NCBI RefSeq assembly: GCF_022808775.1
Contig: NZ_JAKZLA010000004.1
Span: 310,001 to 374,000, forward strand
DNA length: 64,000 nucleotides
Direction of reading: 5' to 3'
Origin: Geothrix terrae
Lineage (GTDB): Bacteria; Acidobacteriota; Holophagae; Holophagales; Holophagaceae
Within the stretch, counting starts at the first letter, position 1. The number at the start of each line of letters is the position of its first letter. The translations under genes and the position numbers were made by a program. The notes below the pieces were generated by a model that did no database searches, had not been told where the DNA came from, and saw only the letters and a program-made list of their open reading frames with translations. This document shows positions 1-64,000 of this stretch, in pieces.

Positions 1-1140
1 GACCGAGGCGTAGAGGTCCGCGGACTTGGCGAGGCTGTAGCTGTAGCCCGCGCTCCACTGCGCGCCGCCCAGCCCGTTGGTGGTGGCGGGGCCACCGCCC
101 ACCACGGTGACGCTGCCGGCGGCCGCCTTGCCGTAGGCGCCGAAGAGCTGGTGCTTCGCCCAGCGCTGCTGGACCAGGACGTACCAGGCGCCGCGCTCGT
201 AGTGGTTGACCTTCCCGTCAACGGTGTCATCCGTGTCGTAGGCCAGGCGCTCCACGATGGCGGAGATCTTGGTACCCGTGGGGAAGGCGTAGCTGCCCAC
301 CAGCTCGTGGGCCACGTCCCTGGACGAGGCGTTCGTGGGCGTCGCGCCCGCGGAGCCGCCGAGCTGGGCCAGGCCGAAGTAGTCCTTGTGCTGTTCGTAG
401 CCGTAGCTGAGGGTGAAGGCGCCGCGCTTGTAGGACAGCAGGGCGGAATACAGCTCGGGGCTGATGGAGGGCACGGTGGCGGAGGCGGTGGTCTTGCCCT
501 CGTTCACCGAGTAGGCCACGCGGCCCGAGAAGCCGTTCACCTCGGGGCTCCAGTACTGGATGCTGTTGCCCTGCCGCCGGTTGAAGGCGGCGTCGGCCTT
601 GCCGCTGACGCGGCCGTTCTGGGTGGTGGTACCGGGCACGTTGAAGCCGGGGTTCGCGGTGAGCGCGTTGTCGAAGGGGTTCAGGCCGCGCAGGGCGCCC
701 ACGAAGAGGATCGGGTACTTGTAGGGCGTGTCCCAGTTGCCGTAGAACACGCGGCCCCAGGGACCTTCCAGGCCCAGGCAGCTGTTGCGGCTGGTGAGGG
801 AGTTGGGCGCGTCGCCGTCGGGACTCACGGCGCTCTCGATCTGCCAGATGATCTTCAGGTCGTCGCTGACCTTGAAGCTCCCGCGGAAGCCCAGGTTCGA
901 CGTGCCCGAGGTCATGCGGTTCCGGGCGGCCAGGTTGCCCGCGTCGCCGGTATAGGCGGAGGCGACCACCTGCGTGGCCCCGCCCGTGGCGGGGGACAGG
1001 CCCGGCGCCGTGGCACCGCTGGTCCTGATGTGGTCCACGAAGGGCAGGAAGGTGCCGTAGATCTGCGCCTCGCTCGCCTGGGCGGCGAGGAGCGCGGGCC
1101 AGGCACAGGCCAGGGCGGCGGTGAGGGTTCGGAGCTTCAA
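1..1140 (-). CDS. Outer-membrane porin, Gram-negative porin family (3' end outside the window)
   Basis: A trimeric-type beta-barrel porin that would let small solutes diffuse across the outer membrane. The frame opens with TTG, preceded by a strong AGGAGG six bases upstream, and no in-frame ATG lies nearby. The first ~21 residues form a signal peptide ending AAQA. The mature protein begins AQIYGTFLPFVDHI, followed by alternating polar/hydrophobic strands and the porin signatures LGFRGSFKVSDDLKIIWQIE and GLEGPWGRVFYGNWDTPY. 380 codons are visible before the window edge, so the last strands and C-terminal aromatic residue are missing. Upstream is an AT-rich stretch but no convincing promoter. 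Substrate specificity cannot be read from the sequence. Confidence 0.85.
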   Translation of the reverse strand, partial: MKLRTLTAALACAWPALLAAQASEAQIYGTFLPFVDHIRTSGATAPGLSPATGGATQVVASAYTGDAGNLAARNRMTSGTSNLGFRGSFKVSDDLKIIWQIESAVSPDGDAPNSLTSRNSCLGLEGPWGRVFYGNWDTPYKYPILFVGALRGLNPFDNALTANPGFNVPGTTTQNGRVSGKADAAFNRRQGNSIQYWSPEVNGFSGRVAYSVNEGKTTASATVPSISPELYSALLSYKRGAFTLSYGYEQHKDYFGLAQLGGSAGATPTNASSRDVAHELVGSYAFPTGTKISAIVERLAYDTDDTVDGKVNHYERGAWYVLVQQRWAKHQLFGAYGKAAAGSVTVVGGGPATTNGLGGAQWSAGYSYSLAKSADLYASV

Positions 1141-1305
1141 GACAGACCTCCTCTGTGTTGCCTAGTCGCAACATTTCAACGGTTGAATCCATATATTGAC
1201 CTCTAGGTTTTCAATTCCCGAGGCAAGGCAAGCTTAGACCTCCCGCGTCCGTCCGGCCTGGTACGGAACGGACAATTTCTGGTGAATCCCGTCCTGGACT
1301 CGCCT

Positions 1306-2133
1306 TCAGGTCGCGCTCTCCAGCTGCCGGGTGCGTCGGAAGGCCGAAGGCGTCTCGCCCGTGGCCTTGCGGAAGGCCTTGGTGAAGTTCGAGTGCTCTT
1401 CGCAGCCCAGCAGGGACGCGATCTGCTGCACGCTCATGTCGGTATGCAGGAGCAGCCGCTTGGCCTCCAGCATCACGCGCTCGATGATCAGGGTCTGCGG
1501 CGTCTTGCCCAGTACGGCCTTGCAGGCGGTGCCCAGGCGGCGAGGGGTGCAGCGGAGCTTCCGTGCGTAGAACTCCACCTCCTTCTCCTCCTGGAAGCTC
1601 TTGTCCAGCTGGTGGAGGAAGGCCTGGAAGAGCTTGAAGTCAGCACCGCTCTGGGTCTGGGCCCGGGCCGCCTGTTCCCGGATGCGGGCCTGGAAGAGGT
1701 GCAGGAAGGCCGCCAGCAAGTGCCGGATGGCCGGCCGCGTCTCCTCCCGCGCCACCTGGCCCAGGTCCCAGAGGAGCCGGGCCAGGGCCGACGCCTGGCG
1801 CACCAGCGCGTCATCGTGCAGGGGCAGGTTCGGCGCCGCCAGGAAGTCCGAGAAGACCCAGGAGGCGTCGTCGTCCAGGAAGTCCTCGCCGAAGTCGAAC
1901 ATCCAGCCCTCCGCGGGCACGTCCGGCAGGAAGAGGTGTTTCTTCCCCTTGGCGATGAGCATGACCCAGGGCGCCTCCAAGCGCGTCTCGATGCCGTCCA
2001 CCCAGTGGCTGCCCGTGCCCTTCGTCAGGAAGAACACCTGGTGGAAGGGATGGCTGTGCGGCACCGGCTGGCCCATGAGCCAGTTGAGGTTGCTCCGCTC
2101 GTCGAGGGGCCAGACCGTGAACAGCGACTTCAT
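1306..2133 (-). CDS. AraC-family transcriptional regulator
   Basis: A 275-residue one-component regulator. The N-terminal half is cupin-like (HSHPFHQVFFLTKGTGSHW near residues 23-45) and probably senses a small ligand. The last ~100 residues hold the paired helix-turn-helix of the family, including MSVQQIASLLGCEEHSNFTK and the conserved FRKATGETPSAFRR tail. A perfect 10-bp inverted repeat lies just upstream of the start, which suggests autoregulation. It lies between the porin and a dienelactone-hydrolase-like gene, all on the same strand, but gaps and separate starts make a single operon doubtful. Ligand and targets are unknown. Confidence 0.88.
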   Translation of the reverse strand: MKSLFTVWPLDERSNLNWLMGQPVPHSHPFHQVFFLTKGTGSHWVDGIETRLEAPWVMLIAKGKKHLFLPDVPAEGWMFDFGEDFLDDDASWVFSDFLAAPNLPLHDDALVRQASALARLLWDLGQVAREETRPAIRHLLAAFLHLFQARIREQAARAQTQSGADFKLFQAFLHQLDKSFQEEKEVEFYARKLRCTPRRLGTACKAVLGKTPQTLIIERVMLEAKRLLLHTDMSVQQIASLLGCEEHSNFTKAFRKATGETPSAFRRTRQLESAT

Positions 2134-2138
2134 GGGAC

Positions 2139-2189
2139 AACCCTGTGGCTCGAAAGGTCCCGAGGCGGACCATTGTTGACCACAGGGTT
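2139..2189 (-). promoter_or_regulatory. Inverted-repeat operator and candidate promoter of the AraC gene
   Basis: AACCCTGTGG at 2139-2148 and its exact reverse complement CCACAGGGTT at 2180-2189 are spaced 41 bp start to start, about four helical turns. On the minus strand a weak -35 (TTGCTC) and -10 (AACAAT) with 17-bp spacing flank the distal arm; the proximal arm lies almost at the ribosome-binding site. This is what a self-repressing AraC dimer site would look like. The pairing is visible in the sequence; the function is inferred. Confidence 0.5.
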
Positions 2190-2211
2190 ATCTTGAGCAA
2201 GGTCCCAGGAG

Positions 2212-2976
2212 CTACTTGCCGAAGATTTCCTTGAAGAAATCCTTCATGTGCTGCCAGCTCCGGCGGTGGGCGGCCTCGTTGTAGGCAGCGCCCTTCGAGT
2301 TATCGCTGCCCGCCTCCTTCTGCGTGAAGGCGTGGACGGCACCCGCGTAGGCCACGAACACGTAGTCGGCTTTCGAGGCCCGCATCTCGTCCTGGAAGGC
2401 GGCCACGTCCTTGGCGGGCACGAAGGGATCGTCCGCGCCGTGGCACACCAGCACCTTGGCCGTGATGGGGCCGGGCTTGAAGTCCGCGGGCACGTCCAGA
2501 CCGCCGTGGAAGGACACGACGCCCTTCACGGGAAGGCCGGCGCGCGCCGCTTCCAGGGCCCCCGTGCCGCCGAAGCAGAAGCCGATGACGGCGACGCGGG
2601 TCCCGTCCACGCCCTTCTGGGCCTTCAGGGCCTCGAGGGCCGCGGCGATGCGGCGCCGGTAGAGGGCCCGGTCGCCCTTGTACTGGCCCGCCAGCTTGCC
2701 GGCCTCGGCGTTGTTCGCCGGGCGCACGCCCTCGCCGTAGATGTCCGCGGCCAATGCCACGTAGCCCAGCTTCGCCAGGTCGTCCGAGACCTTGCGCTCA
2801 TGGTCCGTGAGGCCCATCCACTGATGGATGATCACCACGCCGGGCACCTTTCCCTTGGCGGGAGTGGGCTTCGCCAGGTAGCCCGAGAGCTTCGTGGCGC
2901 CGTCGGCGTAGGTCAGCGGCTGGCCGGCGAGCAGCGGGAGGGTGGCGAGGGAGAGGGCGAGGGCGGCAGATCGCAT
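2212..2976 (-). CDS. Dienelactone hydrolase family protein, secreted
   Basis: An alpha/beta hydrolase of the dienelactone hydrolase family, 254 residues. The chosen ATG is preceded by CCGGAGG and gives an immediate signal peptide (MRSAALALSLATLPLLAG), so it should be exported; an upstream in-frame start would bury that signal. The Cys nucleophile sits in VIGFCFGGTGALEAARAG, the Asp in CHGADDPFVPAKD and the His in YAGAVHAFTQKEAG, giving the family's Cys-Asp-His triad. Many members act on esters or lactones other than dienelactone, and no pathway partner is adjacent, so the substrate is unknown. Confidence 0.88.
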   Translation of the reverse strand: MRSAALALSLATLPLLAGQPLTYADGATKLSGYLAKPTPAKGKVPGVVIIHQWMGLTDHERKVSDDLAKLGYVALAADIYGEGVRPANNAEAGKLAGQYKGDRALYRRRIAAALEALKAQKGVDGTRVAVIGFCFGGTGALEAARAGLPVKGVVSFHGGLDVPADFKPGPITAKVLVCHGADDPFVPAKDVAAFQDEMRASKADYVFVAYAGAVHAFTQKEAGSDNSKGAAYNEAAHRRSWQHMKDFFKEIFGK

Positions 2977-3107
2977 GGAGCCTCCGGGGTGGAGGGTGAT
3001 CCTATAGCTGTTCAAACCAGAATTCCAGGGCGGGGGATCCGGACCCGATAAGGGAGGATGAGCCGCTGCGGTCCCGATCCCCGAGCCGGCCCCTCAGGAA
3101 CCTGGTC

Positions 3108-5047
3108 ATGTCGATCCACCTCCATCCGGACGTCGAGGCTGAAGCCCAGCGTCGGATGACCGCCCAGATGTTCAAGAACGCGCCCTTCACCTGGGGTGCG
3201 CACCTGGCCAGCGCCGCCCTGCTGGCCTGGGTGAATGTGACCCAGACCGCCCCAGCGAGGATGGCCTTGGCCTGGTGGGGACTCGTCGCGGCGGCGGCGA
3301 CGGTCCGCTACGCGCTGGCTCGCGGGTTCGCCGCGGTGGATCCGGATGCCGGTCAGGCCATGATCTGGCGGCGCCGGTACGTGCTGGCCACGGCCTTGGT
3401 CTCCGCGGCCTGGGGCCTCGGCGCCGTACCCTTCGTGTGGTACGGCAGCGAGGAGGCGCGGATGTTCACCGGGCTCGTGCTGGCCGGAATCGTGGCTGGC
3501 GCCGTGCCCATCCTGGTGGCCGTCCCGGCCGCCCTCCGCGTCTTCGTGGCGCTGGCGGGCGTGCCCATGGCGGTGGCGATCCTGCTCCGGGCCCATTCCG
3601 GCCTCCAGTGGGCCTTCGGGTTCATGTGCCTCCTCCTCCTGGGCTACATCCTCGCGGGAACCAAACACCTGCACGAGATGCTCGGCGTCTCGATCCGGCT
3701 GGGCCTGCAGCAGGGTCGACTCGCCGAGACCCTCGAACGGGCCCATGCCGCGACGGAGCAGGCCCTCGCCCAGCGGAAGGAGCTGGAGGAGGCGATGCGC
3801 CGGGAGCGCGACTTCGCGGAAGGGCTGATCGACACGGCCCAGGCCATCGTCATCGTCCTCGACCCGGAGGGGCGGATCCTCCGCTTCAACCGCTTCATGG
3901 AGGAGCTCTCGGGCTACGCCCAGTCGGAGCTCCAGAATGCCGACTGGTTCGCCATCTTCCCGCCGGAGGCGGAGCGGAACGAGGCGCGGGAGCGCTTCCT
4001 GAAGGCGGTGGCCGGAGGCCGGGGCACCGCGAACACCAGCGAGATCATCGCCCGGGACGGTCGCCGGATCCTGGTGGAGTGGCACGACAAGCCCCTGAGG
4101 GGTGCCGATGGCACCATCATCGGCCTGCTGGCCCTCGGCCAGGATGTCACCGAGCGGGAGAGGCTGGCCGAGTCCCAGCGCCTCCTTTCCGCCGCGGTCG
4201 AACAGAGCATCGCCTCCATCGTCATCACCGACGCCCACGCGGACATCCAGTTCGTCAACGCGGGCTTCACCCGGTCCACGGGCTACACGCTGGCGGAAGC
4301 GATCGGCCAGAACCCCCGCATCCTCAAGTCCGGCCACACCCCCCGGAAGACCTTCGAGGACATGTGGGCCGCCCTCGAGCGGGGACTCCCGTGGGAGGGG
4401 GAGCTGGTCAACCGGAAGAAGAACGGCGAGGAGTACTGGGAGCTGGCCCGCATCTCCCCCGTCGTGGATGCCAGCGGCCGGACGACGCACTACCTCGCCG
4501 TCAAGGAGGACATCACCCAGCGCAAGGCCATGGAGGCGGAGCTGCAGCGCCTGGCCACCACGGATCCCCTCACGGGCGTGGCCAACCGCCGCCGCTTCCT
4601 CCAGGAGATGGACCTGGAGCTGGCCCGCCACAAGCGCTTCCACAAGCCCGCGGCCTTCCTGCTGCTGGATCTCGACCACTTCAAGCAGGTGAACGACACC
4701 TACGGCCACGCCGCCGGGGACCTCGCGCTCAAGCACCTCGCAGAGCTGGCCCGGATGCGGCTGCGGCGGCTGGATCTCTTCGGCCGCCTGGGAGGGGAGG
4801 AGTTCGGCATCCTGCTCCCGGGCACAGACCAGGCGGGCGCCATGGCCTTGGCGGAGCACTTCCGGAACCAGGTGGCGCAGGCGCCGGTGCAGTCCAGCGC
4901 GGGTCCCATCGCGCTGACGGTAAGCATCGGCCTGACCACCTTCGATCCAGGCGATGCCGCTCCAGACGCCATCCTGGCCAGGGCCGACGCCGCCCTCTAT
5001 GACGCCAAGGAGGGCGGGCGGAACCGGGTGGTGTCGAATCCGGCTGT

Positions 5048-5069
<22 letters not shown>
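3108..5069 (+). CDS. Membrane-bound PAS-PAS-GGDEF diguanylate cyclase
   Basis: A 653-residue sensor enzyme that should make cyclic di-GMP. About six hydrophobic segments occupy residues 20-190, followed by a coiled coil rich in Glu/Arg (about 195-235), a first PAS domain (about 240-350, [16 protein letters not shown]), a second PAS/PAC domain (about 355-480, ending [18 protein letters not shown]) and a GGDEF domain from about 490. The active-site loop reads GGEEF (about 562-566), a catalytically competent variant. The inhibitory I-site RRLD lies five residues before it, so product inhibition is expected. No EAL domain. Its last codons overlap the end of the convergent dut gene by 22 bp. Confidence 0.93.
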
Positions 5070-5503
<434 letters not shown>

Positions 5504-5647
5504 GGAACCAGGGTCCCAGGGGGAAAGGCCGGGACGCAATCCCGGGTTGCGCCTCCAGGCAGCGGTTCCCTTCCTTGGCCCGGGCCCGCGGCTTGATAGA
5601 CTTGACCTTTGGCCCGGATATCCCGCGCCGTCCTTTTCGGGAGGGTC

Positions 5648-6778
5648 ATGGCCCACAGTGGCCGCCGATGGATCGCGCCGATCCTCGCGGGGCTCGCGCT
5701 GGCCGCCCTCGTGGCCTGCCAGCGCGAGGATCCGCAGATCCGTGCGCTGACCGAGCAGGCGGCCCAGGCGGATGAGGCCGCCCAGCAGCTCCGGCAGGCC
5801 TGGAGCGCGCAGTTCCGGAGGCTGGCCCTGGTCGGGGTCCGGGATCTCCGCCTGGACGCCAGCCCCATGCTGCTGACGCCGGAGCAGAAACGGGCCCTGG
5901 AGGCGCGGATCCGGGTCGAGCGGGACAGCTCCCGGCGCGGCCTCCTCCAGGAGATCCTGGACAAGGAAGCGGGGCTCCGGGCGCTGAGCGATCGGGTCAT
6001 GGACCTCAAGGCGGCGCTGCCCCCGCCGGAGATCGCGCAGGCGAACGACAGCCACTACGGCCTGGCCCTGCGCTTCCTCAAGGGCCGGGGCCTCTCGGAG
6101 GAGGCGGCCCGGAAGACGCTCAGCCACGTGCCCCTGTCCGCGCGCATGGCCCCGGGCTTCGAGGTCTACCACTTCTACGTCCGCGGCGAGTACGGCACCT
6201 GGGTGTCCCAGGGCGGGGCCGCGGTATCGCCCCGGGAACTGGACCGCCGGGAGCCCGATCCCCTGCCCGGCCAGCGCGATGCGGCGGTGGCCGCCAGCCG
6301 GCGGCTGCAGAAGCAGCTCGGAGTCCTGGAGAACCAGAAACGCGAGATCGAGCGCGAGATCTCCACCCTCCAGGCGGAGCAGCTCAGCTTCCTCGAAGGC
6401 CAGGCCCGGCTCCAGTGGGAGAACGCCGACCAGCTGGCCCGGCTGAATTCACTGCACTACCTGGTCGGCGTCCGGGCGGCGCTGGAGAAGGAAGGGATCA
6501 TCCAGGTCCCCCTGTTCGGCCTGGACCACTCGGGCCCGACCTGGCGGGATGCGGCCTTCACCCGCCACCTGGACCTCCGCACCGGCACCACCCTCGTCAT
6601 CCGGGCCCAGGAGCTGGGCCTGACGCGCATCGGCAGGGTGATCGTCGTCCCCGGCTCCTACACCGCCGGTGAGCACTACCGCCTGTCCCTCAGCACCGAC
6701 CGGCAGGCGGCCACGGTGGAACTCCTCGCCCTGCCCCGCTTCAAGAACGACAAGGTGGTGTTCGCCGTCGAGGAGTGA
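5648..6778 (+). CDS. Predicted lipoprotein with long coiled coil, function unknown
   Basis: I do not recognise this family. The chosen ATG follows CGGGAGGGTC and gives a 24-residue lipoprotein signal with lipobox LVAC, so the mature protein should be lipid-anchored at Cys24. Charged, Gln-rich helices follow ([17 protein letters not shown]). A second coiled coil sits around residues 215-275 ([22 protein letters not shown]), then a beta-rich C-terminal domain of about 100 residues ([37 protein letters not shown]). 376 residues in all. A TTG start 39 bases upstream is possible but spoils the signal peptide. Divergent from dut; perhaps co-transcribed with the YdjM-like gene 136 bases downstream. 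Confidence 0.75.
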
Positions 6779-6914
6779 CCGCTGCTGGCTGGGCCGGGAG
6801 GAACCGGATACCCTGGAGATCCGCGCTTCCTGCCGCGGACAGGCACCCGAAGCGGGTCCGGCCAGGCGCCTTCCGAACGGACTCCAGCCCGCTCCCCACC
6901 TCCCGGATCCCCCC

Positions 6915-7463
6915 ATGTCCTCCGTCTTCGGCCACGCCTTGGCCGGTCTCACGATCAGCGCCGCCCTCCACCAGGGCCGGCCCCCGCGCCGGGTCCTGGC
7001 CTTCGCGACCGCCTGCGCCGTGGCCCCGGATGTGGACTGGTTCACGACTTTCCTCGGGCTGGACGGCACGAGCCTCGCCCACCGCGGCATGAGCCACTCC
7101 CTCCTCGCCCTGCTGCTCCTGGCCGCCACGGCCATGCTGCTCGGGTTCCGCCATCAGCTCCGGAGCCTGCGCCTCTGGGCCTGCCTGCTCTCGGCCGCCC
7201 TCTCCCACAGCCTGCTGGACGCCTGCACCTTCGGGGGGACCGGCGTGGCCTTCCTGCTGCCCTTTTCCGAGGCGCGGTTCGTCTGCCTCTGGCAGCCCAT
7301 CTTCGTGTCGCCGATCCCCCTCTCGGGGAAGCTGCTCGACTGGCTGCTGTTCTCCCTGGGCACCGAGGTCGTGTGGATCGGCATCCCCGCCCTGCTGGTG
7401 CTCAGCGTGCCCCGGGCCTTCCAGTGGCTCCGGCTGCGCAGGCGATCCGAGGAGACTCCCTGA
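6915..7463 (+). CDS. YdjM-like membrane-bound metal-dependent hydrolase
   Basis: A 182-residue inner-membrane protein of the LexA-regulated YdjM/YfhO-type hydrolase family. About four or five membrane spans carry the family's metal-ligand motifs: AVAPDVDWFTTF, HRGMSHSLLALLLL and SHSLLDACTFGGTG. Members are often linked to envelope or damage responses, but no reaction is firmly assigned. The ATG giving MSSVFGHALAG is chosen because the conserved domain begins at once; it lacks a good Shine-Dalgarno. The gene ends 10 bp before the convergent rlmN. Confidence 0.8.
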   Translation: MSSVFGHALAGLTISAALHQGRPPRRVLAFATACAVAPDVDWFTTFLGLDGTSLAHRGMSHSLLALLLLAATAMLLGFRHQLRSLRLWACLLSAALSHSLLDACTFGGTGVAFLLPFSEARFVCLWQPIFVSPIPLSGKLLDWLLFSLGTEVVWIGIPALLVLSVPRAFQWLRLRRRSEETP

Positions 7464-7472
7464 CCCGGCGGA

Positions 7473-8531
7473 TCAGCGGCCCTTCACCAGCTGCCCGCAG
7501 GCGCCCTGCACGTCCCGGCCCCGGCTGCGGCGGACGGTGACGAAGCAGCCCCGGGCCTTCAGCCACTCGGCGAACTGCTGAACGCGGTCCTCGCCGGGCT
7601 CGCGGAAGGCGCTGGCGGCGTGTTCGTTCATGGGGATGAGGTTCAGGTTGTGGCCGCTCCGCAGGTCGCCCAGCCAGTCCGCCAGACGCTGGGCGTCGGC
7701 CTCGGTGTCGTTCTCGCCGGCGATGAGCACGTACTCGAAGCAGAACTTCTCGCCGCGCTTGGGGCCCCAGTCGTCCAGGGCCTTCCGCAGCCGCGCCAGG
7801 TTCCACACGCGGTTCACGGGCATGGTGCGGCTGCGCGCCTCGTCCGTGGTGGCGTTGAGGCTCAGCGCCAGCAGCGGCCGGGGCTCCAGCTTGGCCAGCT
7901 TCTCGATGCCGCTCACCAGGCCCGAGGTGCTCACGGTGATGCGGTTCTTCCCCAGGCCCAGGCCCGCGGGGTGGCACATGAGCCGGATGGCGCGGTGCAG
8001 GTGGTCCAGGTTGTGCAGGGGTTCGCCCATGCCCATGAACACCAGCGTCAGCTCGTGGCCGCGGTCCGGTCCCAGCTCCGCCATGAGCGCCAGCACCTGG
8101 CCCAGGATCTCGCCGGGCTGGAGGTTGCGCAGGATGCCCATGCTGCCCGTGGCGCAGAAGGTGCACCCCATGGCGCAGCCCACTTGACTGGAGATGCAGT
8201 AGGTCACCCGCGGATTCCGCACCTTGCGCGGCATGTGGACGGATTCGATGCGCTTGCCGTCTGCCAGCTCCAGGGCCAGCTTGGTGGAGCCGTCACCGGA
8301 GGCCTGGCGATCGACGATGGACGGCAGGCGCAGGTCCGCCACGCCCTCCAGCCAGCGGCGGATGCCCGAGCCCAGGTCCGGCGCGCCGTCCTTCCAGGTC
8401 CAGGGCCGGTGCAGGCGCTTGAACGTCTCCAGGGCGCTGCCGGGGCAGCCGAGCGCCGCCAGGTCCTCCGGGAACAGCGACCAGGCCGACGGCAGGCCCG
8501 CCCGCTCGGGGGCGGGGCGATCCCAGGGCAT
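7473..8531 (-). CDS. rlmN: Dual-specificity 23S rRNA/tRNA (adenine-C2) methyltransferase RlmN
   Basis: A radical-SAM enzyme that methylates C2 of A2503 in 23S rRNA and A37 of some tRNAs. The 352-residue protein carries the cluster motif CAMGCTFC, the SAM-binding segment LVFMGMGEPLHN, SLNATTDEARSRTMPVNR, and the second catalytic Cys in GACGQL near the C-terminus, the residue that carries the methyl intermediate. The ATG giving MPWDRPAP matches family length; a GTG 18 bases upstream is also possible. Divergent from the M1 peptidase-like gene. Confidence 0.95.
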   Translation of the reverse strand: MPWDRPAPERAGLPSAWSLFPEDLAALGCPGSALETFKRLHRPWTWKDGAPDLGSGIRRWLEGVADLRLPSIVDRQASGDGSTKLALELADGKRIESVHMPRKVRNPRVTYCISSQVGCAMGCTFCATGSMGILRNLQPGEILGQVLALMAELGPDRGHELTLVFMGMGEPLHNLDHLHRAIRLMCHPAGLGLGKNRITVSTSGLVSGIEKLAKLEPRPLLALSLNATTDEARSRTMPVNRVWNLARLRKALDDWGPKRGEKFCFEYVLIAGENDTEADAQRLADWLGDLRSGHNLNLIPMNEHAASAFREPGEDRVQQFAEWLKARGCFVTVRRSRGRDVQGACGQLVKGR

Positions 8532-8651
8532 CAAGGAGACATCGGACACCCGGCCATTGTACCGGCCAGGTCGGAAATCGTTTTTCAGAGGGGACCGATG
8601 GAATAAGATGATGGCTTCCTCTCTAATCCAGCTGCCCTCCGGAGCGATCCC

Positions 8652-10709
8652 ATGTCCGCCTTGTCCGTTTTGCGGCGCCTCCTGCCGGTTCTCCTTCTGG
8701 GGACCTTCACACCCCTCTGTTCCGCCGACACCCAGGCGGCCCCTTCGAACCTCAGCCGCCAAGTCGAGGCCTACACCGCCCAGCCCACGCTGGGGCCCGC
8801 GGTGTCGGTCAAGAACTGGACCCTGCCGGTGGGCCGCATGACCTTCCTCATGGCCTCCGGAACCGTGGCTCCCATGACCTCGGGGGGGCGCACCCTCGGA
8901 TTCTTCTTCAAGGGCAAGGGGGCCTTCCAATACCGGTCCGAAGATCCCCTGGAGCGTGCGTCGCTCGAATCGAACTACAAGAAGAACCTCCTGGTGCCCA
9001 ACACCAAGGCCATCCTGTCTGAGGCCAAGGACCAGCGGATCCTGACCGAGGACATTCGGAGCCTCACCCTGTGGACCGCGGGGATGGAGCTTTCGATTCC
9101 CCTCGGCACCGTCGCCGAGTCCCCTGAGGCCTCCTTCCAGACCGACTGGAAATTCTTCCAGCGTGACGGGCTCGGCGACCGCGGCCAGGCCTTCGCCCGG
9201 CACCTCGCCAATACGCCCACGAAAACCCTGATCCGCGCGGAGATCCGGGGTGAGGACCGGCCGTTCATCTACGGACTCGATCAGGGCGGAGGCCTCAGGG
9301 AATCCCTCGGATCCATTGCAGATCCCGCCCAACCTGCGACCTATGACGGATTGCGCCTGGTGCCCCTCTCCGAGCAGCCCATCGGATGGGACTGGAAGGC
9401 TCCCCTCTCCCCGCTGCTCAGCCTGACGGCCGTGGACATCGACTTCCACGGGAACAAGGGATACGCCCAGTTGAAGGTCAAGGAGACCCTGGTGGCCGGA
9501 GACGAGGGGCTCCGGGTGCTCGAGCTCAACCTCTACAACGTGGAGGACCGGGTCTACAACCTGGGGATCTACAAGGTCTCCAGAGTCCTGGACGCAGAAG
9601 GGAAGGCCCTTCCGTTCCACCACCGCAACGACAAGCTCCTGGTGGAACTGGACCAGCCCATGCCTCCCGGGCAGCCCTTCACCCTGACTTTCGAATACGG
9701 CGGGCCGATCCTGCTGCGTCCGGGAGGGGATAACTACTGGGAGCTCGGGGTGGCCCCGTGGTTCCCCCAGCCGGACATGGACGGGCAGGCCTACACAGTG
9801 CATGCCGTGATCCGGACGCCCAAGGACGATGTGCCCGTCGCCCCGGGCCGGACCATCCGACGTGTCCAGAGCGGTGCCGAGAACCTCCTGGAAGTCAGCA
9901 TCGACAAACCTGTGCAGTTCTTCTCCATGTTCGCGGGCGCCTACAGCTTCACCGAGGAGACCAAGGATGGCCTGACCATCCGTGTGGCGGCCTATGCGAA
10001 CCGGGGCGGCAGCATGCAGAAGCGGCTCATCGACATCGCCAGGCAGACCATCGGCTTCTATGAAGGCCTGTTCGAGGCCTTCCCCTTCAGTGAATTCAAC
10101 ATCATCCAGGTGAATGCCTATGGCTTCGGCCAGGCCCCTCCCGGGATGATGATCATCACCAACGAAGCCTTCGACGGGAAGATGGACGAGATCAGTCAAT
10201 TCTTCACGAAGGGGATCAACCAGCGGTTCGCCCACGAGATCGCACATCAGTACTGGGGCCACCTGGTGAAGATGTCTTCACCGGAAGAGCAGTGGGTCAC
10301 CGAGTCCTTCGCCAACTACGCCTCCGCCCTGGCCATGCGCGGCATGAAGAATCAAGGCACGAGCGCCTATGAGGGCATGCTCAACCGCTGGCGCAACCAT
10401 GCGTCTGCCTATGCGAGCTCGGGCACCATCCCCTTCGCCAATCGCCTTCGCTGGATCAACGATCCGCGTGCCACGTTCCTCGCGCGGACCTCGCTCCTGT
10501 ACGAAAAGGGAGCCCTGATCCTGGCCTCTCTCCACAAGGAGATGGGCGACAAGGCCTTCGCCATCTTCATGAAGTCCCTCATCGCCAACTTCCGATGGAA
10601 GGCCGTTCCCACCACCTCCATCGAGCAGATCGCCAGCATGGCCGGCCACAAGGATTTCGGCCCCCTGTTCCGCACCTGCTACTGGGGAACCCAGATGCCG
10701 CCGAACTAG
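8652..10709 (+). CDS. M1-family (gluzincin) aminopeptidase-like protein, secreted
   Basis: A 685-residue zinc peptidase of the M1 fold. A signal peptide (MSALSVLRRLLPVLLLGTF) directs export. Residues 528-532 are HEIAH, and Glu551 in WVTESFANY follows after exactly 18 residues, giving HEXXH-X18-E. The N-terminal ~430 residues form the beta-sandwich region with a late LTFEYGGPILL segment; the GAMEN exopeptidase signature is not clearly present. It could therefore be an endopeptidase or a divergent aminopeptidase. A GGAG Shine-Dalgarno precedes the ATG, and a long hairpin terminator lies just downstream. Confidence 0.85.
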   Translation: MSALSVLRRLLPVLLLGTFTPLCSADTQAAPSNLSRQVEAYTAQPTLGPAVSVKNWTLPVGRMTFLMASGTVAPMTSGGRTLGFFFKGKGAFQYRSEDPLERASLESNYKKNLLVPNTKAILSEAKDQRILTEDIRSLTLWTAGMELSIPLGTVAESPEASFQTDWKFFQRDGLGDRGQAFARHLANTPTKTLIRAEIRGEDRPFIYGLDQGGGLRESLGSIADPAQPATYDGLRLVPLSEQPIGWDWKAPLSPLLSLTAVDIDFHGNKGYAQLKVKETLVAGDEGLRVLELNLYNVEDRVYNLGIYKVSRVLDAEGKALPFHHRNDKLLVELDQPMPPGQPFTLTFEYGGPILLRPGGDNYWELGVAPWFPQPDMDGQAYTVHAVIRTPKDDVPVAPGRTIRRVQSGAENLLEVSIDKPVQFFSMFAGAYSFTEETKDGLTIRVAAYANRGGSMQKRLIDIARQTIGFYEGLFEAFPFSEFNIIQVNAYGFGQAPPGMMIITNEAFDGKMDEISQFFTKGINQRFAHEIAHQYWGHLVKMSSPEEQWVTESFANYASALAMRGMKNQGTSAYEGMLNRWRNHASAYASSGTIPFANRLRWINDPRATFLARTSLLYEKGALILASLHKEMGDKAFAIFMKSLIANFRWKAVPTTSIEQIASMAGHKDFGPLFRTCYWGTQMPPN

Positions 10710-10716
10710 CCTCATC

Positions 10717-10755
10717 AAGGGGTCGCCGGCCTGAGACTCAGGCCGGTGACCCCTT
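10717..10755. terminator. Bidirectional hairpin terminator
   Basis: Two arms of about 18 bp with a single mismatch (AAGGGGTCGCCGGCCTGAG and CTCAGGCCGGTGACCCCTT) meet with almost no loop. The hairpin sits between the converging M1 peptidase and EamA genes and includes the EamA stop codon. There is no long T-tract, so termination efficiency is uncertain. Confidence 0.6.
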
Positions 10756-11625
10756 GGGCTGTGGCGGCCGGGGCAACACCAGGGCATTGCCCGCCAGGCA
10801 GAGGGCCGCGCCCAGGGCCAGGCCCCAGTGCCACCGCAGGCCCTCCACGGCCGTGGAGAGGGCCAGGGCCACCACGGGGATGGCGACCATGGCGTAGCCC
10901 GCCCGGCCCGCGCCGATGCGGCCCACGAGCGTCAGGTAGGCGCCGAAGGCCAGGATCGACCCGAACACGGACAGGAAGGCCAGGGAGCCCAGGTAGTGGA
11001 GGGATGCGTCGAAGGTGAAGGGCCGGCCCGCCAGCACGCAGAAGAGGGCCACGAAAGCCGCACCATAGGCCATGCTCACCGCGTTGCCCTGCATGACCGG
11101 GATGCCATGCCGCTGGTTGCGCTGGGAGACCAGGTTGCTGAGGCTGGCGGCCACGGTGCCGACCAGGGCCAGGCCCAGCCCCGCCTGGAGGGACCCGGCG
11201 CCGAAGCCCGCGCCCGGCAGGCACACCAATCCCACCCCGACGATGCCCAGCGCGACCCCCGCGAGGGCCTTCCGCGCCACCGGCGTCCCGAAGAAGACCC
11301 GCGCGCCGAGGAGGTTGAGGATGGCCAGCAGGGAGAAGATCACCGCCATGAGGCCCGAGGGGATCCGCTGCTCCGCGAGGTAGACGCAGACGTAGTTGAT
11401 CCCGAACATGAGGGCGCCCTGGAGGGCCAGCCAGCCGTGCTCCCGCCGCGTGAACCGGAGCTTCAGCCCCCGCAGGAGGCACCAGACGGCGAGCAGCGCC
11501 GCGGCCAGGGCGAAGCGGTAGGCCACCGAGACCTCGGGCGCCACCCGCCCGTACTGGTAGGTGATGGCGATCCAGGTGGAGCCCCAGATCAGGATGGAAG
11601 CAAGGTAGAGGGTGAGATTGCTCAC
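10738..11625 (-). CDS. EamA-family (DMT superfamily) transporter
   Basis: A 295-residue inner-membrane protein with ten predicted spans in two repeated five-helix halves, as in EamA drug/metabolite exporters. The first half begins LASILIWGSTWIAITYQYG, with the WGSTW signature near residue 15; the second starts around residue 155. The last gene of a tightly spaced operon, six bases after doxX. Family members export amino acids or other metabolites; the operon's MocR-type regulator suggests an amino-acid, polyamine or B6-related signal, but the substrate is not known. Confidence 0.85.
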   Translation of the reverse strand: MSNLTLYLASILIWGSTWIAITYQYGRVAPEVSVAYRFALAAALLAVWCLLRGLKLRFTRREHGWLALQGALMFGINYVCVYLAEQRIPSGLMAVIFSLLAILNLLGARVFFGTPVARKALAGVALGIVGVGLVCLPGAGFGAGSLQAGLGLALVGTVAASLSNLVSQRNQRHGIPVMQGNAVSMAYGAAFVALFCVLAGRPFTFDASLHYLGSLAFLSVFGSILAFGAYLTLVGRIGAGRAGYAMVAIPVVALALSTAVEGLRWHWGLALGAALCLAGNALVLPRPPQPKGSPA

Positions 11626-11631
11626 GGAACC

Positions 11632-12057
11632 TCAGCTGTCGGAGGCGGGGTGCAGCGCCACCAGCAGCGCCGCCGCCGAGGCGGAGAAGACAGAGTAGTC
11701 GAGGGGTTCCTTGGGGCCGAAGGAGATCCCCATGGCGAGGGCGAAGACGGCCAGGAGGGCCGCGCTGGCCAAGGCCACGATCCGGGCGGCCCGGCCCCGC
11801 AGCGGCAGGAGCAGCGCCAGGCCCAGGCTGAATTCCGCGACCGTGGCCGCCCAGGCCAGGAAGGGGATCGTGGCCGCGGGCATGAAGCTGTTCACCTGGG
11901 CCGTGTACTTCATGAAGTTGGCGAAGGTGCCGTAGCCCCGGCCCGGGCCCCACCATCCGAACCGGGAGGCGATGCCCGAGAGGAAGGCCGCGCCCAGGGT
12001 CCACCGCGCGTAGCGGAGGGCCCAGCGGTCGAAGGTGCTGGAGGCTGGACCGGTCAT
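11632..12057 (-). CDS. DoxX-family membrane protein
   Basis: A 141-residue four-span membrane protein of the DoxX/DoxD type. Spans include ARWTLGAAFLSGIASRFGWW, NSFMPAATIPFLAWAATVAEF, the conserved FSLGLALLLPLRGRAARIVAL and YSVFSASAAALLVAL. The ATG overlaps the upstream GNAT stop codon by one base (TGATG), indicating translational coupling. DoxX proteins are associated with thiol or redox homeostasis in some bacteria; that would fit the AhpD-like gene in the same operon, but the link is inference. Confidence 0.85.
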   Translation of the reverse strand: MTGPASSTFDRWALRYARWTLGAAFLSGIASRFGWWGPGRGYGTFANFMKYTAQVNSFMPAATIPFLAWAATVAEFSLGLALLLPLRGRAARIVALASAALLAVFALAMGISFGPKEPLDYSVFSASAAALLVALHPASDS

Positions 12058-12518
12058 CACGCCCTCGCCGCCAGGTCCGCGTGCTCGGCCTGGTAGGTCT
12101 CGTAGGAGGTGGGAGTCCAGCCTGCGCGGTTCATCTTCCAGCCGTTCTCGATCTTCTCCCAGCCCACGTGGGCGTAGTAGTCCCGGGCCAGGGGCGCGGC
12201 CTGGAGCACCCACTGGATGCCATCGTCCAGGCCCAGGGCCAGGTCCAGCAGCTGGCGCCCGACGCCGGCCTTCTGGAAGGCCGGGTGCACGGCGAGGTCG
12301 CAGACATAGCCATCCCAGACGAAGTCTGTCCAGCCGCGCAGCAGGCCCACCAGGCGGTCACCGTCGTAGGCGGTGATCACCACGTTGGAGCCCTCGAACA
12401 TGCGGCGGATGCGCTCGGGATCGTGGATGGGCCGCCGCAGGGGCGCGGCGGCGTAGAGGGCGCGGATGGCCTCCACCTCCGGCACGCGATCGAGGCGATA
12501 GGTCAGGCCGGCGCTCAT
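12057..12518 (-). CDS. GNAT-family N-acetyltransferase
   Basis: A 153-residue GCN5-related acetyltransferase. The acetyl-CoA-binding motif is clear: VCDLAVHPAFQKAGVGRQLLDLAL (the Q/RxxGxG/A loop reads QKAGVGRQ), followed by ARDYYAHVGWEKIENGW. It overlaps the preceding AhpD-like gene by 4 bp (ATGA) and the following doxX by one base, so all three are co-translated. The acceptor is unknown: small-molecule amine or protein N-terminus are both possible. Confidence 0.88.
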   Translation of the reverse strand: MSAGLTYRLDRVPEVEAIRALYAAAPLRRPIHDPERIRRMFEGSNVVITAYDGDRLVGLLRGWTDFVWDGYVCDLAVHPAFQKAGVGRQLLDLALGLDDGIQWVLQAAPLARDYYAHVGWEKIENGWKMNRAGWTPTSYETYQAEHADLAARA

Positions 12519-12976
12519 GCGGGCACCTCTGTCTTGTCGGGGGGCAGGTCCGGCTGGAGGCCCACGCCGAGGCGGTTCCAGGCGTTGATGAGGGCGATGG
12601 CGTAGGTCAGGTCCACCACCTCCTGCTCGCTGAAGTGGGCGCGGGTGGCGGCGTAGAGGGCATCGTCCACCCCGTGGCGGCCCAGCTCCGTGAGCGCCTC
12701 GGTCCAGGCCAGGGCGGCCCGCTCCCGGGGGGTGAACAGGGGCACCTCGCGCCAGGCGGCCACGAGGGTCAGGCGCCGCTGGGACTCGCCGGCTTCGAGG
12801 GCGGCGGTGGCGTGCATGTCCATGCAGAAGGCGCAGCCGTTGAGCTGGGAGGCCCGCACCTCGATGAGGTGGAGGAGCCCGTGGTCCAGGCCGCTCCCCT
12901 GAAGGTGCCGGACGACCTGCAGGAAGCCCTGGTAGCCCTTGGGGGCGAGCTCGGGATGGGGTTTCGACGTGCGCAT
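12515..12976 (-). CDS. AhpD-like carboxymuconolactone decarboxylase family protein
   Basis: A 153-residue alkylhydroperoxidase-like protein. The redox motif reads EVRASQLNGCAFCMDMH near residues 39-55, with the CxxC dithiol, the upstream Glu and the downstream His of the AhpD active site; this favours peroxidase or disulfide-reductase activity over decarboxylation. The C-terminus contains VVDLTYAIALINAWNRLG, typical of the family. First gene of a four-gene operon divergent from a MocR regulator, so its expression is probably controlled from that intergenic region. Confidence 0.9.
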   Translation of the reverse strand: MRTSKPHPELAPKGYQGFLQVVRHLQGSGLDHGLLHLIEVRASQLNGCAFCMDMHATAALEAGESQRRLTLVAAWREVPLFTPRERAALAWTEALTELGRHGVDDALYAATRAHFSEQEVVDLTYAIALINAWNRLGVGLQPDLPPDKTEVPA

Positions 12977-12986
12977 GGCAGCTCCA

Positions 12987-13022
12987 GGACCAGGTGGTCA
13001 TTCCCAGGATCGGACCATGTGG
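12987..13022. promoter_or_regulatory. Direct-repeat operator candidate for the MocR regulator
   Basis: GGACCAGGTGG at 12987-12997 and GGACCATGTGG at 13012-13022 are 11-bp direct repeats differing at one base, 25 bp apart. The first is also part of a perfect palindrome, GACCAGGTGGTC. MocR/PdxR-type regulators commonly bind direct repeats between their own gene and a divergent target, the arrangement seen here. Confidence 0.5.
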
Positions 13023-13026
13023 CCCA

Positions 13027-13055
13027 TTGAAAAGATCCATTTATGTCATTACAAC
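13027..13055 (+). promoter_or_regulatory. Promoter of the MocR gene, probably giving a leaderless mRNA
   Basis: TTGAAA at 13027-13032 and TACAAC at 13050-13055 are separated by exactly 17 bp. The start codon lies only seven bases after the -10, where transcription itself should begin. No Shine-Dalgarno can fit in that interval. Leaderless transcription is therefore the simplest reading. Confidence 0.55.
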
Positions 13056-13061
13056 TAGACC

Positions 13062-14513
13062 ATGCGCCCCTGGGTCTTCCCCATCGCCCTCCAGCCCGGA
13101 ACCTCCCGCGAGCCGGTCTTCCAGCAGATCGCCCAGGCCATCCGGGGCGACATCCGGCGCGGCCGCCTCCGGCCCGGCGACGCCCTGCCCGGCTCCCGGA
13201 GCCTGGCCCGGACTCTGGCCGTGCACCGGAACACCGTGCTGGCGGCCTACCGGGAGCTGGAGGCCGAGGGCTGGACGGTGGCGGAGGCGCGCACCACCCA
13301 CGTGGCCCGGGACCTGCCCCAGGACCTTTCCCGGGCCTCCGCGACCCAGCGGGCGGAAGCCACGGGCCGACCGGGCTACGACCTGGCCCCGCCGGGCCCC
13401 GGAAGGAGCCTCCGCGAGCCCGGCATCCTGGCCTTCGGCGGCGGCCTGCCGGACCTCCGCCTGGTGCCCACGGACCTCCTGGCCCGGGCCTACCGGCGGG
13501 CCCTCGGCAGCCGCGACCTGCTGGGCTACGGCGACGCCCGCGGCGAGGCCCGGCTCCGGGCCGCCCTGGCCCGGCTTCTCTCGGAGATGCGCGGCCTGGC
13601 GGTCACGGAGGGCCAGCTGATGATCGCCGGCGGCAGCCAGGGGGCTCTGGACCTCGTGGCCCGCACCCTGATCCGGCCTGGGGACCGGGTGGCGGTGGAG
13701 GATCCGGGCTATCCCGCCGCCTGGCGCACGCTGCGGGCCGCCGGGGCGGAGCTGGTGCCCGTGCCCGTGGACGAGGCGGGTCTGCGGGTGGAGGCCCTGG
13801 CCGCCCAGCTGGCCGATGGACCGCTCCGCGCCATCTACCTCACGCCGCACCACCAGTTCCCCACCACGGTGACCATGAGCGCCGCGCGCCGGCTGAAGCT
13901 GCTTGAGCTGGCGGCCCGCCATCGCATCGCCCTCCTGGAGGACGACTACGACAACGAGTTCCACTTCGAGGGCCGCCCGGTGCTGCCCCTCGCTGGGACC
14001 GATCCCCACGGCGTGGTGGTCTACCTGGGAACCCTGTCGAAAATCCTCGCGCCCGGCCTCCGCCTGGGCTTCGTGGCGGGCCCCGGGGCCCTGGTGGAGG
14101 CCCTGGCCTCCCACCGGAGCGCCACGGACGGCCAGGGGGACCAGGTGCTCCAGCGGGCGGCCGCCGAGCTCCTGGAGGACGGCCTCCTCCAGCGCCACGC
14201 CCGCAAGATGCGGCGGATCTACCAGGCCCGCCTGGAGACCCTGGTGGCAGCTCTGCGCCGGCGTCTGGGCCACGCCGTGGCCTTCGAGCCGCCCGCGGGC
14301 GGCATGAGCCTGTGGGCCCGCGTGGACCCCGCGATCGACGTGGAGGCCTGGGCGGCCTCCGCGCGGAAGGCGGGCGTGGGCCTCAGCACGGGCCGGCTCT
14401 TCGACTTCCACGGGCGGTCGCTGCCCAACCTCCGCCTGGGCTTCTCCACCCTGGACGAGCGGGAGCTCGAGGAGGCCGTGCGCTTGATGGCGCGGGTGCT
14501 TCAGAGCGCCTGA
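13062..14513 (+). CDS. MocR/PdxR-family regulator (GntR winged helix fused to aminotransferase-like domain)
   Basis: A 483-residue regulator. Residues 1-85 form a GntR winged helix (IAQAIRGDIRRGRLRPGDAL, RTLAVHRNTVLAAYRELEAEG). Residues ~110-480 are a fold-type I aminotransferase domain that should bind PLP, with Lys327 in GTLSKILAPGLRLGFVAGP as the Schiff-base lysine and DDYDNEF holding the cofactor Asp. Such proteins sense PLP, GABA, ectoine or amino acids and control adjacent genes. Here the obvious target is the divergent AhpD-GNAT-DoxX-EamA operon; no pdxST genes are adjacent, so a B6 synthesis role is not supported. Confidence 0.93.
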   Translation: MRPWVFPIALQPGTSREPVFQQIAQAIRGDIRRGRLRPGDALPGSRSLARTLAVHRNTVLAAYRELEAEGWTVAEARTTHVARDLPQDLSRASATQRAEATGRPGYDLAPPGPGRSLREPGILAFGGGLPDLRLVPTDLLARAYRRALGSRDLLGYGDARGEARLRAALARLLSEMRGLAVTEGQLMIAGGSQGALDLVARTLIRPGDRVAVEDPGYPAAWRTLRAAGAELVPVPVDEAGLRVEALAAQLADGPLRAIYLTPHHQFPTTVTMSAARRLKLLELAARHRIALLEDDYDNEFHFEGRPVLPLAGTDPHGVVVYLGTLSKILAPGLRLGFVAGPGALVEALASHRSATDGQGDQVLQRAAAELLEDGLLQRHARKMRRIYQARLETLVAALRRRLGHAVAFEPPAGGMSLWARVDPAIDVEAWAASARKAGVGLSTGRLFDFHGRSLPNLRLGFSTLDERELEEAVRLMARVLQSA

Positions 14514-14525
14514 CCAGACCGCGGC

Positions 14526-15794
14526 TCAGGCCACCAGGTCCTGGGGCCGGATGTCGCAGCCGCGGCGCGTGCCGAGGGTGCTGACGCCGACGCGGGCGGG
14601 GTCGAGCAGGGCCTGCGCCATGCGCTGCAGGTCCTCCCGCGTGACGGCGTCGATCTCCGCGATCTGCTGGTCGAGGCTGCGGAGGCCGCGCTGGTGGATG
14701 GCCTGGTGGGCCAGGCTGAACATGCGGCTGCTGCTGCTCTCCTGGCTGAACACGAGGCTGGTGCGGGCCTGGAGCTTGGCGCGCTCCAGCTCGTCGGCCG
14801 CCACTCCGGTCTCGCGGATGCGCGCGCATTCGGCCATGGTGCGCTGCACCAACTCCCGGAGCTGGGCCGGGGCGCAGCTGGCGCTGATCTGCAGGGCGCC
14901 CGTGTCGGCGTAGGGGCTGAGGTAGCTGCCCACCTGGTAGCAGAGGCCCCGGCGCTCGCGCAGCTCCAGGAAGAGGCGCGAGGCCATGCCGCCCCCGAGC
15001 ACCTGGCTCAGGAGGTTGGCGGCGGAGCGGTCCGGCGAGCGGTGGTCCGGCGCGGGGAAGCCCATCACCAGGTTGGCCTGCTGGAGATCCTTCCGGGGCA
15101 CGTTGAGCAGGAAGGGCCGCGTGCGGGCCGGCCGGTCCGGAGCATGGTCCGTGCCCTTCGGCAGGCGGTCCAGGATGGGCGCCAGCAGCGCCTGGAGGGC
15201 GCCGGGCTCGAGGGCCCCGGCCGCGGCCACCACGAGGTTGGGCGCCCGGTAGGTGTGGTCGAAGAAGGCCCGGGCTTCCAAGGGGCCGTAGGCCGACACC
15301 TGGTCCCGCGTGCCCAGGATCGGATGCGCCAGCGGCGTGCCTTCCCAGAAGCCCCCGTAGAACAGCTCGCTCACCCAGTCGTCCGGCTGGTCCTCGCTCT
15401 GGGCGATCTCCTCCAGGATGACGCTCCGCTCGCGCACCAGCTCCTCTGCGTCGAAGCGAGGGGAGGTCACCAGCTCGCCCAGCAGGCCCACCAGGTCCGG
15501 CAGCTGCTCGGACAGCACCTTCCCGTAGAAGCAGGCCACCTCCTTGCCCGTGAAGGCGTCCACGTGCCCGCCCAGGCGGTCCGTGGCCGCGGCCATCTCA
15601 TCCGGCGTGGCGTAGGAGGCCGTGCCCTTGAAGACCGTGTGTTCGAGGAAGTGGGCCAGGCCCTCCTCCGCGGGCCCTTCGTGCCGGGAGCCGCGCCGCA
15701 CCCAGAACCCCACCGAGCAGCTCCGCACGTGCGGGATGGGTTCGACGAGGATCTCGGTGCCCGCGGGCGTGACGGTGCGGAAGGGTTCGGCCAT
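14526..15794 (-). CDS. M16-family zinc metallopeptidase (pitrilysin/MPP-like)
   Basis: A 422-residue two-lobed M16 peptidase of the PqqL/YmxG processing-protease type. The inverted zinc motif HFLEH is at residues 48-52 (EEGLAHFLEHTVFKGT), and the distal Glu region follows in DAFTGKEVACFYGKVL. The C-terminal lobe has the RRGLCYQVGSY segment near residue 285. There is no signal peptide, so it is likely cytoplasmic. It ends 12 bp from the convergent MocR gene and stands alone. Substrates are unknown; M16B members degrade peptides or process targeting sequences. Confidence 0.92.
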   Translation of the reverse strand: MAEPFRTVTPAGTEILVEPIPHVRSCSVGFWVRRGSRHEGPAEEGLAHFLEHTVFKGTASYATPDEMAAATDRLGGHVDAFTGKEVACFYGKVLSEQLPDLVGLLGELVTSPRFDAEELVRERSVILEEIAQSEDQPDDWVSELFYGGFWEGTPLAHPILGTRDQVSAYGPLEARAFFDHTYRAPNLVVAAAGALEPGALQALLAPILDRLPKGTDHAPDRPARTRPFLLNVPRKDLQQANLVMGFPAPDHRSPDRSAANLLSQVLGGGMASRLFLELRERRGLCYQVGSYLSPYADTGALQISASCAPAQLRELVQRTMAECARIRETGVAADELERAKLQARTSLVFSQESSSSRMFSLAHQAIHQRGLRSLDQQIAEIDAVTREDLQRMAQALLDPARVGVSTLGTRRGCDIRPQDLVA

Positions 15795-15832
15795 CCCTCC
15801 AGTCTATCGCCCCGGCGGCCCGGAGCCTCGTC

Positions 15833-16141
15833 TCAACAGGGGCCGGAGGCCTTGAGGACCGCCTTCAGCAGGCCCGGGAAGCGGGCGTCCAGATCCTGCT
15901 TCCGCAGGCTGTTGTAGCGATGGACACCCTCCACCCGCGTCTGGATGAGCCCGGCCTCCCGCAGGACCTTGAAGTGGTGGCTCAGCGTGGCCTTGGTGGC
16001 AGGCAGGCCGAAGGTCCCGCAGGCCCGTTCCCCGTCTCCGGCCAGCCTGCGCACGATCTCGAGGCGCGTGGGATCACTCAGCGCGTAGAGCACCGCCGGA
16101 AGATCGAGCTGTTCGCGCCCGGGATGATGGAGATTCCGCAT
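15833..16141 (-). CDS. ArsR-family winged-helix repressor, possibly thiol-sensing
   Basis: A 102-residue repressor with the recognition helix in ATKATLSHHFKVLREAGLI and the wing in RVEGVHRYNSL. The ELCVC metal-binding motif is absent. The only cysteines are Cys41 and the C-terminal Cys102, which would allow a disulfide-type redox switch as in quinone-sensing regulators. It is divergent from a quinone oxidoreductase gene and shares an intergenic region with a clear inverted repeat, so that enzyme is its probable target. The redox-sensing idea is inference. Confidence 0.9.
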   Translation of the reverse strand: MRNLHHPGREQLDLPAVLYALSDPTRLEIVRRLAGDGERACGTFGLPATKATLSHHFKVLREAGLIQTRVEGVHRYNSLRKQDLDARFPGLLKAVLKASGPC

Positions 16142-16207
16142 GGATCCAGGATGCCCGGGTTCAGGTTCGGACAGTCAAATATTTTGATTGTTCTTAAACT
16201 ATTTCTA

Positions 16208-16264
16208 TTGACCGGGAACACCTGGTGGCTATATCAATCTATTGTTTGATGACAATCGAACAAT
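16208..16264 (+). promoter_or_regulatory. Promoter and inverted-repeat operator of the quinone oxidoreductase gene
   Basis: A -35 TTGACC (16208-16213) is followed by TATATC/TATCAA 16-18 bp downstream. Directly after lies ATTGTTTGAT-GACA-ATCGAACAAT (16241-16264), an inverted repeat with 9 of 10 matching arm positions. A second, shorter TCAAAtatTTTGA palindrome lies nearer the ArsR gene. A dimeric ArsR protein bound at 16241-16264 would block transcription start. The position and symmetry are visible; the regulator assignment is inferred from divergence. Confidence 0.65.
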
Positions 16265-16274
16265 AGGAGCTCCC

Positions 16275-17267
16275 ATGACCCATCGCATCCAGTTCACCGC
16301 GCCCGGCGGGCCCGAGGTCCTCCAGTGGGTGGAGGCGGACCTCCCCGATCCGGGACCTGGCGAAGCCCGCCTTCGCCACACGGCGATCGGCGTGAACTAC
16401 ATCGACGTCTACCACCGCAGCGGCGCCTATCCGGTGCCCCTGCCCGCGGTGCCGGGCTTCGAAGCCGCCGGAGTCGTGGAAGCCCTGGGGCCCGGCGTGA
16501 CGGGACTGGCGGTGGGCCAGCGGGTCGCCTATGTGGACGGGCCCACGGGCGCCTACTCGGAGGCGCGGAACCACCCCGCCGACCGGCTGGTGCCGCTGCC
16601 CGCGAGCCTGTCTGACGAGGTGGCTGCGGCCCTTCTCTTCAAGGGCCTGACGGCGCACATGCTGGTCCGGCGGGTGTGGCGCGCCGGAGCGGAACCCTGG
16701 GTCCTGGTCCACGCCGCGGCGGGTGGCGTGGGGCTCATCCTGACCCGGTGGCTGGCCCACGAAGGGGGCCGGGTCATCGGTGTGGTGGGCAGCGAGGAGA
16801 AGGCCACGGCGGTCCGGGCGGAAGGCGCCGAAGCCGTCGTCGTGGTGCCCCGGGGCGCCGCCTACGACCAGCTGGCCGCCGAGGTCCGCCGGATCACGGG
16901 CGGCCGCGGCGTGGGCACCGTGTTCGATTCGGTCGGGCGGGACACCTTCGAAGCCTCCCTGGACAGCCTGGCCCCCTTCGGGCTCCTGGCCTCCTTCGGC
17001 CGGAGCAGCGGCCCCGTGCCCCCGGTGAACTCCGAGGAACTGGGGCGCCGCGGCTCCCTGGCCTTCCAGCGCCCCAGCATCATCGGCCACATCGCCAAGG
17101 CTGATCCCGCCATCCTGCGCGCCGATATCGCGGAGGTGTTCGCCGCGCAGACGCAGGGGATCATCCGGGCCCACATCCACGGCACGCTTCCCCTGCGCGA
17201 GGCCGCCCAGGCCCATGCCCTGCTCGAGTCCCGGGCGACCCGGGGCGCCCTGGTGCTCCTCCCCTGA
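16275..17267 (+). CDS. NADPH:quinone oxidoreductase, zinc-independent MDR family
   Basis: A 330-residue medium-chain dehydrogenase/reductase of the quinone oxidoreductase (QOR) type, reducing quinones or enals with NADPH. GroES-like N-terminal half: YIDVYHRSGAYPVPLPAVPGFEAAGVVEALG. The Rossmann half has VLVHAAAGGVGLILTRW (AAxGGVG). The zinc-ligand cysteines of alcohol dehydrogenases are missing. The ATG after TAGGAGCTCCC is chosen over an earlier in-frame start that would lie inside the operator. It is probably repressed by the divergent ArsR protein. Confidence 0.93.
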   Translation: MTHRIQFTAPGGPEVLQWVEADLPDPGPGEARLRHTAIGVNYIDVYHRSGAYPVPLPAVPGFEAAGVVEALGPGVTGLAVGQRVAYVDGPTGAYSEARNHPADRLVPLPASLSDEVAAALLFKGLTAHMLVRRVWRAGAEPWVLVHAAAGGVGLILTRWLAHEGGRVIGVVGSEEKATAVRAEGAEAVVVVPRGAAYDQLAAEVRRITGGRGVGTVFDSVGRDTFEASLDSLAPFGLLASFGRSSGPVPPVNSEELGRRGSLAFQRPSIIGHIAKADPAILRADIAEVFAAQTQGIIRAHIHGTLPLREAAQAHALLESRATRGALVLLP

Positions 17268-17300
17268 GGGTGGATGCCGTCCGGCGGGAAGCGGAGCGGA

Positions 17301-18089
17301 TCAGCCCTCCGCTTCGCTGCCCGCCAGCCCCACGGGGGTGCGGTGGAGCTTCCAGCCGGCGAGGGCCCAGCAGAGGGCGCCGAAGGCCAGGAGGGCCAGG
17401 AGGGCCAGGACGGGATGGGTCGTCACCTGTTCCTGGGCCAGGAGCTGGGGCGCCCCCACCTGGGCGGCGCGGCTGCCCGCCAGGCTCTCGATGTGGTGGG
17501 TGAAGGTCAGGCGCTGGAGGAAGGGCGGGAAGATCCGCACCAGCGGCTCCCAGAGGAAGAAGTAGAGGGCGCCCCAGAGGGTGCCGCGCTTGAAGACCAG
17601 ACCCACCAGGGTCATGAGGGCCAGCTCGCCCCACCAGGCGCCCACCAGGGCCAGGATGCGGCCCGGCAGCAGCGCGGGGTCGCCTCCGACCAGCTGGAGG
17701 CCGAGGGCCCCGAGGATGAGCCAGGCGGCACCCCAGGCGAACCAGGGCAGGCCCTTGCCCAGAGGCAGGGTCCAGGCGGGGGCGGGGCGCACCAGCAGCA
17801 GGGGCAGGGTGCGCTGTTCCAGGTCCTCGCGGATGCCCGCCGGGGCCGCCACCAGGGCCATGATGGGCAGCATCATCTTCACCAGGCCCTCGTGGAAGAT
17901 GCGGAGGGCCTCACTGGGATCGGCGTCCAGGCCCCGGAGCCGGCTGATGGTGAAGATGAGGAGGCTGAGGCCCACGGGTGCCATGACCAGGGCCGCCAGG
18001 ACCCAGCCCCGGCCCTGGAGCACGCGCGGCGCGTAGCCGCGGGCCGTGGCGCGGATCGTCATCAGCGGAGAGGGAGCTGTCGTGGTCAT
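17301..18089 (-). CDS. ABC-2 type transporter permease
   Basis: A 262-residue membrane subunit with about six spans, e.g. GWVLAALVMAPVGLSLLIFTI, KMMLPIMALVAAPAGI and LLALLAFGALCWALAGW. The region REDLEQRTLPLLLVRPAPAW resembles the coupling region of ABC-2 permeases such as those of Na+ or bacteriocin exporters. Last gene of the four-gene ABC block; the ATG giving MTTTAPSP leaves a 163-bp gap to the ATPase upstream, filled by a REP-like hairpin. The exported substrate is unknown. Confidence 0.82.
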   Translation of the reverse strand: MTTTAPSPLMTIRATARGYAPRVLQGRGWVLAALVMAPVGLSLLIFTISRLRGLDADPSEALRIFHEGLVKMMLPIMALVAAPAGIREDLEQRTLPLLLVRPAPAWTLPLGKGLPWFAWGAAWLILGALGLQLVGGDPALLPGRILALVGAWWGELALMTLVGLVFKRGTLWGALYFFLWEPLVRIFPPFLQRLTFTHHIESLAGSRAAQVGAPQLLAQEQVTTHPVLALLALLAFGALCWALAGWKLHRTPVGLAGSEAEG

Positions 18090-18165
18090 GGATTCCCCCA
18101 GATGGTTGGCGGAGCAAGCCCGGGACAGGCTTCGTCTGGCGCGGGCGCGGGGGCCCGGGGGGAGG

Positions 18166-18224
18166 CTCCATGTCCACAAGCCAAAGGCGCGTGGGACCAA
18201 CGCAAAGCGTTGGGATACATGGAG
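18166..18224. repeat. REP-like nested palindrome
   Basis: Outer arms CTCCATGT (18166-18173) and ACATGGAG (18217-18224) are exact reverse complements; inside them CCAACGC-AAA-GCGTTGG (18197-18213) forms a second perfect 7-bp hairpin. It lies between two genes of one ABC operon, so it would be in the transcript and may set the ratio of ATPase to permease or be a dispersed extragenic repeat. Confidence 0.5.
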
Positions 18225-18252
18225 TCGCGCAGCGAGGAACCCCCGGACAGCA

Positions 18253-19173
18253 TTAGGCGTGGTCCTTGGTGAGGTACTGGAAGACCGCATCCAGGTTGAG
18301 ATCCAGCGGATCCAGCGCCCGCAGCGGGATGCCCCCCTCCGCCGCGGCCTTCTGGAGGCGGGGCAGGATGTCCCGGGGCGAGCGCACCGAGATCACCACG
18401 GCGCCCTCCTCCATGCGCAGGGCCGCCAGCTCCGGCTGCTCCACCGCCCAGCGGGCCAGCACCTGGGCCTCGCCCGTGAGGCGCAGTTCCACGGGATGCC
18501 GGTCCAGCAGCTGGCGGATCTCCGTGACGGTGCCCTCCGCCAGCAGGCGGCCCCGGAACAGCAGCAGGATGCGGTCCGTGAGCTGGGCGATCTCGCCCAG
18601 GATGTGGCTCGACACCAGGATGCGTGTGCCCGTCGCCGCGAGGTCCCGCAGCAGGGCCATGAGCGTGAGGCGGGCCTCGGGATCCAGGCCGTTGAACGGC
18701 TCGTCCAGGATGAGCAGTTCCGGCTCGTGCAGCAGGGCCTGGGCCAGGCGGATGCGCTGGCGCATGCCCTTGGACATGCGGGCGAAGGTGAGGTGGGCGC
18801 GGTCGGCCATGCCCACCGTGGTGAGCACGCGCGCCACGGCCGCCTTCAGGGGCTGGCCGGACAGCCCGGACAGTTCGCCCATCATGCGCAGCCAGCGGTC
18901 GGCTCGGAGGCCCGTCGGCAGGCGGTCCCCCTCGGGCACCAGGCCCAGGCGCGCCAGCACGGCGGGGTTGCGGAAGGGGGCTGCCCCGAAAACCTTCACG
19001 TCGCCGCCGGAGGGCGGCAGCAGGCCCGAGAGCAGCTGCAGCAGGGAGGACTTGCCGGCGCCGTTGGGGCCCAGCAGGCCCGTGATGCCGCCGCCGTCCG
19101 GCAGCTCGAAGGTGGTGGGGCTGAGGCCCAGGATGGGCCCGTAGCGGAGGGAGGCGCGATCGAGGGAAATCAT
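18253..19173 (-). CDS. ABC transporter ATP-binding protein
   Basis: A 306-residue ATPase with Walker A GPNGAGKSSLL (about residues 35-45), a signature motif that reads MSKGMRQRIRLAQALL instead of LSGGQ, Walker B LLILDEPFNGLDPEA and the switch His in ILVSSHILGEI. The degenerate MSKGM signature is common in ABC-2 exporters. Its start codon overlaps the stop of the upstream permease (TGATG), so the two are coupled. It has a C-terminal ~80-residue extension (RLTGEAQVLARW...) typical of drug or lipid exporter ATPases. Confidence 0.92.
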   Translation of the reverse strand: MISLDRASLRYGPILGLSPTTFELPDGGGITGLLGPNGAGKSSLLQLLSGLLPPSGGDVKVFGAAPFRNPAVLARLGLVPEGDRLPTGLRADRWLRMMGELSGLSGQPLKAAVARVLTTVGMADRAHLTFARMSKGMRQRIRLAQALLHEPELLILDEPFNGLDPEARLTLMALLRDLAATGTRILVSSHILGEIAQLTDRILLLFRGRLLAEGTVTEIRQLLDRHPVELRLTGEAQVLARWAVEQPELAALRMEEGAVVISVRSPRDILPRLQKAAAEGGIPLRALDPLDLNLDAVFQYLTKDHA

Positions 19174-20033
19174 CAGATGACCGCCTCCGACGGCATGGTC
19201 CGCTTCGCGGCCACGAAGGTCCACAGGCCCAGGTGGAAGGCCGTGCCGAGCAGCGCGGGGCCCCAGCCCATCAGGGGGTGGGCCACGCCCACGAAGAGCT
19301 GGGGCCAGGTCTCCGCCAGCAGGATCGGGTTGATGGCCTGCACCGCCGAGAACCCTGTCAGTCCCTGGATCATGGAGGCCAGGGTGGCCGAGCCCAGCAC
19401 CAGGCCCAGCACCCAGCCGATGCCCGCCCGGGGGGTGGCGGCCATGCTGGAGGCGCCCGCGGCCAGGGTGCCCATGAGGACCGAGCTGACGGCCATGGCC
19501 GGCAGCAGCCTCAGGGGCGCCGTCACCCACACGGGGCCGCTGGCGCCGGCGAGGATCAGGGACATGAGCCAGGGCAGGAGGGCGAAAGGCAGGAGGATGG
19601 CGAAGGGCAGCGCCGAGGCGAAGCCCAGCTTGGCGAGCAGGTAGTCCCGGGGCGCCACGGGGTGGGCATACATGAGGGGCCGCACGCGGTAGAGCGTGTC
19701 CCGCGCCACCAGGCCCCCACCCACCAGGGCCACCAGGAACCAGAGCAGGTAGCTGGCGGGGTTCAGCAGATCCGCCTGGAAGTCCGCCCCCTGGGTGAGA
19801 ATGGTCTTCGCGAAATCCTGCATGGGCTTGAAGGTCTGGTTGGTCTGGAGCAGGTGGTCCACGTAGATGCGGGCCACCTTCCACAGCAGCAGGAAGAGGA
19901 AGGTGAAGCCGAAGAAGCGGCCGATCTTCTGACGCCAGAGCCGGGTCATGTCGAAGCGCGCGAGCACCAGGGCCGGCGGCTGTCCGTGGCTCAGGTCCGG
20001 CGCGGGCGGAAGGGTGGGGGCGTAGATCGGCAT
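19173..20033 (-). CDS. ABC transporter membrane subunit
   Basis: A 286-residue membrane protein with an N-terminal cytoplasmic segment, a first span at GFTFLFLLLWKVARIYVD, a large extracytoplasmic loop (LQTNQTFKPMQDFAK...) and about five further spans. The sequence RDTLYRVRPLMYAHPVAPRDYLLAKL is a typical ABC-2 coupling-helix region. It lies between two ATPase genes with a 3-bp gap upstream and a 1-bp overlap downstream. With the other permease it could form one heteromeric exporter, or two separate ATPase-permease pairs. Confidence 0.82.
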   Translation of the reverse strand: MPIYAPTLPPAPDLSHGQPPALVLARFDMTRLWRQKIGRFFGFTFLFLLLWKVARIYVDHLLQTNQTFKPMQDFAKTILTQGADFQADLLNPASYLLWFLVALVGGGLVARDTLYRVRPLMYAHPVAPRDYLLAKLGFASALPFAILLPFALLPWLMSLILAGASGPVWVTAPLRLLPAMAVSSVLMGTLAAGASSMAATPRAGIGWVLGLVLGSATLASMIQGLTGFSAVQAINPILLAETWPQLFVGVAHPLMGWGPALLGTAFHLGLWTFVAAKRTMPSEAVI

Positions 20034-20036
20034 GGC

Positions 20037-20960
20037 CTAGGCTCCCATCTGAGGATGCAGCGCCCGGAGGAGCACTTCATCAAGGCGGTCGTGGCGGGGC
20101 GTGAGCTGGATCAGCGTGGCGCCCTGCCCTTGGGCCCAGCGGAAGGCGGCCGTGGGATCGGCCTCAGCCAGCTCCAGGTCGTAGAGGCCGTTGCGGGCCT
20201 CCAGCACCGCGCCCAGCTCCGCCAGGGCGGCCTCCTGGGCGGCATCGAGCGGGTCGAGGAAGCGCAGCTCCACGCGCCGGGCCAGGGCCCTGCGCAGGCC
20301 CGCCATGGAGCCCGCGGCCTTGATCTGGCCCTGGTCGAGGATCACCAGCTGGTCCGCCACGCGCTCCACGTCGCCCAGCAGGTGGGAGGCCAGGATGACG
20401 CCGGTGCCCAGCTCCGCGTGGACGCGCAGCACCAGGTCCAGCATGCGGCGGCGGCCGTCGGGATCGAGGCCGTTGGTGGGCTCGTCCAGGAACACCAGCT
20501 CGGGGCTGTGCACCAGGGCCTGGGCCAGCTTCACCCGCTGGCGCATGCCCGTGGAGTAGCCGCTGACGGGCCGGTAGCGGGCCTCGTCCAGACCCACGAA
20601 GTAGAGCACCTCGTGGGCCCGGTCCCGGGCCGACTCCGGCGCCAGGCCGCTCAGCTCGCCCCAGAAGGCCACCTGCTCATAGGCCGAGGCGTCCTCGATG
20701 AGGGCGTCGTACTCGGGCATGTAGCCGATGCGCGCCCGGAGCTTGGCGGCCTCGGGGGCCCCGAGGGCCACGCCCAGCACCGTCCCGCCGCCGGCGGAGG
20801 GGCGCAGGAGGCCGAGAAGGGCCTTCAGCAGGGTGGACTTGCCGGCGCCGTTGGGGCCCAGCAGGCCCACGATGCCCTGGTCGAGGGCGAGGGTCAGCCC
20901 CTTCAGGGCGGGCGCCGCCGCGGCGGCGTAGCGCACTTCCAGGTTCTCGAAGGCGATCAA
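20037..20960 (-). CDS. ABC transporter ATP-binding protein
   Basis: A 307-residue ATPase. Walker A is GPNGAGKSTLLKALLG, the signature YSTGMRQRVKLAQALV, Walker B LVFLDEPTNGLDPDGR and the switch His ILASHLLGDV, all intact apart from the ABC-2-type STGM signature. The start is TTG with GGAGG five bases upstream. First gene of the four-gene operon. The pair of ATPases and pair of permeases resembles two-module ABC-2 exporters. Confidence 0.92.
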   Translation of the reverse strand: MIAFENLEVRYAAAAAPALKGLTLALDQGIVGLLGPNGAGKSTLLKALLGLLRPSAGGGTVLGVALGAPEAAKLRARIGYMPEYDALIEDASAYEQVAFWGELSGLAPESARDRAHEVLYFVGLDEARYRPVSGYSTGMRQRVKLAQALVHSPELVFLDEPTNGLDPDGRRRMLDLVLRVHAELGTGVILASHLLGDVERVADQLVILDQGQIKAAGSMAGLRRALARRVELRFLDPLDAAQEAALAELGAVLEARNGLYDLELAEADPTAAFRWAQGQGATLIQLTPRHDRLDEVLLRALHPQMGA

Positions 20961-21020
20961 CGGGGCCTCCAGGGGATGGTCACGGCTTCTCCAGGATGTG
21001 GCGGCTACGCGAGGCGGAGG

Positions 21021-21060
21021 GGAATGGATTAGGCCGGAGCGGGCGGACGCGGAATGGATT
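21021..21060. repeat. Direct repeat in divergent intergenic region
   Basis: GGAATGGATT occurs at 21021-21030 and 21051-21060, exactly 30 bp apart, with similar GGCGGA-containing sequence preceding each copy. It lies between the divergent ABC operon and the unknown membrane protein and could be a regulator site on one face of the helix. Confidence 0.35.
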
Positions 21061-21120
21061 GTTCAATGAAAGCGACTTAGGCTGGACGGAATCATCCTCC
21101 CACCGCCCGAGGGCTTTCGC

Positions 21121-22335
21121 ATGCAACTCCTGGACTGGCCATTCCTCGACGCCCTGCAGGCGGGGGCGCTGGCGACCCTCTTCGTGGGTTTCGGCCTGGA
21201 TGCCCTGGCCCGGCGGGATCGGATGATGGGCTGGATGGCCCTGACCTGCCTGCTGGTGGGCGTCCGGCACGGGGTGCTGGCCCTCGGCACCTTGCCGGCC
21301 TGGAATCCGGACCTGGTGGACCGCATCCAGAGCCTGCTGGTGGCCGTCGGATTCATCACCCTCTGCGCGGCCCTGGTGAACCTGTTCCCGCGGCACTTCT
21401 CGCGGCGATTCCCCGGATGGATCGCCCTGGGCATGATCCCCAACTACATCCGCAACCTCCTCCTGACCCACCCGAGCCAGGCGGAGGTGTGGGCCCACGG
21501 CCTCTACGACCTCACCTACCTCCTGGGCTGCGGGTTCATCGTCTACTGGTCCCTGCGGGCCCGGCAGGAAGGCGACCCCATGGGGCGGCGGCTGTTCTTC
21601 GCCTTCTTCGCCCTGACCGTCCCGGTGGTGGTGGAAATCGCCGCCCAGAGCCTCTTCGGGATCAAGATCCGGCTGTCCGGCTTCAGCCTCGTGATCCTGG
21701 CCATGGCCATCGGCACCTCCTGGCAGTGGTTCGTGGTGCGGGACATGGAATCCCGCGTCCAGCGCGCCGAGACGGAGGTCGAGATCTGGCGCAGCCTCGT
21801 GCCGGGCAATGCCTTCCGGACTGACCGACCCTCCGCGCTGATGGAAGGGCTCTTCGGAAGCAGGTGGGCGGACCGCGTGCGCGAGAACCCCGAGGCGCCC
21901 CTGGTGGCCCTGGACGGCGCTTCCTACCACCTGCGGACCCGCCTCCTACGCCACCCCGAGCGGCTGGGCTGGTACGAGCGCGAGGGCGACACCCAGCCGG
22001 GCACCAGGGGCTTCCTGGCCGGATGGACGGTGGCCCTGGGCATGGACGACCCCGAAGCCAGCGCCCGGATCCAGGAATGGCTCCACAGCTGGGGCGCCGA
22101 TGTGCATCTGTGGGGCACCGTGCCCCCCCGGGAGGGTCCCTACCCCAGCGTCCTCATCTGGGCCCGGGAACCCAGCATCCTGGCCGTCTGGCGAGAAGAC
22201 GACCTGCTGCGCCGGCGTCCCCGGTGGATCCAGCTGGGCGGCCCCATCACCGCGGGCCCCCATGTCCGGCTGGACCTGGGCCTGGATGCCGCCAGCCTCC
22301 GGGAGACGCTCCGGGAGTTGCTCTCCCGGCACTGA
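21121..22335 (+). CDS. Membrane protein of unknown function, multi-span N-terminus and soluble C-terminal domain
   Basis: I do not recognise the family. The 404-residue protein has about seven hydrophobic segments in residues 1-205 (such as GALATLFVGFGLDALARR, LLVAVGFITLCAALVNLF, LFFAFFALTVPVVVEIAA and GFSLVILAMAIGTSWQWFVV). A short amphipathic linker (RDMESRVQRAETEVEIWRSL) leads to a ~170-residue soluble domain rich in Trp and Arg. This architecture resembles 7TM sensors that lost or never had a known output domain. No good Shine-Dalgarno is visible. The stop codon lies inside the first unit of a tandem repeat array that precedes dnaE. Confidence 0.7.
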   Translation: MQLLDWPFLDALQAGALATLFVGFGLDALARRDRMMGWMALTCLLVGVRHGVLALGTLPAWNPDLVDRIQSLLVAVGFITLCAALVNLFPRHFSRRFPGWIALGMIPNYIRNLLLTHPSQAEVWAHGLYDLTYLLGCGFIVYWSLRARQEGDPMGRRLFFAFFALTVPVVVEIAAQSLFGIKIRLSGFSLVILAMAIGTSWQWFVVRDMESRVQRAETEVEIWRSLVPGNAFRTDRPSALMEGLFGSRWADRVRENPEAPLVALDGASYHLRTRLLRHPERLGWYEREGDTQPGTRGFLAGWTVALGMDDPEASARIQEWLHSWGADVHLWGTVPPREGPYPSVLIWAREPSILAVWREDDLLRRRPRWIQLGGPITAGPHVRLDLGLDAASLRETLRELLSRH

Positions 22336-22448
22336 TCCCGCAGGGATCGAGTGCTGATCCCGCAGGGATCGAGTGCTGATCCCGCAGGGATCGGGTGCTG
22401 ATCCCGCAGGGATCGAGTGCTGATCCCGCAGGGATCGGGTGCTGATCC
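22332..22448. repeat. Tandem array: five 22-bp units plus a partial unit, each with an internal hairpin
   Basis: The unit CTGATCCCGCAGGGATCGAG plus TG is repeated at 22332, 22354, 22376, 22398 and 22420, then cut after seven bases. The only variation is A/G in GATCGAGTG versus GATCGGGTG (units 3 and 5 have G). Each unit contains GATCCC-GCA-GGGATC. The 22-bp period is about two helical turns, so all palindromes face the same side. The array spans the stop codon of the preceding gene and ends 45 bp before dnaE. Confidence 0.9.
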
Positions 22449-22493
22449 TCGGGCACTTGCCCGGCAGCGGCCGATCCGGCGGAGAATGGGGGC

Positions 22494-25400
22494 ATGAGCT
22501 TCGCCCATCTCCACCTGCACTCCGAGTATTCGCTGCTCGACGGCCTGACCCGCATCCCCGATTTGGTGAAGAAGTGCCGCGCCTCGGGCATGCCCGCCGT
22601 GGCCGTCACCGACCACGGAAACATGTTCGGCATGATGAAGCTCTTCGACGCCTGCGAGAAGACGAAGGACGCCGAGGGGAACTGGGCCGTGAAGCCCATC
22701 CTGGGCTGCGAAGTCTACGTGGCCCCCAAGACCCGCTTCGACCGGAAGCTGGAGGCCAAGAACCTCACGGGCGAGGAGGGCCTCGAGGACTGCGTGGACC
22801 CCAGCGGATCGCGCGACGCCGGCTACCACCTGGTGCTGCTGGCCAAGAACCCGAAGGGGTTCGCCAACCTCTCCAAGCTGGTATCGGCGGGTTTCACCGA
22901 GGGCTTCTATTACAAGCCGCGCATCGACAAGGACATCCTCCGTGAGCACAGCGAGGGCCTCATCGCCCTGTCGGCCTGCCTGGGCGGCGAGGTGCAGGCC
23001 CGCATCCTCCAGAACCGGCTGGACCAGGCCGAGCGCGTGGCCCGCGACTTCCGCGACCTCTTCGGCGAGGACTTCTACCTGGAGATCCAGGACCAGGGCT
23101 TCGACAAGGAGAAGGAGATCATCCCCTTCCAGCAGGAGCTGGCGGCCCGCCTGGGCATCCCCCTGGTGGCCACCAACGACGCCCACTACCTCAACCACGA
23201 GGATTCCGACCTCCACGACACGCTGCTGTGCATCGGCACGAAGACCACCAAGGCCAAGGAGAAGCGCATGCGCTTCTCCACGGACCAGTTCTTCGTGAAG
23301 ACGCCGGAGGAGATGCGGTCGGTCTTCCCCGACCACCCGGATTACCTGGAGCGCACGCTGGAGATCGCCGCCAAGGTGGACCTGTTCCCCATCACGCGGA
23401 AGCCCGTCACGCCCCAGTTCCCGGTGCCCGACGGCTACGACCTGGAGTCCTACTTCGTCCACATCGCCAAGGAGACCTTCGAGCAGCGCATCGCCGAGTG
23501 CCGTCCGCGCTGGCAGGCCGGCACGCTGAAGCACCCCGAGGCGAAGTACCGGGAGCGCCTGGCCTTCGAGCTGGACATGATCCTCAAGATGGGCTTCCCG
23601 GGCTACTTCCTGCTGGTCTGGGATTTCATCCGCAAGGCCCGGGAGATGGGCGTGCCCGTGGGCCCGGGCCGCGGCTCCGCGGCGGGCAGCATCGTGGCCT
23701 GGTCCATGAAGATCACGGACATCGATCCGATGCAGTACGACCTGCTCTTCGAGCGCTTCCTCAATCCTGAGCGCGTCTCCATGCCCGACGTGGACATCGA
23801 CTTCTGCCGCGACGGGCGCCAGCGGGTCATCGACTATGTGACCGAGAAATACGGCCAGGACAAGGTCAGCAACATCGTCACCATCAACCAGCTCAAGACC
23901 AAGGCCGTCATCAAGGACGTGGCGCGTGTCTTCGAGAAGGATTTCGCCTTCGCCAACAACCTCACGAAGCTGGTGCCCCAGGAGCCCGGCAAGCCCATCA
24001 CCGTGGGCGAAGCGCTCGAAAAGAGCGACAAGCTCCGCGAGCTGTACGAGAGCGATCCCGAGGTGAAGAACATCCTCGACATCTCGGCGCGGCTGGAGGG
24101 CCTGGCCCGCAACACCGGGGTCCACGCGGCGGGCGTCATCATCGCGCCCGACGAGCTGACGCAGTTCGCGCCGCTCAGCATGGACAAGGACAAGAAGGTG
24201 ATGGTGCAGTACACCATGACCGAGGCCGAGCGCGCCGGCCTGCTGAAGATGGACTTCCTGGGCCTGGAGACGCTCACCCAGATCGCCAAGACCCAGGAGG
24301 TCATCGCCCGGCGCCACGGCGCGCCCAAGGACATGACCAGCATCCGCACCTTCGACGACAAGAAGACCTTCGAGCTCTTCGCCGCCGGCGACACCGATGG
24401 CGTCTTCCAGTTCGAGTCCGGGGGCATGAAGCAGCTGCTCCGCCAGCTCGGCCCCGACCGCTTCGACGACCTCATCGCGCTCAACGCCCTCTTCCGTCCG
24501 GGTCCGCTGGGCGCGGGCATGGGCACCACGTACGTGGAGCGGCGCCATGGCCGCGAGCCCGTGACCTACATGTTCCCCGACCTGGAGCCCATCCTCTCCC
24601 CCACCTACGGCGTGATCCTCTACCAGGAACAGGTCATGCAGATCGCCAGCCTCGTGGCCGGGTATTCGCTCGGCGAGGCGGACATGCTGCGCCGCGCCAT
24701 GGGCAAGAAGGACAAGGAGAAGATGGCGAAGGAGAAGTCCAAGTTCATCGAGCGGGGCGCCTCCAGGGGCTACGACAAGGGCAAGGTCGCCGAGATGTTC
24801 GACCTCATCGAGTACTTCGCGGGCTACGGCTTCAACAAGAGCCACAGCGCGGCCTACGCCATGGTGGCCTACGAGACCGCCTACCTGAAGGCCAACTACC
24901 CCGTGGAGTTCATGGCGGGCCTGCTGTCCACCAAGTCCGGCCGCACGGACGACGTGGCCAAGTACGTGCAGAACTGCCGGGAGCGGGGCATCGAGGTGCT
25001 GGGGCCGGACATCAACGAGTCGGCCCTGGACTTCACGGCCACCTCGGATCGGCAGATCCGGTTCGGATTTGCCGCGGTGAAGGGACTTGGAGAAGCCGCG
25101 CTGCAGGCCATTCTCGAGGCGCGTGAAGCAGAAGGCGGCTTCAAGGATCTGTTCCACGCACTGAAGAGCACGGATCTCCAGAAGGCCAACCGCAAGGTGT
25201 GGGAGTCCCTCATCAAGGCCGGGGCCTTCGACAGCCTGGAGCCCAACCGGGCGGCGCTGGTCCAGGGCCTGCCGGACGCCATCTCCGCGGCCTCCCGCGG
25301 CAGCGGCGACACGGGCATGACCAGCCTCTTCGATGACGCCGAGATGGCCACCCTCAGCGAGGACTGGCGCGTGCCCGAGGGCATCGAGCCCTGGGACCGC

Positions 25401-26129
25401 CGCACGCGGCTGGCCGCCGAGCGCGAGGTGCTGGGCCTCTTCGTCAGCGGGCACCCCCTCGAGGAGTTCGCCGACGCCATCCAGGTGCACACGCATGGCA
25501 CCCTCGCCAAGATCCTGGAGGACGTGGCCGCCGGGCGGCTGCGGGACCGCAGCGAGGTGACGCTGGGCGCCATGGTCAGCACCGTGGCCTTCAAGACCAA
25601 CCAGAAGGGCGAGCCCTGGGCCATCCTCCAGGTGGAGGACCTGGCCGGGAAGATGGAAGTGCTGCTCATGGCCAGCAAGTGGGATCCCCTCACCAAGAAG
25701 GCCACGCTGCGCCCCTTCGAGCGCTACCGGCACCTGGCGGTGCCCGAGGCCATGCTGCGCGTCACCGGCGAGCTGCGGGTGGAGACCCTCCAGGCCAACG
25801 GCAGCGGCAACGGAAATGGGGAGGCCGAGGAGGAAGAGGAGCAGACCGTGGTGAAGGTCTTCGCCACCGTGCTGGAGCCGCTGGAGTCCTTCCAGGGCCA
25901 GGGCTTCACGGGGGCCCTGGTGCGGCTGCCGGTGGGCGAGTGCCCGCCACGCCTGGAATCGATCCTCAAGGACCACCGGGGCGACCTGCCGGTGACCTTC
26001 GAATACCGATCGAAGGAGGGCCTGGTGGCCCGCGTCAGGGCCGGCCGGGACCTGCGCCTCAAGCACGACCCCGACTTGGCGGAACGGCTCGCCAAGGACA
26101 CGGGCTGCACCCTCACCTGGACCTACTGA
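22494..26129 (+). CDS. dnaE: DNA polymerase III alpha subunit
   Basis: The 1211-residue replicative polymerase. It starts with the PHP domain (FAHLHLHSEYSLLDG), continues to the C-family polymerase core with GPGRGSAAGSIVAW and PDVDIDFCRDGRQ (the PDxDxDF catalytic aspartates, about residues 423-430), NTGVHAAGVIIAP and FEPIL-type fingers (YGVILYQEQVMQIA), then helix-hairpin-helix elements (GFNKSHSAAYAMVAYETAYLKA). An OB-fold (EVTLGAMVSTVAFKTNQKGE) lies around residue 1020. An acidic linker rich in Glu sits near residue 1110. Length and order are normal for DnaE1. A tandem repeat array lies immediately upstream. Confidence 0.98.
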   Translation: MSFAHLHLHSEYSLLDGLTRIPDLVKKCRASGMPAVAVTDHGNMFGMMKLFDACEKTKDAEGNWAVKPILGCEVYVAPKTRFDRKLEAKNLTGEEGLEDCVDPSGSRDAGYHLVLLAKNPKGFANLSKLVSAGFTEGFYYKPRIDKDILREHSEGLIALSACLGGEVQARILQNRLDQAERVARDFRDLFGEDFYLEIQDQGFDKEKEIIPFQQELAARLGIPLVATNDAHYLNHEDSDLHDTLLCIGTKTTKAKEKRMRFSTDQFFVKTPEEMRSVFPDHPDYLERTLEIAAKVDLFPITRKPVTPQFPVPDGYDLESYFVHIAKETFEQRIAECRPRWQAGTLKHPEAKYRERLAFELDMILKMGFPGYFLLVWDFIRKAREMGVPVGPGRGSAAGSIVAWSMKITDIDPMQYDLLFERFLNPERVSMPDVDIDFCRDGRQRVIDYVTEKYGQDKVSNIVTINQLKTKAVIKDVARVFEKDFAFANNLTKLVPQEPGKPITVGEALEKSDKLRELYESDPEVKNILDISARLEGLARNTGVHAAGVIIAPDELTQFAPLSMDKDKKVMVQYTMTEAERAGLLKMDFLGLETLTQIAKTQEVIARRHGAPKDMTSIRTFDDKKTFELFAAGDTDGVFQFESGGMKQLLRQLGPDRFDDLIALNALFRPGPLGAGMGTTYVERRHGREPVTYMFPDLEPILSPTYGVILYQEQVMQIASLVAGYSLGEADMLRRAMGKKDKEKMAKEKSKFIERGASRGYDKGKVAEMFDLIEYFAGYGFNKSHSAAYAMVAYETAYLKANYPVEFMAGLLSTKSGRTDDVAKYVQNCRERGIEVLGPDINESALDFTATSDRQIRFGFAAVKGLGEAALQAILEAREAEGGFKDLFHALKSTDLQKANRKVWESLIKAGAFDSLEPNRAALVQGLPDAISAASRGSGDTGMTSLFDDAEMATLSEDWRVPEGIEPWDRRTRLAAEREVLGLFVSGHPLEEFADAIQVHTHGTLAKILEDVAAGRLRDRSEVTLGAMVSTVAFKTNQKGEPWAILQVEDLAGKMEVLLMASKWDPLTKKATLRPFERYRHLAVPEAMLRVTGELRVETLQANGSGNGNGEAEEEEEQTVVKVFATVLEPLESFQGQGFTGALVRLPVGECPPRLESILKDHRGDLPVTFEYRSKEGLVARVRAGRDLRLKHDPDLAERLAKDTGCTLTWTY

Positions 26130-26157
26130 TGTCCGGAACCCCGGACACGGAGTCCCC

Positions 26158-26877
26158 GTGATCCCCCTCTTCCTCCTGCCCGGATTCGGCCGCTGGGGCA
26201 TCCACCTGGACGTGCTCCTGGCTCGGCCCGAGGGACTGTGGATCCACGGTCCGGCAGGATCCGGGGTCTCGACAATCGCGGCAGAATTTGCCCTTCGTCG
26301 CAAGGGCCCCTGGTTCGAAGCAGGCTCGGTGGAGGAAGGCGCCACCTGGGCCGCCCTCCATCCTGGAGGCGTAGTGGCCGCCCGGGGAGCGATGCCCGCC
26401 GGCCTGGCCTGCCTGGAGTTGCGCCTTCCCGCCCTGGACGAGGATCCCGACTGCCTTCCCGGATTGCTGGGGGCCCTGGCGGAGGAGGAGGGCGTCCCCG
26501 CGCCCTGGCCCCCGGCCCTGGGGACCCTGCCCTGCCCCGGCAACCTCCGGGAGCTGCGCAACCGGATGCTTCGCTGGAAGCTCCTGGGCCAGCTGCCGGA
26601 GCCCGAGCCGGCCGGTCCGCCCCGCTTCGATGCCGAGGACCTGGCCACGAACCTGCACGACCTGGAACGCTTCCTCCTCCACCGGGCCCTGCGCCGGGCC
26701 TACGGCAACCGCGTGGAGGCCGCCCTCCGCCTGGGCGTGAGCCGCCGCCAGCTCTACCTCCTCATCCGCCGCCACGGGGATCCCGTCCGGGGCGAGGCGG
26801 CCTCCGGGGACCTGCCCCAACGGATGAAGCGGCGCAGACCGGCACAAAACTCCAGTCCGGAGTCCGGCACCCGATAA
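26158..26877 (+). CDS. Miniature AAA+/Fis-type protein related to sigma-54 activators, lacking the core of the ATPase
   Basis: A 239-residue protein that looks like an enhancer-binding protein with its middle removed. A P-loop-like GPAGSGVSTIA sits near residues 30-40. Then, without Walker B or the GAFTGA loop, come segments that read like the later part of the domain: LRLPALDEDPDCLPGLLGALAEE (compare LPPLRERPEDI) and PCPGNLRELRNRMLRWKLL (compare WPGNVRELENVIERAV). A Fis-like helix-turn-helix follows (AYGNRVEAALRLGVSRRQLYLLIRR) and a basic tail. The start is GTG after CGGAG, 28 bp after dnaE. It probably binds DNA but cannot remodel sigma-54 RNA polymerase. No known family name is offered. 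Confidence 0.75.
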   Translation: MIPLFLLPGFGRWGIHLDVLLARPEGLWIHGPAGSGVSTIAAEFALRRKGPWFEAGSVEEGATWAALHPGGVVAARGAMPAGLACLELRLPALDEDPDCLPGLLGALAEEEGVPAPWPPALGTLPCPGNLRELRNRMLRWKLLGQLPEPEPAGPPRFDAEDLATNLHDLERFLLHRALRRAYGNRVEAALRLGVSRRQLYLLIRRHGDPVRGEAASGDLPQRMKRRRPAQNSSPESGTR

Positions 26878-26921
26878 CAGGGAGGTGCGGCCGGTCGGCT
26901 GCGGCTTGGATGTATCGGATC

Positions 26922-28406
26922 ATGGCGACTCCCCTTCGGGTACTGGTGGTGAATGACGATTCCGGAATGCGGGATGGCGTGGCCTCGAGCCTGAAACGCT
27001 CGGGCCTCGCGGTGGACCAGGCCCGGGAGGGCGCCGAGGCCCTCCGGCTGGCCCACCAGGGCGGCTACGACGCCGTGGTGGCCGACCTCCACCCGACCGG
27101 CATGGATGGCCTCGAGCTGTCGGCCCGCCTCAAGGCGGTCGATCCGGTCCTGCCCGTCCTGCTGATCGGGGCCGCGGACGAGCCCGAGACCGCGCGCCTA
27201 GCCGCCTTCGAGGTCCTCTACCGGCCCTTCAGCGCCGACGAGCTCAGCGCCGCGGTGCAGAAGGCCGTGGCGTCCGAAGGGCACCTCAAGGCCGCCGAGC
27301 CCTCCGAGGCGCCCCTCACCCTCACGCAGGATCCCGCCCTCGGAGAGACCCTGGCCATGGCCCGCCGCGCGGCGGACAGTCGCGCCACCATCCTCATCCA
27401 GGCGGAAAACGGCACGGGGAAGGAGCTCCTGGCCCAGCTCATCCACGGCTCGAGCTCCCGGCACGGCGGCCCCCTGGTGACCCTCAGCTGCGCGGCCCTT
27501 CCCGAGGAGGTGCTGGAAGCCGAGCTGTTCGGCGGCGAGAAAGGCGCCCGTCCCGGGCCGGCCCCGAAACCCGGCGCCCTGGAGCGGGCGGAGGGCGGCA
27601 CCCTGGTGCTCGATGCGGTGGAAGCCCTGCCTCCCGGCCTCCAGGGCCGGCTGTTGCGGATCCTCCAGGAGCGCGCGGGCAGCGGACGTCCCGCGCCCAT
27701 GGACGTGCGCCTGATCTCCCTCACCAGCCAGGACCTCCTGGCCGAGGTGAAGGCGGGCCGCTTCTCCGAGGACCTCTACTACCGCCTGAACGTGATCCCC
27801 CTGAACCTGCCCCCGCTGCGGGAACGGCCGGGGGATCTGAACCTGCTGGCCGAGCACTTCGCCGAGCGCTACGCGCGGGAAAACGGCCGGGAGGTGCCCG
27901 AGCTGACGCCCAGCTTCTTCGCGGCGCTGGCCCGCCACCCCTGGACGGGCAACCTGCGCGAGCTCGAGAACGTCATCCAGCGCTGCGTGGTGCTGAACCA
28001 GGGCCACCGCCTCACCCAGCAGGACCTCCACTGGCTCATGCCCACCGAGGCTTTCGAGGGCCTGCCCCAGGATCCGCCCGCAGCGCCACCCCTGGCCGCC
28101 GGGGCGAACCAGGCCCCCAGCGTCTCCCCGCATTCGGACAGGAGCCCGGTCCCCGGCGCCGTGCTGGCCGATCCCCGCAAACCCTTGGTGGGCCTGCCCC
28201 TCGGCACCCCCGTGACCCTGCCCCTGGGCCTGAGCCTGCCGGAGCTGGAGCGCTTCTGGCTGCTCTCCACCCTCAGCGCCCTCAGGGGTAACCGGACCCA
28301 CTGCGCGACCCAGCTGGACATCGCCCTGCGCACCGTGCGGAACAAGATCAACGAGTACAAGGCCGACGGCTTCGCCATCCCGCCCAGCCAGCGGGGCGGG
28401 GACTAG
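26922..28406 (+). CDS. Response-regulator/AAA+/Fis protein with degenerate sigma-54 contact and receiver residues
   Basis: A 494-residue NtrC-like protein. The receiver (residues 5-120) keeps the acidic pair and phospho-acceptor region (VVNDD, VVADLHPTGMDG), but the conserved Lys is Arg (LYRPFS) and the Thr/Ser is Gly (LLIGAAD). The AAA+ domain has P-loop AENGTGKELLAQL; where GAFTGA is expected it reads GARPGP, and Walker B reads LVLDAVEAL with Ala in place of the catalytic Glu. PPLRERPGDLNLLAEHF and HPWTGNLRELENVIQRC are normal. A Pro/Ala-rich linker leads to a Fis HTH (NRTHCATQLDIALRTVRNKI). It is likely a DNA-binding regulator acting without sigma-54 remodelling. Confidence 0.85.
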   Translation: MATPLRVLVVNDDSGMRDGVASSLKRSGLAVDQAREGAEALRLAHQGGYDAVVADLHPTGMDGLELSARLKAVDPVLPVLLIGAADEPETARLAAFEVLYRPFSADELSAAVQKAVASEGHLKAAEPSEAPLTLTQDPALGETLAMARRAADSRATILIQAENGTGKELLAQLIHGSSSRHGGPLVTLSCAALPEEVLEAELFGGEKGARPGPAPKPGALERAEGGTLVLDAVEALPPGLQGRLLRILQERAGSGRPAPMDVRLISLTSQDLLAEVKAGRFSEDLYYRLNVIPLNLPPLRERPGDLNLLAEHFAERYARENGREVPELTPSFFAALARHPWTGNLRELENVIQRCVVLNQGHRLTQQDLHWLMPTEAFEGLPQDPPAAPPLAAGANQAPSVSPHSDRSPVPGAVLADPRKPLVGLPLGTPVTLPLGLSLPELERFWLLSTLSALRGNRTHCATQLDIALRTVRNKINEYKADGFAIPPSQRGGD

Positions 28407-28467
28407 GCCCGCCCCGCCACTCCGATATCTGCATGCGTCCGCCGCCCCGGCGGATGCCGACCTGCCC

Positions 28468-29277
28468 TCAATGCGCCCCGGCCTCCGCCTGGGCCCGCAG
28501 GGCTGCGTAGGCCTCCGCCAGGGCCGCCAGCGTCCCGGTTTGGGCGTCGAGGTCCTCCGTTCCGCGGAAGGCGCTTGAGGCGTGGGGCTCCAGGGCCCGG
28601 ACCGCCTTCTCCCAGGCGGGCCAGGCCGGCAGGCTCCGGACGCGCCCGCCCTCCATGGCGCCGAAGGCCTGGAGGAGGTAGGCCTCGCTGCGGGGCTCCG
28701 GCGGCCAGCCAGGCTGGACGGCCTCCACGAAGACCGGGGCGATCATGTCGGCCACGGCGGCGGGCCGGGCCCCGAAGCCCAGCCGGGCCGCGGCCCAGGC
28801 CTCGCCTCCCACCACACCCAGCGAGGAGTCCGCCGGGAACCAGGCTCCGCTGGCGGGATCGCGGACTTCCAGCCAGCGGTGGTCGTTGTGCTGGTACCCG
28901 AAGACGCTGAAGCTGGGCCCGCGCGCGGCCACCTTGGCCCGGGCCGAGGCCTGGCGGCGCTCGGAGGGGGCCTGGAGGTTGATCTCCTGCACCCAGCGGG
29001 CCTCGAAGCCCCCGGCCTTCAGCAGATCCTGGAGCACCTTCGCGTGGTCCGCGCAGTTGCCGCTGCCCCGGGCCAGGATCTCGTCCACGCTCCGGGTGCG
29101 GTAGTCCGTGGCCACCCAGGGCATGCGCCGGTGGAGGTGGTCCACCAGGGCCCGCACCCGGGCCTCCGCCGTCCCCGGGCGGGCCAGGACCGCCAGGGCC
29201 TCCGCCCGCGACAGGGACGGCGTCTCCTGGGCGGTTAGGAGCGCGGGCAAGAGCAACAGAAGGCCGGAGCGCGTCAT
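28468..29277 (-). CDS. Transglutaminase-like domain protein, secreted
   Basis: A 269-residue exported protein with a signal peptide (MTRSGLLLLLPALLTAQ) and a transglutaminase/protease-like core: Cys in RGSGNCADHAKVLQDLLKAGGFEAR, His in YQHNDHRWLEVRDP and Asp in WFPADSSLGV. These keep the Cys-His-Asp triad. The catalysed reaction is unknown; bacterial members are usually proteases or amidases. It overlaps the upstream transglutaminase-like gene by 4 bp (ATGA), so the two are translated together and probably work together. Confidence 0.82.
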   Translation of the reverse strand: MTRSGLLLLLPALLTAQETPSLSRAEALAVLARPGTAEARVRALVDHLHRRMPWVATDYRTRSVDEILARGSGNCADHAKVLQDLLKAGGFEARWVQEINLQAPSERRQASARAKVAARGPSFSVFGYQHNDHRWLEVRDPASGAWFPADSSLGVVGGEAWAAARLGFGARPAAVADMIAPVFVEAVQPGWPPEPRSEAYLLQAFGAMEGGRVRSLPAWPAWEKAVRALEPHASSAFRGTEDLDAQTGTLAALAEAYAALRAQAEAGAH

Positions 29278-30455
29278 GGCCGGACCCAGAAGGCGGCGGG
29301 ATCGTGGATGATGAGGCCCCCAGCGGCATCGCGGGCGGGCCGCGGGGGGAAGGCCGCGGCATCCAGGGTCACGTAGCGGCGGTCCGGCCGGGACTCGTAG
29401 CCGAAGGCGCTCTCCACGGGGCAGGTGATCCGCACCAGGTTCTTGGCCATGTAGGCCTTGTACGTGGCCGGGTTCTCGGGACGCCCGTTCCAGTTGGCGC
29501 CCTTGGCCAGTTCCAGCGGCCCGCCGGAGATGAGGCGCTCGCGTACCTCGGCGATGGAGAGGGGGCGGCCCTGGCCGTCCGTGAAATACGCCTCCATGGT
29601 GGGATCCATGTAGAGCCACTGGCCCAGGTCGTTGGACCACACGGTGGTGATCACGTGGCAGTCCGGGTCCTTCTCGTCCAGGGGCTGGCAGGTGACCTGG
29701 CGGGACTTGAAGCCCATGGCGAGGTAGGCCTCGTTGAGGATGGTGGCCATCATGCGGCAGTTGATCCCGCGCTTCTCCGTGCGGCACACCTCCAGCAGGT
29801 GGAGGGCGTTCATGGGCTCGGGGTTCTTGGAGTTGCCGTCGTGGCGGACCTGGGCGTGGACCCAGCGCATGAGGTTCACGATCCGTTCGAACTCGGGGCC
29901 GCTCCCGGCCACCTCGTCGAGGCGGCAGACCTTCCGCAGGGCCGCCAGCTCGGGCGCGTCCGGGGCCTGGTAGGCGAAGGCCGGGGCCGTGCGACCAGCT
30001 GGGGCGGGCCCGTAGTCCTGGAAGCGCCGGAGGATCCCCACGAAGTCCCCCCGCTCGCGGACGATGCCCTCCAGCCAGAGGAAGCCCGGCTCCTTCCGCA
30101 GGGGGTCCAGATCCGTGTCCACGCTGAAGGTGGTCCAATCCTTGAGACCTTCGCCCACCGCCAGGCCCAGGAAGGCCAGAGCCTCGCCGCGGCGGCCCAG
30201 GAGCGAGGCCGCGCAGGCCATGTTGTAGTGCACGCCGGCCCGCATCTCGGCGCCGAGCTGCGTGAAGCCGGGAGATTGGGCCCGCACGGCCAGGATCGTC
30301 AGGGCCTCCTGGAATCTCTTCCCCTTCCAGAGCTCCTGGATGCGGGCGTTCTCCGCCTGGAGCTCCTGCGGCGGCGGAGGCGCCTGGGCCCGGAGCACGG
30401 TGGTGAAGGGCAAGGCGAGAGCCAGGCCCAGCAGGGCCAGCCGGAATCGGCGCAT
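29274..30455 (-). CDS. Transglutaminase-like protein with N-terminal helical repeat region, secreted
   Basis: A 393-residue protein with a signal peptide (MRRFRLALLGLALALPFTTVLRAQA) and a TPR-like helical region (ELWKGKRFQEALTILAVRAQ..., VHYNMACAASLLGRRGEALAFL), then a transglutaminase core: GINCRMMATILNEAYLAMGFKSR (Cys), DCHVITTVWSNDLGQW (His) and LYMDPTMEAYF (Asp). It is the first of two adjacent genes encoding proteins of the same fold but little other resemblance; the second overlaps by 4 bp. No maturation partner or peptide substrate is adjacent. Confidence 0.82.
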   Translation of the reverse strand: MRRFRLALLGLALALPFTTVLRAQAPPPPQELQAENARIQELWKGKRFQEALTILAVRAQSPGFTQLGAEMRAGVHYNMACAASLLGRRGEALAFLGLAVGEGLKDWTTFSVDTDLDPLRKEPGFLWLEGIVRERGDFVGILRRFQDYGPAPAGRTAPAFAYQAPDAPELAALRKVCRLDEVAGSGPEFERIVNLMRWVHAQVRHDGNSKNPEPMNALHLLEVCRTEKRGINCRMMATILNEAYLAMGFKSRQVTCQPLDEKDPDCHVITTVWSNDLGQWLYMDPTMEAYFTDGQGRPLSIAEVRERLISGGPLELAKGANWNGRPENPATYKAYMAKNLVRITCPVESAFGYESRPDRRYVTLDAAAFPPRPARDAAGGLIIHDPAAFWVRP

Positions 30456-30517
30456 GGAATCCTCCCGATCATGGGATCCGATGGTGCGGTTACGGGGTTG
30501 CGGAACCCCGGATTAGA

Positions 30518-30557
30518 GGGGGGGGGGGTTGACGACCGGCCCGGCGGCACCTTTCAT
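30518..30557 (+). promoter_or_regulatory. Promoter of the ABM-like gene abutting a run of 11 G
   Basis: Eleven consecutive G (30518-30528) run directly into a -35-like TTGACG (30529-30534), with TTTCAT at 30552-30557 after 17 bp as a weak -10. A clear AGGAGG Shine-Dalgarno follows further down. Poly-G runs slip during replication, and one touching a -35 could change promoter strength between cells. The tract is a fact; the promoter and phase-variable role are inferred. Confidence 0.45.
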
Positions 30558-30581
30558 GGGAGCACCCGCCAGGAGGCCTCC

Positions 30582-30905
30582 ATGATCGTCCGCCTGTGGC
30601 ATGGCCGCGTCCCCTCCGCCCGGAAGGAGGCCTACCGGGATTTCCTCCGGGCCCGGGCCATCCCCGACTACCAGTCCACCCCCGGGAACCGCGCCGTGTT
30701 CATCCTGGAGCGCGAGGAGGGGGGGATCGCGCACTTCCAGACACTCACCTTCTGGGAGGATCTCGACGCCATCCGCCGCTTCGCGGGCGACCCCGTGGAG
30801 ACGGCGAAGTACTACCCCGAAGACCGGGACTTCCTCCTGGAGTTCGAGCCCACGGTGGCCCACTGGGACGTGGCCGGCCAGTCCGTGCCGGGCCTGGTCC
30901 CCTAG
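30582..30905 (+). CDS. Antibiotic-biosynthesis-monooxygenase-like (dimeric alpha/beta barrel) protein
   Basis: A 107-residue small protein with the ferredoxin-like barrel of the ABM superfamily: beta strand MIVRLWHGRVP, helix SARKEAYRDFLRARAIPDY, then strands GNRAVFILEREEGGIAHFQTLTFWE and the helix LDAIRRFAGDP. Length and pattern match the family, but similarity is only at fold level; a heme- or cofactor-free monooxygenase activity is unproven. An AGGAGG lies five bases before the ATG. Its end overlaps the convergent YihY gene by 4 bp. Confidence 0.75.
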   Translation: MIVRLWHGRVPSARKEAYRDFLRARAIPDYQSTPGNRAVFILEREEGGIAHFQTLTFWEDLDAIRRFAGDPVETAKYYPEDRDFLLEFEPTVAHWDVAGQSVPGLVP

Positions 30906-31837
30906 GGCCGCCCGGCCGGCTCCCCCTTCGCCCGCAGCCACGGCGGCACGGGGGTGGCGCCGGTCTCGTGGCGGTAGAAGGCGGCGGTGATCTCAGCGCC
31001 CAGCAGCAGAATGGCGCAGCTGTAGTAGAGGAAGGTCAGGCCGGCCACGATGCCCAGCAGCGAGCCGTACATGATGCCCCAGGTCATGGTGTGCCGCAGG
31101 TAGACGCCGAAGCCCCACTTCGCCAGCCACCACAGGGCCGTGGAAATGCCCGCGCCCAGGAGGGCGTGGCGGAACTTCACGTGCAGGCGCGGAAGGTGCT
31201 GGAGCACCATGGTCACCACCACCAGGCCCAGCAGGGGCGCCAGGTACGGCAGGAAGTCCGTCTGCCTGGCGGGGAGGAACTTCCGCAGGGCGCCGCCCAC
31301 CAGGAGGGCGAGGAAGATCACCAGGGTGAGCAGACCCACCACCAGGAACGTCACCTGGCGCAGCAGGTGGTTCTTGCGGGTCTGCCGGTGCTTCTTGATC
31401 CGCAGGCCGAAGACGTGCGCCAGGCTGGTGTCCAGCTGGCTGATGCCCCAGTAGCTGCCGAAGAGCAGCACGACCCAGGACAGGCCCATGCCGCCGATCT
31501 TCTGGCTGTTGGCCACGGCGTCCACGACGAACTCGCGCGGCAGGTAGGGCACGATCTCCTGCAGCGTCTTCAGCGTGCCGGGGCCGTAGGCGCGGCTGCC
31601 CAGGATGGCGCCCAGCAGCTTGAAGAGCAGGGTGGACAGGGGCACCAGGCTGACGATCAACCAGAAGCTGAGCCCCGCGGCGTAGCTCAGGCAGTCGTCC
31701 TTGTGGTACTTGCCCAGCACCTCCATGGTGAAGGCCCCGGCCCGGCCCAGGGGCGGCACCGCCCGGGCGATCTCAAGCCAGATCCGCTCCAGGGTGGCGA
31801 CCAGGTTCGCCCAATGGCCCAGGACCTTCTCGACCAC
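30902..31837 (-). CDS. YihY/BrkB-family inner-membrane protein
   Basis: A 311-residue UPF0761-type membrane protein with about six spans, including DCLSYAAGLSFWLIVSLVPLSTLLFKLLG (the family hallmark near residues 48-76), SWVVLLFGSYWGISQLDTSLAHVFG, VTFLVVGLLTLVIFLALLVGG and GIMYGSLLGIVAGLTFLYYSCAILLLGAEITAAF, the conserved C-terminal GAE motif. Function of the family is not settled. The start is GTG after AGGAG. A small membrane-protein gene lies 8 bp upstream and may be co-expressed. Confidence 0.9.
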   Translation of the reverse strand: MVEKVLGHWANLVATLERIWLEIARAVPPLGRAGAFTMEVLGKYHKDDCLSYAAGLSFWLIVSLVPLSTLLFKLLGAILGSRAYGPGTLKTLQEIVPYLPREFVVDAVANSQKIGGMGLSWVVLLFGSYWGISQLDTSLAHVFGLRIKKHRQTRKNHLLRQVTFLVVGLLTLVIFLALLVGGALRKFLPARQTDFLPYLAPLLGLVVVTMVLQHLPRLHVKFRHALLGAGISTALWWLAKWGFGVYLRHTMTWGIMYGSLLGIVAGLTFLYYSCAILLLGAEITAAFYRHETGATPVPPWLRAKGEPAGRP

Positions 31838-31845
31838 GGCGGCTC

Positions 31846-32046
31846 CTAGAAGCGGACGGGATGCCGGGGCAGCAGGTACATCAGCCAGGCCAGCGCCAGG
31901 CCGATGCCGATGAGACCCGCCGCGTGCTTGAGGATCGAGGCCCGCGTCCGCTCCGGCCGCGTCGTCGGATGGAGGAGCCCCAGCACCAGGGAGATGCCGA
32001 GCCCCATGACGACGAAGTGGATGACGTGGCTGGAGAGGAAGCGCAT
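31846..32046 (-). CDS. Small two-span membrane protein, unknown
   Basis: A 66-residue protein with two hydrophobic segments (VIHFVVMGLGISLVLGLLHP and HAAGLIGIGLALAWLMYLLP) joined by a basic loop (TTRPERTRASILK). I do not recognise it. It ends 8 bp before the yihY-like start and so is likely the first gene of that transcript. Its Shine-Dalgarno is weak. Its codon pattern is consistent with coding, but confidence is limited by length. Confidence 0.55.
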   Translation of the reverse strand: MRFLSSHVIHFVVMGLGISLVLGLLHPTTRPERTRASILKHAAGLIGIGLALAWLMYLLPRHPVRF

Positions 32047-32056
32047 GGAATCAGGC

Positions 32057-32084
32057 TATCAGCTATCAGCTGTCAGCTGTCAGC
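32057..32084. repeat. Heptamer tandem repeat (TATCAGC/TGTCAGC)
   Basis: Four head-to-tail heptamers: TATCAGC, TATCAGC, TGTCAGC, TGTCAGC. Thirty bases further on GCTGACA occurs inverted (32114-32120), so the block can fold. It lies in the gap after lon. The same heptamer in reverse orientation recurs at 52374-52398, which marks a dispersed repeat rather than a local accident. Confidence 0.75.
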
Positions 32085-32130
32085 CAGGACGAGGCTGCCG
32101 CTGAGAGATGAGAGCTGACAGCCGATGGCT

Positions 32131-34578
<2,448 letters not shown>

Positions 34579-34643
34579 GGGGGCGCCTCAATTCATCCGG
34601 GATTTCGTCCGGGCATCAACAAGGGGTGAAAGGCAACAACGCG

Positions 34644-34739
34644 CGCGGAGGGTCGCGGAGGAGGCGGAGGGCGCGGAGAGAGGCTTCCAGGCTCGGCTGC
34701 CATTCTCTGCATTCTCGGCCATCTCCGCGTCCCTCCGCG
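34644..34739. repeat. Long inverted-repeat element with CGCGGAGGG-type arms
   Basis: CGCGGAGGGTCGCGGAG (34644-34660) pairs with CTCCGCGTCCCTCCGCG (34723-34739), 16 of 17 positions. The arms are built of 8-10-base purine-rich subunits (CGCGGAGG) that continue imperfectly inward. It occupies most of the clpX-lon gap and is absent from the coding sequence. The architecture matches the element between serA and serC, with a different subunit sequence. Confidence 0.7.
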
Positions 34740-34757
34740 TGAGGAGTATTAAAGCGT

Positions 34758-36002
34758 TCAGCCCGCGGCGGAGATGGGCTGGGAGGGCAGACCCAGCACT
34801 TCTTCCACCTTCTGCCGGGTGATGCGCAGGGACTCGCGCGAGGTGCGCTTGTCCGAAGGCAGCTCGTACATGGGCTCCAGCAGGATCTGCTCCACCAGGC
34901 TGCGGAGGCCCCGGGCGCCCAGCTTGCGGGTCAGGGCCTGCTCGGCGATGGCGTCGATGGCGCCATCCTCGAAGCTCAGGTCCACATCGTCCATGTCGAA
35001 GAGCTTCACGAACTGCTTGGTGATGGCGTTCTTGGGCTGGGTGAGGATGGCCACCAGGGCCTCCCGGTCCAGGGGCGTGAGGCCCGCCACCACCGGCAGG
35101 CGGCCCACCAGCTCGGGGATGAGGCCGAACTTGATGATGTCCTCGGGCTCCACCAGGCGCAGCAGGTTCTCCTTGTCCTCCTTGGAGGAGGGCGTGGAGC
35201 CGAAGCCCACGGCCTTGGCGCGGATGCGCTGCTTGATGATGTCCTCGATGCCCACGAAGGCGCCGCCGCAGATGAACAGGATGTTGCTGGTGTCCAGCTG
35301 GATGAACTCCTGGTGCGGGTGCTTGCGTCCCCCCTGAGGGGGCACGTTGGCGACCGTGCCCTCCACCAGCTTGAGGAGGGCCTGCTGCACACCCTCGCCG
35401 CTGACGTCGCGGGTGATGCTGGGGTTCTCGCTCTTGCGGCCCACCTTGTCGATCTCGTCGATGAAGACGATGCCCCGCTGGGCCCGCTCCACGTCGTAGT
35501 TGGCGGCCTGGAGCAGCTTGGTGAGGATGTTCTCCACGTCCTCGCCCACGTAGCCGGCCTCGGTCAGCGTGGTGGCGTCGGCCATGGCCAGGGGCACGTC
35601 CAGGAAGCGGGCCAGGGTCTGGGCCAGCAGGGTCTTGCCCGTGCCCGTGGGGCCCAGCAGCAGGATGTTGCTCTTGGACAGCTCGACTTCGGGGCCGCCC
35701 AGGGCCTTCCGGGGAGTGACGATGCGCTTGTAGTGGTTGTAGACCGCCACGGAGAGGCGCTTCTTGGCAGACTCCTGGCCGATGACGTAGTCATCCAGGA
35801 AGGCCTTGATCTCCTTCGGGCGGCTGAGCCTGGCGTCGGGCTTGCCCAGGGGCTTGCCCTGGCGGCTCATCCGCAGCTGGAGCTGGCCCGCCTCCAGGCA
35901 CTCGTTGCAGATGAACGCCTCTGGCCCCGCGAGGAGCTGCTCCACCTCGTGGGGCTCCTTGCCGCAGAAGGAGCATTTCTGCTCGCGCTTGTACTTGTTC
36001 AT
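34758..36002 (-). CDS. clpX: ATP-dependent Clp protease ATP-binding subunit ClpX
   Basis: The 414-residue unfoldase that feeds tagged proteins to ClpP. The N-terminal zinc finger has [18 protein letters not shown] and CNECL (two CxxC pairs). The AAA+ module carries Walker [19 protein letters not shown], Walker [20 protein letters not shown], pore loop GYVGEDVE and the RKH-type sequence ([10 protein letters not shown]). The sensor-2 region is [18 protein letters not shown]. clpP is not in the window; greA lies upstream and lon downstream on the same strand. Confidence 0.98.
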
Positions 36003-36020
36003 GGCGGGACCTCGCCGGAC

Positions 36021-36491
36021 CTAGGCTACATCGTGAATGGTCTTCAGTTCCAGGATCTCGAAGCGCCGGATGCCCGCCGGGATCTGGACCCGCACCTCGT
36101 TGCCCTCCTCCTGGCCCACCAGCGCCATGCCGATGGGGGAGCTGATGCTGAGATGCTGGGGATGGCCGTCGAGTTCCTCAGGGAGCACCAGCTTGAAGGT
36201 GAACTCCTCCTCGGAATCCAGGTCCAGGATCGTGACTTTGGACCCGTAGGCGGCCCGGGTCTTGGGCAGGCGGCTGATGTCCAGGCTGGCCACCTCGGAG
36301 ATGCGCTTCTCCAGCGTCACCAGCTTGTTCTGGAACATGTCCCGCTTGGCGAGGGCCTGTTCGTATTCGGCGTTCTCGGACAGGTCGCCCTGACCGGCGG
36401 CCCGGGCGATCTCCTGGGGGATGTCTACCAGGAGGGCCTGCTTGACGGTCTTGAGTTCCTGTTCGAGCTTCGCAAGCACGTGCTTGGGCAT
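36021..36491 (-). CDS. greA: Transcription elongation factor GreA
   Basis: A 156-residue factor that reaches through the RNA polymerase secondary channel and stimulates cleavage of backtracked RNA. The N-terminal coiled coil includes the acidic tip GDLSENAEYEQALAKRD, with the catalytic Asp and Glu of the family (about residues 41-44). The C-terminal domain contains YGSKVTILDLDSEEEFTFKLV and SPIGMALVGQEEGNEVRVQIP. The ATG giving MPKHVLAKL has AGGA at a usable distance; an earlier start adds nine residues but has less support. Confidence 0.94.
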   Translation of the reverse strand: MPKHVLAKLEQELKTVKQALLVDIPQEIARAAGQGDLSENAEYEQALAKRDMFQNKLVTLEKRISEVASLDISRLPKTRAAYGSKVTILDLDSEEEFTFKLVLPEELDGHPQHLSISSPIGMALVGQEEGNEVRVQIPAGIRRFEILELKTIHDVA

Positions 36492-36516
36492 GGGGGGTGT
36501 CCTGGTAAAGGGGGTC

Positions 36517-36544
36517 AAAAAAAATGGCGGGCCGAAGGGGCCCG
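36517..36544 (-). terminator. Rho-independent terminator after the LpxL-like gene
   Basis: On the minus strand CGGGCC-CCTTC-GGCCCG (plus positions 36528-36544) is followed by eight T (36517-36524). This is a classic intrinsic terminator and begins at the stop of the acyltransferase gene. It separates that gene from greA, so greA should have its own promoter. Confidence 0.85.
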
Positions 36545-36545
36545 G

Positions 36546-37526
36546 TCAGGCAAGGGGTGGTTGGATCGATTCTACCCACTCCCGGGGCGGAAGCGGAGCC
36601 GGGAGGGGGTGGCCCTCCTCCGGTCGGGTCTTGAAGCGGCGGTGCATCCAGAACCACCAGCGGGGGTCCTTGCGGATCTGGGCCTCGATGCGGGCGGTCA
36701 TGAGCTGGGTGGCCACCCAGGCATCCCTTGCCGCGTCTCCGGTGGCGGGCACGTGGAAGGCGGGCTCGAAGCGCACGGTGGTGGTGCCGTCGGGGTTGGG
36801 CCAGCTGAAGACCGGCAGCACCGGCAGGTCGTAGCGGGCGGCCAGGCTGCCCGCCGTGGAGAAGGTGGAGGCCCACTGGCCCAGGAACCGGACGAACACC
36901 CCGCTGGTGAGGGCGTCCTGGTCCAGCAGGAACCCCACGCCCCGCCCCGACTTGAGGGCCTTCAGCGTGTCGCGCATGGCGCCGTCCTTGAGGATCACCC
37001 GGTTGCCGAACCGGGTGCGGAAGGCCAGGGAGATGGGTTCCAGCAGGGGGTTGTCCAGCTCCCGCCCGATGGCGTCAATGGTACGACCGAGGCGGCTCTG
37101 GGCCAGGGCGACGGCCTCCCAGTTGCCGTAGTGGCCGGTCAGCTGGATGAAGCCTTTGCCCGCAGCCTGGACGGCATCGAAATGCTCCAATCCCTCGACC
37201 TTGATCCAGCGGTCCAATTCCTCGGGCGTGGCGTGGCGCAGGCGCAGGAGGCTCACGAACAGGCCGCCGAAGTGGCGGAAGCAGGCCAGGGAAAGGGCCC
37301 GGGTCTCGGCCTCGGACAGGTCGAGGTCCGCGAACCGCAGGTTCTCCCGGACGATGCGGCGGTGCCGGGGGTCCACCAGATAGAACAGCGTGCCCGCCCC
37401 CTCGCCCAGAGTCTGGACGGTGGTCATGGGCAGGCGGCCGAGGATCCCGTCCAGCAGGCGGAACAGCCCGTACTCCAGGCGGTGCCGGAGCTTGGGTCGG
37501 GGGGTCTGCGGGGGGGTGGGGGTCAA
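36546..37526 (-). CDS. LpxL/HtrB-like lauroyl acyltransferase family protein
   Basis: A 326-residue inner-membrane acyltransferase of the late lipid A acylation family. The active-site motif is HYGNWE (LTGHYGNWEAVALAQ), giving HX4E, with the second motif in KSGRGVGFLLDQDALTSG and RFLGQWASTFSTAGSLAARY. The start is TTG with AGGG upstream; no ATG fits the beginning of the conserved region. Bounded by intrinsic terminators on both sides. Substrate (lipid A or another lipid) cannot be fixed from sequence. Confidence 0.85.
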   Translation of the reverse strand: MTPTPPQTPRPKLRHRLEYGLFRLLDGILGRLPMTTVQTLGEGAGTLFYLVDPRHRRIVRENLRFADLDLSEAETRALSLACFRHFGGLFVSLLRLRHATPEELDRWIKVEGLEHFDAVQAAGKGFIQLTGHYGNWEAVALAQSRLGRTIDAIGRELDNPLLEPISLAFRTRFGNRVILKDGAMRDTLKALKSGRGVGFLLDQDALTSGVFVRFLGQWASTFSTAGSLAARYDLPVLPVFSWPNPDGTTTVRFEPAFHVPATGDAARDAWVATQLMTARIEAQIRKDPRWWFWMHRRFKTRPEEGHPLPAPLPPREWVESIQPPLA

Positions 37527-37535
37527 GTCGGCCCT

Positions 37536-37566
37536 AAAAAAAGGGGCGCCTCGGGTGACGAGGCGC
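37536..37566 (-). terminator. Rho-independent terminator after the GT9 gene
   Basis: On the minus strand GCGCCTCG-TCACC-CGAGGCGC is followed after CCC by seven T (37536-37542). It ends the arginine deiminase-GT9 transcript just before the LpxL-like gene starts. Confidence 0.88.
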
Positions 37567-37593
37567 GGAAATTCAGTCTAGCAGGAACCTCGC

Positions 37594-38712
37594 TCAGGAT
37601 TCCTTCATTAGCATTTCCAGCACTTCCATCACCCTCGCCGGAGAGATCCGGTGGGCGCTGGAGCCGTGGGTGGGGAAGCCGCCCGGGGCCGCCGGATCGC
37701 AGTCCACATCCGGCCCCCGCAGGGGCAGGGCCCGGGGCCCGATGGGGTTCACCCAGACCTCGGGGCTGGGCCCGAAGAGGGTGACCGTGGGCCTTCCCGT
37801 GGCGGCGGCCGTGTGGGCCAGGCCCGTGTCGATGGCCACGTTGCCCAGGGCCGCGGCCTGGATGGCGCAGGCTTCGGGGAGGGTGGTCTTCCCGGCCAGG
37901 TTCAGGGCCCCGGGGACGGCGCCCGCCAGGGCCTCGCCCAGGGGCACCTCGTCGGGTCCGCCCAGCAGCACCGGACGGAAGCCCTGCCCCTGGAGCAGGC
38001 GCATCAGCTCGGGCCAGGTGTGATCCTCGGGGAACCAGCGCTTGCCGAAGCCGCGGGTGCCGAAGGCCAGGGTGACGTAGGGCTCCCCGCCCCAGCCCTC
38101 GGCCTGCAGCTTGTCCGGCCCCTTGTGGCCGCCCAGCAGGGCCGGGGTCAGGGGCAGCCAGAGGGCCCGGCCGTCGCCCGTGAGGGCCTCCAGCAGAGGC
38201 TGGATGCGGGTGGCGATGTGGAGGGGCAGGTTCCGGTAGCGGATGCTGTGGTGGTACAGCAGGCGCAGGTGGTTGTCGGCGATGCCGGCCCGGAGGGGCA
38301 CCCGGCTCAGCCAGGCGGCAAAGGGCAGGCGGGCGCTCTGGGAGAGGTTCAGGAAGGCCGCGGGCGGACGCTTGCGCCAGCCCCGCACCAGGGCCCAGGG
38401 GTCGGGCTTGGCCGCCCCGCCGCCCTCGATGTGGGCCTCGGCGATGAAGGTGGGATCGGCCTCGGAGAGCAGGGCGGCTCCGATGTGGTGGCCCACCGCG
38501 ATCCAGCGGAGCTGCACGCCCCGCTCCGCCGCCACGGCATTCCAATGGTGCTGGAGGGTGCCCAGGAAGGGCAGCGTCATCACCACGTCGCCCAGCTGGC
38601 GCGGGAAGCGGATCCACACCTCCGGGGCCGCGCCTCCGGCCAGGGCCCGGTCGAAGTGGGTCAGGGCCGGGTGGCGGCCGGCGCTCAGGTCGCCTCCGCG
38701 ACCGGCGCTCAC
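37594..38712 (-). CDS. Glycosyltransferase family 9 (ADP-heptose:LPS heptosyltransferase-like)
   Basis: A 372-residue GT-B enzyme that should add heptose or a related sugar to the LPS inner core. The N-terminal signature is WIRFPRQLGDVVMTLPFLGTLQ. The donor-binding half has LAFGTRGFGKRWFPEDHTWPEL, VLLGGPDEV, the family hallmark GNVAIDTGLAHTAAATGRPTVTLFGPSPEVW. The GTG start shares four bases with the stop of the upstream arginine deiminase gene. An intrinsic terminator follows. It could be WaaF-like or WaaC-like. Confidence 0.88.
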   Translation of the reverse strand: MSAGRGGDLSAGRHPALTHFDRALAGGAAPEVWIRFPRQLGDVVMTLPFLGTLQHHWNAVAAERGVQLRWIAVGHHIGAALLSEADPTFIAEAHIEGGGAAKPDPWALVRGWRKRPPAAFLNLSQSARLPFAAWLSRVPLRAGIADNHLRLLYHHSIRYRNLPLHIATRIQPLLEALTGDGRALWLPLTPALLGGHKGPDKLQAEGWGGEPYVTLAFGTRGFGKRWFPEDHTWPELMRLLQGQGFRPVLLGGPDEVPLGEALAGAVPGALNLAGKTTLPEACAIQAAALGNVAIDTGLAHTAAATGRPTVTLFGPSPEVWVNPIGPRALPLRGPDVDCDPAAPGGFPTHGSSAHRISPARVMEVLEMLMKES

Positions 38713-40019
38713 GCGCCCTCCCGAGAGAGTGGCATGGTCATGCAGCGCGGCCCGCCCCGGGCGCGGCTCAGCTCGCTGGCCTCGATCTGCACCAGGTACT
38801 TCCCTCCGTCCAGCAGGTCCAGGGCGGGATCCGCCAGGACCTCCTTGGCGTTCAGCACCTTGTAGCCGGCCCGGTCGAGCGCCTCGGCGGTGGCCAGGTT
38901 GCGGCCGTAGCTGGTGATGACGCCCGGCGCCAGGCAGAAGGCGTTGGCGCCGTCGGTCCACTGCTCCCGCTGCTGGAGGATGAAGTCGTTCCCGCCGCAG
39001 AAGATGGGCCTCAGGTCGATGCCCACGCCCCTCAGCGCCTTCAGCAGGCTCGGGTGGGTGCTCATGCGCAGCTCGGGGTGCCGCAGGTCGATGCTGGTGA
39101 CGTTCAGCAGCTCCCGGCTGCCCTCCACGAAATAGGGCGGGTAGAGCAGGCACTCACCCTCGCTGGTGCGGGTGAAGATGGTGTCCAGGTGCATGGCGCT
39201 GCGCTTCTTGGGCATGAGCACCATGAGCAGGTGGTCGAAGCTGCTGTCGTCCTCGGCGCGATGGTCGCGGAGGCTCTCGGCCAGGAGCTGGATGGCGTCC
39301 GCCTGGGTGCGCTCGGAGCAGCCCACCACCAGGACCTTGCGGCTGAGCACGAGGATGTCGCCGCCCTCCAGGCTCACGGGAGCCTTGATCTCGCCGCGGA
39401 TGAGGGGCGTCACCTGGTCGAACCACTTGTCGTGCTCCGTGTGGTGCCGGAGCCGCGGGTGGTGCCGGAAGACGTAGCTGAGAATGAGAGGCTCGCGTTC
39501 CCGGGCCCAGGTGGCCATGGAGTTCACGCTGTAGCCGTCGCCGATGACCGAGGCCGGGTCGCGCATGAACAGCAGGTTCGGGATGGGCCGCACCCGGTAG
39601 TCGAACTCCTCTTCCCAGTGGGTGTGGGCGGGCATGTCGTCCCAGGGCAGGCCGCCGATGACACTGCGGGCCACGTCCGCCGGGGTCATGTCCCGCAGCA
39701 GGTTGCAGGTGTCGTCCGGCAGACCCACCAGGCGCCGCAGATCCTCGACGAAGGCCAGCTTCACCCCTTCGTCCTGGAGGGCCTCGATGAAGAGGTCCTG
39801 GATGTCCAGCACCTCGTCGGCCACCCGGGCCAGCACTCGGCGGAACTGGGCATGCTCCTGCCGGGCGAGGTCACCGTAGAGGATGTCGTCGAAGAGGAGC
39901 TTCTCCATCATCCCGGGCACCATCAGGTCCACTTCCGGGCCGGGGTTGTGGACCACCACCTGCCGGAGGCGGGCGGTCTCGGAGAACACGGAAAGCTGGA
40001 TCGGCTGAATGGGCTGCAT
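38709..40019 (-). CDS. arcA: Arginine deiminase
   Basis: A 436-residue amidinotransferase-fold enzyme hydrolysing arginine to citrulline and ammonia. The substrate motifs are present: MRDPASVIGDG, HTHWEEEFDYR, LEGGDILVLSRKVLVVGCSERT, MHLDTIFTRTSEGECLLYPP, and the nucleophile Cys426 in RGGPRCMTMPLSR. The ATG giving MQPIQPIQ has AAGGA five bases upstream. The usual partners arcB, arcC and arcD are not next to it; instead it is overlapped by a glycosyltransferase gene. It may feed arginine catabolism elsewhere on the chromosome. Confidence 0.92.
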   Translation of the reverse strand: MQPIQPIQLSVFSETARLRQVVVHNPGPEVDLMVPGMMEKLLFDDILYGDLARQEHAQFRRVLARVADEVLDIQDLFIEALQDEGVKLAFVEDLRRLVGLPDDTCNLLRDMTPADVARSVIGGLPWDDMPAHTHWEEEFDYRVRPIPNLLFMRDPASVIGDGYSVNSMATWAREREPLILSYVFRHHPRLRHHTEHDKWFDQVTPLIRGEIKAPVSLEGGDILVLSRKVLVVGCSERTQADAIQLLAESLRDHRAEDDSSFDHLLMVLMPKKRSAMHLDTIFTRTSEGECLLYPPYFVEGSRELLNVTSIDLRHPELRMSTHPSLLKALRGVGIDLRPIFCGGNDFILQQREQWTDGANAFCLAPGVITSYGRNLATAEALDRAGYKVLNAKEVLADPALDLLDGGKYLVQIEASELSRARGGPRCMTMPLSREGA

Positions 40020-40107
40020 GGGGGTCCTTGGGGGGGCCGGAACCCCGCAGCGTAGCATGGAAGCCTTGTGACTTCTGCATCTGCGTTCTTCAGTTGACCC
40101 ACGGGTT

Positions 40108-40136
40108 TGGTATACTTTACTGATTTAGTCAGATAT
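40108..40136 (+). promoter_or_regulatory. Extended -10 promoter of the peroxiredoxin gene with an IscR-like (Rrf2) operator
   Basis: TGG-TATACT (40108-40116) is an extended -10 element without a good -35. Overlapping it, 40112-40136 reads on the minus strand as half-sites ATATCTGACT and AGTAAAGTAT around an AAATC centre. This agrees with the IscR type-1 consensus ATASYYGACT...YAGTCRRSTAT, as I recall it, at 23 of 25 positions. A repressor of the Rrf2 family bound here would cover the -10, linking expression to iron-sulfur or redox state. No regulator gene of that family is in the window. Confidence 0.55.
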
Positions 40137-40216
40137 TTTCCTTGAACCCCGGGGAGGCTGGTCCTAGCCTGATTATTCCCAACGAAACCCGGGGCAAGAC
40201 CCCTTCTGGAGGCTTC

Positions 40217-40798
40217 ATGGCCGCGTTCGTCACCCAGCCCGCACCCGATTTCAAGGCCGATGCCCTGGTCAACGGCGAGTTCAAGCAGATCTCGCTGTCC
40301 GACTACAAGGGCAAGAAGGTCGTCCTCTTCTTCTACCCCCTCGACTTCACCTTCGTCTGCCCCACGGAGATCCTGGCCTTCGCCGACGCCCTCAAGGAGT
40401 TCGAGGCCCGCAACACCCAGGTCATCGGCGTGAGCGTGGACTCCAAGTTCAGCCACCACGCCTGGGTCAACACCCCCCGCAAGGAGGGCGGCATCCAGGG
40501 CGTGACCTTCCCCCTGGTGTCCGACCTGAACAAGACCATCGCCCAGGACTACAACGTGCTGCTGCCCGCCGGCATCGCCCTGCGCGGCCTGTTCATCGTG
40601 AACAAGGAGGGCATCCTCAAGCACATCACCGTGAACCACAACGACCTGGGCCGCAGCGTGGAGGAGGTCCTCCGTCTCCTCGACGCCATCGACTTCACCG
40701 AAGAGCACGGCGAAGTCTGCCCCGCCAACTGGCACAAGGGCGAGAAGGCCATGAAACCGACCTTCGATGGGCTCAAGGCCTACGCTGCCACTAAGTAG
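40217..40798 (+). CDS. Typical 2-Cys peroxiredoxin (AhpC/TSA family)
   Basis: A 193-residue peroxidase that reduces hydrogen peroxide and organic hydroperoxides. The peroxidatic Cys48 is in FYPLDFTFVCPTEILAF and the resolving Cys168 in GEVCPANWHKG, so it works as a homodimer with an intersubunit disulfide, reduced by thioredoxin or AhpF/AhpD-like partners. The ATG after TGGAGGCTTC begins MAAFVTQPAPDF, the normal family N-terminus. The ~95-base leader includes the IscR-like site at its 5' end. A hairpin follows the stop, and beyond it lies a second copy of the gene's tail. Confidence 0.96.
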   Translation: MAAFVTQPAPDFKADALVNGEFKQISLSDYKGKKVVLFFYPLDFTFVCPTEILAFADALKEFEARNTQVIGVSVDSKFSHHAWVNTPRKEGGIQGVTFPLVSDLNKTIAQDYNVLLPAGIALRGLFIVNKEGILKHITVNHNDLGRSVEEVLRLLDAIDFTEEHGEVCPANWHKGEKAMKPTFDGLKAYAATK

Positions 40799-40818
40799 AC
40801 AGGCAGAGCACGCACGAA

Positions 40819-40840
40819 GCGGGCGCCGAAAGGCGCCCGC
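40819..40840 (+). terminator. Hairpin terminator of the peroxiredoxin gene
   Basis: GCGGGCGCC-GAAA-GGCGCCCGC is a perfect 9-bp stem capped by a GNRA tetraloop, 20 bases after the stop codon. There is no T-tract. It corresponds in position to the longer hairpin at 41028-41061 in the second copy of this 3' region. Confidence 0.6.
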
Positions 40841-40968
40841 GGCGCGTACGCAGAGGCGGAATGGCCGAAGGCCATGACCATCCGACCGTAGCGAAGCGGA
40901 GGGAGGATAGGGCCGCATCGGCGCAGCCGATGGCGGGGGCGGAGCCCCGAGGACCGGAGGCCCGAGCC
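40841..40968. repeat. REP/BIME-like mosaic between the two peroxiredoxin tails
   Basis: This 128-bp block contains no credible gene. It is packed with short palindromes: ATGGCC-GAA-GGCCAT, CATCGGC-GCA-GCCGATG and GGGGC-GGA-GCCCC, joined by AGCGAAGCGGAGGGAGG-like sequence. This is the pattern of clustered extragenic palindromes. It separates the intact peroxiredoxin 3' end from a second, diverged copy of that 3' end. Confidence 0.6.
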
Positions 40969-41013
40969 AAGCCGACCTTCGACGGGCTGAAGGCCTACGC
41001 CTCCGCCAAGTAG
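40969..41013 (+). pseudogene. Remnant C-terminus of a second peroxiredoxin gene
   Basis: Codons here read KPTFDGLKAYASAK-stop, against KPTFDGLKAYAATK-stop at the end of the intact gene. The similarity continues 29 bases past the stop into the hairpin, 62 of 74 bases in all (40754-40827 versus 40969-41042) without gaps. Most coding differences are synonymous, so the copy seems to have diverged while still under protein-level selection. Nothing upstream in its frame encodes the rest of a peroxiredoxin. Confidence 0.7.
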
Positions 41014-41027
41014 GACGGCAGAGCATG

Positions 41028-41061
41028 CACGAAGGGGGCGCCTTGCGGCGCCCCCTTCGTG
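41028..41061 (+). terminator. Strong hairpin, terminator of the lost peroxiredoxin copy
   Basis: CACGAAGGGGGCGCC-TTGC-GGCGCCCCCTTCGTG is a perfect 15-bp stem with a 4-base loop. It resembles the serC terminator (CACAAAAGGGGCGCC arms), which suggests a common terminator design in this genome. It also faces the end of the convergent small-protein operon and could serve both strands. Confidence 0.65.
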
Positions 41062-41120
41062 TACCCCGTGCCAGGATGGCCCCCGACGTCTGGCCGCTGA
41101 CCTGCACTTAAACCTGAGGT

Positions 41121-41306
41121 TCAAGGGTGAATCGGTCTGTGGCCCTCGGCTCCCTGGAACGGGGCGGGTCCCGCCGACAGATTCAATCGCGTGGCCGTTC
41201 CCTGGGGATCTTCCCGCCTGGCTTTCGCCCGCCGGGAGACGGCCTGCACGACAAAGTCCGTGCCGACGAAGGCGAGGATCAGGAACAGGACGAGCAGCAT
41301 GGTCAT
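41121..41306 (-). CDS. Single-span microprotein, last gene of the orphan redox operon
   Basis: A 61-residue protein with one N-terminal span (TMLLVLFLILAFVGTDFVVQAV) followed directly by a basic stretch (SRRAKARRED), so the C-terminus should be cytoplasmic. GGAGG lies six bases before the ATG, supporting translation. I do not recognise it. It follows the 52-residue microprotein by 15 bp on the same strand as the NrfD-like and ferredoxin genes. By analogy with CcoQ or CydX it may be an accessory subunit, but that is inference. Confidence 0.6.
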   Translation of the reverse strand: MTMLLVLFLILAFVGTDFVVQAVSRRAKARREDPQGTATRLNLSAGPAPFQGAEGHRPIHP

Positions 41307-41321
41307 GGCTGGCCTCCGGAT

Positions 41322-41480
41322 CTAGTGTTTGCGGTGTGATTCCCTGCGCTGAAGGACGAACTCACGGATCGCCTCGCCGCAGATCCAGGCGATCAGCACG
41401 AAGGCTGCGATTCCGAGCGCGCTGTTCGTGATGTTCAACATGAGCGTTTCTGGGTTCTTCCAATTGGCCAAATCGAACAT
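41322..41480 (-). CDS. Single-span microprotein next to the NrfD-like subunit
   Basis: A 52-residue protein, MFDLANWKNPET followed by a span (LNITNSALGIAAFVLIAWICGEAI) and a basic tail (REFVLQRRESHRKH), an N-out/C-in type. A near-perfect CAGGAGG seven bases before the ATG marks it as a real, well-translated gene. It lies 39 bp after the NrfD-like gene. Unrecognised; it could stabilise the membrane complex or contribute a quinone-site helix. An earlier in-frame start 39 bases upstream has no ribosome-binding site. Confidence 0.65.
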   Translation of the reverse strand: MFDLANWKNPETLMLNITNSALGIAAFVLIAWICGEAIREFVLQRRESHRKH

Positions 41481-41519
41481 GTAGACCTCCTGTAGGACAT
41501 TCACTGAGGGGAACTCCAC

Positions 41520-42722
41520 TCACCGGGACTCCAGGTCCCCGCCTTCACGGGAGATGAAGATGGGTTCCGGCCGCCCGGTCACGACCTCCTTTCGAGGGCG
41601 TGGGCCGGCCACCATGGGCTCGAAGATCGGCAGGTGCTTGACGATGAAGGAGAAGGCACTGAACCCGATCGCCGTGATGCCGAGCGTGATGAACACCTCG
41701 ATCAGGGACGGGAAGTAGGTCTGCGCGGGGTAGTGCTCCAGCCCGGTGATCGCGGTATTCATCCGGTTGAAGGCGAACCCGACCACCACCAGCAGGGTCG
41801 CGGCATACAGCCCCCGCCGCGAGGTCCGGACCCTTTCCATCAGCAGCATCGCGAACGGGATGACGAAGCCGATCAGCAGCTCCGCGTAGAACGCGAGGCT
41901 GTAATAGGTGAGGGCCGTCAACTCGCGCAACGCCCCCCTGGTCAGAAGATCCTGGACCCGGACGACGACGTACACGGCCAGCGCGACGGCGATGATCTTG
42001 GCCAAGTTGGCGCGGAGCGGCGTGGGAAGGAGGTCGCGCCCTCCGCGGGCGAAGATCAGGGATTCGAGGATGACCATCGAGATCCCCGACGCGATGCAGG
42101 AGATGAAGAAGAGGACTGGCAGCAGCGGCGTGTACCAGAGCGCGTGCAAGCGGTTCGGGACGATCAGGTACAGCGAGCCGAACGAGGACTGGTGCAGGGT
42201 GGACAGCAGCACTCCGAAGATCATGAGCGGCAGCGAGATGGCGTGAATCCACTTGATCGGCGAAACGATATTCAATTTTTCGAGGACGATCGGAGCGAAC
42301 TCCAGGGAGAGGACCGTGGTGTACAACATGAGACACCAGCTGATCTCGCACATCACCGAGTGCGGATTCCACATGACCAGGGGATGCCAGAAATGGTCCG
42401 GGCGGCCGAGGTCGATGATGAGAACCAGCACCACCAGCAGGTACCCGATGAAGGCCGTCAGGATCGCGGGTCGCACGATGGGCTCGTACTCCTTGGCGTG
42501 GAACAGGTTGACAGCAGCCACGATGGTGAAGCCCGAGGCGGCGAGTCCGATCCCGAGGAAGTCGAAGCCGATCCAGAGCCCCCACGGGAACTCATCGCTT
42601 AGGTTCGTGGTGGCGCCGAGTCCGTAGTTGAACCGGGCGAAGGCCGCCATGGCCCCGGCCAGGATCAGGGTGGTGGCGATGGGGTGCCATCCGGTGATAC
42701 GTGGCAGACCTGGGATCTTCAT
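41520..42722 (-). CDS. NrfD/HybB-family integral membrane quinone oxidoreductase subunit
   Basis: A 400-residue protein with about ten spans, of the HybB type. It begins GWHPIATTLILAGAMAAFARFNYGLGATTNLSDEFPWGLWIGFDFLGIGLAASGFTIVAAV, containing the Gly/Phe-rich region conserved near the quinone site. Later segments include LIIDLGRPDHFWHPLVMWNPHSVMCEISWCLMLY with the family's RPD motif and YAELLIGFVIPFAMLL. It has no heme ligands of its own. It overlaps the ferredoxin gene upstream by 4 bp (ATGA), so they form a complex. HybB normally moves electrons between hydrogenase and menaquinone, but no hydrogenase is here. Confidence 0.9.
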   Translation of the reverse strand: MKIPGLPRITGWHPIATTLILAGAMAAFARFNYGLGATTNLSDEFPWGLWIGFDFLGIGLAASGFTIVAAVNLFHAKEYEPIVRPAILTAFIGYLLVVLVLIIDLGRPDHFWHPLVMWNPHSVMCEISWCLMLYTTVLSLEFAPIVLEKLNIVSPIKWIHAISLPLMIFGVLLSTLHQSSFGSLYLIVPNRLHALWYTPLLPVLFFISCIASGISMVILESLIFARGGRDLLPTPLRANLAKIIAVALAVYVVVRVQDLLTRGALRELTALTYYSLAFYAELLIGFVIPFAMLLMERVRTSRRGLYAATLLVVVGFAFNRMNTAITGLEHYPAQTYFPSLIEVFITLGITAIGFSAFSFIVKHLPIFEPMVAGPRPRKEVVTGRPEPIFISREGGDLESR

Positions 42723-43492
42723 GGCTTATCCTCGGGCGGGCGGGTCGGGTCCTTCTTCTGGGAGGCCTCGAAGGCCTGGACTTTGGCGCGTCGGTTGGTG
42801 ATCCACCAGACACCGCCGAGCAGGACCCCTCCCACGGAAAGCACATTGGGAACCTTGGAAAGGGCGCTCATGGTCAACATGGGCATGGGCGTCTTCCCCA
42901 TCCGGGAATCGAAGCCCAGTTGCTCGAACGGAACCGGGCTTAGGTAGAACATGGATGTGCCGCCAACATCATCCTTCCCGTAGATCCTGTGAACGAACTT
43001 GGCCGGCTCGGCGTTGATCCGGCGGGCCGCCTCGACCAGCAGTTCCTCGCGGTCGCCGAACTGGGTCGCCCCGGTGGGGCAGGCTTCGGCGCAGGCGGGC
43101 TGAAGCCCCCTGGCCAGCCTGGACGCGCAGAACTTGCACTTCTGAATGCGAGGCTTGGTGCTGCTCCATTCGTATTTCGGGACGTGGAAGGGGCAGGCCT
43201 GCAGGCAATAACGGCAACCGATGCATTTCTCGGCATCGTAAGCCACGGGGCCGGCTTCCGTCTTGCTGAGAGCGCCCACGGGGCAGACGGACACGCACGT
43301 GGGCACATCGCAGTGCTGGCACATGCGGCGCACGTACAGGTCGTTGTACTTGTCCAGAGCCGTGTAGGCGGTCAAGGACAGGTACTTTTCTTCGCCAGGG
43401 GGAAGCCGGTTCTCTTCCTTGCAGGCGCCCTGGCAGGCGTTGCACCCGACACATAGGGTCAGGTCAATTAGCATGGCTTTCTTCTGACTCAT
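42719..43492 (-). CDS. Four-cluster [4Fe-4S] ferredoxin subunit with C-terminal membrane anchor (HybA-like)
   Basis: A 257-residue electron-transfer subunit. Four cysteine sets are visible: CVGCNACQGAC (residues 14-24), CQHCDVPTCVSVC, CIGCRYCLQAC and CKFC...CAEAC. A span near the C-terminus (VPNVLSVGGVLLGGVWWITNRR) anchors it, as in HybA. Unlike HybA, it has no Tat signal: the first cysteine is only 14 residues from the start, so the protein probably faces the cytoplasm. It would pass electrons between a soluble partner and the NrfD-like subunit. The catalytic partner is not in the window. A sigma-54-like promoter lies about 80 bp upstream. Confidence 0.9.
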   Translation of the reverse strand: MSQKKAMLIDLTLCVGCNACQGACKEENRLPPGEEKYLSLTAYTALDKYNDLYVRRMCQHCDVPTCVSVCPVGALSKTEAGPVAYDAEKCIGCRYCLQACPFHVPKYEWSSTKPRIQKCKFCASRLARGLQPACAEACPTGATQFGDREELLVEAARRINAEPAKFVHRIYGKDDVGGTSMFYLSPVPFEQLGFDSRMGKTPMPMLTMSALSKVPNVLSVGGVLLGGVWWITNRRAKVQAFEASQKKDPTRPPEDKP

Positions 43493-43862
43493 GGTCTCAG
43501 CCCATCCATCAGGATGAAAAATTTTTTATTTCTTGATTCCATAGGATATTGGCCACATTCCCACTGGCTATAGTCAAGTCCCATGCCAGAGCGGAGGAAC
43601 GATCGCGCATTATTCATCTGTTTTAATGATTAACCTTAAATTACGGATGTCATCCAACTCAGACCCAGGCCGTGCCCCACCCGCCACGCCAGGACGCGGA
43701 ACCGTCAAATGCGACGGATGCAGGCTTGGATTGGGACTTGATGGGTCCTTGAACAGTTCGTAAAGACTCGATGTGGAATTTCGGGATTCGCGGGATTGCG
43801 AAGGGAAAAGTCCTACATTGATTGATGACCGGTTGGTATTTAACAAATTGTCGGGGGCTGTA
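43493..43862. other. Long divergent regulatory region between redox operon and sigma-54 activator
   Basis: This 370-bp gap contains no credible gene. It is AT-richer than its surroundings near both ends (a run of T/A around 43517-43532, and TTTTAATGATTAACC around 43621) and holds the sigma-54-like promoter of the ferredoxin gene. Activator sites would be expected between about 43600 and 43750, but I find no convincing repeated motif there. Confidence 0.6.
43573..43588 (-). promoter_or_regulatory. Sigma-54-like promoter of the FeS/NrfD operon
   Basis: On the minus strand TGGCATG-GGAC-TTGAC keeps GG at -24 and TTG before -12, but the -12 dinucleotide is GA rather than GC. It lies about 80 bp before the ferredoxin start codon. 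The same 11 fixed bases occur at 45649-45664. The adjacent, divergent gene encodes a complete sigma-54 activator, which strengthens the call. Confidence 0.55.
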
Positions 43863-45506
43863 ATGTCTATGCACCACGGACCTTACGCATTCCATTCCCG
43901 CCAGACCTCCGGAGTCCGTTTTCGTTTCGACCCAGTTCAAGGCCGGAGGCACCGGTCCCTCGCGGCCCTCGTGTCCGAACTGCTCCTGAAGCGGACTGAA
44001 ATGAATGCCATTCTCGACACGACTCCAAACGCCGTCTGCATCCTGTCCAAGGACGGGGTCACCCGGTGCAATCCCGCTGCCCTCCGGATGTTTGGTGCCA
44101 CCTCCCTCGATGAGCTTCGGGAAACCTTCGGAAGGAATGTGGAGGGGTTCACCCTTCGATGGCCAGGCAGCCAGTTCCCCCTCCGCGAGGAGGAGCGCCC
44201 GCTCACACGCGCCCTCTCGGGGGAACGGTTGACCGAAATTGTTCTGGCCACCCACGCTGGGACCGGCGATGAAATCATCCTCCGGATCACGGCCGCGCCC
44301 ATTCTGAACATGGGCCGCATCATCGGTGCCGTGGGCGTCCACTCGGATATCACCTGGGGAAGGCGGGTGGGAGTTCCCCCTGCCCCATCTGGCCAGGAGC
44401 CGCTGATGGGGAGCGGGCGGCCAGGCCAACCCACGCACCCGCTCTCGAAGGAACAGGCACTCCGGGAACAGGCGGAAGCAGAACTCCACAGGGCTCACAC
44501 GGAGATCCAGGAGCTGAAGAAGCATCTTCAGGCGGGGCACGCGTACCTGTTCCAGGAGACCAACCGCACCTACAACTTCGGTGAGGTGATCGGACAAAGC
44601 CGCTGCCTGGAGGACGTTTTCTACCGGGTCGAAGCCGTGGCACCGCAGGATTCGACGGTGCTGCTGTTGGGCGAGACGGGAACGGGCAAAGGACTGGTGG
44701 CCCGCGCCATCCACAGCAGGAGCCTGCGCAAGCACCGCCCCCTCATCACCGTCAACTGCACAGCCCTGCCCGGCAACCTGATTGAAAGCGAGCTCTTCGG
44801 GCGCGAGAAGGGCGCCTTCACGGGGGCCAGTTCCCAGCAGCTGGGCCGATTCGAACTGGCCGACAAGGGCACCATCCTCCTGGACGAGATTGGCGATCTG
44901 CCTTTCGAGCTGCAGGCCAAACTGCTGCACGTCATCCAGGAAGGTGAGTTCAGCCGCCTGGGCAGCGCAAAGACGGTGAAGGTCGATGTCCGCATCATCG
45001 CGGCCACGAACCGGGACCTCTACGAGGAGATCCGGCTGGGCCGCTTCCGGGAGGATCTGTTCTACCGGCTCAACATCTTTCCCATCACCGTGCCCCCCCT
45101 GCGGGAGCGCAAAGAGGACATCCCCCTGCTCGTCGAGTATTTTCTTGATAAATTCAACCGCAAGCTTGGGAAAAACATCCGAATGGTCACCAACGGCACC
45201 ATGGATGATCTCATGGCCCACTCCTGGCCCGGCAATGTGCGGGAGCTGGAGAGCGTCATCGAGAGGGCCGTGATCATCTCCAAGGGCACGACCTTGCAGG
45301 TGCTGGATCATTTCGAGGCCCCCTCCCTGGCCGGGCCGCAGGATGAAGGGAAGCCGCTGGTCGATCTGGAGCGCGACTACATCGATCAGGTGCTGCGGAA
45401 GACCAACTGGAGGATCGAGGGCAGCAACGGGGCGGCCCGCATCCTCGGCCTGAATCCGAGCACCCTCCGCGGCCGGATGCGGAAGGAGGGCATCCACCGC
45501 CCCTGA
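43863..45506 (+). CDS. Sigma-54-dependent transcriptional activator, PAS-AAA+-Fis
   Basis: A 547-residue enhancer-binding protein. A PAS domain occupies about residues 45-160 (LDTTPNAVCILSKDGVTRCNPAALRMFGATSLDEL), followed by a Gly/Pro-rich linker, a short coiled coil and the AAA+ domain. All key elements are intact: Walker A LGETGTGKGLVARAIH, the sigma-54 contact loop GAFTGA, Walker B TILLDEIGDLP and the arginine-rich PPLRERKEDIPLL. The C-terminus is a Fis HTH (NWRIEGSNGAARILGLNPSTLRGRM). The ATG giving MSMHHGPYAF is preceded by GGGGGCTG. It is divergent from the FeS/NrfD operon and probably switches it on in response to a redox or ligand cue at the PAS domain. Confidence 0.93.
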   Translation: MSMHHGPYAFHSRQTSGVRFRFDPVQGRRHRSLAALVSELLLKRTEMNAILDTTPNAVCILSKDGVTRCNPAALRMFGATSLDELRETFGRNVEGFTLRWPGSQFPLREEERPLTRALSGERLTEIVLATHAGTGDEIILRITAAPILNMGRIIGAVGVHSDITWGRRVGVPPAPSGQEPLMGSGRPGQPTHPLSKEQALREQAEAELHRAHTEIQELKKHLQAGHAYLFQETNRTYNFGEVIGQSRCLEDVFYRVEAVAPQDSTVLLLGETGTGKGLVARAIHSRSLRKHRPLITVNCTALPGNLIESELFGREKGAFTGASSQQLGRFELADKGTILLDEIGDLPFELQAKLLHVIQEGEFSRLGSAKTVKVDVRIIAATNRDLYEEIRLGRFREDLFYRLNIFPITVPPLRERKEDIPLLVEYFLDKFNRKLGKNIRMVTNGTMDDLMAHSWPGNVRELESVIERAVIISKGTTLQVLDHFEAPSLAGPQDEGKPLVDLERDYIDQVLRKTNWRIEGSNGAARILGLNPSTLRGRMRKEGIHRP

Positions 45507-45648
45507 CCAGGCGGAGGCCCGTCGCATTTGGCGAATCCGCACCATGGCGCGGTGGGTCACGCCAGGATTTCGGCTGTGCCAGCAGGCATGGGTCGATCAA
45601 GCTGTACATCTATAACAATTAAGATTAATTTTTTATCTTTACATTGTC

Positions 45649-45664
45649 TGGCATGTGATTTGAC
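45649..45664 (+). promoter_or_regulatory. Sigma-54-like promoter of the coiled-coil gene
   Basis: TGGCATG-TGAT-TTGAC matches the minus-strand element at 43573-43588 at every non-spacer position. It stands about 80 bp before the start of the coiled-coil gene, as the other does before the ferredoxin gene. An AT-rich stretch just upstream (45610-45640) could serve as a bend or IHF site. Confidence 0.55.
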
Positions 45665-45742
45665 ACCTCCAGGTCCAGGTCGTCAAAGGGCAGGTGCTGG
45701 GCCCTGGACCGACATTCCAACCCTTCTGGACTGGATGGAACG

Positions 45743-46069
45743 ATGCGCGTCAACGAAGGCGTCCCTCTGCCTCCCCCCTCCTCTTTCTCAAGGCGAAAGG
45801 CCGACACCGAGCGGCTGGAGGCCCAGCTCGCGGAATGGACCGCGACCATCGCGCAGGCCCGCGCCAGGGCGAAGCGGTGCAGGTCAGACACCGGGCTCGA
45901 ATTCGACCGGATCGCGGATGAGCTGCAACTCCTGCGGAATGAGGCTGGCGCCCAGGTCATGCGCCTGAAAGGTTCGACCGGCCTCGACGGGGAGGGCCTG
46001 CTGACGGAACTGGACAACCGATGGGAGCTCCTTCGCACCCGCCTTCGGCGGGCCGAAGCTGAGATCTGA
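45743..46069 (+). CDS. Small soluble coiled-coil protein (sll1863-like)
   Basis: A 108-residue, almost wholly helical protein: heptads in ERLEAQLAEWTATIAQARARAKRC and FDRIADELQLLRNEAGAQVMRLK, then a Trp-containing helix ELDNRWELLRTRLRRAEAEI. This length and pattern resembles the small sll1863-type stress-response coiled-coil proteins, though I am matching by pattern only. It sits downstream of a sigma-54-like promoter nearly identical to that of the redox operon, so it may belong to the same regulon. Confidence 0.6.
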   Translation: MRVNEGVPLPPPSSFSRRKADTERLEAQLAEWTATIAQARARAKRCRSDTGLEFDRIADELQLLRNEAGAQVMRLKGSTGLDGEGLLTELDNRWELLRTRLRRAEAEI

Positions 46070-46167
46070 GCGGATGTCGAAGGTGATCCATGGGGGTGAG
46101 GAATCTGAATGGCGATGGGACGGCAGGCGGTGCCCTTCTGTCATTGGAAAAGGAGGGCGGTTACCCT

Positions 46168-46830
46168 GTGAGGCCCCATCTCACAGCAGACCCAGTCCCA
46201 GCTCTCCCGAGGCATCGCTTGCACCAGCCCACACCCTACCCAGTCCCCATTGAAGCCCTCCGCCAACCCCGGGGCTGGCTGTGGCGGGCCCTTGGGCGGG
46301 CCTACCTGCGCCTGGGCGGCTGGCGCATCGAGGGGGCCTTCCCGGAGGATCCCAAGTTCACCACCATCGTGGCCCCCCACACCTCGAACTGGGATTTCGT
46401 GGTGGGCGTGGCGGTGGTCTTCGCCCTGGAGCTGCGCGTGTCCTGGCTGGGCAAGCACTCCCTCTTCCAGACCCCCCTCAGGCGCTTCTTCCTCTGGCTG
46501 GGCGGCATTCCCGTGAACCGGCAGGTGCGCCACGGGGTGGTGGATGCCTGCGTGAAGGCCTTCGAGGGCGTCCCCGCCCTCCTGCTGGCCCTGGCGCCCG
46601 AGGGCACCCGCAAGGGCGCGAGCCAGTGGCGATCCGGCTTCTACTGGATCGCGACGGCGGCCGACGTGCCCATCTGGCCTGTGGGCTTCGACTTCCGCGA
46701 CCACGTGATCCGGCTGATGCCCGTGTTCCACCCCACCGGGAACCTGGAGACGGACCTTCCGCTCATCCAGGCCCTGTTCGACCGCGTGCATGGCCTGCGG
46801 GAGCGCCCCTTGGAAGCCCCCGGAAGCTGA
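46168..46830 (+). CDS. Lysophospholipid/1-acylglycerol-phosphate acyltransferase family protein
   Basis: A ~220-residue acyltransferase: HX4D motif in VAPHTSNWDFVVG, LGGIPVNRQ as the second motif, and ALAPEGTRKGASQWRSGFYWIA as the third, the phosphate-binding EGTR. These match PlsC-type enzymes. The GTG start is chosen because AAAAGGAGGG precedes it; an ATG at 46090 would add 26 residues of unlike composition. It may remodel phospholipids or a specialised lipid. Confidence 0.82.
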   Translation: MRPHLTADPVPALPRHRLHQPTPYPVPIEALRQPRGWLWRALGRAYLRLGGWRIEGAFPEDPKFTTIVAPHTSNWDFVVGVAVVFALELRVSWLGKHSLFQTPLRRFFLWLGGIPVNRQVRHGVVDACVKAFEGVPALLLALAPEGTRKGASQWRSGFYWIATAADVPIWPVGFDFRDHVIRLMPVFHPTGNLETDLPLIQALFDRVHGLRERPLEAPGS

Positions 46831-46854
46831 GGCCGCCCCTATCGGAGAGCGGCG

Positions 46855-49728
46855 CTATTTCAGCGTGAACGCCACCGCGGCACCCTTGGCCTGGCCGGTG
46901 CGGACCTGGAAGACCCGCGTCGGATCGGCCTTGGCGGTGTCGAGCAGCCAGCCGAGCACCCCCTTGGCGCGGGCGTCCGCCAGCTGGGCCAGGTCCGTGG
47001 GATCCACCTTCTGGACGCCCAGCAGGCGCTGCTCCATCTCCGCAGGGGGCGGGGGCGGCGCGGGTTTCTCGCCCTTGGCGGGCTTGGGCGCGGGGAAGGC
47101 GGCGTCATAGGCGGCCTTGAGCCAGCGCTCCCGCTCGCCGGGCGGCACGGGGGCGTCCTCCGCCTTGAGCCCCTGGGCCCGGGTGCGGCGCAGCAGCGCT
47201 TCGAGCGACGCCTTGCGCAGGGCCCCGCCGTCCTGGCCTTCGTCCACGGCGCCCTCGGCTTCAAGGCGCAGCTCCGGCCGCTCGTGGAGAGCCTTCGCCA
47301 GGGCCTGGAGCTTGGCGGTGCCCGCGGTGTCCAGGGTGCTGGAGCCCGGCGCGAAGGCCAGGCTGCTGAGGTCGCCGGAGTCGCCGCCGAAGAGTTTGCC
47401 GATCAGCGTGAAGGGTGAGGTGGCGATCTTCCCCAGTAGGTTGAAGATGGCCTTCCACACGAGCTTTCCGTACTTCACGTCGGGATCGTCGAGGTTGCCC
47501 TCGATGGGCAGGTCGAAGGCGATGACGCCCCGCCGGTCGCGCAGGATCGCCAGGCCCAGCTTCACGGGCAGGCCCGTGGCGTCGGGGCTCTGCACCTTCT
47601 CCCCCAGGTAGAACTGGTCGAGCTTCACGGCGTTCTCGGACTTCAGGTTCCGATGGTCAATGCGCAGGCGGGCGTCCACGTCCAGCTTGCCCTTCTGCAC
47701 GGTGTAGCCCAGGTACTTGCCCGTGTAGGGGGTGAAGTCCGTGAGGTCGGCACCCAGGATCTTCAGCGCCACGTCCGTGTCCAGGTCGTGACGCAGGGGC
47801 ATGGCGTGGCCCGTGATGGTGATGGGCGCCAGGCCCCCGGCCCGGCCCTTGAAATCCACCTTGGACACCGCGTCGGGATGGCCGGAGAGGCCCAGGTAGC
47901 TGCCCTCCAGGTCGCTGAGCACCAGGGCCGCATTGGGCTGCACGGAGCGGTCGATGAAGCTGAGGCGCCCGCCGGCGATGGCGAGCTTGGCGATGGCCAG
48001 GTCCGGCGCGGCGGCGGGGGTGGCGGGAACCACGGCGGCGGTGACGGCCGGGGGTTTGCCCTCGGGAGCCAGGCGCAGGGCCCGGGCCACGTTGGTGCTG
48101 CCGTCCGGCTGCATCACCAGCCGGCCCTCAGGCTCGGTCCAGTCCACGGCCTGGATGGCCACGGACATGGGCGCCGTGCGGATGTCCGCGCCGGTCAGGC
48201 GCAGCGCCTTCCAGCGCACGAAGGGCTCGTTCAGGCCCGCATCCCGGGCCTCCAGGGACTGCACGGAGGCCGCGCCCTGATAGGAGATCCCGTCGGTCTT
48301 GCGGCCCTCGAAGGCGAAGCGCACGCGGCCGTCGGCCCCCAGCTTCCCGGAGGCGATGCGCAGGTCCAGGGCCGTGTCCAGGTAGGGATCCCAGGGTGCC
48401 AACTCCAACCCCTCGGCCTTCAGCTGGAGGTCGCCCGTGGCCTTCAAGGGCGCCAGGCGGCCCTCCACCTTGAGGGAGCCGGTACCCAGCTTCAGGTCCA
48501 GCGAAGCTTGGCTGCTGGCCTTGGGATCCAGGCTCAGATCCTGCCAGCGAAGGTTCACGTCCGTGGCCTCCACCTTCACGGGGCGCACCGGGCCCAGGTC
48601 CTCCCACCCGAGCCGGAAGCCCTTCAGGGCCAGGTCGCGGATCAGGAGCTGGAGCGGTTTCTCGTCCTTCTTCTTCTCCTTGGGCGTGGGCGGCGCGAGG
48701 AGGCGCACCACGTTCAGGGCGCCATCCTTGGCGGCTTGGACCCGGAGGATGCCCTGCTCGGCGGTGATGGAGCCCAGTACCACCGAGGGCACCAGCAGGT
48801 CGGCCTTGCCATCCTTGACCTCGAGCGAGGGCAGCTCGATGGCGGGCTCGGCGACACCGCGCTCGGCGATCTTCAGGTCCTTCACGCTGAGATCCAGCCC
48901 CGACAGTTCCGCGACGTGGCGGCCCTTGGACCACTCGAAGCGGTACTGGGCCCGCACGGTGCCCGTGCCGCTGCGGATCTCGCTGGAGACCTGCTCCTGC
49001 TCATAGGGGCGGTACTTGGGCAGCGACAGGTTCTCCAGCAGCAGGGTGCCCTTGGAGGCGAAGGGCTGGAAGCCCAGGTCCCCCTTCCAGGCCACGTGCT
49101 CCTTGGCCTCCGTCCAGGCCTCCAGGGAGACGCCGCTGCGATGGCCCACCTCGGTGCGCAGGTTGTCCAGGCGGAAGGCGATGGGCCCCAGCTCCGAATG
49201 GAAGGGGGCCGAGGCGGACCGGTCCGTGAACTCCACCCGCCCGTCCTGGAGCTGGAAGCGGCGGACATCCAGGATCCAGGCCGAAGGTGGCGCCTCCTGG
49301 GCGGGAGTGCCCGGCTTCTGCTCCTCTTCGAGCAGATCCTGGAAGTTGAGGCGTCCCTCGGGGTCCAGGGCCGTCCGGACGGTGAGGCCATCGACCTCGA
49401 TGATCGCGAACCCCACCGTGTGGCGCAGGAGCCGCCAGACGTAGGGATTCACATAGGCGCGCCGGAGGGTGATCCAGTCGCCGCCGCCCCGCTCGGCCAC
49501 CCGCAGGCCTTCGACGGTGACCCCGAAGGTGAAGGGGTTGAACCGCAGCCGGGCCAGGGTGGTAGGGCGTTTCAGAGCCCGGGTGGCCGCCCGCTCGATC
49601 CGGGGTTTCGCCAGGGCCGGAATCAGGAAGAAGCCCGCCAGGACCCACAGCGCGTAGATTCCCGCCAGCACGAGGATCAACCGGCGCCACCGGCGGAGGA
49701 AGGCCGAGAGGGAGGCTGGAATGGGCAT
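46855..49728 (-). CDS. DUF748 (AsmA-like) envelope protein
   Basis: A 957-residue protein with one N-terminal span (LILVLAGIYALWVLAGFFLIPALA) and a very long periplasmic beta-rich region. It has repeated strands like those of AsmA/TamB bridge proteins (LNFQDLLEEEQKPG, LEGSYLGLSGHPDAVSKVDFKG, TPYTGKYLGYTVQKGKLDVDARL). The DUF748 signature near residues 690-770 ends in IATSPFTLIGKLFGG. AsmA-like proteins are thought to move lipids between membranes. The C-terminus has an OmpA-like tail (SSLAFAPGSSTLD...). It is convergent with the acyltransferase. Confidence 0.85.
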   Translation of the reverse strand: MPIPASLSAFLRRWRRLILVLAGIYALWVLAGFFLIPALAKPRIERAATRALKRPTTLARLRFNPFTFGVTVEGLRVAERGGGDWITLRRAYVNPYVWRLLRHTVGFAIIEVDGLTVRTALDPEGRLNFQDLLEEEQKPGTPAQEAPPSAWILDVRRFQLQDGRVEFTDRSASAPFHSELGPIAFRLDNLRTEVGHRSGVSLEAWTEAKEHVAWKGDLGFQPFASKGTLLLENLSLPKYRPYEQEQVSSEIRSGTGTVRAQYRFEWSKGRHVAELSGLDLSVKDLKIAERGVAEPAIELPSLEVKDGKADLLVPSVVLGSITAEQGILRVQAAKDGALNVVRLLAPPTPKEKKKDEKPLQLLIRDLALKGFRLGWEDLGPVRPVKVEATDVNLRWQDLSLDPKASSQASLDLKLGTGSLKVEGRLAPLKATGDLQLKAEGLELAPWDPYLDTALDLRIASGKLGADGRVRFAFEGRKTDGISYQGAASVQSLEARDAGLNEPFVRWKALRLTGADIRTAPMSVAIQAVDWTEPEGRLVMQPDGSTNVARALRLAPEGKPPAVTAAVVPATPAAAPDLAIAKLAIAGGRLSFIDRSVQPNAALVLSDLEGSYLGLSGHPDAVSKVDFKGRAGGLAPITITGHAMPLRHDLDTDVALKILGADLTDFTPYTGKYLGYTVQKGKLDVDARLRIDHRNLKSENAVKLDQFYLGEKVQSPDATGLPVKLGLAILRDRRGVIAFDLPIEGNLDDPDVKYGKLVWKAIFNLLGKIATSPFTLIGKLFGGDSGDLSSLAFAPGSSTLDTAGTAKLQALAKALHERPELRLEAEGAVDEGQDGGALRKASLEALLRRTRAQGLKAEDAPVPPGERERWLKAAYDAAFPAPKPAKGEKPAPPPPPAEMEQRLLGVQKVDPTDLAQLADARAKGVLGWLLDTAKADPTRVFQVRTGQAKGAAVAFTLK

Positions 49729-49880
49729 GGAAGAAGCATAGACCTTCCCGTGCGGTGTGATTCAAGCCACTTCCTGTTCTCAACCACCTCCCGGGACGGC
49801 TATCCTCCTTCCGTCGCGGTGCCGCCAGGACTGCCACCCCCGAGCGTGTCGGCGCACCGCTGGACCGAGAGGCTTGTGTC

Positions 49881-51200
49881 ATGTCGGCACGACGCGTGGT
49901 GATCCTGGGAGCCGCCGGACGCGACTTCCATAACTTCAACACCGTGTACCGGGACAACCCCGCGTACCAGGTGGTGGCCTTCACCGCCACCCAGATCCCG
50001 GGCATTGAGGGCCGCCGCTACCCGGCCGTGCTCGCCGGGAAGCTCTACCCGGAAGGCATCCCCATCCTGGACGAATCGGAGCTGGTGGACCTCATCCACC
50101 GCGAGAAGGTGGATGTGGCCGTCTTCTCCTATTCGGATGTCACCCACGCCACGGTGATGCACCTGGCCAGCCTCTGCATCGCGCACGGCTGCGACTTCGA
50201 GCTGCTGGGCGCGGACAAGACCATGATCAAGTCCACCAAGCCCGTCATCGGCATCACCGCCGTGCGCACGGGCGCCGGCAAGAGCCAGACCACCCGCTAC
50301 ATCAGCAACATCCTGAAGAAGCTCGGCAAGAAGGTCGTGGCCATCCGCCACCCCATGCCCTACGGCGACCTGGCCAAGCAGGCCTGCCAGCGCTTCGCGG
50401 ACTACGGCGACTTGGACAAGCACGAATGCACCATCGAGGAGCGCGAGGAGTACGAGCCCCACATCGACAACGGCTTCGTGGTCTACGCCGGCGTGGACTA
50501 CGAGCAGATCATCCGCAGCGCGGAGAAGGAGGCCGACGTCATCCTCTGGGACGGCGGCAACAACGACCTGCCCTTCTACAAGAGCGACCTGCACCTCTGC
50601 GTCGCGGATCCCCTGCGTTCCGGCCATGAGATGGCCTACCACCCGGGCGAGGCCAACTTCCGCATGGCCGACATCATCCTCATCAACAAGTGCGACAGCG
50701 CCAAGGAGGCCGACATCAAGGCCATCGAGGACAACGCCGCCCGGGTGAACCCGAAGGCCCGCGTCATCCGCGCCCACAGCCCCGTCACCTGCGACCGCCC
50801 GGAGCTCGTGAAGGGCAAGCGCGCCCTCGTCATCGAGGACGGGCCTACCCTCACCCACGGCTCCATGACCTATGGCGCCGGCGTGGTGGCCGCCAAGGCC
50901 GTGGGCGCCCACGAGATCGTGGATCCCACCCCGTACGCCGTGGCCTCCATCGCCGCCACCTACCGCAAGTATCCCAACGCCCAGGGCATCCTGCCCGCCA
51001 TGGGCTACGGCGACCAGCAGGTGAAGGATCTGGAGGCCACCATCGAGGCCACCCCCTGCGACGTGGTGCTCAGCGGCACCCCCATCGACCTTACCCGCGT
51101 CCTCAAGGTCACCAAGCCCATGACCCGCGTCCGCTACGACCTGGCGGAGATCCGGGAGGGGGTGCTGGAGGCCGAGGTGCGCAAGGCCCTTCGGATGTAG
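49881..51200 (+). CDS. P-loop protein of the cyclic 2,3-diphosphoglycerate synthetase-like family
   Basis: A 439-residue protein. It has an N-terminal Rossmann-like domain (VVILGAAGRDFHNFNTVYRDNPAYQVVAFTATQIPG), a P-loop GITAVRTGAGKSQTTRY near residues 129-145, and GGNNDLPFYKSDLHLCVADPLRSGHE, which is typical of the family. Archaeal members make cyclic 2,3-DPG, a thermoprotectant; bacterial members are often annotated as GTPases, and their reaction is unknown. The Shine-Dalgarno is GAGAGG. A strong hairpin follows the stop. It stands alone. Confidence 0.85.
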   Translation: MSARRVVILGAAGRDFHNFNTVYRDNPAYQVVAFTATQIPGIEGRRYPAVLAGKLYPEGIPILDESELVDLIHREKVDVAVFSYSDVTHATVMHLASLCIAHGCDFELLGADKTMIKSTKPVIGITAVRTGAGKSQTTRYISNILKKLGKKVVAIRHPMPYGDLAKQACQRFADYGDLDKHECTIEEREEYEPHIDNGFVVYAGVDYEQIIRSAEKEADVILWDGGNNDLPFYKSDLHLCVADPLRSGHEMAYHPGEANFRMADIILINKCDSAKEADIKAIEDNAARVNPKARVIRAHSPVTCDRPELVKGKRALVIEDGPTLTHGSMTYGAGVVAAKAVGAHEIVDPTPYAVASIAATYRKYPNAQGILPAMGYGDQQVKDLEATIEATPCDVVLSGTPIDLTRVLKVTKPMTRVRYDLAEIREGVLEAEVRKALRM

Positions 51201-51209
51201 GTTTCGCAC

Positions 51210-51239
51210 GGCGGGAGGGGTCATCAAACCCCTCCCGCC
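51210..51239 (+). terminator. Hairpin terminator
   Basis: GGCGGGAGGGGT-CATCAA-ACCCCTCCCGCC is a perfect 12-bp stem, ten bases after the stop of the cDPG-synthetase-like gene. No T-tract follows, and the next gene starts 31 bp later, so attenuation rather than complete termination is possible. Confidence 0.65.
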
Positions 51240-51269
51240 TCAGGTAGGCTCGAAGGTCCCGGAGGTCCC

Positions 51270-52370
51270 ATGACCCGCCTCTTCCAACCCCTCACGCTCC
51301 GCGGTATCACGCTGCCCAACCGCATCGCGGTCTCCCCCATGTGCCAGTACCAGGCCACGGACGGCCTGGCCAACGACTGGCACCTGGTGCACCTGGGCGG
51401 CCTGGCCCAGGGGGGCGCGGGACTGGTGATCACGGAGGCCACGGCGGTGGTGCCCGAGGGCCGCATCAGCCCGGACGATCTGGGCCTCTGGAACAAGGAC
51501 CAGGCCGAGGCCCTCGCCCGCATCGCACGCTTCATCACTTCGCAGGGCGCGGTGCCGGGCATCCAGCTGGCCCACGCGGGACGCAAGGCCTCGAACCCGG
51601 CCCCCTGGAAGGGCAGCGGGAGCCTTACCGCCTCGGCGGGTGGCTGGACGCCCGTGGCCCCCAGTGCCCTGCCCTTCGACGAGGGCTGGACCATGCCCAC
51701 GGCGCTCGATGAACCCGGAATCCTGGCCGTGATCGAAGCCTTCATGGACGCGGCCCGCCGCGCGGTGGCCGCGGGCTTCCAGGTCATCGAGGTCCACGCC
51801 GCCCACGGGTACCTGCTGCACCAGTTCCTGTCACCCCTGTCGAACCACCGCACCGATGCCTACGGCGGCTCCTTCGAGAACCGCACGCGCCTCGTCCGCG
51901 AGGTGGTGGGCGCCCTGCGCAACATCCTGCCCGAGGAGCTGCCCCTCTTCGCGCGGATCTCGGCCACCGATTGGGTGGAGGGCGGCTGGACCCTCGACCA
52001 GTCCGTGGCCCTGGCCAAGGAGCTGAAGGACCTCGGCGTGGATCTGGTGGACTGCTCCTCCGGCGGCCTGGTGCCCCGCGCCGAGATCCCGCTGGGCCCC
52101 GGCTACCAGGTGCCCTTCGCCGCCCGCATCCGCGCCGAGACGGGCCTCCCCACGGGCGCCGTGGGCCTCATCACCGGCGCCGAGCAGGCGGAGCAGATCC
52201 TGGCCCAGGAATCCGCCGACCTGGTGCTGCTGGGCCGCGAGCTCCTGCGCGACCCCCGTTGGCCCCTGCACGCCGCCCAGGCCCTGGGTGCGGAAACCCC
52301 CTGGCCCGCCTCCTACCTCCGCGCCGCCCGGAGCACCACGCCCATGCGGCACCCCCTGGCCAGCCACTGA
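51270..52370 (+). CDS. Old yellow enzyme family NADH:flavin oxidoreductase (YqjM-like)
   Basis: A 366-residue FMN-dependent ene-reductase TIM barrel. It shows the thermophilic-like/YqjM class signatures [11 protein letters not shown] (the Cys modulating FMN), [12 protein letters not shown], the substrate His pair in [32 protein letters not shown], and C-terminal [15 protein letters not shown] for phosphate binding. It reduces activated C=C bonds such as enals or quinone-like electrophiles with NAD(P)H. The next downstream sequence is a heptamer repeat. Confidence 0.93.
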
Positions 52371-52373
52371 CAT

Positions 52374-52398
52374 CTGATAGCTGATAGCTGATAGCTGA
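52374..52398. repeat. Heptamer tandem repeat (CTGATAG)
   Basis: Three exact CTGATAG units and part of a fourth. This is the complement strand of the TATCAGC units found at 32057-32084, so the same short element occurs twice in the window in opposite orientation, both times just outside a stop codon (OYE and ComF here, lon there). Confidence 0.75.
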
Positions 52399-52401
52399 AA
52401 A

Positions 52402-53115
52402 CTACATCGCCCGGAACAGTGTCAGCACCCGCACCTCGTCCGCCCCGCCGTCCTTGAGGGCCTGGGCACAGCGGAGGAGCGTGGTGCCGGTGGTCCACAC
52501 GTCGTCCACCAGCAGCACGATCCCCCGCGGGGCGGCGCCCTGCCGCAACGTGACGGCCTTCCGGGGCAGGCGGCGCCGGGCGCTCTCCGTGCGCGTGGCC
52601 TGGCGCCCGCGCCACCAGCCCTTGGCCAACAGGGTCTCGTAGGGGCGACCGGTGCGATCCGCCACCACCCGCCCGGCCTCGGCGGCCAGGTCGAACCCCC
52701 GCCACAGGCGGCGTGGCAGGGCGCTGGGGGCCGAGGTCACCTGGTCCACCTCCTGCACCCAATCCGGCAGGGCCGCCAGGCCGAGGCGCCGGAGGAGGGC
52801 CCTCCGCCATCCCATCTCGCCCCGCTTGATGTCCGGCAGCACGAGCGCCCCGAAGGGCGGACGCCCGCCGTGGTAGTCCCACAGGGCATCACCCAGCTCC
52901 CAGGCCACCGGCTCCGGGCAGGGACCTTCCGCGTGGGGCAGGGCACACCGGAGGCAGCGTCCTTCGGGAAGGGGCTGCAGACCCTGCCAGCAGCGGGCGC
53001 AGAGGCCAGCCTCGGCTTCCGGGCCCACGGGCCCCAGGCAGCCCCGGCACAGGAGCAGGGACATCCGCGCCTGCGCGAGGCGGGATCGGAGGGTGGCCGG
53101 GAGCATGGGAGGCAT
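52402..53115 (-). CDS. comF: ComF-family phosphoribosyltransferase-like protein
   Basis: A 237-residue protein. Its N-terminal part has paired cysteines (LLCRGCLGP, GLCARCWQG, GRCLRCALP) likely to bind zinc; its C-terminal part is a type I PRTase domain with the PRPP loop VLLVDDVWTTGTTLLRCAQAL. ComF proteins help internalise single-stranded DNA for transformation in some bacteria and are often present without full competence. Two starts (MPPMLP or MLPATL) are possible. No other com gene is visible. Confidence 0.85.
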   Translation of the reverse strand: MPPMLPATLRSRLAQARMSLLLCRGCLGPVGPEAEAGLCARCWQGLQPLPEGRCLRCALPHAEGPCPEPVAWELGDALWDYHGGRPPFGALVLPDIKRGEMGWRRALLRRLGLAALPDWVQEVDQVTSAPSALPRRLWRGFDLAAEAGRVVADRTGRPYETLLAKGWWRGRQATRTESARRRLPRKAVTLRQGAAPRGIVLLVDDVWTTGTTLLRCAQALKDGGADEVRVLTLFRAM

Positions 53116-53219
53116 CTTAACGGAATGTATTTCGGTGCTAGGATCGCCGGAAGCCCTTGGCCCATCATCCCTGGAATCCCCTTCCGGGCCCCCGTCCCGG
53201 ATCGCATGGAGTGTTGTTC

Positions 53220-54728
53220 ATGTCGACCGAATCCCCCTCCACCTCCCAGGCCTTCGCCCGCAAGCCCCTGGCCCTGCTCCTGGAAGAGGCCAAGGGCGAG
53301 AACCGCCTCCGCCGCGTCCTCGGCCCCATCCAGCTCACGGCCCTCGGTGTGGGCGCCATCATCGGCGCGGGCATCTTCGTGGCCACCGGGGCCGCGGCCC
53401 ACAACATCGCGGGCCCCTCGCTGATGCTCTCCTACGTCATCGCCGGCATCACCTGCATCTTCGCGGCGCTGTGCTATGCCGAGTTCGCCGCCATGGTGCC
53501 CGTGGCCGGCTCGGCCTACACCTACGCCTATGCGACGCTCGGCGAGCTGTTCGCCTGGATCATCGGCTGGGACCTCATCCTCGAGTACGGCGTCTCCAGC
53601 GCGGCGGTGGCCACGGGCTGGTCCGCCTACTTCCAGAGCGCCGTCAGCAAGATCGGCATCCACGTGCCCAAGCTGCTGAGCGAATCCCCCTGGAAGTACG
53701 ATCCCGCCACGGGGCACTTCGCCTCCACGGGCGCCGCCATGAACCTGCCGGCCCTCCTCATCGTGGCCCTGGTGACGGCGGTGCTGGTGAAGGGCATCCA
53801 CGAGAGCGCCACCTTCAACGCCGCCATGGTGGCCATCAAGGTGGCGGCCGTGCTCTTCGTCATCGGCGTGGGCGCCTTCTTCATCAACACCACCAACTGG
53901 CACCCCTTCGCCCCCTTCGGCTGGACCGGCATCAGCTTCTTCGGCCACCACGTGGCGGGCCAGGTGGACGGCGGCGGCGCGCCCATCGGCACCATGGCCG
54001 GCGCGGCCATCATCTTCTTCGCCTACATCGGCTTCGATTCCGTCTCCACCCACACGGAGGAGGCCAAAAACCCCCAGCGCGACGTGCCCATCGGCATCAT
54101 CGTCTCCCTGGTGGTCTGCACCGTGCTCTACATCGCCGTGGTGGCCGTGCTCACCGGCATGGTCAAGTTCGACCAGCTCGACATCAACGCGCCGGTCTCC
54201 ATCGCCTTCAAGCAGAAGGGGCTGGGCTGGGCCGAGGGCCTCATCGCCACCGCCGGCGTCGCCGGCATCACCTCGGTGCTGCTGGTCATGATGCTCAGCG
54301 GCCCCCGCGTGTTCCTGGCCATGGCCCGGGACGGCCTGCTCCCCAAGGCCACCTTCGGCGACGTCCACCCGAAGTTCCGCACGCCCTGGAAGTCCACCAT
54401 CCTCATCGGCCTCTTCGTGGGGACGCTGGCCGGCTTCCTGCCCATCGACGCCCTGCTGCACCTGGCGAACATCGGCACCCTGCTGGCCTTCGTCATCGTC
54501 TGCGCCGCCGTGCTCATCATGCGGAAGAAGCACCCCGAGGCCGAGCGGCCCTTCCGCTGCCCCTGGGTCCCCTTCGTGCCGGTCATGGGCGTGCTCAGCT
54601 GCCTCATGCTGATGTTCTCCCTGCCTGTGGCGAACTGGTGGCGGCTCATCACATGGCTACTGCTCGGCTTCGTCATCTACTTCCTGTACGGGAAGAAGCA
54701 CAGCGTCATGAGGCAGCAAGCCAGCTAG
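53220..54728 (+). CDS. APC-superfamily amino acid permease (cationic amino acid transporter-like)
   Basis: A 502-residue membrane protein with about 12-13 spans. The first carries the APC unwound-helix signature GVGAIIGAGIFVATG, and the sixth-helix region reads IIFFAYIGFDSVSTHTEEAKNPQRDVPIGI, both in the CAT/YfnA subfamily. Such permeases import or exchange amino acids. It starts with ATG after GGAG and ends nine bases before the membrane acyltransferase gene, with which it is likely co-transcribed. Confidence 0.92.
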   Translation: MSTESPSTSQAFARKPLALLLEEAKGENRLRRVLGPIQLTALGVGAIIGAGIFVATGAAAHNIAGPSLMLSYVIAGITCIFAALCYAEFAAMVPVAGSAYTYAYATLGELFAWIIGWDLILEYGVSSAAVATGWSAYFQSAVSKIGIHVPKLLSESPWKYDPATGHFASTGAAMNLPALLIVALVTAVLVKGIHESATFNAAMVAIKVAAVLFVIGVGAFFINTTNWHPFAPFGWTGISFFGHHVAGQVDGGGAPIGTMAGAAIIFFAYIGFDSVSTHTEEAKNPQRDVPIGIIVSLVVCTVLYIAVVAVLTGMVKFDQLDINAPVSIAFKQKGLGWAEGLIATAGVAGITSVLLVMMLSGPRVFLAMARDGLLPKATFGDVHPKFRTPWKSTILIGLFVGTLAGFLPIDALLHLANIGTLLAFVIVCAAVLIMRKKHPEAERPFRCPWVPFVPVMGVLSCLMLMFSLPVANWWRLITWLLLGFVIYFLYGKKHSVMRQQAS

Positions 54729-54737
54729 GAATCGTCC

Positions 54738-56201
54738 ATGTCCATCTGGGATGACCTGACTCCGTCCAAGCGCTGCGACTGGATCGACCAGCTGCGCGGC
54801 TGGGCCGTGATCGTGATGATCGAGGTGCACGCGGTCAATGTCTGGCTGCACGCTGGTCTGCGGCCGGACTGGCTGAACTACCTGAACGGCCTGGTGGCGC
54901 CCAGCTTCACCCTGGCCGCCGGCTACAGCCTGGTGATCTCCACCTTCCGCACGGACGGCACCCTGCGCCCCTTCTGGCCGGACACGGCCCGGCGCCTGGG
55001 ATTCATCCTGCTCTGCGCCTATGCCCTCCACGCCCCGGGCATCACGGCCGCCGACTGGAGCGTGCTCAACACCGCCCAGAAGGCCCGGGAGCTGTTCAAG
55101 ATCGACGTGCTCCAGTGCATCGTGTTCTCGCTGCTCATCCTCCAGGGCCTCGCGCGGCTGGTGCGGAACCCGCGCGTCTTCACGGCCCTGGCCCTGGCGC
55201 TCGCCGTCTTCGTACCCCTGGTCTCGCCCTCCCTATGGGCCACCGGCGTGGCCGACGGCCTGTGGCTGCCCATCCGCGGCCTCTTCAACGGCAACCCCGA
55301 CCGCGGCGTCCAGGCCCTGTTCCCCCTCTTCCCCTGGTTCGCCTTCCCCGCCTTCGGGGCCTTCCTGGGGGGCCTCTACCGGCACTTCCGGGTGATGCAG
55401 GTGGACGGAAAGGCGCGCTGGAGCGAGGCCCGCTCCCTGGCCGGACTGGCCATTCTCGGCGCCCTCCTCCTGGCCTGGGGATCCGCAGTCCAGCACGCCT
55501 GGCTCTGGGGGGGCACCTGGCTCCAGCAGAACGGCGTGTGGATGCTGCACAGCAAGTCCGGGGCCTTCACCTACGCGGAGCTGGGGGCCATTTCCAATGC
55601 CACCCTGCCCAGCGTGGCCGCCCGCCTGGGCTGGATCCTGCTGGGCGGCTCGCTCATGGGCGCCGTGGACCTCGTCCGCCCCCGCTGGAAGGGTCCCAAC
55701 CCCATCGACGCCGCCAGCCGCGAATCACTGCTGCTCTACATGCTGCACCTCAACCTGATCTTCAGCGTCCTGCTGGCGCCCGCGGTGGTGGCCCTCACGG
55801 GCTGGGGCTGGGGGGACCTGGGCTGGACGGGCACCCTATCCATGACGGCCCTCATCATCGCCCTGAACCTCGCCGTCGGCGTCTGGTGGCAGAAGGTGCG
55901 GAAGACGCCGGACCTCATGCGCCGCCTCCAGCACCGCGCCGTGGCTGTGCTGGGCGTCTGGTTCGTGCTGGGCGGCTGGTGGACCTTCCGCCACTTCCTC
56001 CAGAGCCCCGAGCTGGCCAAGGAGCCCTACGGCTTCCTGAACGCCGCCCGGGCCCGCAAGGGCCTGCCGCCCACACCGGATGGCCTCTGCCGGGATCCGG
56101 AGGAATACTTCCGCGAGGCCGAGCGCCGGAAGCTCCACCTCAGCGATGAAGCCAAGGCCGACCTGGCCCGCCTGATCCTGGCCCGCGGCGGGAGCCGCTA
56201 G
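54738..56201 (+). CDS. DUF1624/heparan-alpha-glucosaminide N-acetyltransferase-like membrane protein
   Basis: A 487-residue multi-span protein. It begins RCDWIDQLRGWAVIVMIEVHAVNVWL, the catalytic R-x-x-x-IDxLRG...H signature of the acyltransferase-3-like DUF1624 family. Around ten spans follow, and a charged cytoplasmic tail (RDPEEYFREAERRKLHLSDEAKADLARL). It follows the amino-acid permease by nine bases. Members transfer acetyl groups across the membrane to sugars; its acceptor is unknown. Confidence 0.8.
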   Translation: MSIWDDLTPSKRCDWIDQLRGWAVIVMIEVHAVNVWLHAGLRPDWLNYLNGLVAPSFTLAAGYSLVISTFRTDGTLRPFWPDTARRLGFILLCAYALHAPGITAADWSVLNTAQKARELFKIDVLQCIVFSLLILQGLARLVRNPRVFTALALALAVFVPLVSPSLWATGVADGLWLPIRGLFNGNPDRGVQALFPLFPWFAFPAFGAFLGGLYRHFRVMQVDGKARWSEARSLAGLAILGALLLAWGSAVQHAWLWGGTWLQQNGVWMLHSKSGAFTYAELGAISNATLPSVAARLGWILLGGSLMGAVDLVRPRWKGPNPIDAASRESLLLYMLHLNLIFSVLLAPAVVALTGWGWGDLGWTGTLSMTALIIALNLAVGVWWQKVRKTPDLMRRLQHRAVAVLGVWFVLGGWWTFRHFLQSPELAKEPYGFLNAARARKGLPPTPDGLCRDPEEYFREAERRKLHLSDEAKADLARLILARGGSR

Positions 56202-56257
56202 GGATCGGCGGCGAGTGCCGCTGGCGGACGGCGAAACCCGTTAGAATCAATCCAATC

Positions 56258-57502
56258 ATGGCTGAATCCGGCGGCAGCGCCCTCCCATCCTGGCTCCTTC
56301 TGGCCGCCCTGGCGGTGCTCCTCTACCGGGGAACCACCATGGCGCTGCAGTCGGCCTTCCACGCCCTGCCCTCCCTCCAGCGCCGCCGGCTCCTGGAGGA
56401 GGACACCATCCGCGATCCGCACCTGGCGGCGCTCCTGGAGCGGCCCCGGACCCTGGGCCTGGGCCTGGAGTTCTGGAACAAGGCCCTCTTCCTGATCCTG
56501 CTGGGCCTCCTCTGGCCCTTCCGGTCCATCCTCCCCGGCGGCGGCTGGACCCTGGGCCTCCTGGTGCTGGCGGGGCTCTGGGGCATGGACCTGGCCCTGC
56601 CCGCCCTCCTCACCTCCGCCGATCCGGGCCGGTGGCTGATCCGCCTCTTCCCCTTCTACGCGCCCATCCAGCCCCTCCTGGCCCCCCTGGTGGACCCCGT
56701 GGCCCGGCTCATCGAGCGGCGCTCCGAGGAGCGCGCGAAGGAGGCCGATCCCGAGGACGCCACGGAGGAGGCCGTCACCGCGCTCCTCGAGGAGGGCGAG
56801 GCCGAAGGCATCCTGGAAGCCGGGGACCGGGAGCTCATCCGCAACGTCGTGACCTTCGGCGACACCCTCGTGCGGGAAGTGATGACGCCGCGCACCCGCA
56901 TCGCCGCCGTTCCCCTGGAGGCCAGCATCCAGGAGGCCTGGCAGACCTTCACGCGGACCCGCCACTCACGGCTGCCCGTCTATGAAGGCAGCATCGACCA
57001 CATCCGCGGCGTGCTCCTGCTCAAGGACCTCATCCAGCTTCCGGATGGCGACCAGCCCCCCCTGGCCACGCTCATCAAGCCCCCCCGCTTCGTGCCGGAA
57101 AGCAAGCCCGTGATGGACCTCCTGCGCGAGATGCAGCGCACCCGCACCCAGCTGGCCATCGTGGTGGACGAGTTCGGCGGGCTCTCCGGCCTGGCCACCA
57201 TGGAGGACCTGCTGGAGGAGGTCTTCGGGGAGATCCAAGATGAGCACGAGGCCCCCGCCGGCCTGATGGTGCAGGCCCCCGGCGTCTACGTCGTCTCGGG
57301 CCAGGCCCATGTGGAGGATGTGGCCCAGCGCCTGGGCCTCACCTGGGAACGGGACGGCTTCGACACCCTGGCCGGCCTCGTCCTGGCCCGCCTGGGCCGC
57401 GTGCCCCACCCCCAGGAAGCCGTGGACGTCGAAGGCGCCCGTCTCACGGTGCTGCGGATGGAGGGGACGCGGATCGTGCAGGTGCGGGTGGAACGGACCT
57501 AG
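56258..57502 (+). CDS. CBS-domain/CorC-type hemolysin family protein
   Basis: A 414-residue protein. The N-terminal ~150 residues have about three spans ([48 protein letters not shown]) but not a full DUF21 signature. Residues ~205-320 carry a CBS pair ([65 protein letters not shown]). The C-terminal ~80 residues form a CorC_HlyC transporter-associated domain. Homologues function in Mg2+/Co2+ efflux or membrane integrity; the CBS pair probably binds adenine nucleotide. Confidence 0.88.
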
Positions 57503-57508
57503 CTCTGG

Positions 57509-57525
57509 AGTCTGGGGCCCAGACT
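57509..57525. terminator. Short hairpin after the CBS/CorC gene
   Basis: AGTCTGGG-G-CCCAGACT, with outer CTGGAG/CTCCAG complementarity, seven bases after the stop. The loop is tight and there is no T-tract, so it could be a weak terminator or an RNA-stability element. Confidence 0.35.
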
Positions 57526-57579
57526 TCAACTCCAGTCTCATCTCCCCAACCTGTAACCTGGATCCTGGAGCCGCTCCGC

Positions 57580-58854
57580 ATGATCCGTCGCATCCTCATC
57601 TTCCTGGCCATCCTCGGCCTGCCGGTCACCCTGCTGTTCGTCCGCCGCATGCAGCGGCGGGCCCTGGTGCCCCAGCCCCGGGGCATGGTGCTGGGGCTCT
57701 ACGCCGGCGTGCCGGACTACGACTACCACGAGGAGCTGGACCGCATCGCGGCCACGGGGGCCACCTGCGTGAGCCTCCAGGCCATCTACCGCATGGACAC
57801 GGGCCACAGCAACGAGATCCGGAGGCATCCCACCTCCAGCCCCACGGAAGAGAGCCTGCGGCGCACCTTCCATGAGGCGAAAGTCCGGGGCCTGCGCATG
57901 ATGTTCTTCCCCACCATCAACCTGCGGGACGAGGCGGACAACGCCGACTGGTGGCGCGGCAACATCGAGCCCTCCGACTGGGACCTGTGGTGGAAGAACT
58001 ACACGGACTTCAACGTGCGCCTGGCGGCCCTGGCCCAGGAGGGCGGCGTGGAATGGTACAGCCTCGGCACCGAGATGGCCTCCACCCACGCCTTCCCGGA
58101 CCGCTGGCGGGCGCTGGCCGCCGAGGTGCGCAAGGTCTTCCACGGCAAGCTGGTCTACAGCGTGAACTTCGACAGCCACGACAGCTTCACCTTCGGCGAC
58201 TGCCTGGACGTCATCGGCATCAACACCTACGACCCCATCGCCAAGTACGACGAGTACCCCACGCCGGAGCAGATCCGCGACGCCTGGTGGTGGATCGTCT
58301 ACAAGGCCCGCACGCTCTCGGCCCGCTTCGCCGACGCGAAGGGCCCCAAGCCGGTGATGATCACCGAGGTGGGCTACCCCAGCGTGGCCCATGCCCACGT
58401 GGGCCCCTGGGACTTCCGCACGGACAAGCCCGTGGACCTGGCCCTCCAGAACGAGCTGCTCAAGGGCGCCTTCGGGGTGCTCCGGCACTGGAGCGACGGC
58501 GACGCGGTGTTCTACTACCTCTACGGGGAGAACCTCAACCAGAAACCCATCGGTGGCCCGCTCGACCGCACCTATGCCGTGTGGGGCAAGCCCGTCGAAG
58601 CCACCCTGCGGACGTACTTCCACGAGCCCATCTGGGAGGGCCACATCCCGCCCAAGGCCGAGAACCTCCATGAAGCCATGGTGCAGGCTCTCGTGAGCTG
58701 GCACCGCAAGGTGCGGGACTACGAGGATGCTGAGCTGCCCCCCTGGGTGCTGGACTGGGAGGCCCGGCATCCCGTGGACGCCGCCGAAGCCCTGGCCATC
58801 CTGGCCAAGGAGCCCACACCTGCACGTAAAATTCCCAAGGGGGAGGCCCGGTGA
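57580..58854 (+). CDS. GH113-like glycoside hydrolase, membrane-anchored
   Basis: A 424-residue TIM-barrel hydrolase with an uncleaved N-terminal anchor (ILIFLAILGLPVTLLFVRRMQRR), so it probably faces the periplasm. The candidate acid/base is Glu165 in EWYSLGTEMASTHAF and the nucleophile Glu263 in PVMITEVGYPSVAHAH, spaced as in clan GH-A families such as GH113. Supporting motifs are LDVIGINTYDPIAKYDE and YLYGEN. Known GH113 enzymes are mannanases; a role in envelope glycan handling is as likely. Confidence 0.75.
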   Translation: MIRRILIFLAILGLPVTLLFVRRMQRRALVPQPRGMVLGLYAGVPDYDYHEELDRIAATGATCVSLQAIYRMDTGHSNEIRRHPTSSPTEESLRRTFHEAKVRGLRMMFFPTINLRDEADNADWWRGNIEPSDWDLWWKNYTDFNVRLAALAQEGGVEWYSLGTEMASTHAFPDRWRALAAEVRKVFHGKLVYSVNFDSHDSFTFGDCLDVIGINTYDPIAKYDEYPTPEQIRDAWWWIVYKARTLSARFADAKGPKPVMITEVGYPSVAHAHVGPWDFRTDKPVDLALQNELLKGAFGVLRHWSDGDAVFYYLYGENLNQKPIGGPLDRTYAVWGKPVEATLRTYFHEPIWEGHIPPKAENLHEAMVQALVSWHRKVRDYEDAELPPWVLDWEARHPVDAAEALAILAKEPTPARKIPKGEAR

Positions 58855-58876
58855 CGGTATCCTGGGGGCAGGTGCC

Positions 58877-59632
58877 ATGAACCCAGCCGCCCAATCCCGC
58901 CCCCGTCCCGACCTCGACGCCCCTGGGCGCACCCTGCTCGTCGTGGAAGACGACCGGGCCACCCTCAGCCTCTACCGGGCCGGCCTGAAGGGCCTCCAGG
59001 GCTTCCGGATCCTCGCGGCCTCGAACGGCCAGGAGGCCCTGGAAGTGCTCCGCCAGGAGGCGGTCCACGTGCTGGTCACCGACCTCGACATGCCCGTCAT
59101 GGATGGCTTCAACCTCATCACCAAGGTGGGCCGGCTCTACCCCCAGATCCCCGTCATCGTCATGACCGGGCTGGACGAGGGCCAGCACCTGAACACCCCC
59201 CTGGACCTGGGGGCCGTCCGCATCCTCTCCAAGCCGCTCCGCCTGGGGCACCTCATGGAGGTGATCCGCACCGCGGTCCAGGCCGAGCCCGTGGGGGTGA
59301 TCCGGGGCCTCACCCTTTGCAGCATCCTCCAGCTCCTGGCCTGGGAGCAGAAGTCCTGCACCCTCACGGTCCGGTCCCAGGCCGGCATGGGGCTCCTCTA
59401 CCTGAAGCGCGGCGAGGTGATCCACGCCGCCTACCGCGACCAGAGCGGCTTCCCCGCGGTCTACGAGATCCTCACCTGGGACCGCCCGGACATCGAGTTC
59501 GTGGAGACCTGCCGGGTGGAGCGGACCATCGACACCCCCCTCACCGAGCTCCTCCTGAACGTGGCCCTGATCAGCGATTCCCTGGGGCCCGAGGGCGATC
59601 CGGACCCGTCTGCGGGCCGGCCCGGAATTTGA
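58877..59632 (+). CDS. Response regulator with C-terminal DUF4388 domain
   Basis: A 251-residue protein. The receiver (about residues 20-140) has VVEDDRATLS, phospho-acceptor VLVTDLDMPVMDGF, the Thr in VIVMTGLDEG and the Lys in ILSKPLRLG: all switch residues intact. After it comes a DUF4388/PATAN region (IRGLTLCSILQLLAWEQKSCTLTVRSQAGMGLLYLKRGEVIHAAYRDQSGFPAVYEILTW), a protein-protein interaction module with no DNA-binding domain, so output is likely via partner binding. No histidine kinase is adjacent; it starts 22 bp after the GH113-like gene. Confidence 0.88.
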   Translation: MNPAAQSRPRPDLDAPGRTLLVVEDDRATLSLYRAGLKGLQGFRILAASNGQEALEVLRQEAVHVLVTDLDMPVMDGFNLITKVGRLYPQIPVIVMTGLDEGQHLNTPLDLGAVRILSKPLRLGHLMEVIRTAVQAEPVGVIRGLTLCSILQLLAWEQKSCTLTVRSQAGMGLLYLKRGEVIHAAYRDQSGFPAVYEILTWDRPDIEFVETCRVERTIDTPLTELLLNVALISDSLGPEGDPDPSAGRPGI

Positions 59633-59764
59633 CAGTTCGCGCCTCCCGGGGCGCAGGTATGGGACTTTCGTCAAAACCCGCGATGGGGGGTCTTCAAAGG
59701 GCACCCGCCGGGGAATAATGGCGCGTGTGCGGCCCCGAGGGGCCCCCTTCCCAGGCAGGTGTCC

Positions 59765-61006
59765 ATGTCCCAGCTGAAGCCCTTCCGCGCCTACCGCCCC
59801 CGGCCCGAGCTCGCCGCCCAGGTCGCCGCCGTGCCCTACGACGTGGTGAACACCCAGGAGGCCGCCGAGCTGGCGAAGGGCAATCCCCACTCCTTCCTCC
59901 ACGTGGGCCGGCCCGAGATCGACCTGCCCGCGGGCACGGACGTCCACGCGGACGAGGTCTACGCCAAGGGCGTGGCCAACCTCATGGCGATGATCGAGAA
60001 GGGCACCCTCATGCACGAGGGCCTGCCCAGCCTCTACGTCTACCAGCAGCGCATGGGCGACCATGTGCAGGCGGGCCTGGTGGGCCTCTGCTCCGTGCAG
60101 GAGTACGAGAACGGCACCATCAAGCGCCACGAGTTCACCCGCAAGGACAAGGAGGACGACCGCACCCGGCACGTCACCGAGCAGAACGCCAATGCCGAGC
60201 CCGTCTTCCTCACCTACAAGGCCGTCCCCTACATCGATCACATCGTCAATGACATCCGGAAGCTGCCGCCGGTCTACGACGTGGTCACACCGGACGGCAT
60301 CGGCCACACCGTGTGGGTCGTCACCGGCGAGCCCGTGATCTGCGAGCTGGTGAACCTGTTCAACGGCGTGCCCGCCCTCTACATCGCCGACGGCCACCAC
60401 CGCACCGCCGCCGCCATCCGCTACGGCCAGGCCCGCCGTGCCGCCGCCGGCGCCTCCGCCACGGGTGACGAGCCCTTCGAGAGCTTCATGGCCGTGGTCT
60501 TCCCCCACGACCAGCTGAAGATCATGGACTACAACCGCGTGGTGAAGGACCTGAACGGTCTCTCCCAAGACGCATTCCTGGCCAAGGTCCGCGAGAAGTT
60601 CGACGTCGCCCCCGCCGCCCACCGCAGCCCCAAGGCCCCCACGACCTTCGGGATGTATCTCGGCGGCGCCTGGTACGAGCTGAAGGCCAAGCCCGGCACC
60701 TACCCCGCCGAGGACCCCGTGCGCGGCCTGGACGTGAGCATCCTCCAGGAGAACCTGCTGGGCCCCATCCTTGCCATCGACGATCCCCGCACCAACACCC
60801 GCATCGACTTCGTGGGCGGCATCCGCGGCATGGACGAGCTGGAGCGCCGCGTGAAGGAAGGCTATGCCGTGGCCTTCTCCCTGTATCCCACCTCCCTCAC
60901 CCAGCTCATGTCCGTGGCCGACGCCGGCGAGGTCATGCCCCCCAAGTCCACCTGGTTCGAACCCAAGCTGCGCTCCGGCCTGCTGGTCCGGATGTACGAA
61001 GGCTGA
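59765..61006 (+). CDS. DUF1015-family protein
   Basis: A 413-residue protein of the uncharacterised conserved DUF1015 family, often adjacent to serine biosynthesis genes. It starts QLKPFRAYRPRPELAAQVAAVPYDVVNTQEA, the family's hallmark, with ALYIADGHHRTAAAIRYGQARRA (conserved ADGHHR) near residues 208-230 and LGPILAIDDPRTNTRIDFVGG late. The Asp-Gly-His-His motif suggests an enzyme or metal/phosphate site; no reaction is established. serA follows 12 bp downstream. Confidence 0.9.
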   Translation: MSQLKPFRAYRPRPELAAQVAAVPYDVVNTQEAAELAKGNPHSFLHVGRPEIDLPAGTDVHADEVYAKGVANLMAMIEKGTLMHEGLPSLYVYQQRMGDHVQAGLVGLCSVQEYENGTIKRHEFTRKDKEDDRTRHVTEQNANAEPVFLTYKAVPYIDHIVNDIRKLPPVYDVVTPDGIGHTVWVVTGEPVICELVNLFNGVPALYIADGHHRTAAAIRYGQARRAAAGASATGDEPFESFMAVVFPHDQLKIMDYNRVVKDLNGLSQDAFLAKVREKFDVAPAAHRSPKAPTTFGMYLGGAWYELKAKPGTYPAEDPVRGLDVSILQENLLGPILAIDDPRTNTRIDFVGGIRGMDELERRVKEGYAVAFSLYPTSLTQLMSVADAGEVMPPKSTWFEPKLRSGLLVRMYEG

Positions 61007-61018
61007 ACGGAGATCCGC

Positions 61019-61891
61019 ATGCACACCCTCATCGCCGACGCCTTTGACGCCAAGCTGCCGGAGCGCCTCGCCGCCTTCGGCACCGTCAGCTCCGACATGG
61101 CCACCCTCGGGCAGGCCAACGTCCTCCTCGTCCGCTCCAAGACCAAGGTGGACGCCGACCTCCTGGCCCAGGCCCCCGCGCTCAAGCTCGTCATCCGCGG
61201 CGGCGTGGGCATGGACAACGTGGACAAGAAGCTTTGCGCCGAGAAGGGCGTCAAGGCCATGAACACGCCCAGGGCCAGCAGCGTGGCCGTGGCCGAGATG
61301 GCCATGGCCTTCATGGTGGCCATCCCCGCGCGCCTCATCGAGGCCCACACCTCCATGAAGGAGGGCAAGTTCCTCAAGAGCGAGCTGAAGCGCACCGAAC
61401 TCTTCAGGAAGACCCTGGGCCTCATCGGCGCCGGCAACATCGCCACGGAAGTGGCCAAGCGCGCCCAGGCCTTCGGCATGGAGGTGATCGCCTACGATCC
61501 CTACCTCAAGGAGCACCCCATCGCGAAGCTGGTCAGCCTGGACGAGCTGGCCGCCAAGGCCGATGTCATCAGCCTGCACCTGCCCCTCACCGACGAGACC
61601 CGGGGGATGGTGGATGCCGCCTTCCTGGCCAAGGTGAAGGATGGCGTCATCCTCATCAACACCGGCCGCGGCAAGTGCATCGTGGATGCCGACCTCGCCG
61701 CCGCCCTGCACAGCGGCAAGGTGCGCGCCTACGGCACGGACGTGTGGCCCAGCGACCCGCCCCCGGCGGACTGCCCCCTGCTCCACGCCCCCAACGTCTT
61801 CATGGCGCCCCACCTCGGCGCCAGCTCCAAGGAGAACCTCGGCCGCATCGGCGACGAAGTCGTGGCGATCTTGTCTGACTTCAAAGCGTAA
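61019..61891 (+). CDS. serA: D-3-phosphoglycerate dehydrogenase-like enzyme, short form without ACT domain
   Basis: A 290-residue D-2-hydroxyacid dehydrogenase that should oxidise 3-phosphoglycerate, the first step to serine. The NAD-binding loop is LGLIGAGNIATEVAKRAQAFG. Catalytic Arg in NTGRGKCIVD and His in APHLGASSKENLGRI are present; the position usually Glu (TEP in E. coli SerA) reads Asp in DVWPSDPPP. There is no C-terminal ACT domain, so serine feedback through that domain is absent. The order DUF1015-serA-serC supports the pathway assignment; another 2-hydroxyacid substrate is possible. Confidence 0.85.
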   Translation: MHTLIADAFDAKLPERLAAFGTVSSDMATLGQANVLLVRSKTKVDADLLAQAPALKLVIRGGVGMDNVDKKLCAEKGVKAMNTPRASSVAVAEMAMAFMVAIPARLIEAHTSMKEGKFLKSELKRTELFRKTLGLIGAGNIATEVAKRAQAFGMEVIAYDPYLKEHPIAKLVSLDELAAKADVISLHLPLTDETRGMVDAAFLAKVKDGVILINTGRGKCIVDADLAAALHSGKVRAYGTDVWPSDPPPADCPLLHAPNVFMAPHLGASSKENLGRIGDEVVAILSDFKA

Positions 61892-61898
61892 AATCTTG

Positions 61899-61973
61899 AC
61901 CACGAAGACAGGAAGACCACGAAAACAAATCCTACCGTTTTGCTTTTCTTCGTGGTCTTCCCGTCTTCGTGGT
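61899..61973. repeat. Long inverted repeat with CCACGAAG-type subunits
   Basis: The arm at 61899-61923 begins ACCACGAAGACAGGAAG and pairs over 25 bases with the arm at 61949-61973, with one A/G difference that still pairs as a wobble in RNA. The spacer is 25 bases. The arms consist of 8-9-base subunits (ACCACGAAG, ACAGGAAG, ACCACGAA). It lies between serA and serC, within a probable operon, so the RNA would carry a 25-bp stem there. Confidence 0.85.
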
Positions 61974-62002
61974 GAATCAGTTTCTTTGTGAGGGAGATTT
62001 CG

Positions 62003-63103
62003 ATGACCCATCGTGTGATCAACTTCTACGCCGGCCCCGCGGGGCTGCCCCTGCCCGCGCTGGAGCGCGCCCAGGACGAGCTGCTGGACTTCGCCGGCAC
62101 CGGCATGTCCGTCATGGAGGTCAGCCACCGGTCGAAGGAGTACGACGCGGTGCACGAGGAGGCCATCGCCCTCACCAAGGAGCTGCTGGGCCTGCCCAGC
62201 AACTACACGGTGCTGCTGCTCCAGGGCGGCGCGCACCTCAGCTTCGGCATGATCCCCCTGAACCTGCTCCGCAACGACAAGAAGGCCGACTACATCGTCA
62301 CCGGCAACTGGGCGGAGAAGGCCACCAAGGAGGCCAAGCTCGTGGCCGGCGACCGCGTGCGCGTGGCCGCCAGCACCAAGGAGCAGAAGTTCAGCCGCCT
62401 GCCCCACGCTGACGAGATCAAGGTCGGCCCCGACAGCGCCTTCGTGCACTTCACCTCCAACAACACCGTGGAGGGCACCCAGTGGCACGAGTTCCCGAAG
62501 GTCGGGAACGTCCCCTACATCTGCGACATGAGCTCGGACTTCATGTGGCGCCCGTTCGATGTGAGCCCCTTCGGCCTCATCTACGGCGGCGCCCAGAAGA
62601 ACCTCGGCCCCAGCGGCGTCACGCTCACCATCATCCGCGAGGACTTCCTCGAGATGTGCGAGGCCCAGGACCTGCCCAGCTACCTGCGCTACAAGATCCA
62701 CGCCGAGAAGAACTCGCTGTACAACACCCCGCCCACGTTCGGCATCTACATCCTGCGCAACGTGCTGGCCTACAACAAGAGCATCGGCGGCCTGAAGGCC
62801 ATCGAGCAGAACAACCTGAAGAAGGCCGAGCTGCTCTACGGCTGCGTGGACAAGCACAGCGGCTTCTACCGCGGCTTCGTCACCGAGAAGGCCCACCGCA
62901 GCGTCATGAACGTGGACTTCTTCCTGCCCACCCCCGAGCTGGACGACCAGTTCGTGAAGGAGGCCAAGAAGGCCGGCATGGTGGGCCTCAAGGGCTACCG
63001 CGACGTGGGCGGCATCCGCGTCAGCACCTACAACGCCGTCACGGTCGACAACGTGAAGACCCTCGTGGACTTCATGGAGCAGTTCGTGAAGGTGAACGGG
63101 TAG
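62003..63103 (+). CDS. serC: Phosphoserine aminotransferase
   Basis: A 366-residue class-V PLP enzyme that converts 3-phosphohydroxypyruvate and glutamate to phosphoserine. Start region: INFYAGPAGLPLPALERAQ. PLP Lys199 lies in YGGAQKNLGPSGVTL; MEVSHRSKEYDAVHEEA and GGAHLSFGMIPLNLL carry substrate- and cofactor-binding residues; the C-terminus reads GGIRVSTYNAVTVDNVKTLVDFM. The ATG after GAGGGAG is chosen. A strong terminator follows. Confidence 0.97.
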   Translation: MTHRVINFYAGPAGLPLPALERAQDELLDFAGTGMSVMEVSHRSKEYDAVHEEAIALTKELLGLPSNYTVLLLQGGAHLSFGMIPLNLLRNDKKADYIVTGNWAEKATKEAKLVAGDRVRVAASTKEQKFSRLPHADEIKVGPDSAFVHFTSNNTVEGTQWHEFPKVGNVPYICDMSSDFMWRPFDVSPFGLIYGGAQKNLGPSGVTLTIIREDFLEMCEAQDLPSYLRYKIHAEKNSLYNTPPTFGIYILRNVLAYNKSIGGLKAIEQNNLKKAELLYGCVDKHSGFYRGFVTEKAHRSVMNVDFFLPTPELDDQFVKEAKKAGMVGLKGYRDVGGIRVSTYNAVTVDNVKTLVDFMEQFVKVNG

Positions 63104-63119
63104 CCAGCCGTTCTCATGG

Positions 63120-63155
63120 CACAAAAGGGGCGCCGTTTCAGGCGCCCCTTTTGTG
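63120..63155. terminator. Bidirectional terminator after serC
   Basis: CACAAAAGGGGCGCC-GTTTCA-GGCGCCCCTTTTGTG is a perfect 15-bp stem with A- and T-rich bases at its foot on both strands. It separates serC from the convergent acyltransferase and can serve both. Confidence 0.85.
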
Positions 63156-63172
63156 CCCCTGGGAAGGCGTGG

Positions 63173-63991
63173 TCAGGACCTCAGTCCTTCCACGGCGCCC
63201 GCCCGTAAACCCAGCACGATCTCCTCGATCTTGTGGTCCTTCTCCGTCCAGATCTCGTGCAGCCAGGCCTGCATGCGGGCGCGGAAGGCGGGGTCGCCCT
63301 CGTAGTCGCCGCCCAGCAGGTCCTTGGGGATCTCCAGCTCCCGCACGCGCACCACCACCTGCCTCACCTTGCCGGAGAGGAAATCCCAGAAGCTGGGCAC
63401 GCCCTCGGGGTAGACGATGGTGACGTCCAGCAGGGCGTCGAAGCGCTCGCCCATGGCGCTCAGCGCCGTGGCCAGGCCGCCCGTCTTGGGCTTCAGCAAG
63501 TGCCGGTAGGGCGACTGCTGGGCCGCCTTTTTCGTGGGGCTGAACCGCGTGCCCTCCAGGAAGTTCATCACCGAGGTGGGGATCTGGCGGAACTTCTCAC
63601 AGGCCCGGCGCGCCGTGGCCAGGTCCTTCGACCGGCTGCCGCTGCGACGGCGCATGAAGGGGAAATCCAGGGCCCACCAGGCCAGGCCCATCACCGGCAC
63701 GTAGAGCAGCTGGCGCTTGAGGAAGAACTTCAGGAAGGGCACCTTGCGGTGGAAGACCTTCTGCAGCACCAGGATGTCCACCCAGCTCTGGTGGTTGCTG
63801 CTCACCAGGTACCAGCCCTTGCGCCGCAGCCCCTCGTGGCCCGTCACATCCCAGCGGATGCGGTGCACCAGGGCCATCCACCAGCCGTTCACGGCGATCC
63901 AGCCCTCGGCCATGCCGTTCAGCAGACGGTCCGTGCCCCGGCGGACCGCCCCGAAGGGCAGGGCCAGCTTCACCAGGGCTACGGGGATCAT
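63173..63991 (-). CDS. YihG-like 1-acylglycerol-3-phosphate acyltransferase family protein
   Basis: A 272-residue inner-membrane acyltransferase. The N-terminal segment (IPVALVKLALPFGA) is hydrophobic; HX4D reads NHQSWVDILVLQ, with FPFMRRRS as the second motif and NFLEGTRFSPTKKAAQQSPYRHLLKPKTGG the third, matching the long EGTR motif of YihG. Homologues attach less common acyl chains to lysophosphatidic acid. Only nine bases of upstream sequence remain in the window, so the ATG could be preceded by another start. Confidence 0.88.
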   Translation of the reverse strand: MIPVALVKLALPFGAVRRGTDRLLNGMAEGWIAVNGWWMALVHRIRWDVTGHEGLRRKGWYLVSSNHQSWVDILVLQKVFHRKVPFLKFFLKRQLLYVPVMGLAWWALDFPFMRRRSGSRSKDLATARRACEKFRQIPTSVMNFLEGTRFSPTKKAAQQSPYRHLLKPKTGGLATALSAMGERFDALLDVTIVYPEGVPSFWDFLSGKVRQVVVRVRELEIPKDLLGGDYEGDPAFRARMQAWLHEIWTEKDHKIEEIVLGLRAGAVEGLRS

Positions 63992-64000
63992 GCCCGAGAA

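Follow-up and report, generated by a model that had tools for sequence, protein, structure and literature searches.

Two single-span microproteins that end a redox operon of Geothrix terrae are, judged from the conservation of their sequences, real genes, and the new element of the present analysis is the sequence likeness of one of them to the membrane anchor of GcvH and response-regulator proteins that are linked to FeS-NrfD operons. The proteins, for which the working names SmpA and SmpB were coined, lie in a 64,000-nucleotide stretch of the 3.43-Mb G. terrae genome (hereafter, the window), and the open reading frames of that stretch give the minus-strand order FeS, NrfD, SmpA, SmpB (Table 1). 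It is likely that both serve as subunits of a quinone module. More specifically, the reading put forward here, with moderate confidence, is that SmpA and SmpB are accessory subunits of the FeS-NrfD pair and that SmpB would be an anchor helix left after the loss of signalling domains.

The operon is bounded by a divergent PAS-sigma54 regulator gene on one side and by a convergent peroxiredoxin gene on the other, with 39 bp between the NrfD stop and the SmpA start and 15 bp between the SmpA stop and the SmpB start. An earlier note on this DNA had described both frames, their single spans, these spacings and a strong Shine-Dalgarno sequence ahead of each, and all were verified: one hydrophobic span is found in each protein (KD19 2.01 for SmpA and 2.48 for SmpB), and the Shine-Dalgarno sequences read AGGAGGT and GGAGG, respectively. 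Among the 269 ATG readings of 40-75 aa in the 64-kb window, eight have a KD19 of at least 1.9 and 14 have a strong Shine-Dalgarno sequence; SmpA and SmpB are the only ones to combine the two. Neither window protein matched any Pfam or NCBIfam family at E up to 1, and the weak Pfam matches of related microproteins (E 0.006-2.1), which were below cut-off and pointed to unrelated families, were disregarded. The basic tails are predicted, by the positive-inside rule, to be cytoplasmic.

Table 1. Features of the FeS-NrfD operon and its upstream region (positions are those of the window).
Feature	Position	Strand	Remarks
SmpA, single-span microprotein, 52 aa	41322..41480	-	ATG and 52 aa in 20/20 loci
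SmpB, single-span microprotein, 61 aa	41121..41306	-	core of ~31 aa, Asp17 within span
SmpA Shine-Dalgarno AGGAGGT	41485..41491	-	GGAGG kept in 20/20 orthologues
SmpB Shine-Dalgarno GGAGG	41313..41317	-	GGAG in 17/20 orthologues, G-rich stretch in other 3
NrfD-family quinone subunit, HmcC/HybB-like	41520..42722	-	Pfam PF03916, E 1.2e-26
4Fe-4S protein, HmcB/HybA-like	42719..43492	-	Pfam and NCBIfam
sigma54-type promoter element TGGCATGGGACTTGA	43574..43588	-	block conserved in 12 aligned regions (of 20)
palindrome CCGTCGCATTTGACGG, probable activator site	43702..43717	-	near-invariant in 12 aligned regions (of 20)
divergent PAS + sigma54-activator regulator	43773..45506	+	Pfam PAS, Sigma54_activat, HTH_8; in 20/20 loci

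SmpB is carried by 20 of the 47 Geothrix genus genomes and is missing from 27, and FeS, NrfD, SmpA, SmpB and the divergent regulator were all located in each of the 20 loci (20 genomes). The NrfD-SmpA gap is 39-41 nt in 18 of these loci and 1 nt in two, the SmpA-SmpB gap is 11-16 nt, and SmpB starts with ATG throughout; its length ranges from 31 to 61 aa, and one copy (L044) is cut by a contig end. Both genes are under purifying selection, which for SmpB is limited to the first ~31 residues: pooled over 19 distinct sequences of each gene, pN/pS comes to 0.49 in SmpA and to 0.36 in SmpB codons 1-31, relative to 0.82-1.60 in a shifted-frame control, and a crude ungapped comparison of 15 sequences gives 0.91 for the SmpB tail. 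The conservation in close relatives that the earlier note had proposed to look for is found in these 20 genomes, where both frames are kept under selection. Asp17 of SmpB is present in all 20, and the residues of SmpA that are invariant among 14 sequences include L13, L15, N16, T18, N19, L22, G23 and E40. The nearest named relative of the window's genome is Geothrix paludis SG195, whose NrfD is identical to that of genome G025, which shares 99.5% identity with the window NrfD.

The likeness of SmpB to an anchor is seen in sister operons of the same genus. At 12 genus loci (L052-L055, L067-L073 and L100), the genes after a sister FeS-NrfD pair encode a histidine kinase and a response regulator; the one regulator scanned with Pfam has the architecture span-REC-GcvH, and SmpB matches the span with which the REC-GcvH regulator of the sister operons begins. 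An SmpB profile matches 45 of the 47 genus genomes at E up to 0.1, and below E 0.001 its matches are exclusively SmpB (21 places in 20 genomes) or the start of the regulator. Eight further matches elsewhere in the genus genomes (E 0.046-0.089) were taken as chance, and no match was found in two genomes, G011 (72% complete) and G017 (93%). A second SmpB copy, at the start of a contig (G021:C177), is seen as a short frame only.

The same picture emerges from a model that leaves out Geothrix and its family. The NrfD loci described below contain 98 GcvH frames, 71 with an N-terminal span and 27 without, and model A6 consists of 40 anchors hand-chosen among the 71, also leaving out most near-duplicates and the upstream second copies; neither the choice of rows nor that of starts used Asp17. 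Over the 47 genus genomes at E up to 0.1, A6 gives 67 matches in 45 genomes, comprising 21 SmpB places, 46 regulator starts and nothing else. SmpB is found at that threshold in all 20 SmpB-bearing genomes, and the window SmpB itself reaches an E of only 0.003. When the 46 regulator places were read, 44 had REC and GcvH after the anchor and two run into a contig end (one of them partway through REC, the other just after the anchor, behind a kinase); all 46 follow or carry HK, REC or GcvH. Anchor column 17 is Asp in 38 of the 40 anchors and Glu and Asn in the remaining two, and no other acidic residue occurs in columns 1-20. SmpB fits the pattern M[TV]xLLV...D17..V followed by basic residues, and it is here placed in a class defined in this analysis, the NrfD-associated membrane-anchor helix; as the anchor is short and hydrophobic, the homology rests on 31-34 residues.

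Anchors of this kind also occur outside the genus. Over 297 genomes of the phylum, some of which may contain A6 member sequences, the model gives 64 matches in 47 genomes. Thirty of these matches were fetched (8 of them from the genus), of which 22 lie within a GcvH frame and 8 are small ORFs that adjoin FeS, NrfD, GcvH, REC or SmpA. Stand-alone anchors in other lineages are represented by phylum families f2 and f35 and by the named records L134 and L121.

The window NrfD scores 278.5 bits against the NCBIfam HmcC model (cut-off 550) and 277.5 bits against that of the Ni/Fe-hydrogenase cytochrome b subunit (cut-off 450), which we take to be HybB, and the best NCBIfam models of the FeS protein are HmcB and HybA, both below their cut-offs. 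The FeS protein has a C-terminal hydrophobic segment with basic residues after it, and no N-terminal signal peptide was seen; among 74 FeS proteins, a Tat signal was found on one, the product of a second, minus-strand FeS gene in L140. A PDB search with the NrfD profile returned 0 matches at 1e-3, and no PDB relatives of the anchor or of SmpA were found. Section 12 of PMC10924467 describes HmcD as a small hydrophobic peptide accompanying HmcC in the Hmc operon, and a table row of PMC10920352 gives its mass as 5.8. The remark in the earlier note that no such description was known for this NrfD type therefore fails, since the closest models are HmcC and HmcB, and HmcD accompanies HmcC. A term search of a review of NrfD-like subunits finds HybB, and not HmcC or HmcD.

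It is conceivable, if unlikely, that SmpA and SmpB are ordinary structural subunits of the CydX/HmcD kind, never linked to signalling, and that the anchor likeness reflects packing against NrfD. The company of HmcD with HmcC speaks for this, as do the short proteins CydX, CydY and CydZ encoded in cytochrome bd operons (PMC4325964) and the variable SmpB tail, which shows that it is mainly the helix that matters. SmpA occupies an HmcD-like position, adjoining an NrfD whose best model is HmcC (below cut-off). However, the HmcD model NF045712 matches neither window protein at E up to 1 and, at E up to 10, gave no hit to one orthologue of each, so HmcD membership was rejected; the same model does detect a positive control at 25.8 bits, below its 34-bit cut-off. 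This control, from another acidobacterial family, is a 49-aa HmcD-like single-span ORF flanked by the genes for a HybB-type NrfD and a hydrogenase large subunit (L064:7470-7619). The Geothrix operon, which contains only FeS, NrfD, SmpA and SmpB, also differs from the Desulfovibrio Hmc operon, whose HmcB and HmcC are the nearest named kin of the FeS-NrfD pair, in lacking the HmcA cytochrome, HmcE and HmcF. Likewise, the cytochrome bd enzyme is unrelated, and the SmpB helix, unlike the CydX-type proteins, resembles the anchor of larger GcvH/REC proteins. An outside anchor model also singles out the SmpB helix among all frames of 47 genomes, which would hardly be expected from packing alone. The suggestion of the earlier note that such small spans are often subunits of quinone enzymes holds insofar as conserved single spans are tied to NrfD; it is incomplete in that SmpB is homologous to the anchor of GcvH/response-regulator proteins, which changes its likely meaning.

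Two further systems invite comparison. In the tail-anchored FeS and HybB-like modules of PMC10924467 (section 12), too, an FeS protein whose C-terminal segment is hydrophobic is encoded immediately upstream of a HybB/NrfD-like protein; as that section presents them, they carry Tat signals, or have none but are paired with a Tat-bearing Fe-Fe hydrogenase, and their partners are a cytochrome, Hmc or a hydrogenase, whereas the Geothrix module shows no signal peptide, has relatives whose partners are GcvH and a kinase, and includes microproteins in the operon. The TMH1-DsrOhPh-tetrahaem locus of cable bacteria (PMC13047784) similarly encodes a small membrane protein near an NrfD-family protein, but its NrfD is DsrP-like and its partner is a tetraheme protein, a distinction drawn from the published description.

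A second alternative, which appears distinctly improbable, is that SmpB might be a regulatory decoy that occupies the anchor site on NrfD in competition with the REC-GcvH regulator of the sister operon. All 20 SmpB genomes do carry the anchored regulator as well, and the helices of SmpB and the regulator are alike; but the SmpB operon includes an FeS-NrfD pair of its own, and the window genome's two NrfD proteins share only 48% identity, so there is no need to invoke cross-docking. Finally, the idea that neither protein is functional, SmpB being the remnant, in decay, of a lost response regulator and SmpA an ORF conserved by chance, would agree with the nearly free SmpB tail (pN/pS 0.91) and its variable length, but is hardly credible against the constant length, ATG and Shine-Dalgarno sequence of SmpA and an SmpB core with Asp17 in 20/20 genomes.

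A scan with the NrfD alignment gave more matches than the 80 loci examined here, which come from Acidobacteriota, Ignavibacteriota/Bacteroidota, KSB1, Gemmatimonadota, Myxococcota, Methylomirabilota, Riflebacteria, Planctomycetota and others. FeS adjoins NrfD in 78 of the 80 listed loci, which typically also encode GcvH (58 loci), a kinase (55), REC (53) and a sigma54 AAA domain (48); without the 15 Holophagales loci, the counts among the remaining 65 are 52, 48, 47 and 40, respectively. GcvH stands directly upstream of FeS in 45 of the 69 listed loci with enough upstream DNA. GcvH is missing from 22 of the 80 and the kinase from 25, absences that stem partly from short contigs and are uncertain because many contigs are short. 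The narrower predecessor of A6, based largely on SmpB sequences, detected the anchor at only 15 of the 65 listed loci outside Holophagales.

Five GcvH frames tested matched Pfam GCV_H above cut-off, as did a tested kinase and regulator HisKA, Sigma54_activat and Response_reg. The anchored proteins share REC (PF00072) and GCV_H (PF01597) domains, scored above the Pfam cut-offs, with response regulators and GcvH; unlike these, they are membrane-anchored, and at the position that we take to be that of the lipoyl-lysine, Lys is found in only 6 of 75 GcvH-like domains (those with a recognisable [A/S]P..G motif). Among the 58 kinases with at least 230 residues ahead of the kinase domain, that region contains both CxxCH and Cx4CH in 53, Cx4CH alone in two and neither motif in three.

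From these observations, a mechanism can be proposed in which SmpA and SmpB would be single-span accessory subunits of a membrane-bound FeS-NrfD quinone module, with SmpB as a membrane anchor that stands alone. The helix bearing Asp17 carries, in relatives, either a GcvH-like domain that is not lipoylated or a response regulator of the REC-GcvH type, encoded together with FeS-NrfD and often with a sensor kinase containing two putative heme-binding motifs; in the Geothrix operon, the REC and GcvH parts may have been lost and the helix kept. The helices would dock on NrfD, Asp17 might act as a contact or proton residue, and the wider module could sense redox state. More tentatively, these components may form a redox-signalling complex that crosses phyla, consisting of FeS-NrfD, GcvH or REC-GcvH docked by an Asp-bearing helix, a kinase with two heme motifs and a sigma54 response regulator, in which SmpB and other stand-alone anchors would be interchangeable docking helices without signalling cargo.

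A quick NrfD tree bears on how SmpB arose. All 28 SmpAB rows, some of which represent one genome drawn from two collections, form one clade (SH-aLRT 100), nested in a 35-row clade (support 96) whose other seven rows (six distinct) come with a kinase and an anchored REC-GcvH protein. SmpB is absent from the four genomes (G004, G019, G028 and G133) in which such an operon, 75-77% identical, was read. The tree leaves the order of the SmpAB and HK-REC-GcvH operons inside the 35-row clade unresolved; a history in which REC and GcvH were lost while the helix was retained would suit it, the direction of change being our inference.

An SmpA profile matches 18 of the 297 phylum genomes, namely 10 among the 21 sampled from the genus and 8 among the 276 others, and G308 carries a second copy; alignment A4 consists of 13 hand-picked SmpA-like sequences. 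Eight of these nine further SmpA places adjoin a kinase with an NtrC-type partner, GcvH genes or FeS-NrfD (in L088 and L091, NrfD is distant, at 28% identity), and the ninth, L101, lies at a contig end without such context. SmpA is found in 9 of the 80 listed NrfD loci, eight from Holophagaceae and only one from outside Holophagales.

The upstream region suggests how the operon is controlled. When 12 of the 20 upstream regions were aligned, the palindrome CCGTCGCATTTGACGG and the sigma54-like element TGGCATGGGACTTGA were the two common blocks, the latter conserved as a TGG[CT]A[CT]xxxA[AC]TTGA-like sequence. Its -12 part reads TTGA; TTGC is usual there in what we take to be the sigma54 consensus, and the strict TGGC-N8-TGC pattern had no match upstream of FeS in the 20 loci. 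With up to 2 mismatches allowed, the 3.43-Mb genome contains just one match to a 19-base version of the palindrome, and a sigma70/terminator scan did no better than shuffles. The divergent PAS-sigma54 activator probably turns on the operon from this candidate sigma54 promoter; Pfam found no receiver domain in that regulator, whose true start may lie inside the called frame. Imperfect second copies of the palindrome (45519-45534) and of the sigma54-like element (45649-45663, plus strand), with 2 mismatches each, closely follow the regulator gene on its downstream side, which may mean that the regulator acts on a second target as well.

To our knowledge, the reporting of respiratory-chain redox state to gene regulation is known for few systems. 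If the anchor does dock signalling domains on the NrfD module, it would physically couple electron transfer to two-component signalling across many little-studied phyla, and SmpA and SmpB would be small, testable handles on the docking site, reduced to one helix and one buried Asp. The alignments also supply models for microproteins that gene callers may overlook. A literature search that covered few subscription papers, and is thus weak evidence that the system is undescribed, found no publication joining NrfD and GcvH, none combining HybB, glycine cleavage, response regulator and histidine kinase, and none combining NrfD, histidine kinase, sigma-54 and Acidobacteri. In the parts available, PMC9386147 contains NrfD and glycine cleavage but shows no link between them, and a groundwater survey contains both Geothrix and NrfD.

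Several additional observations were made at these loci. Two to four tandem anchor microproteins with a FAQDGGxPVK-like tail precede FeS in L057, L059, L186, L189, L191 and L194, and a DGG motif recurs close to the end in many TM-GcvH proteins and in distant SmpA relatives. Single-span TMYDGG ORFs of 84-92 aa lie just ahead of the TM-GcvH gene at L140:1802-2056, L141:497-775 and L156:6224-6484; they resemble the anchors but were not counted among them, as the anchor model did not match them at an E threshold of 0.01. A second, unanchored GcvH-like protein, with the cysteine-rich N-terminus C[VI]WMxAG...KLC...C, follows NrfD at L150:9193-10014 and similar places, and in L094:8989-10527 and L102, NrfD is fused C-terminally to a region with three CxxCH heme motifs. 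Finally, in the window itself, the 3' end of the peroxiredoxin gene is partly duplicated 215 bp downstream (40755-40836 versus 40970-41051, plus strand; 66 of 82 bases alike), the duplicated stretch comprising the last peroxiredoxin codons and the sequence beyond them.
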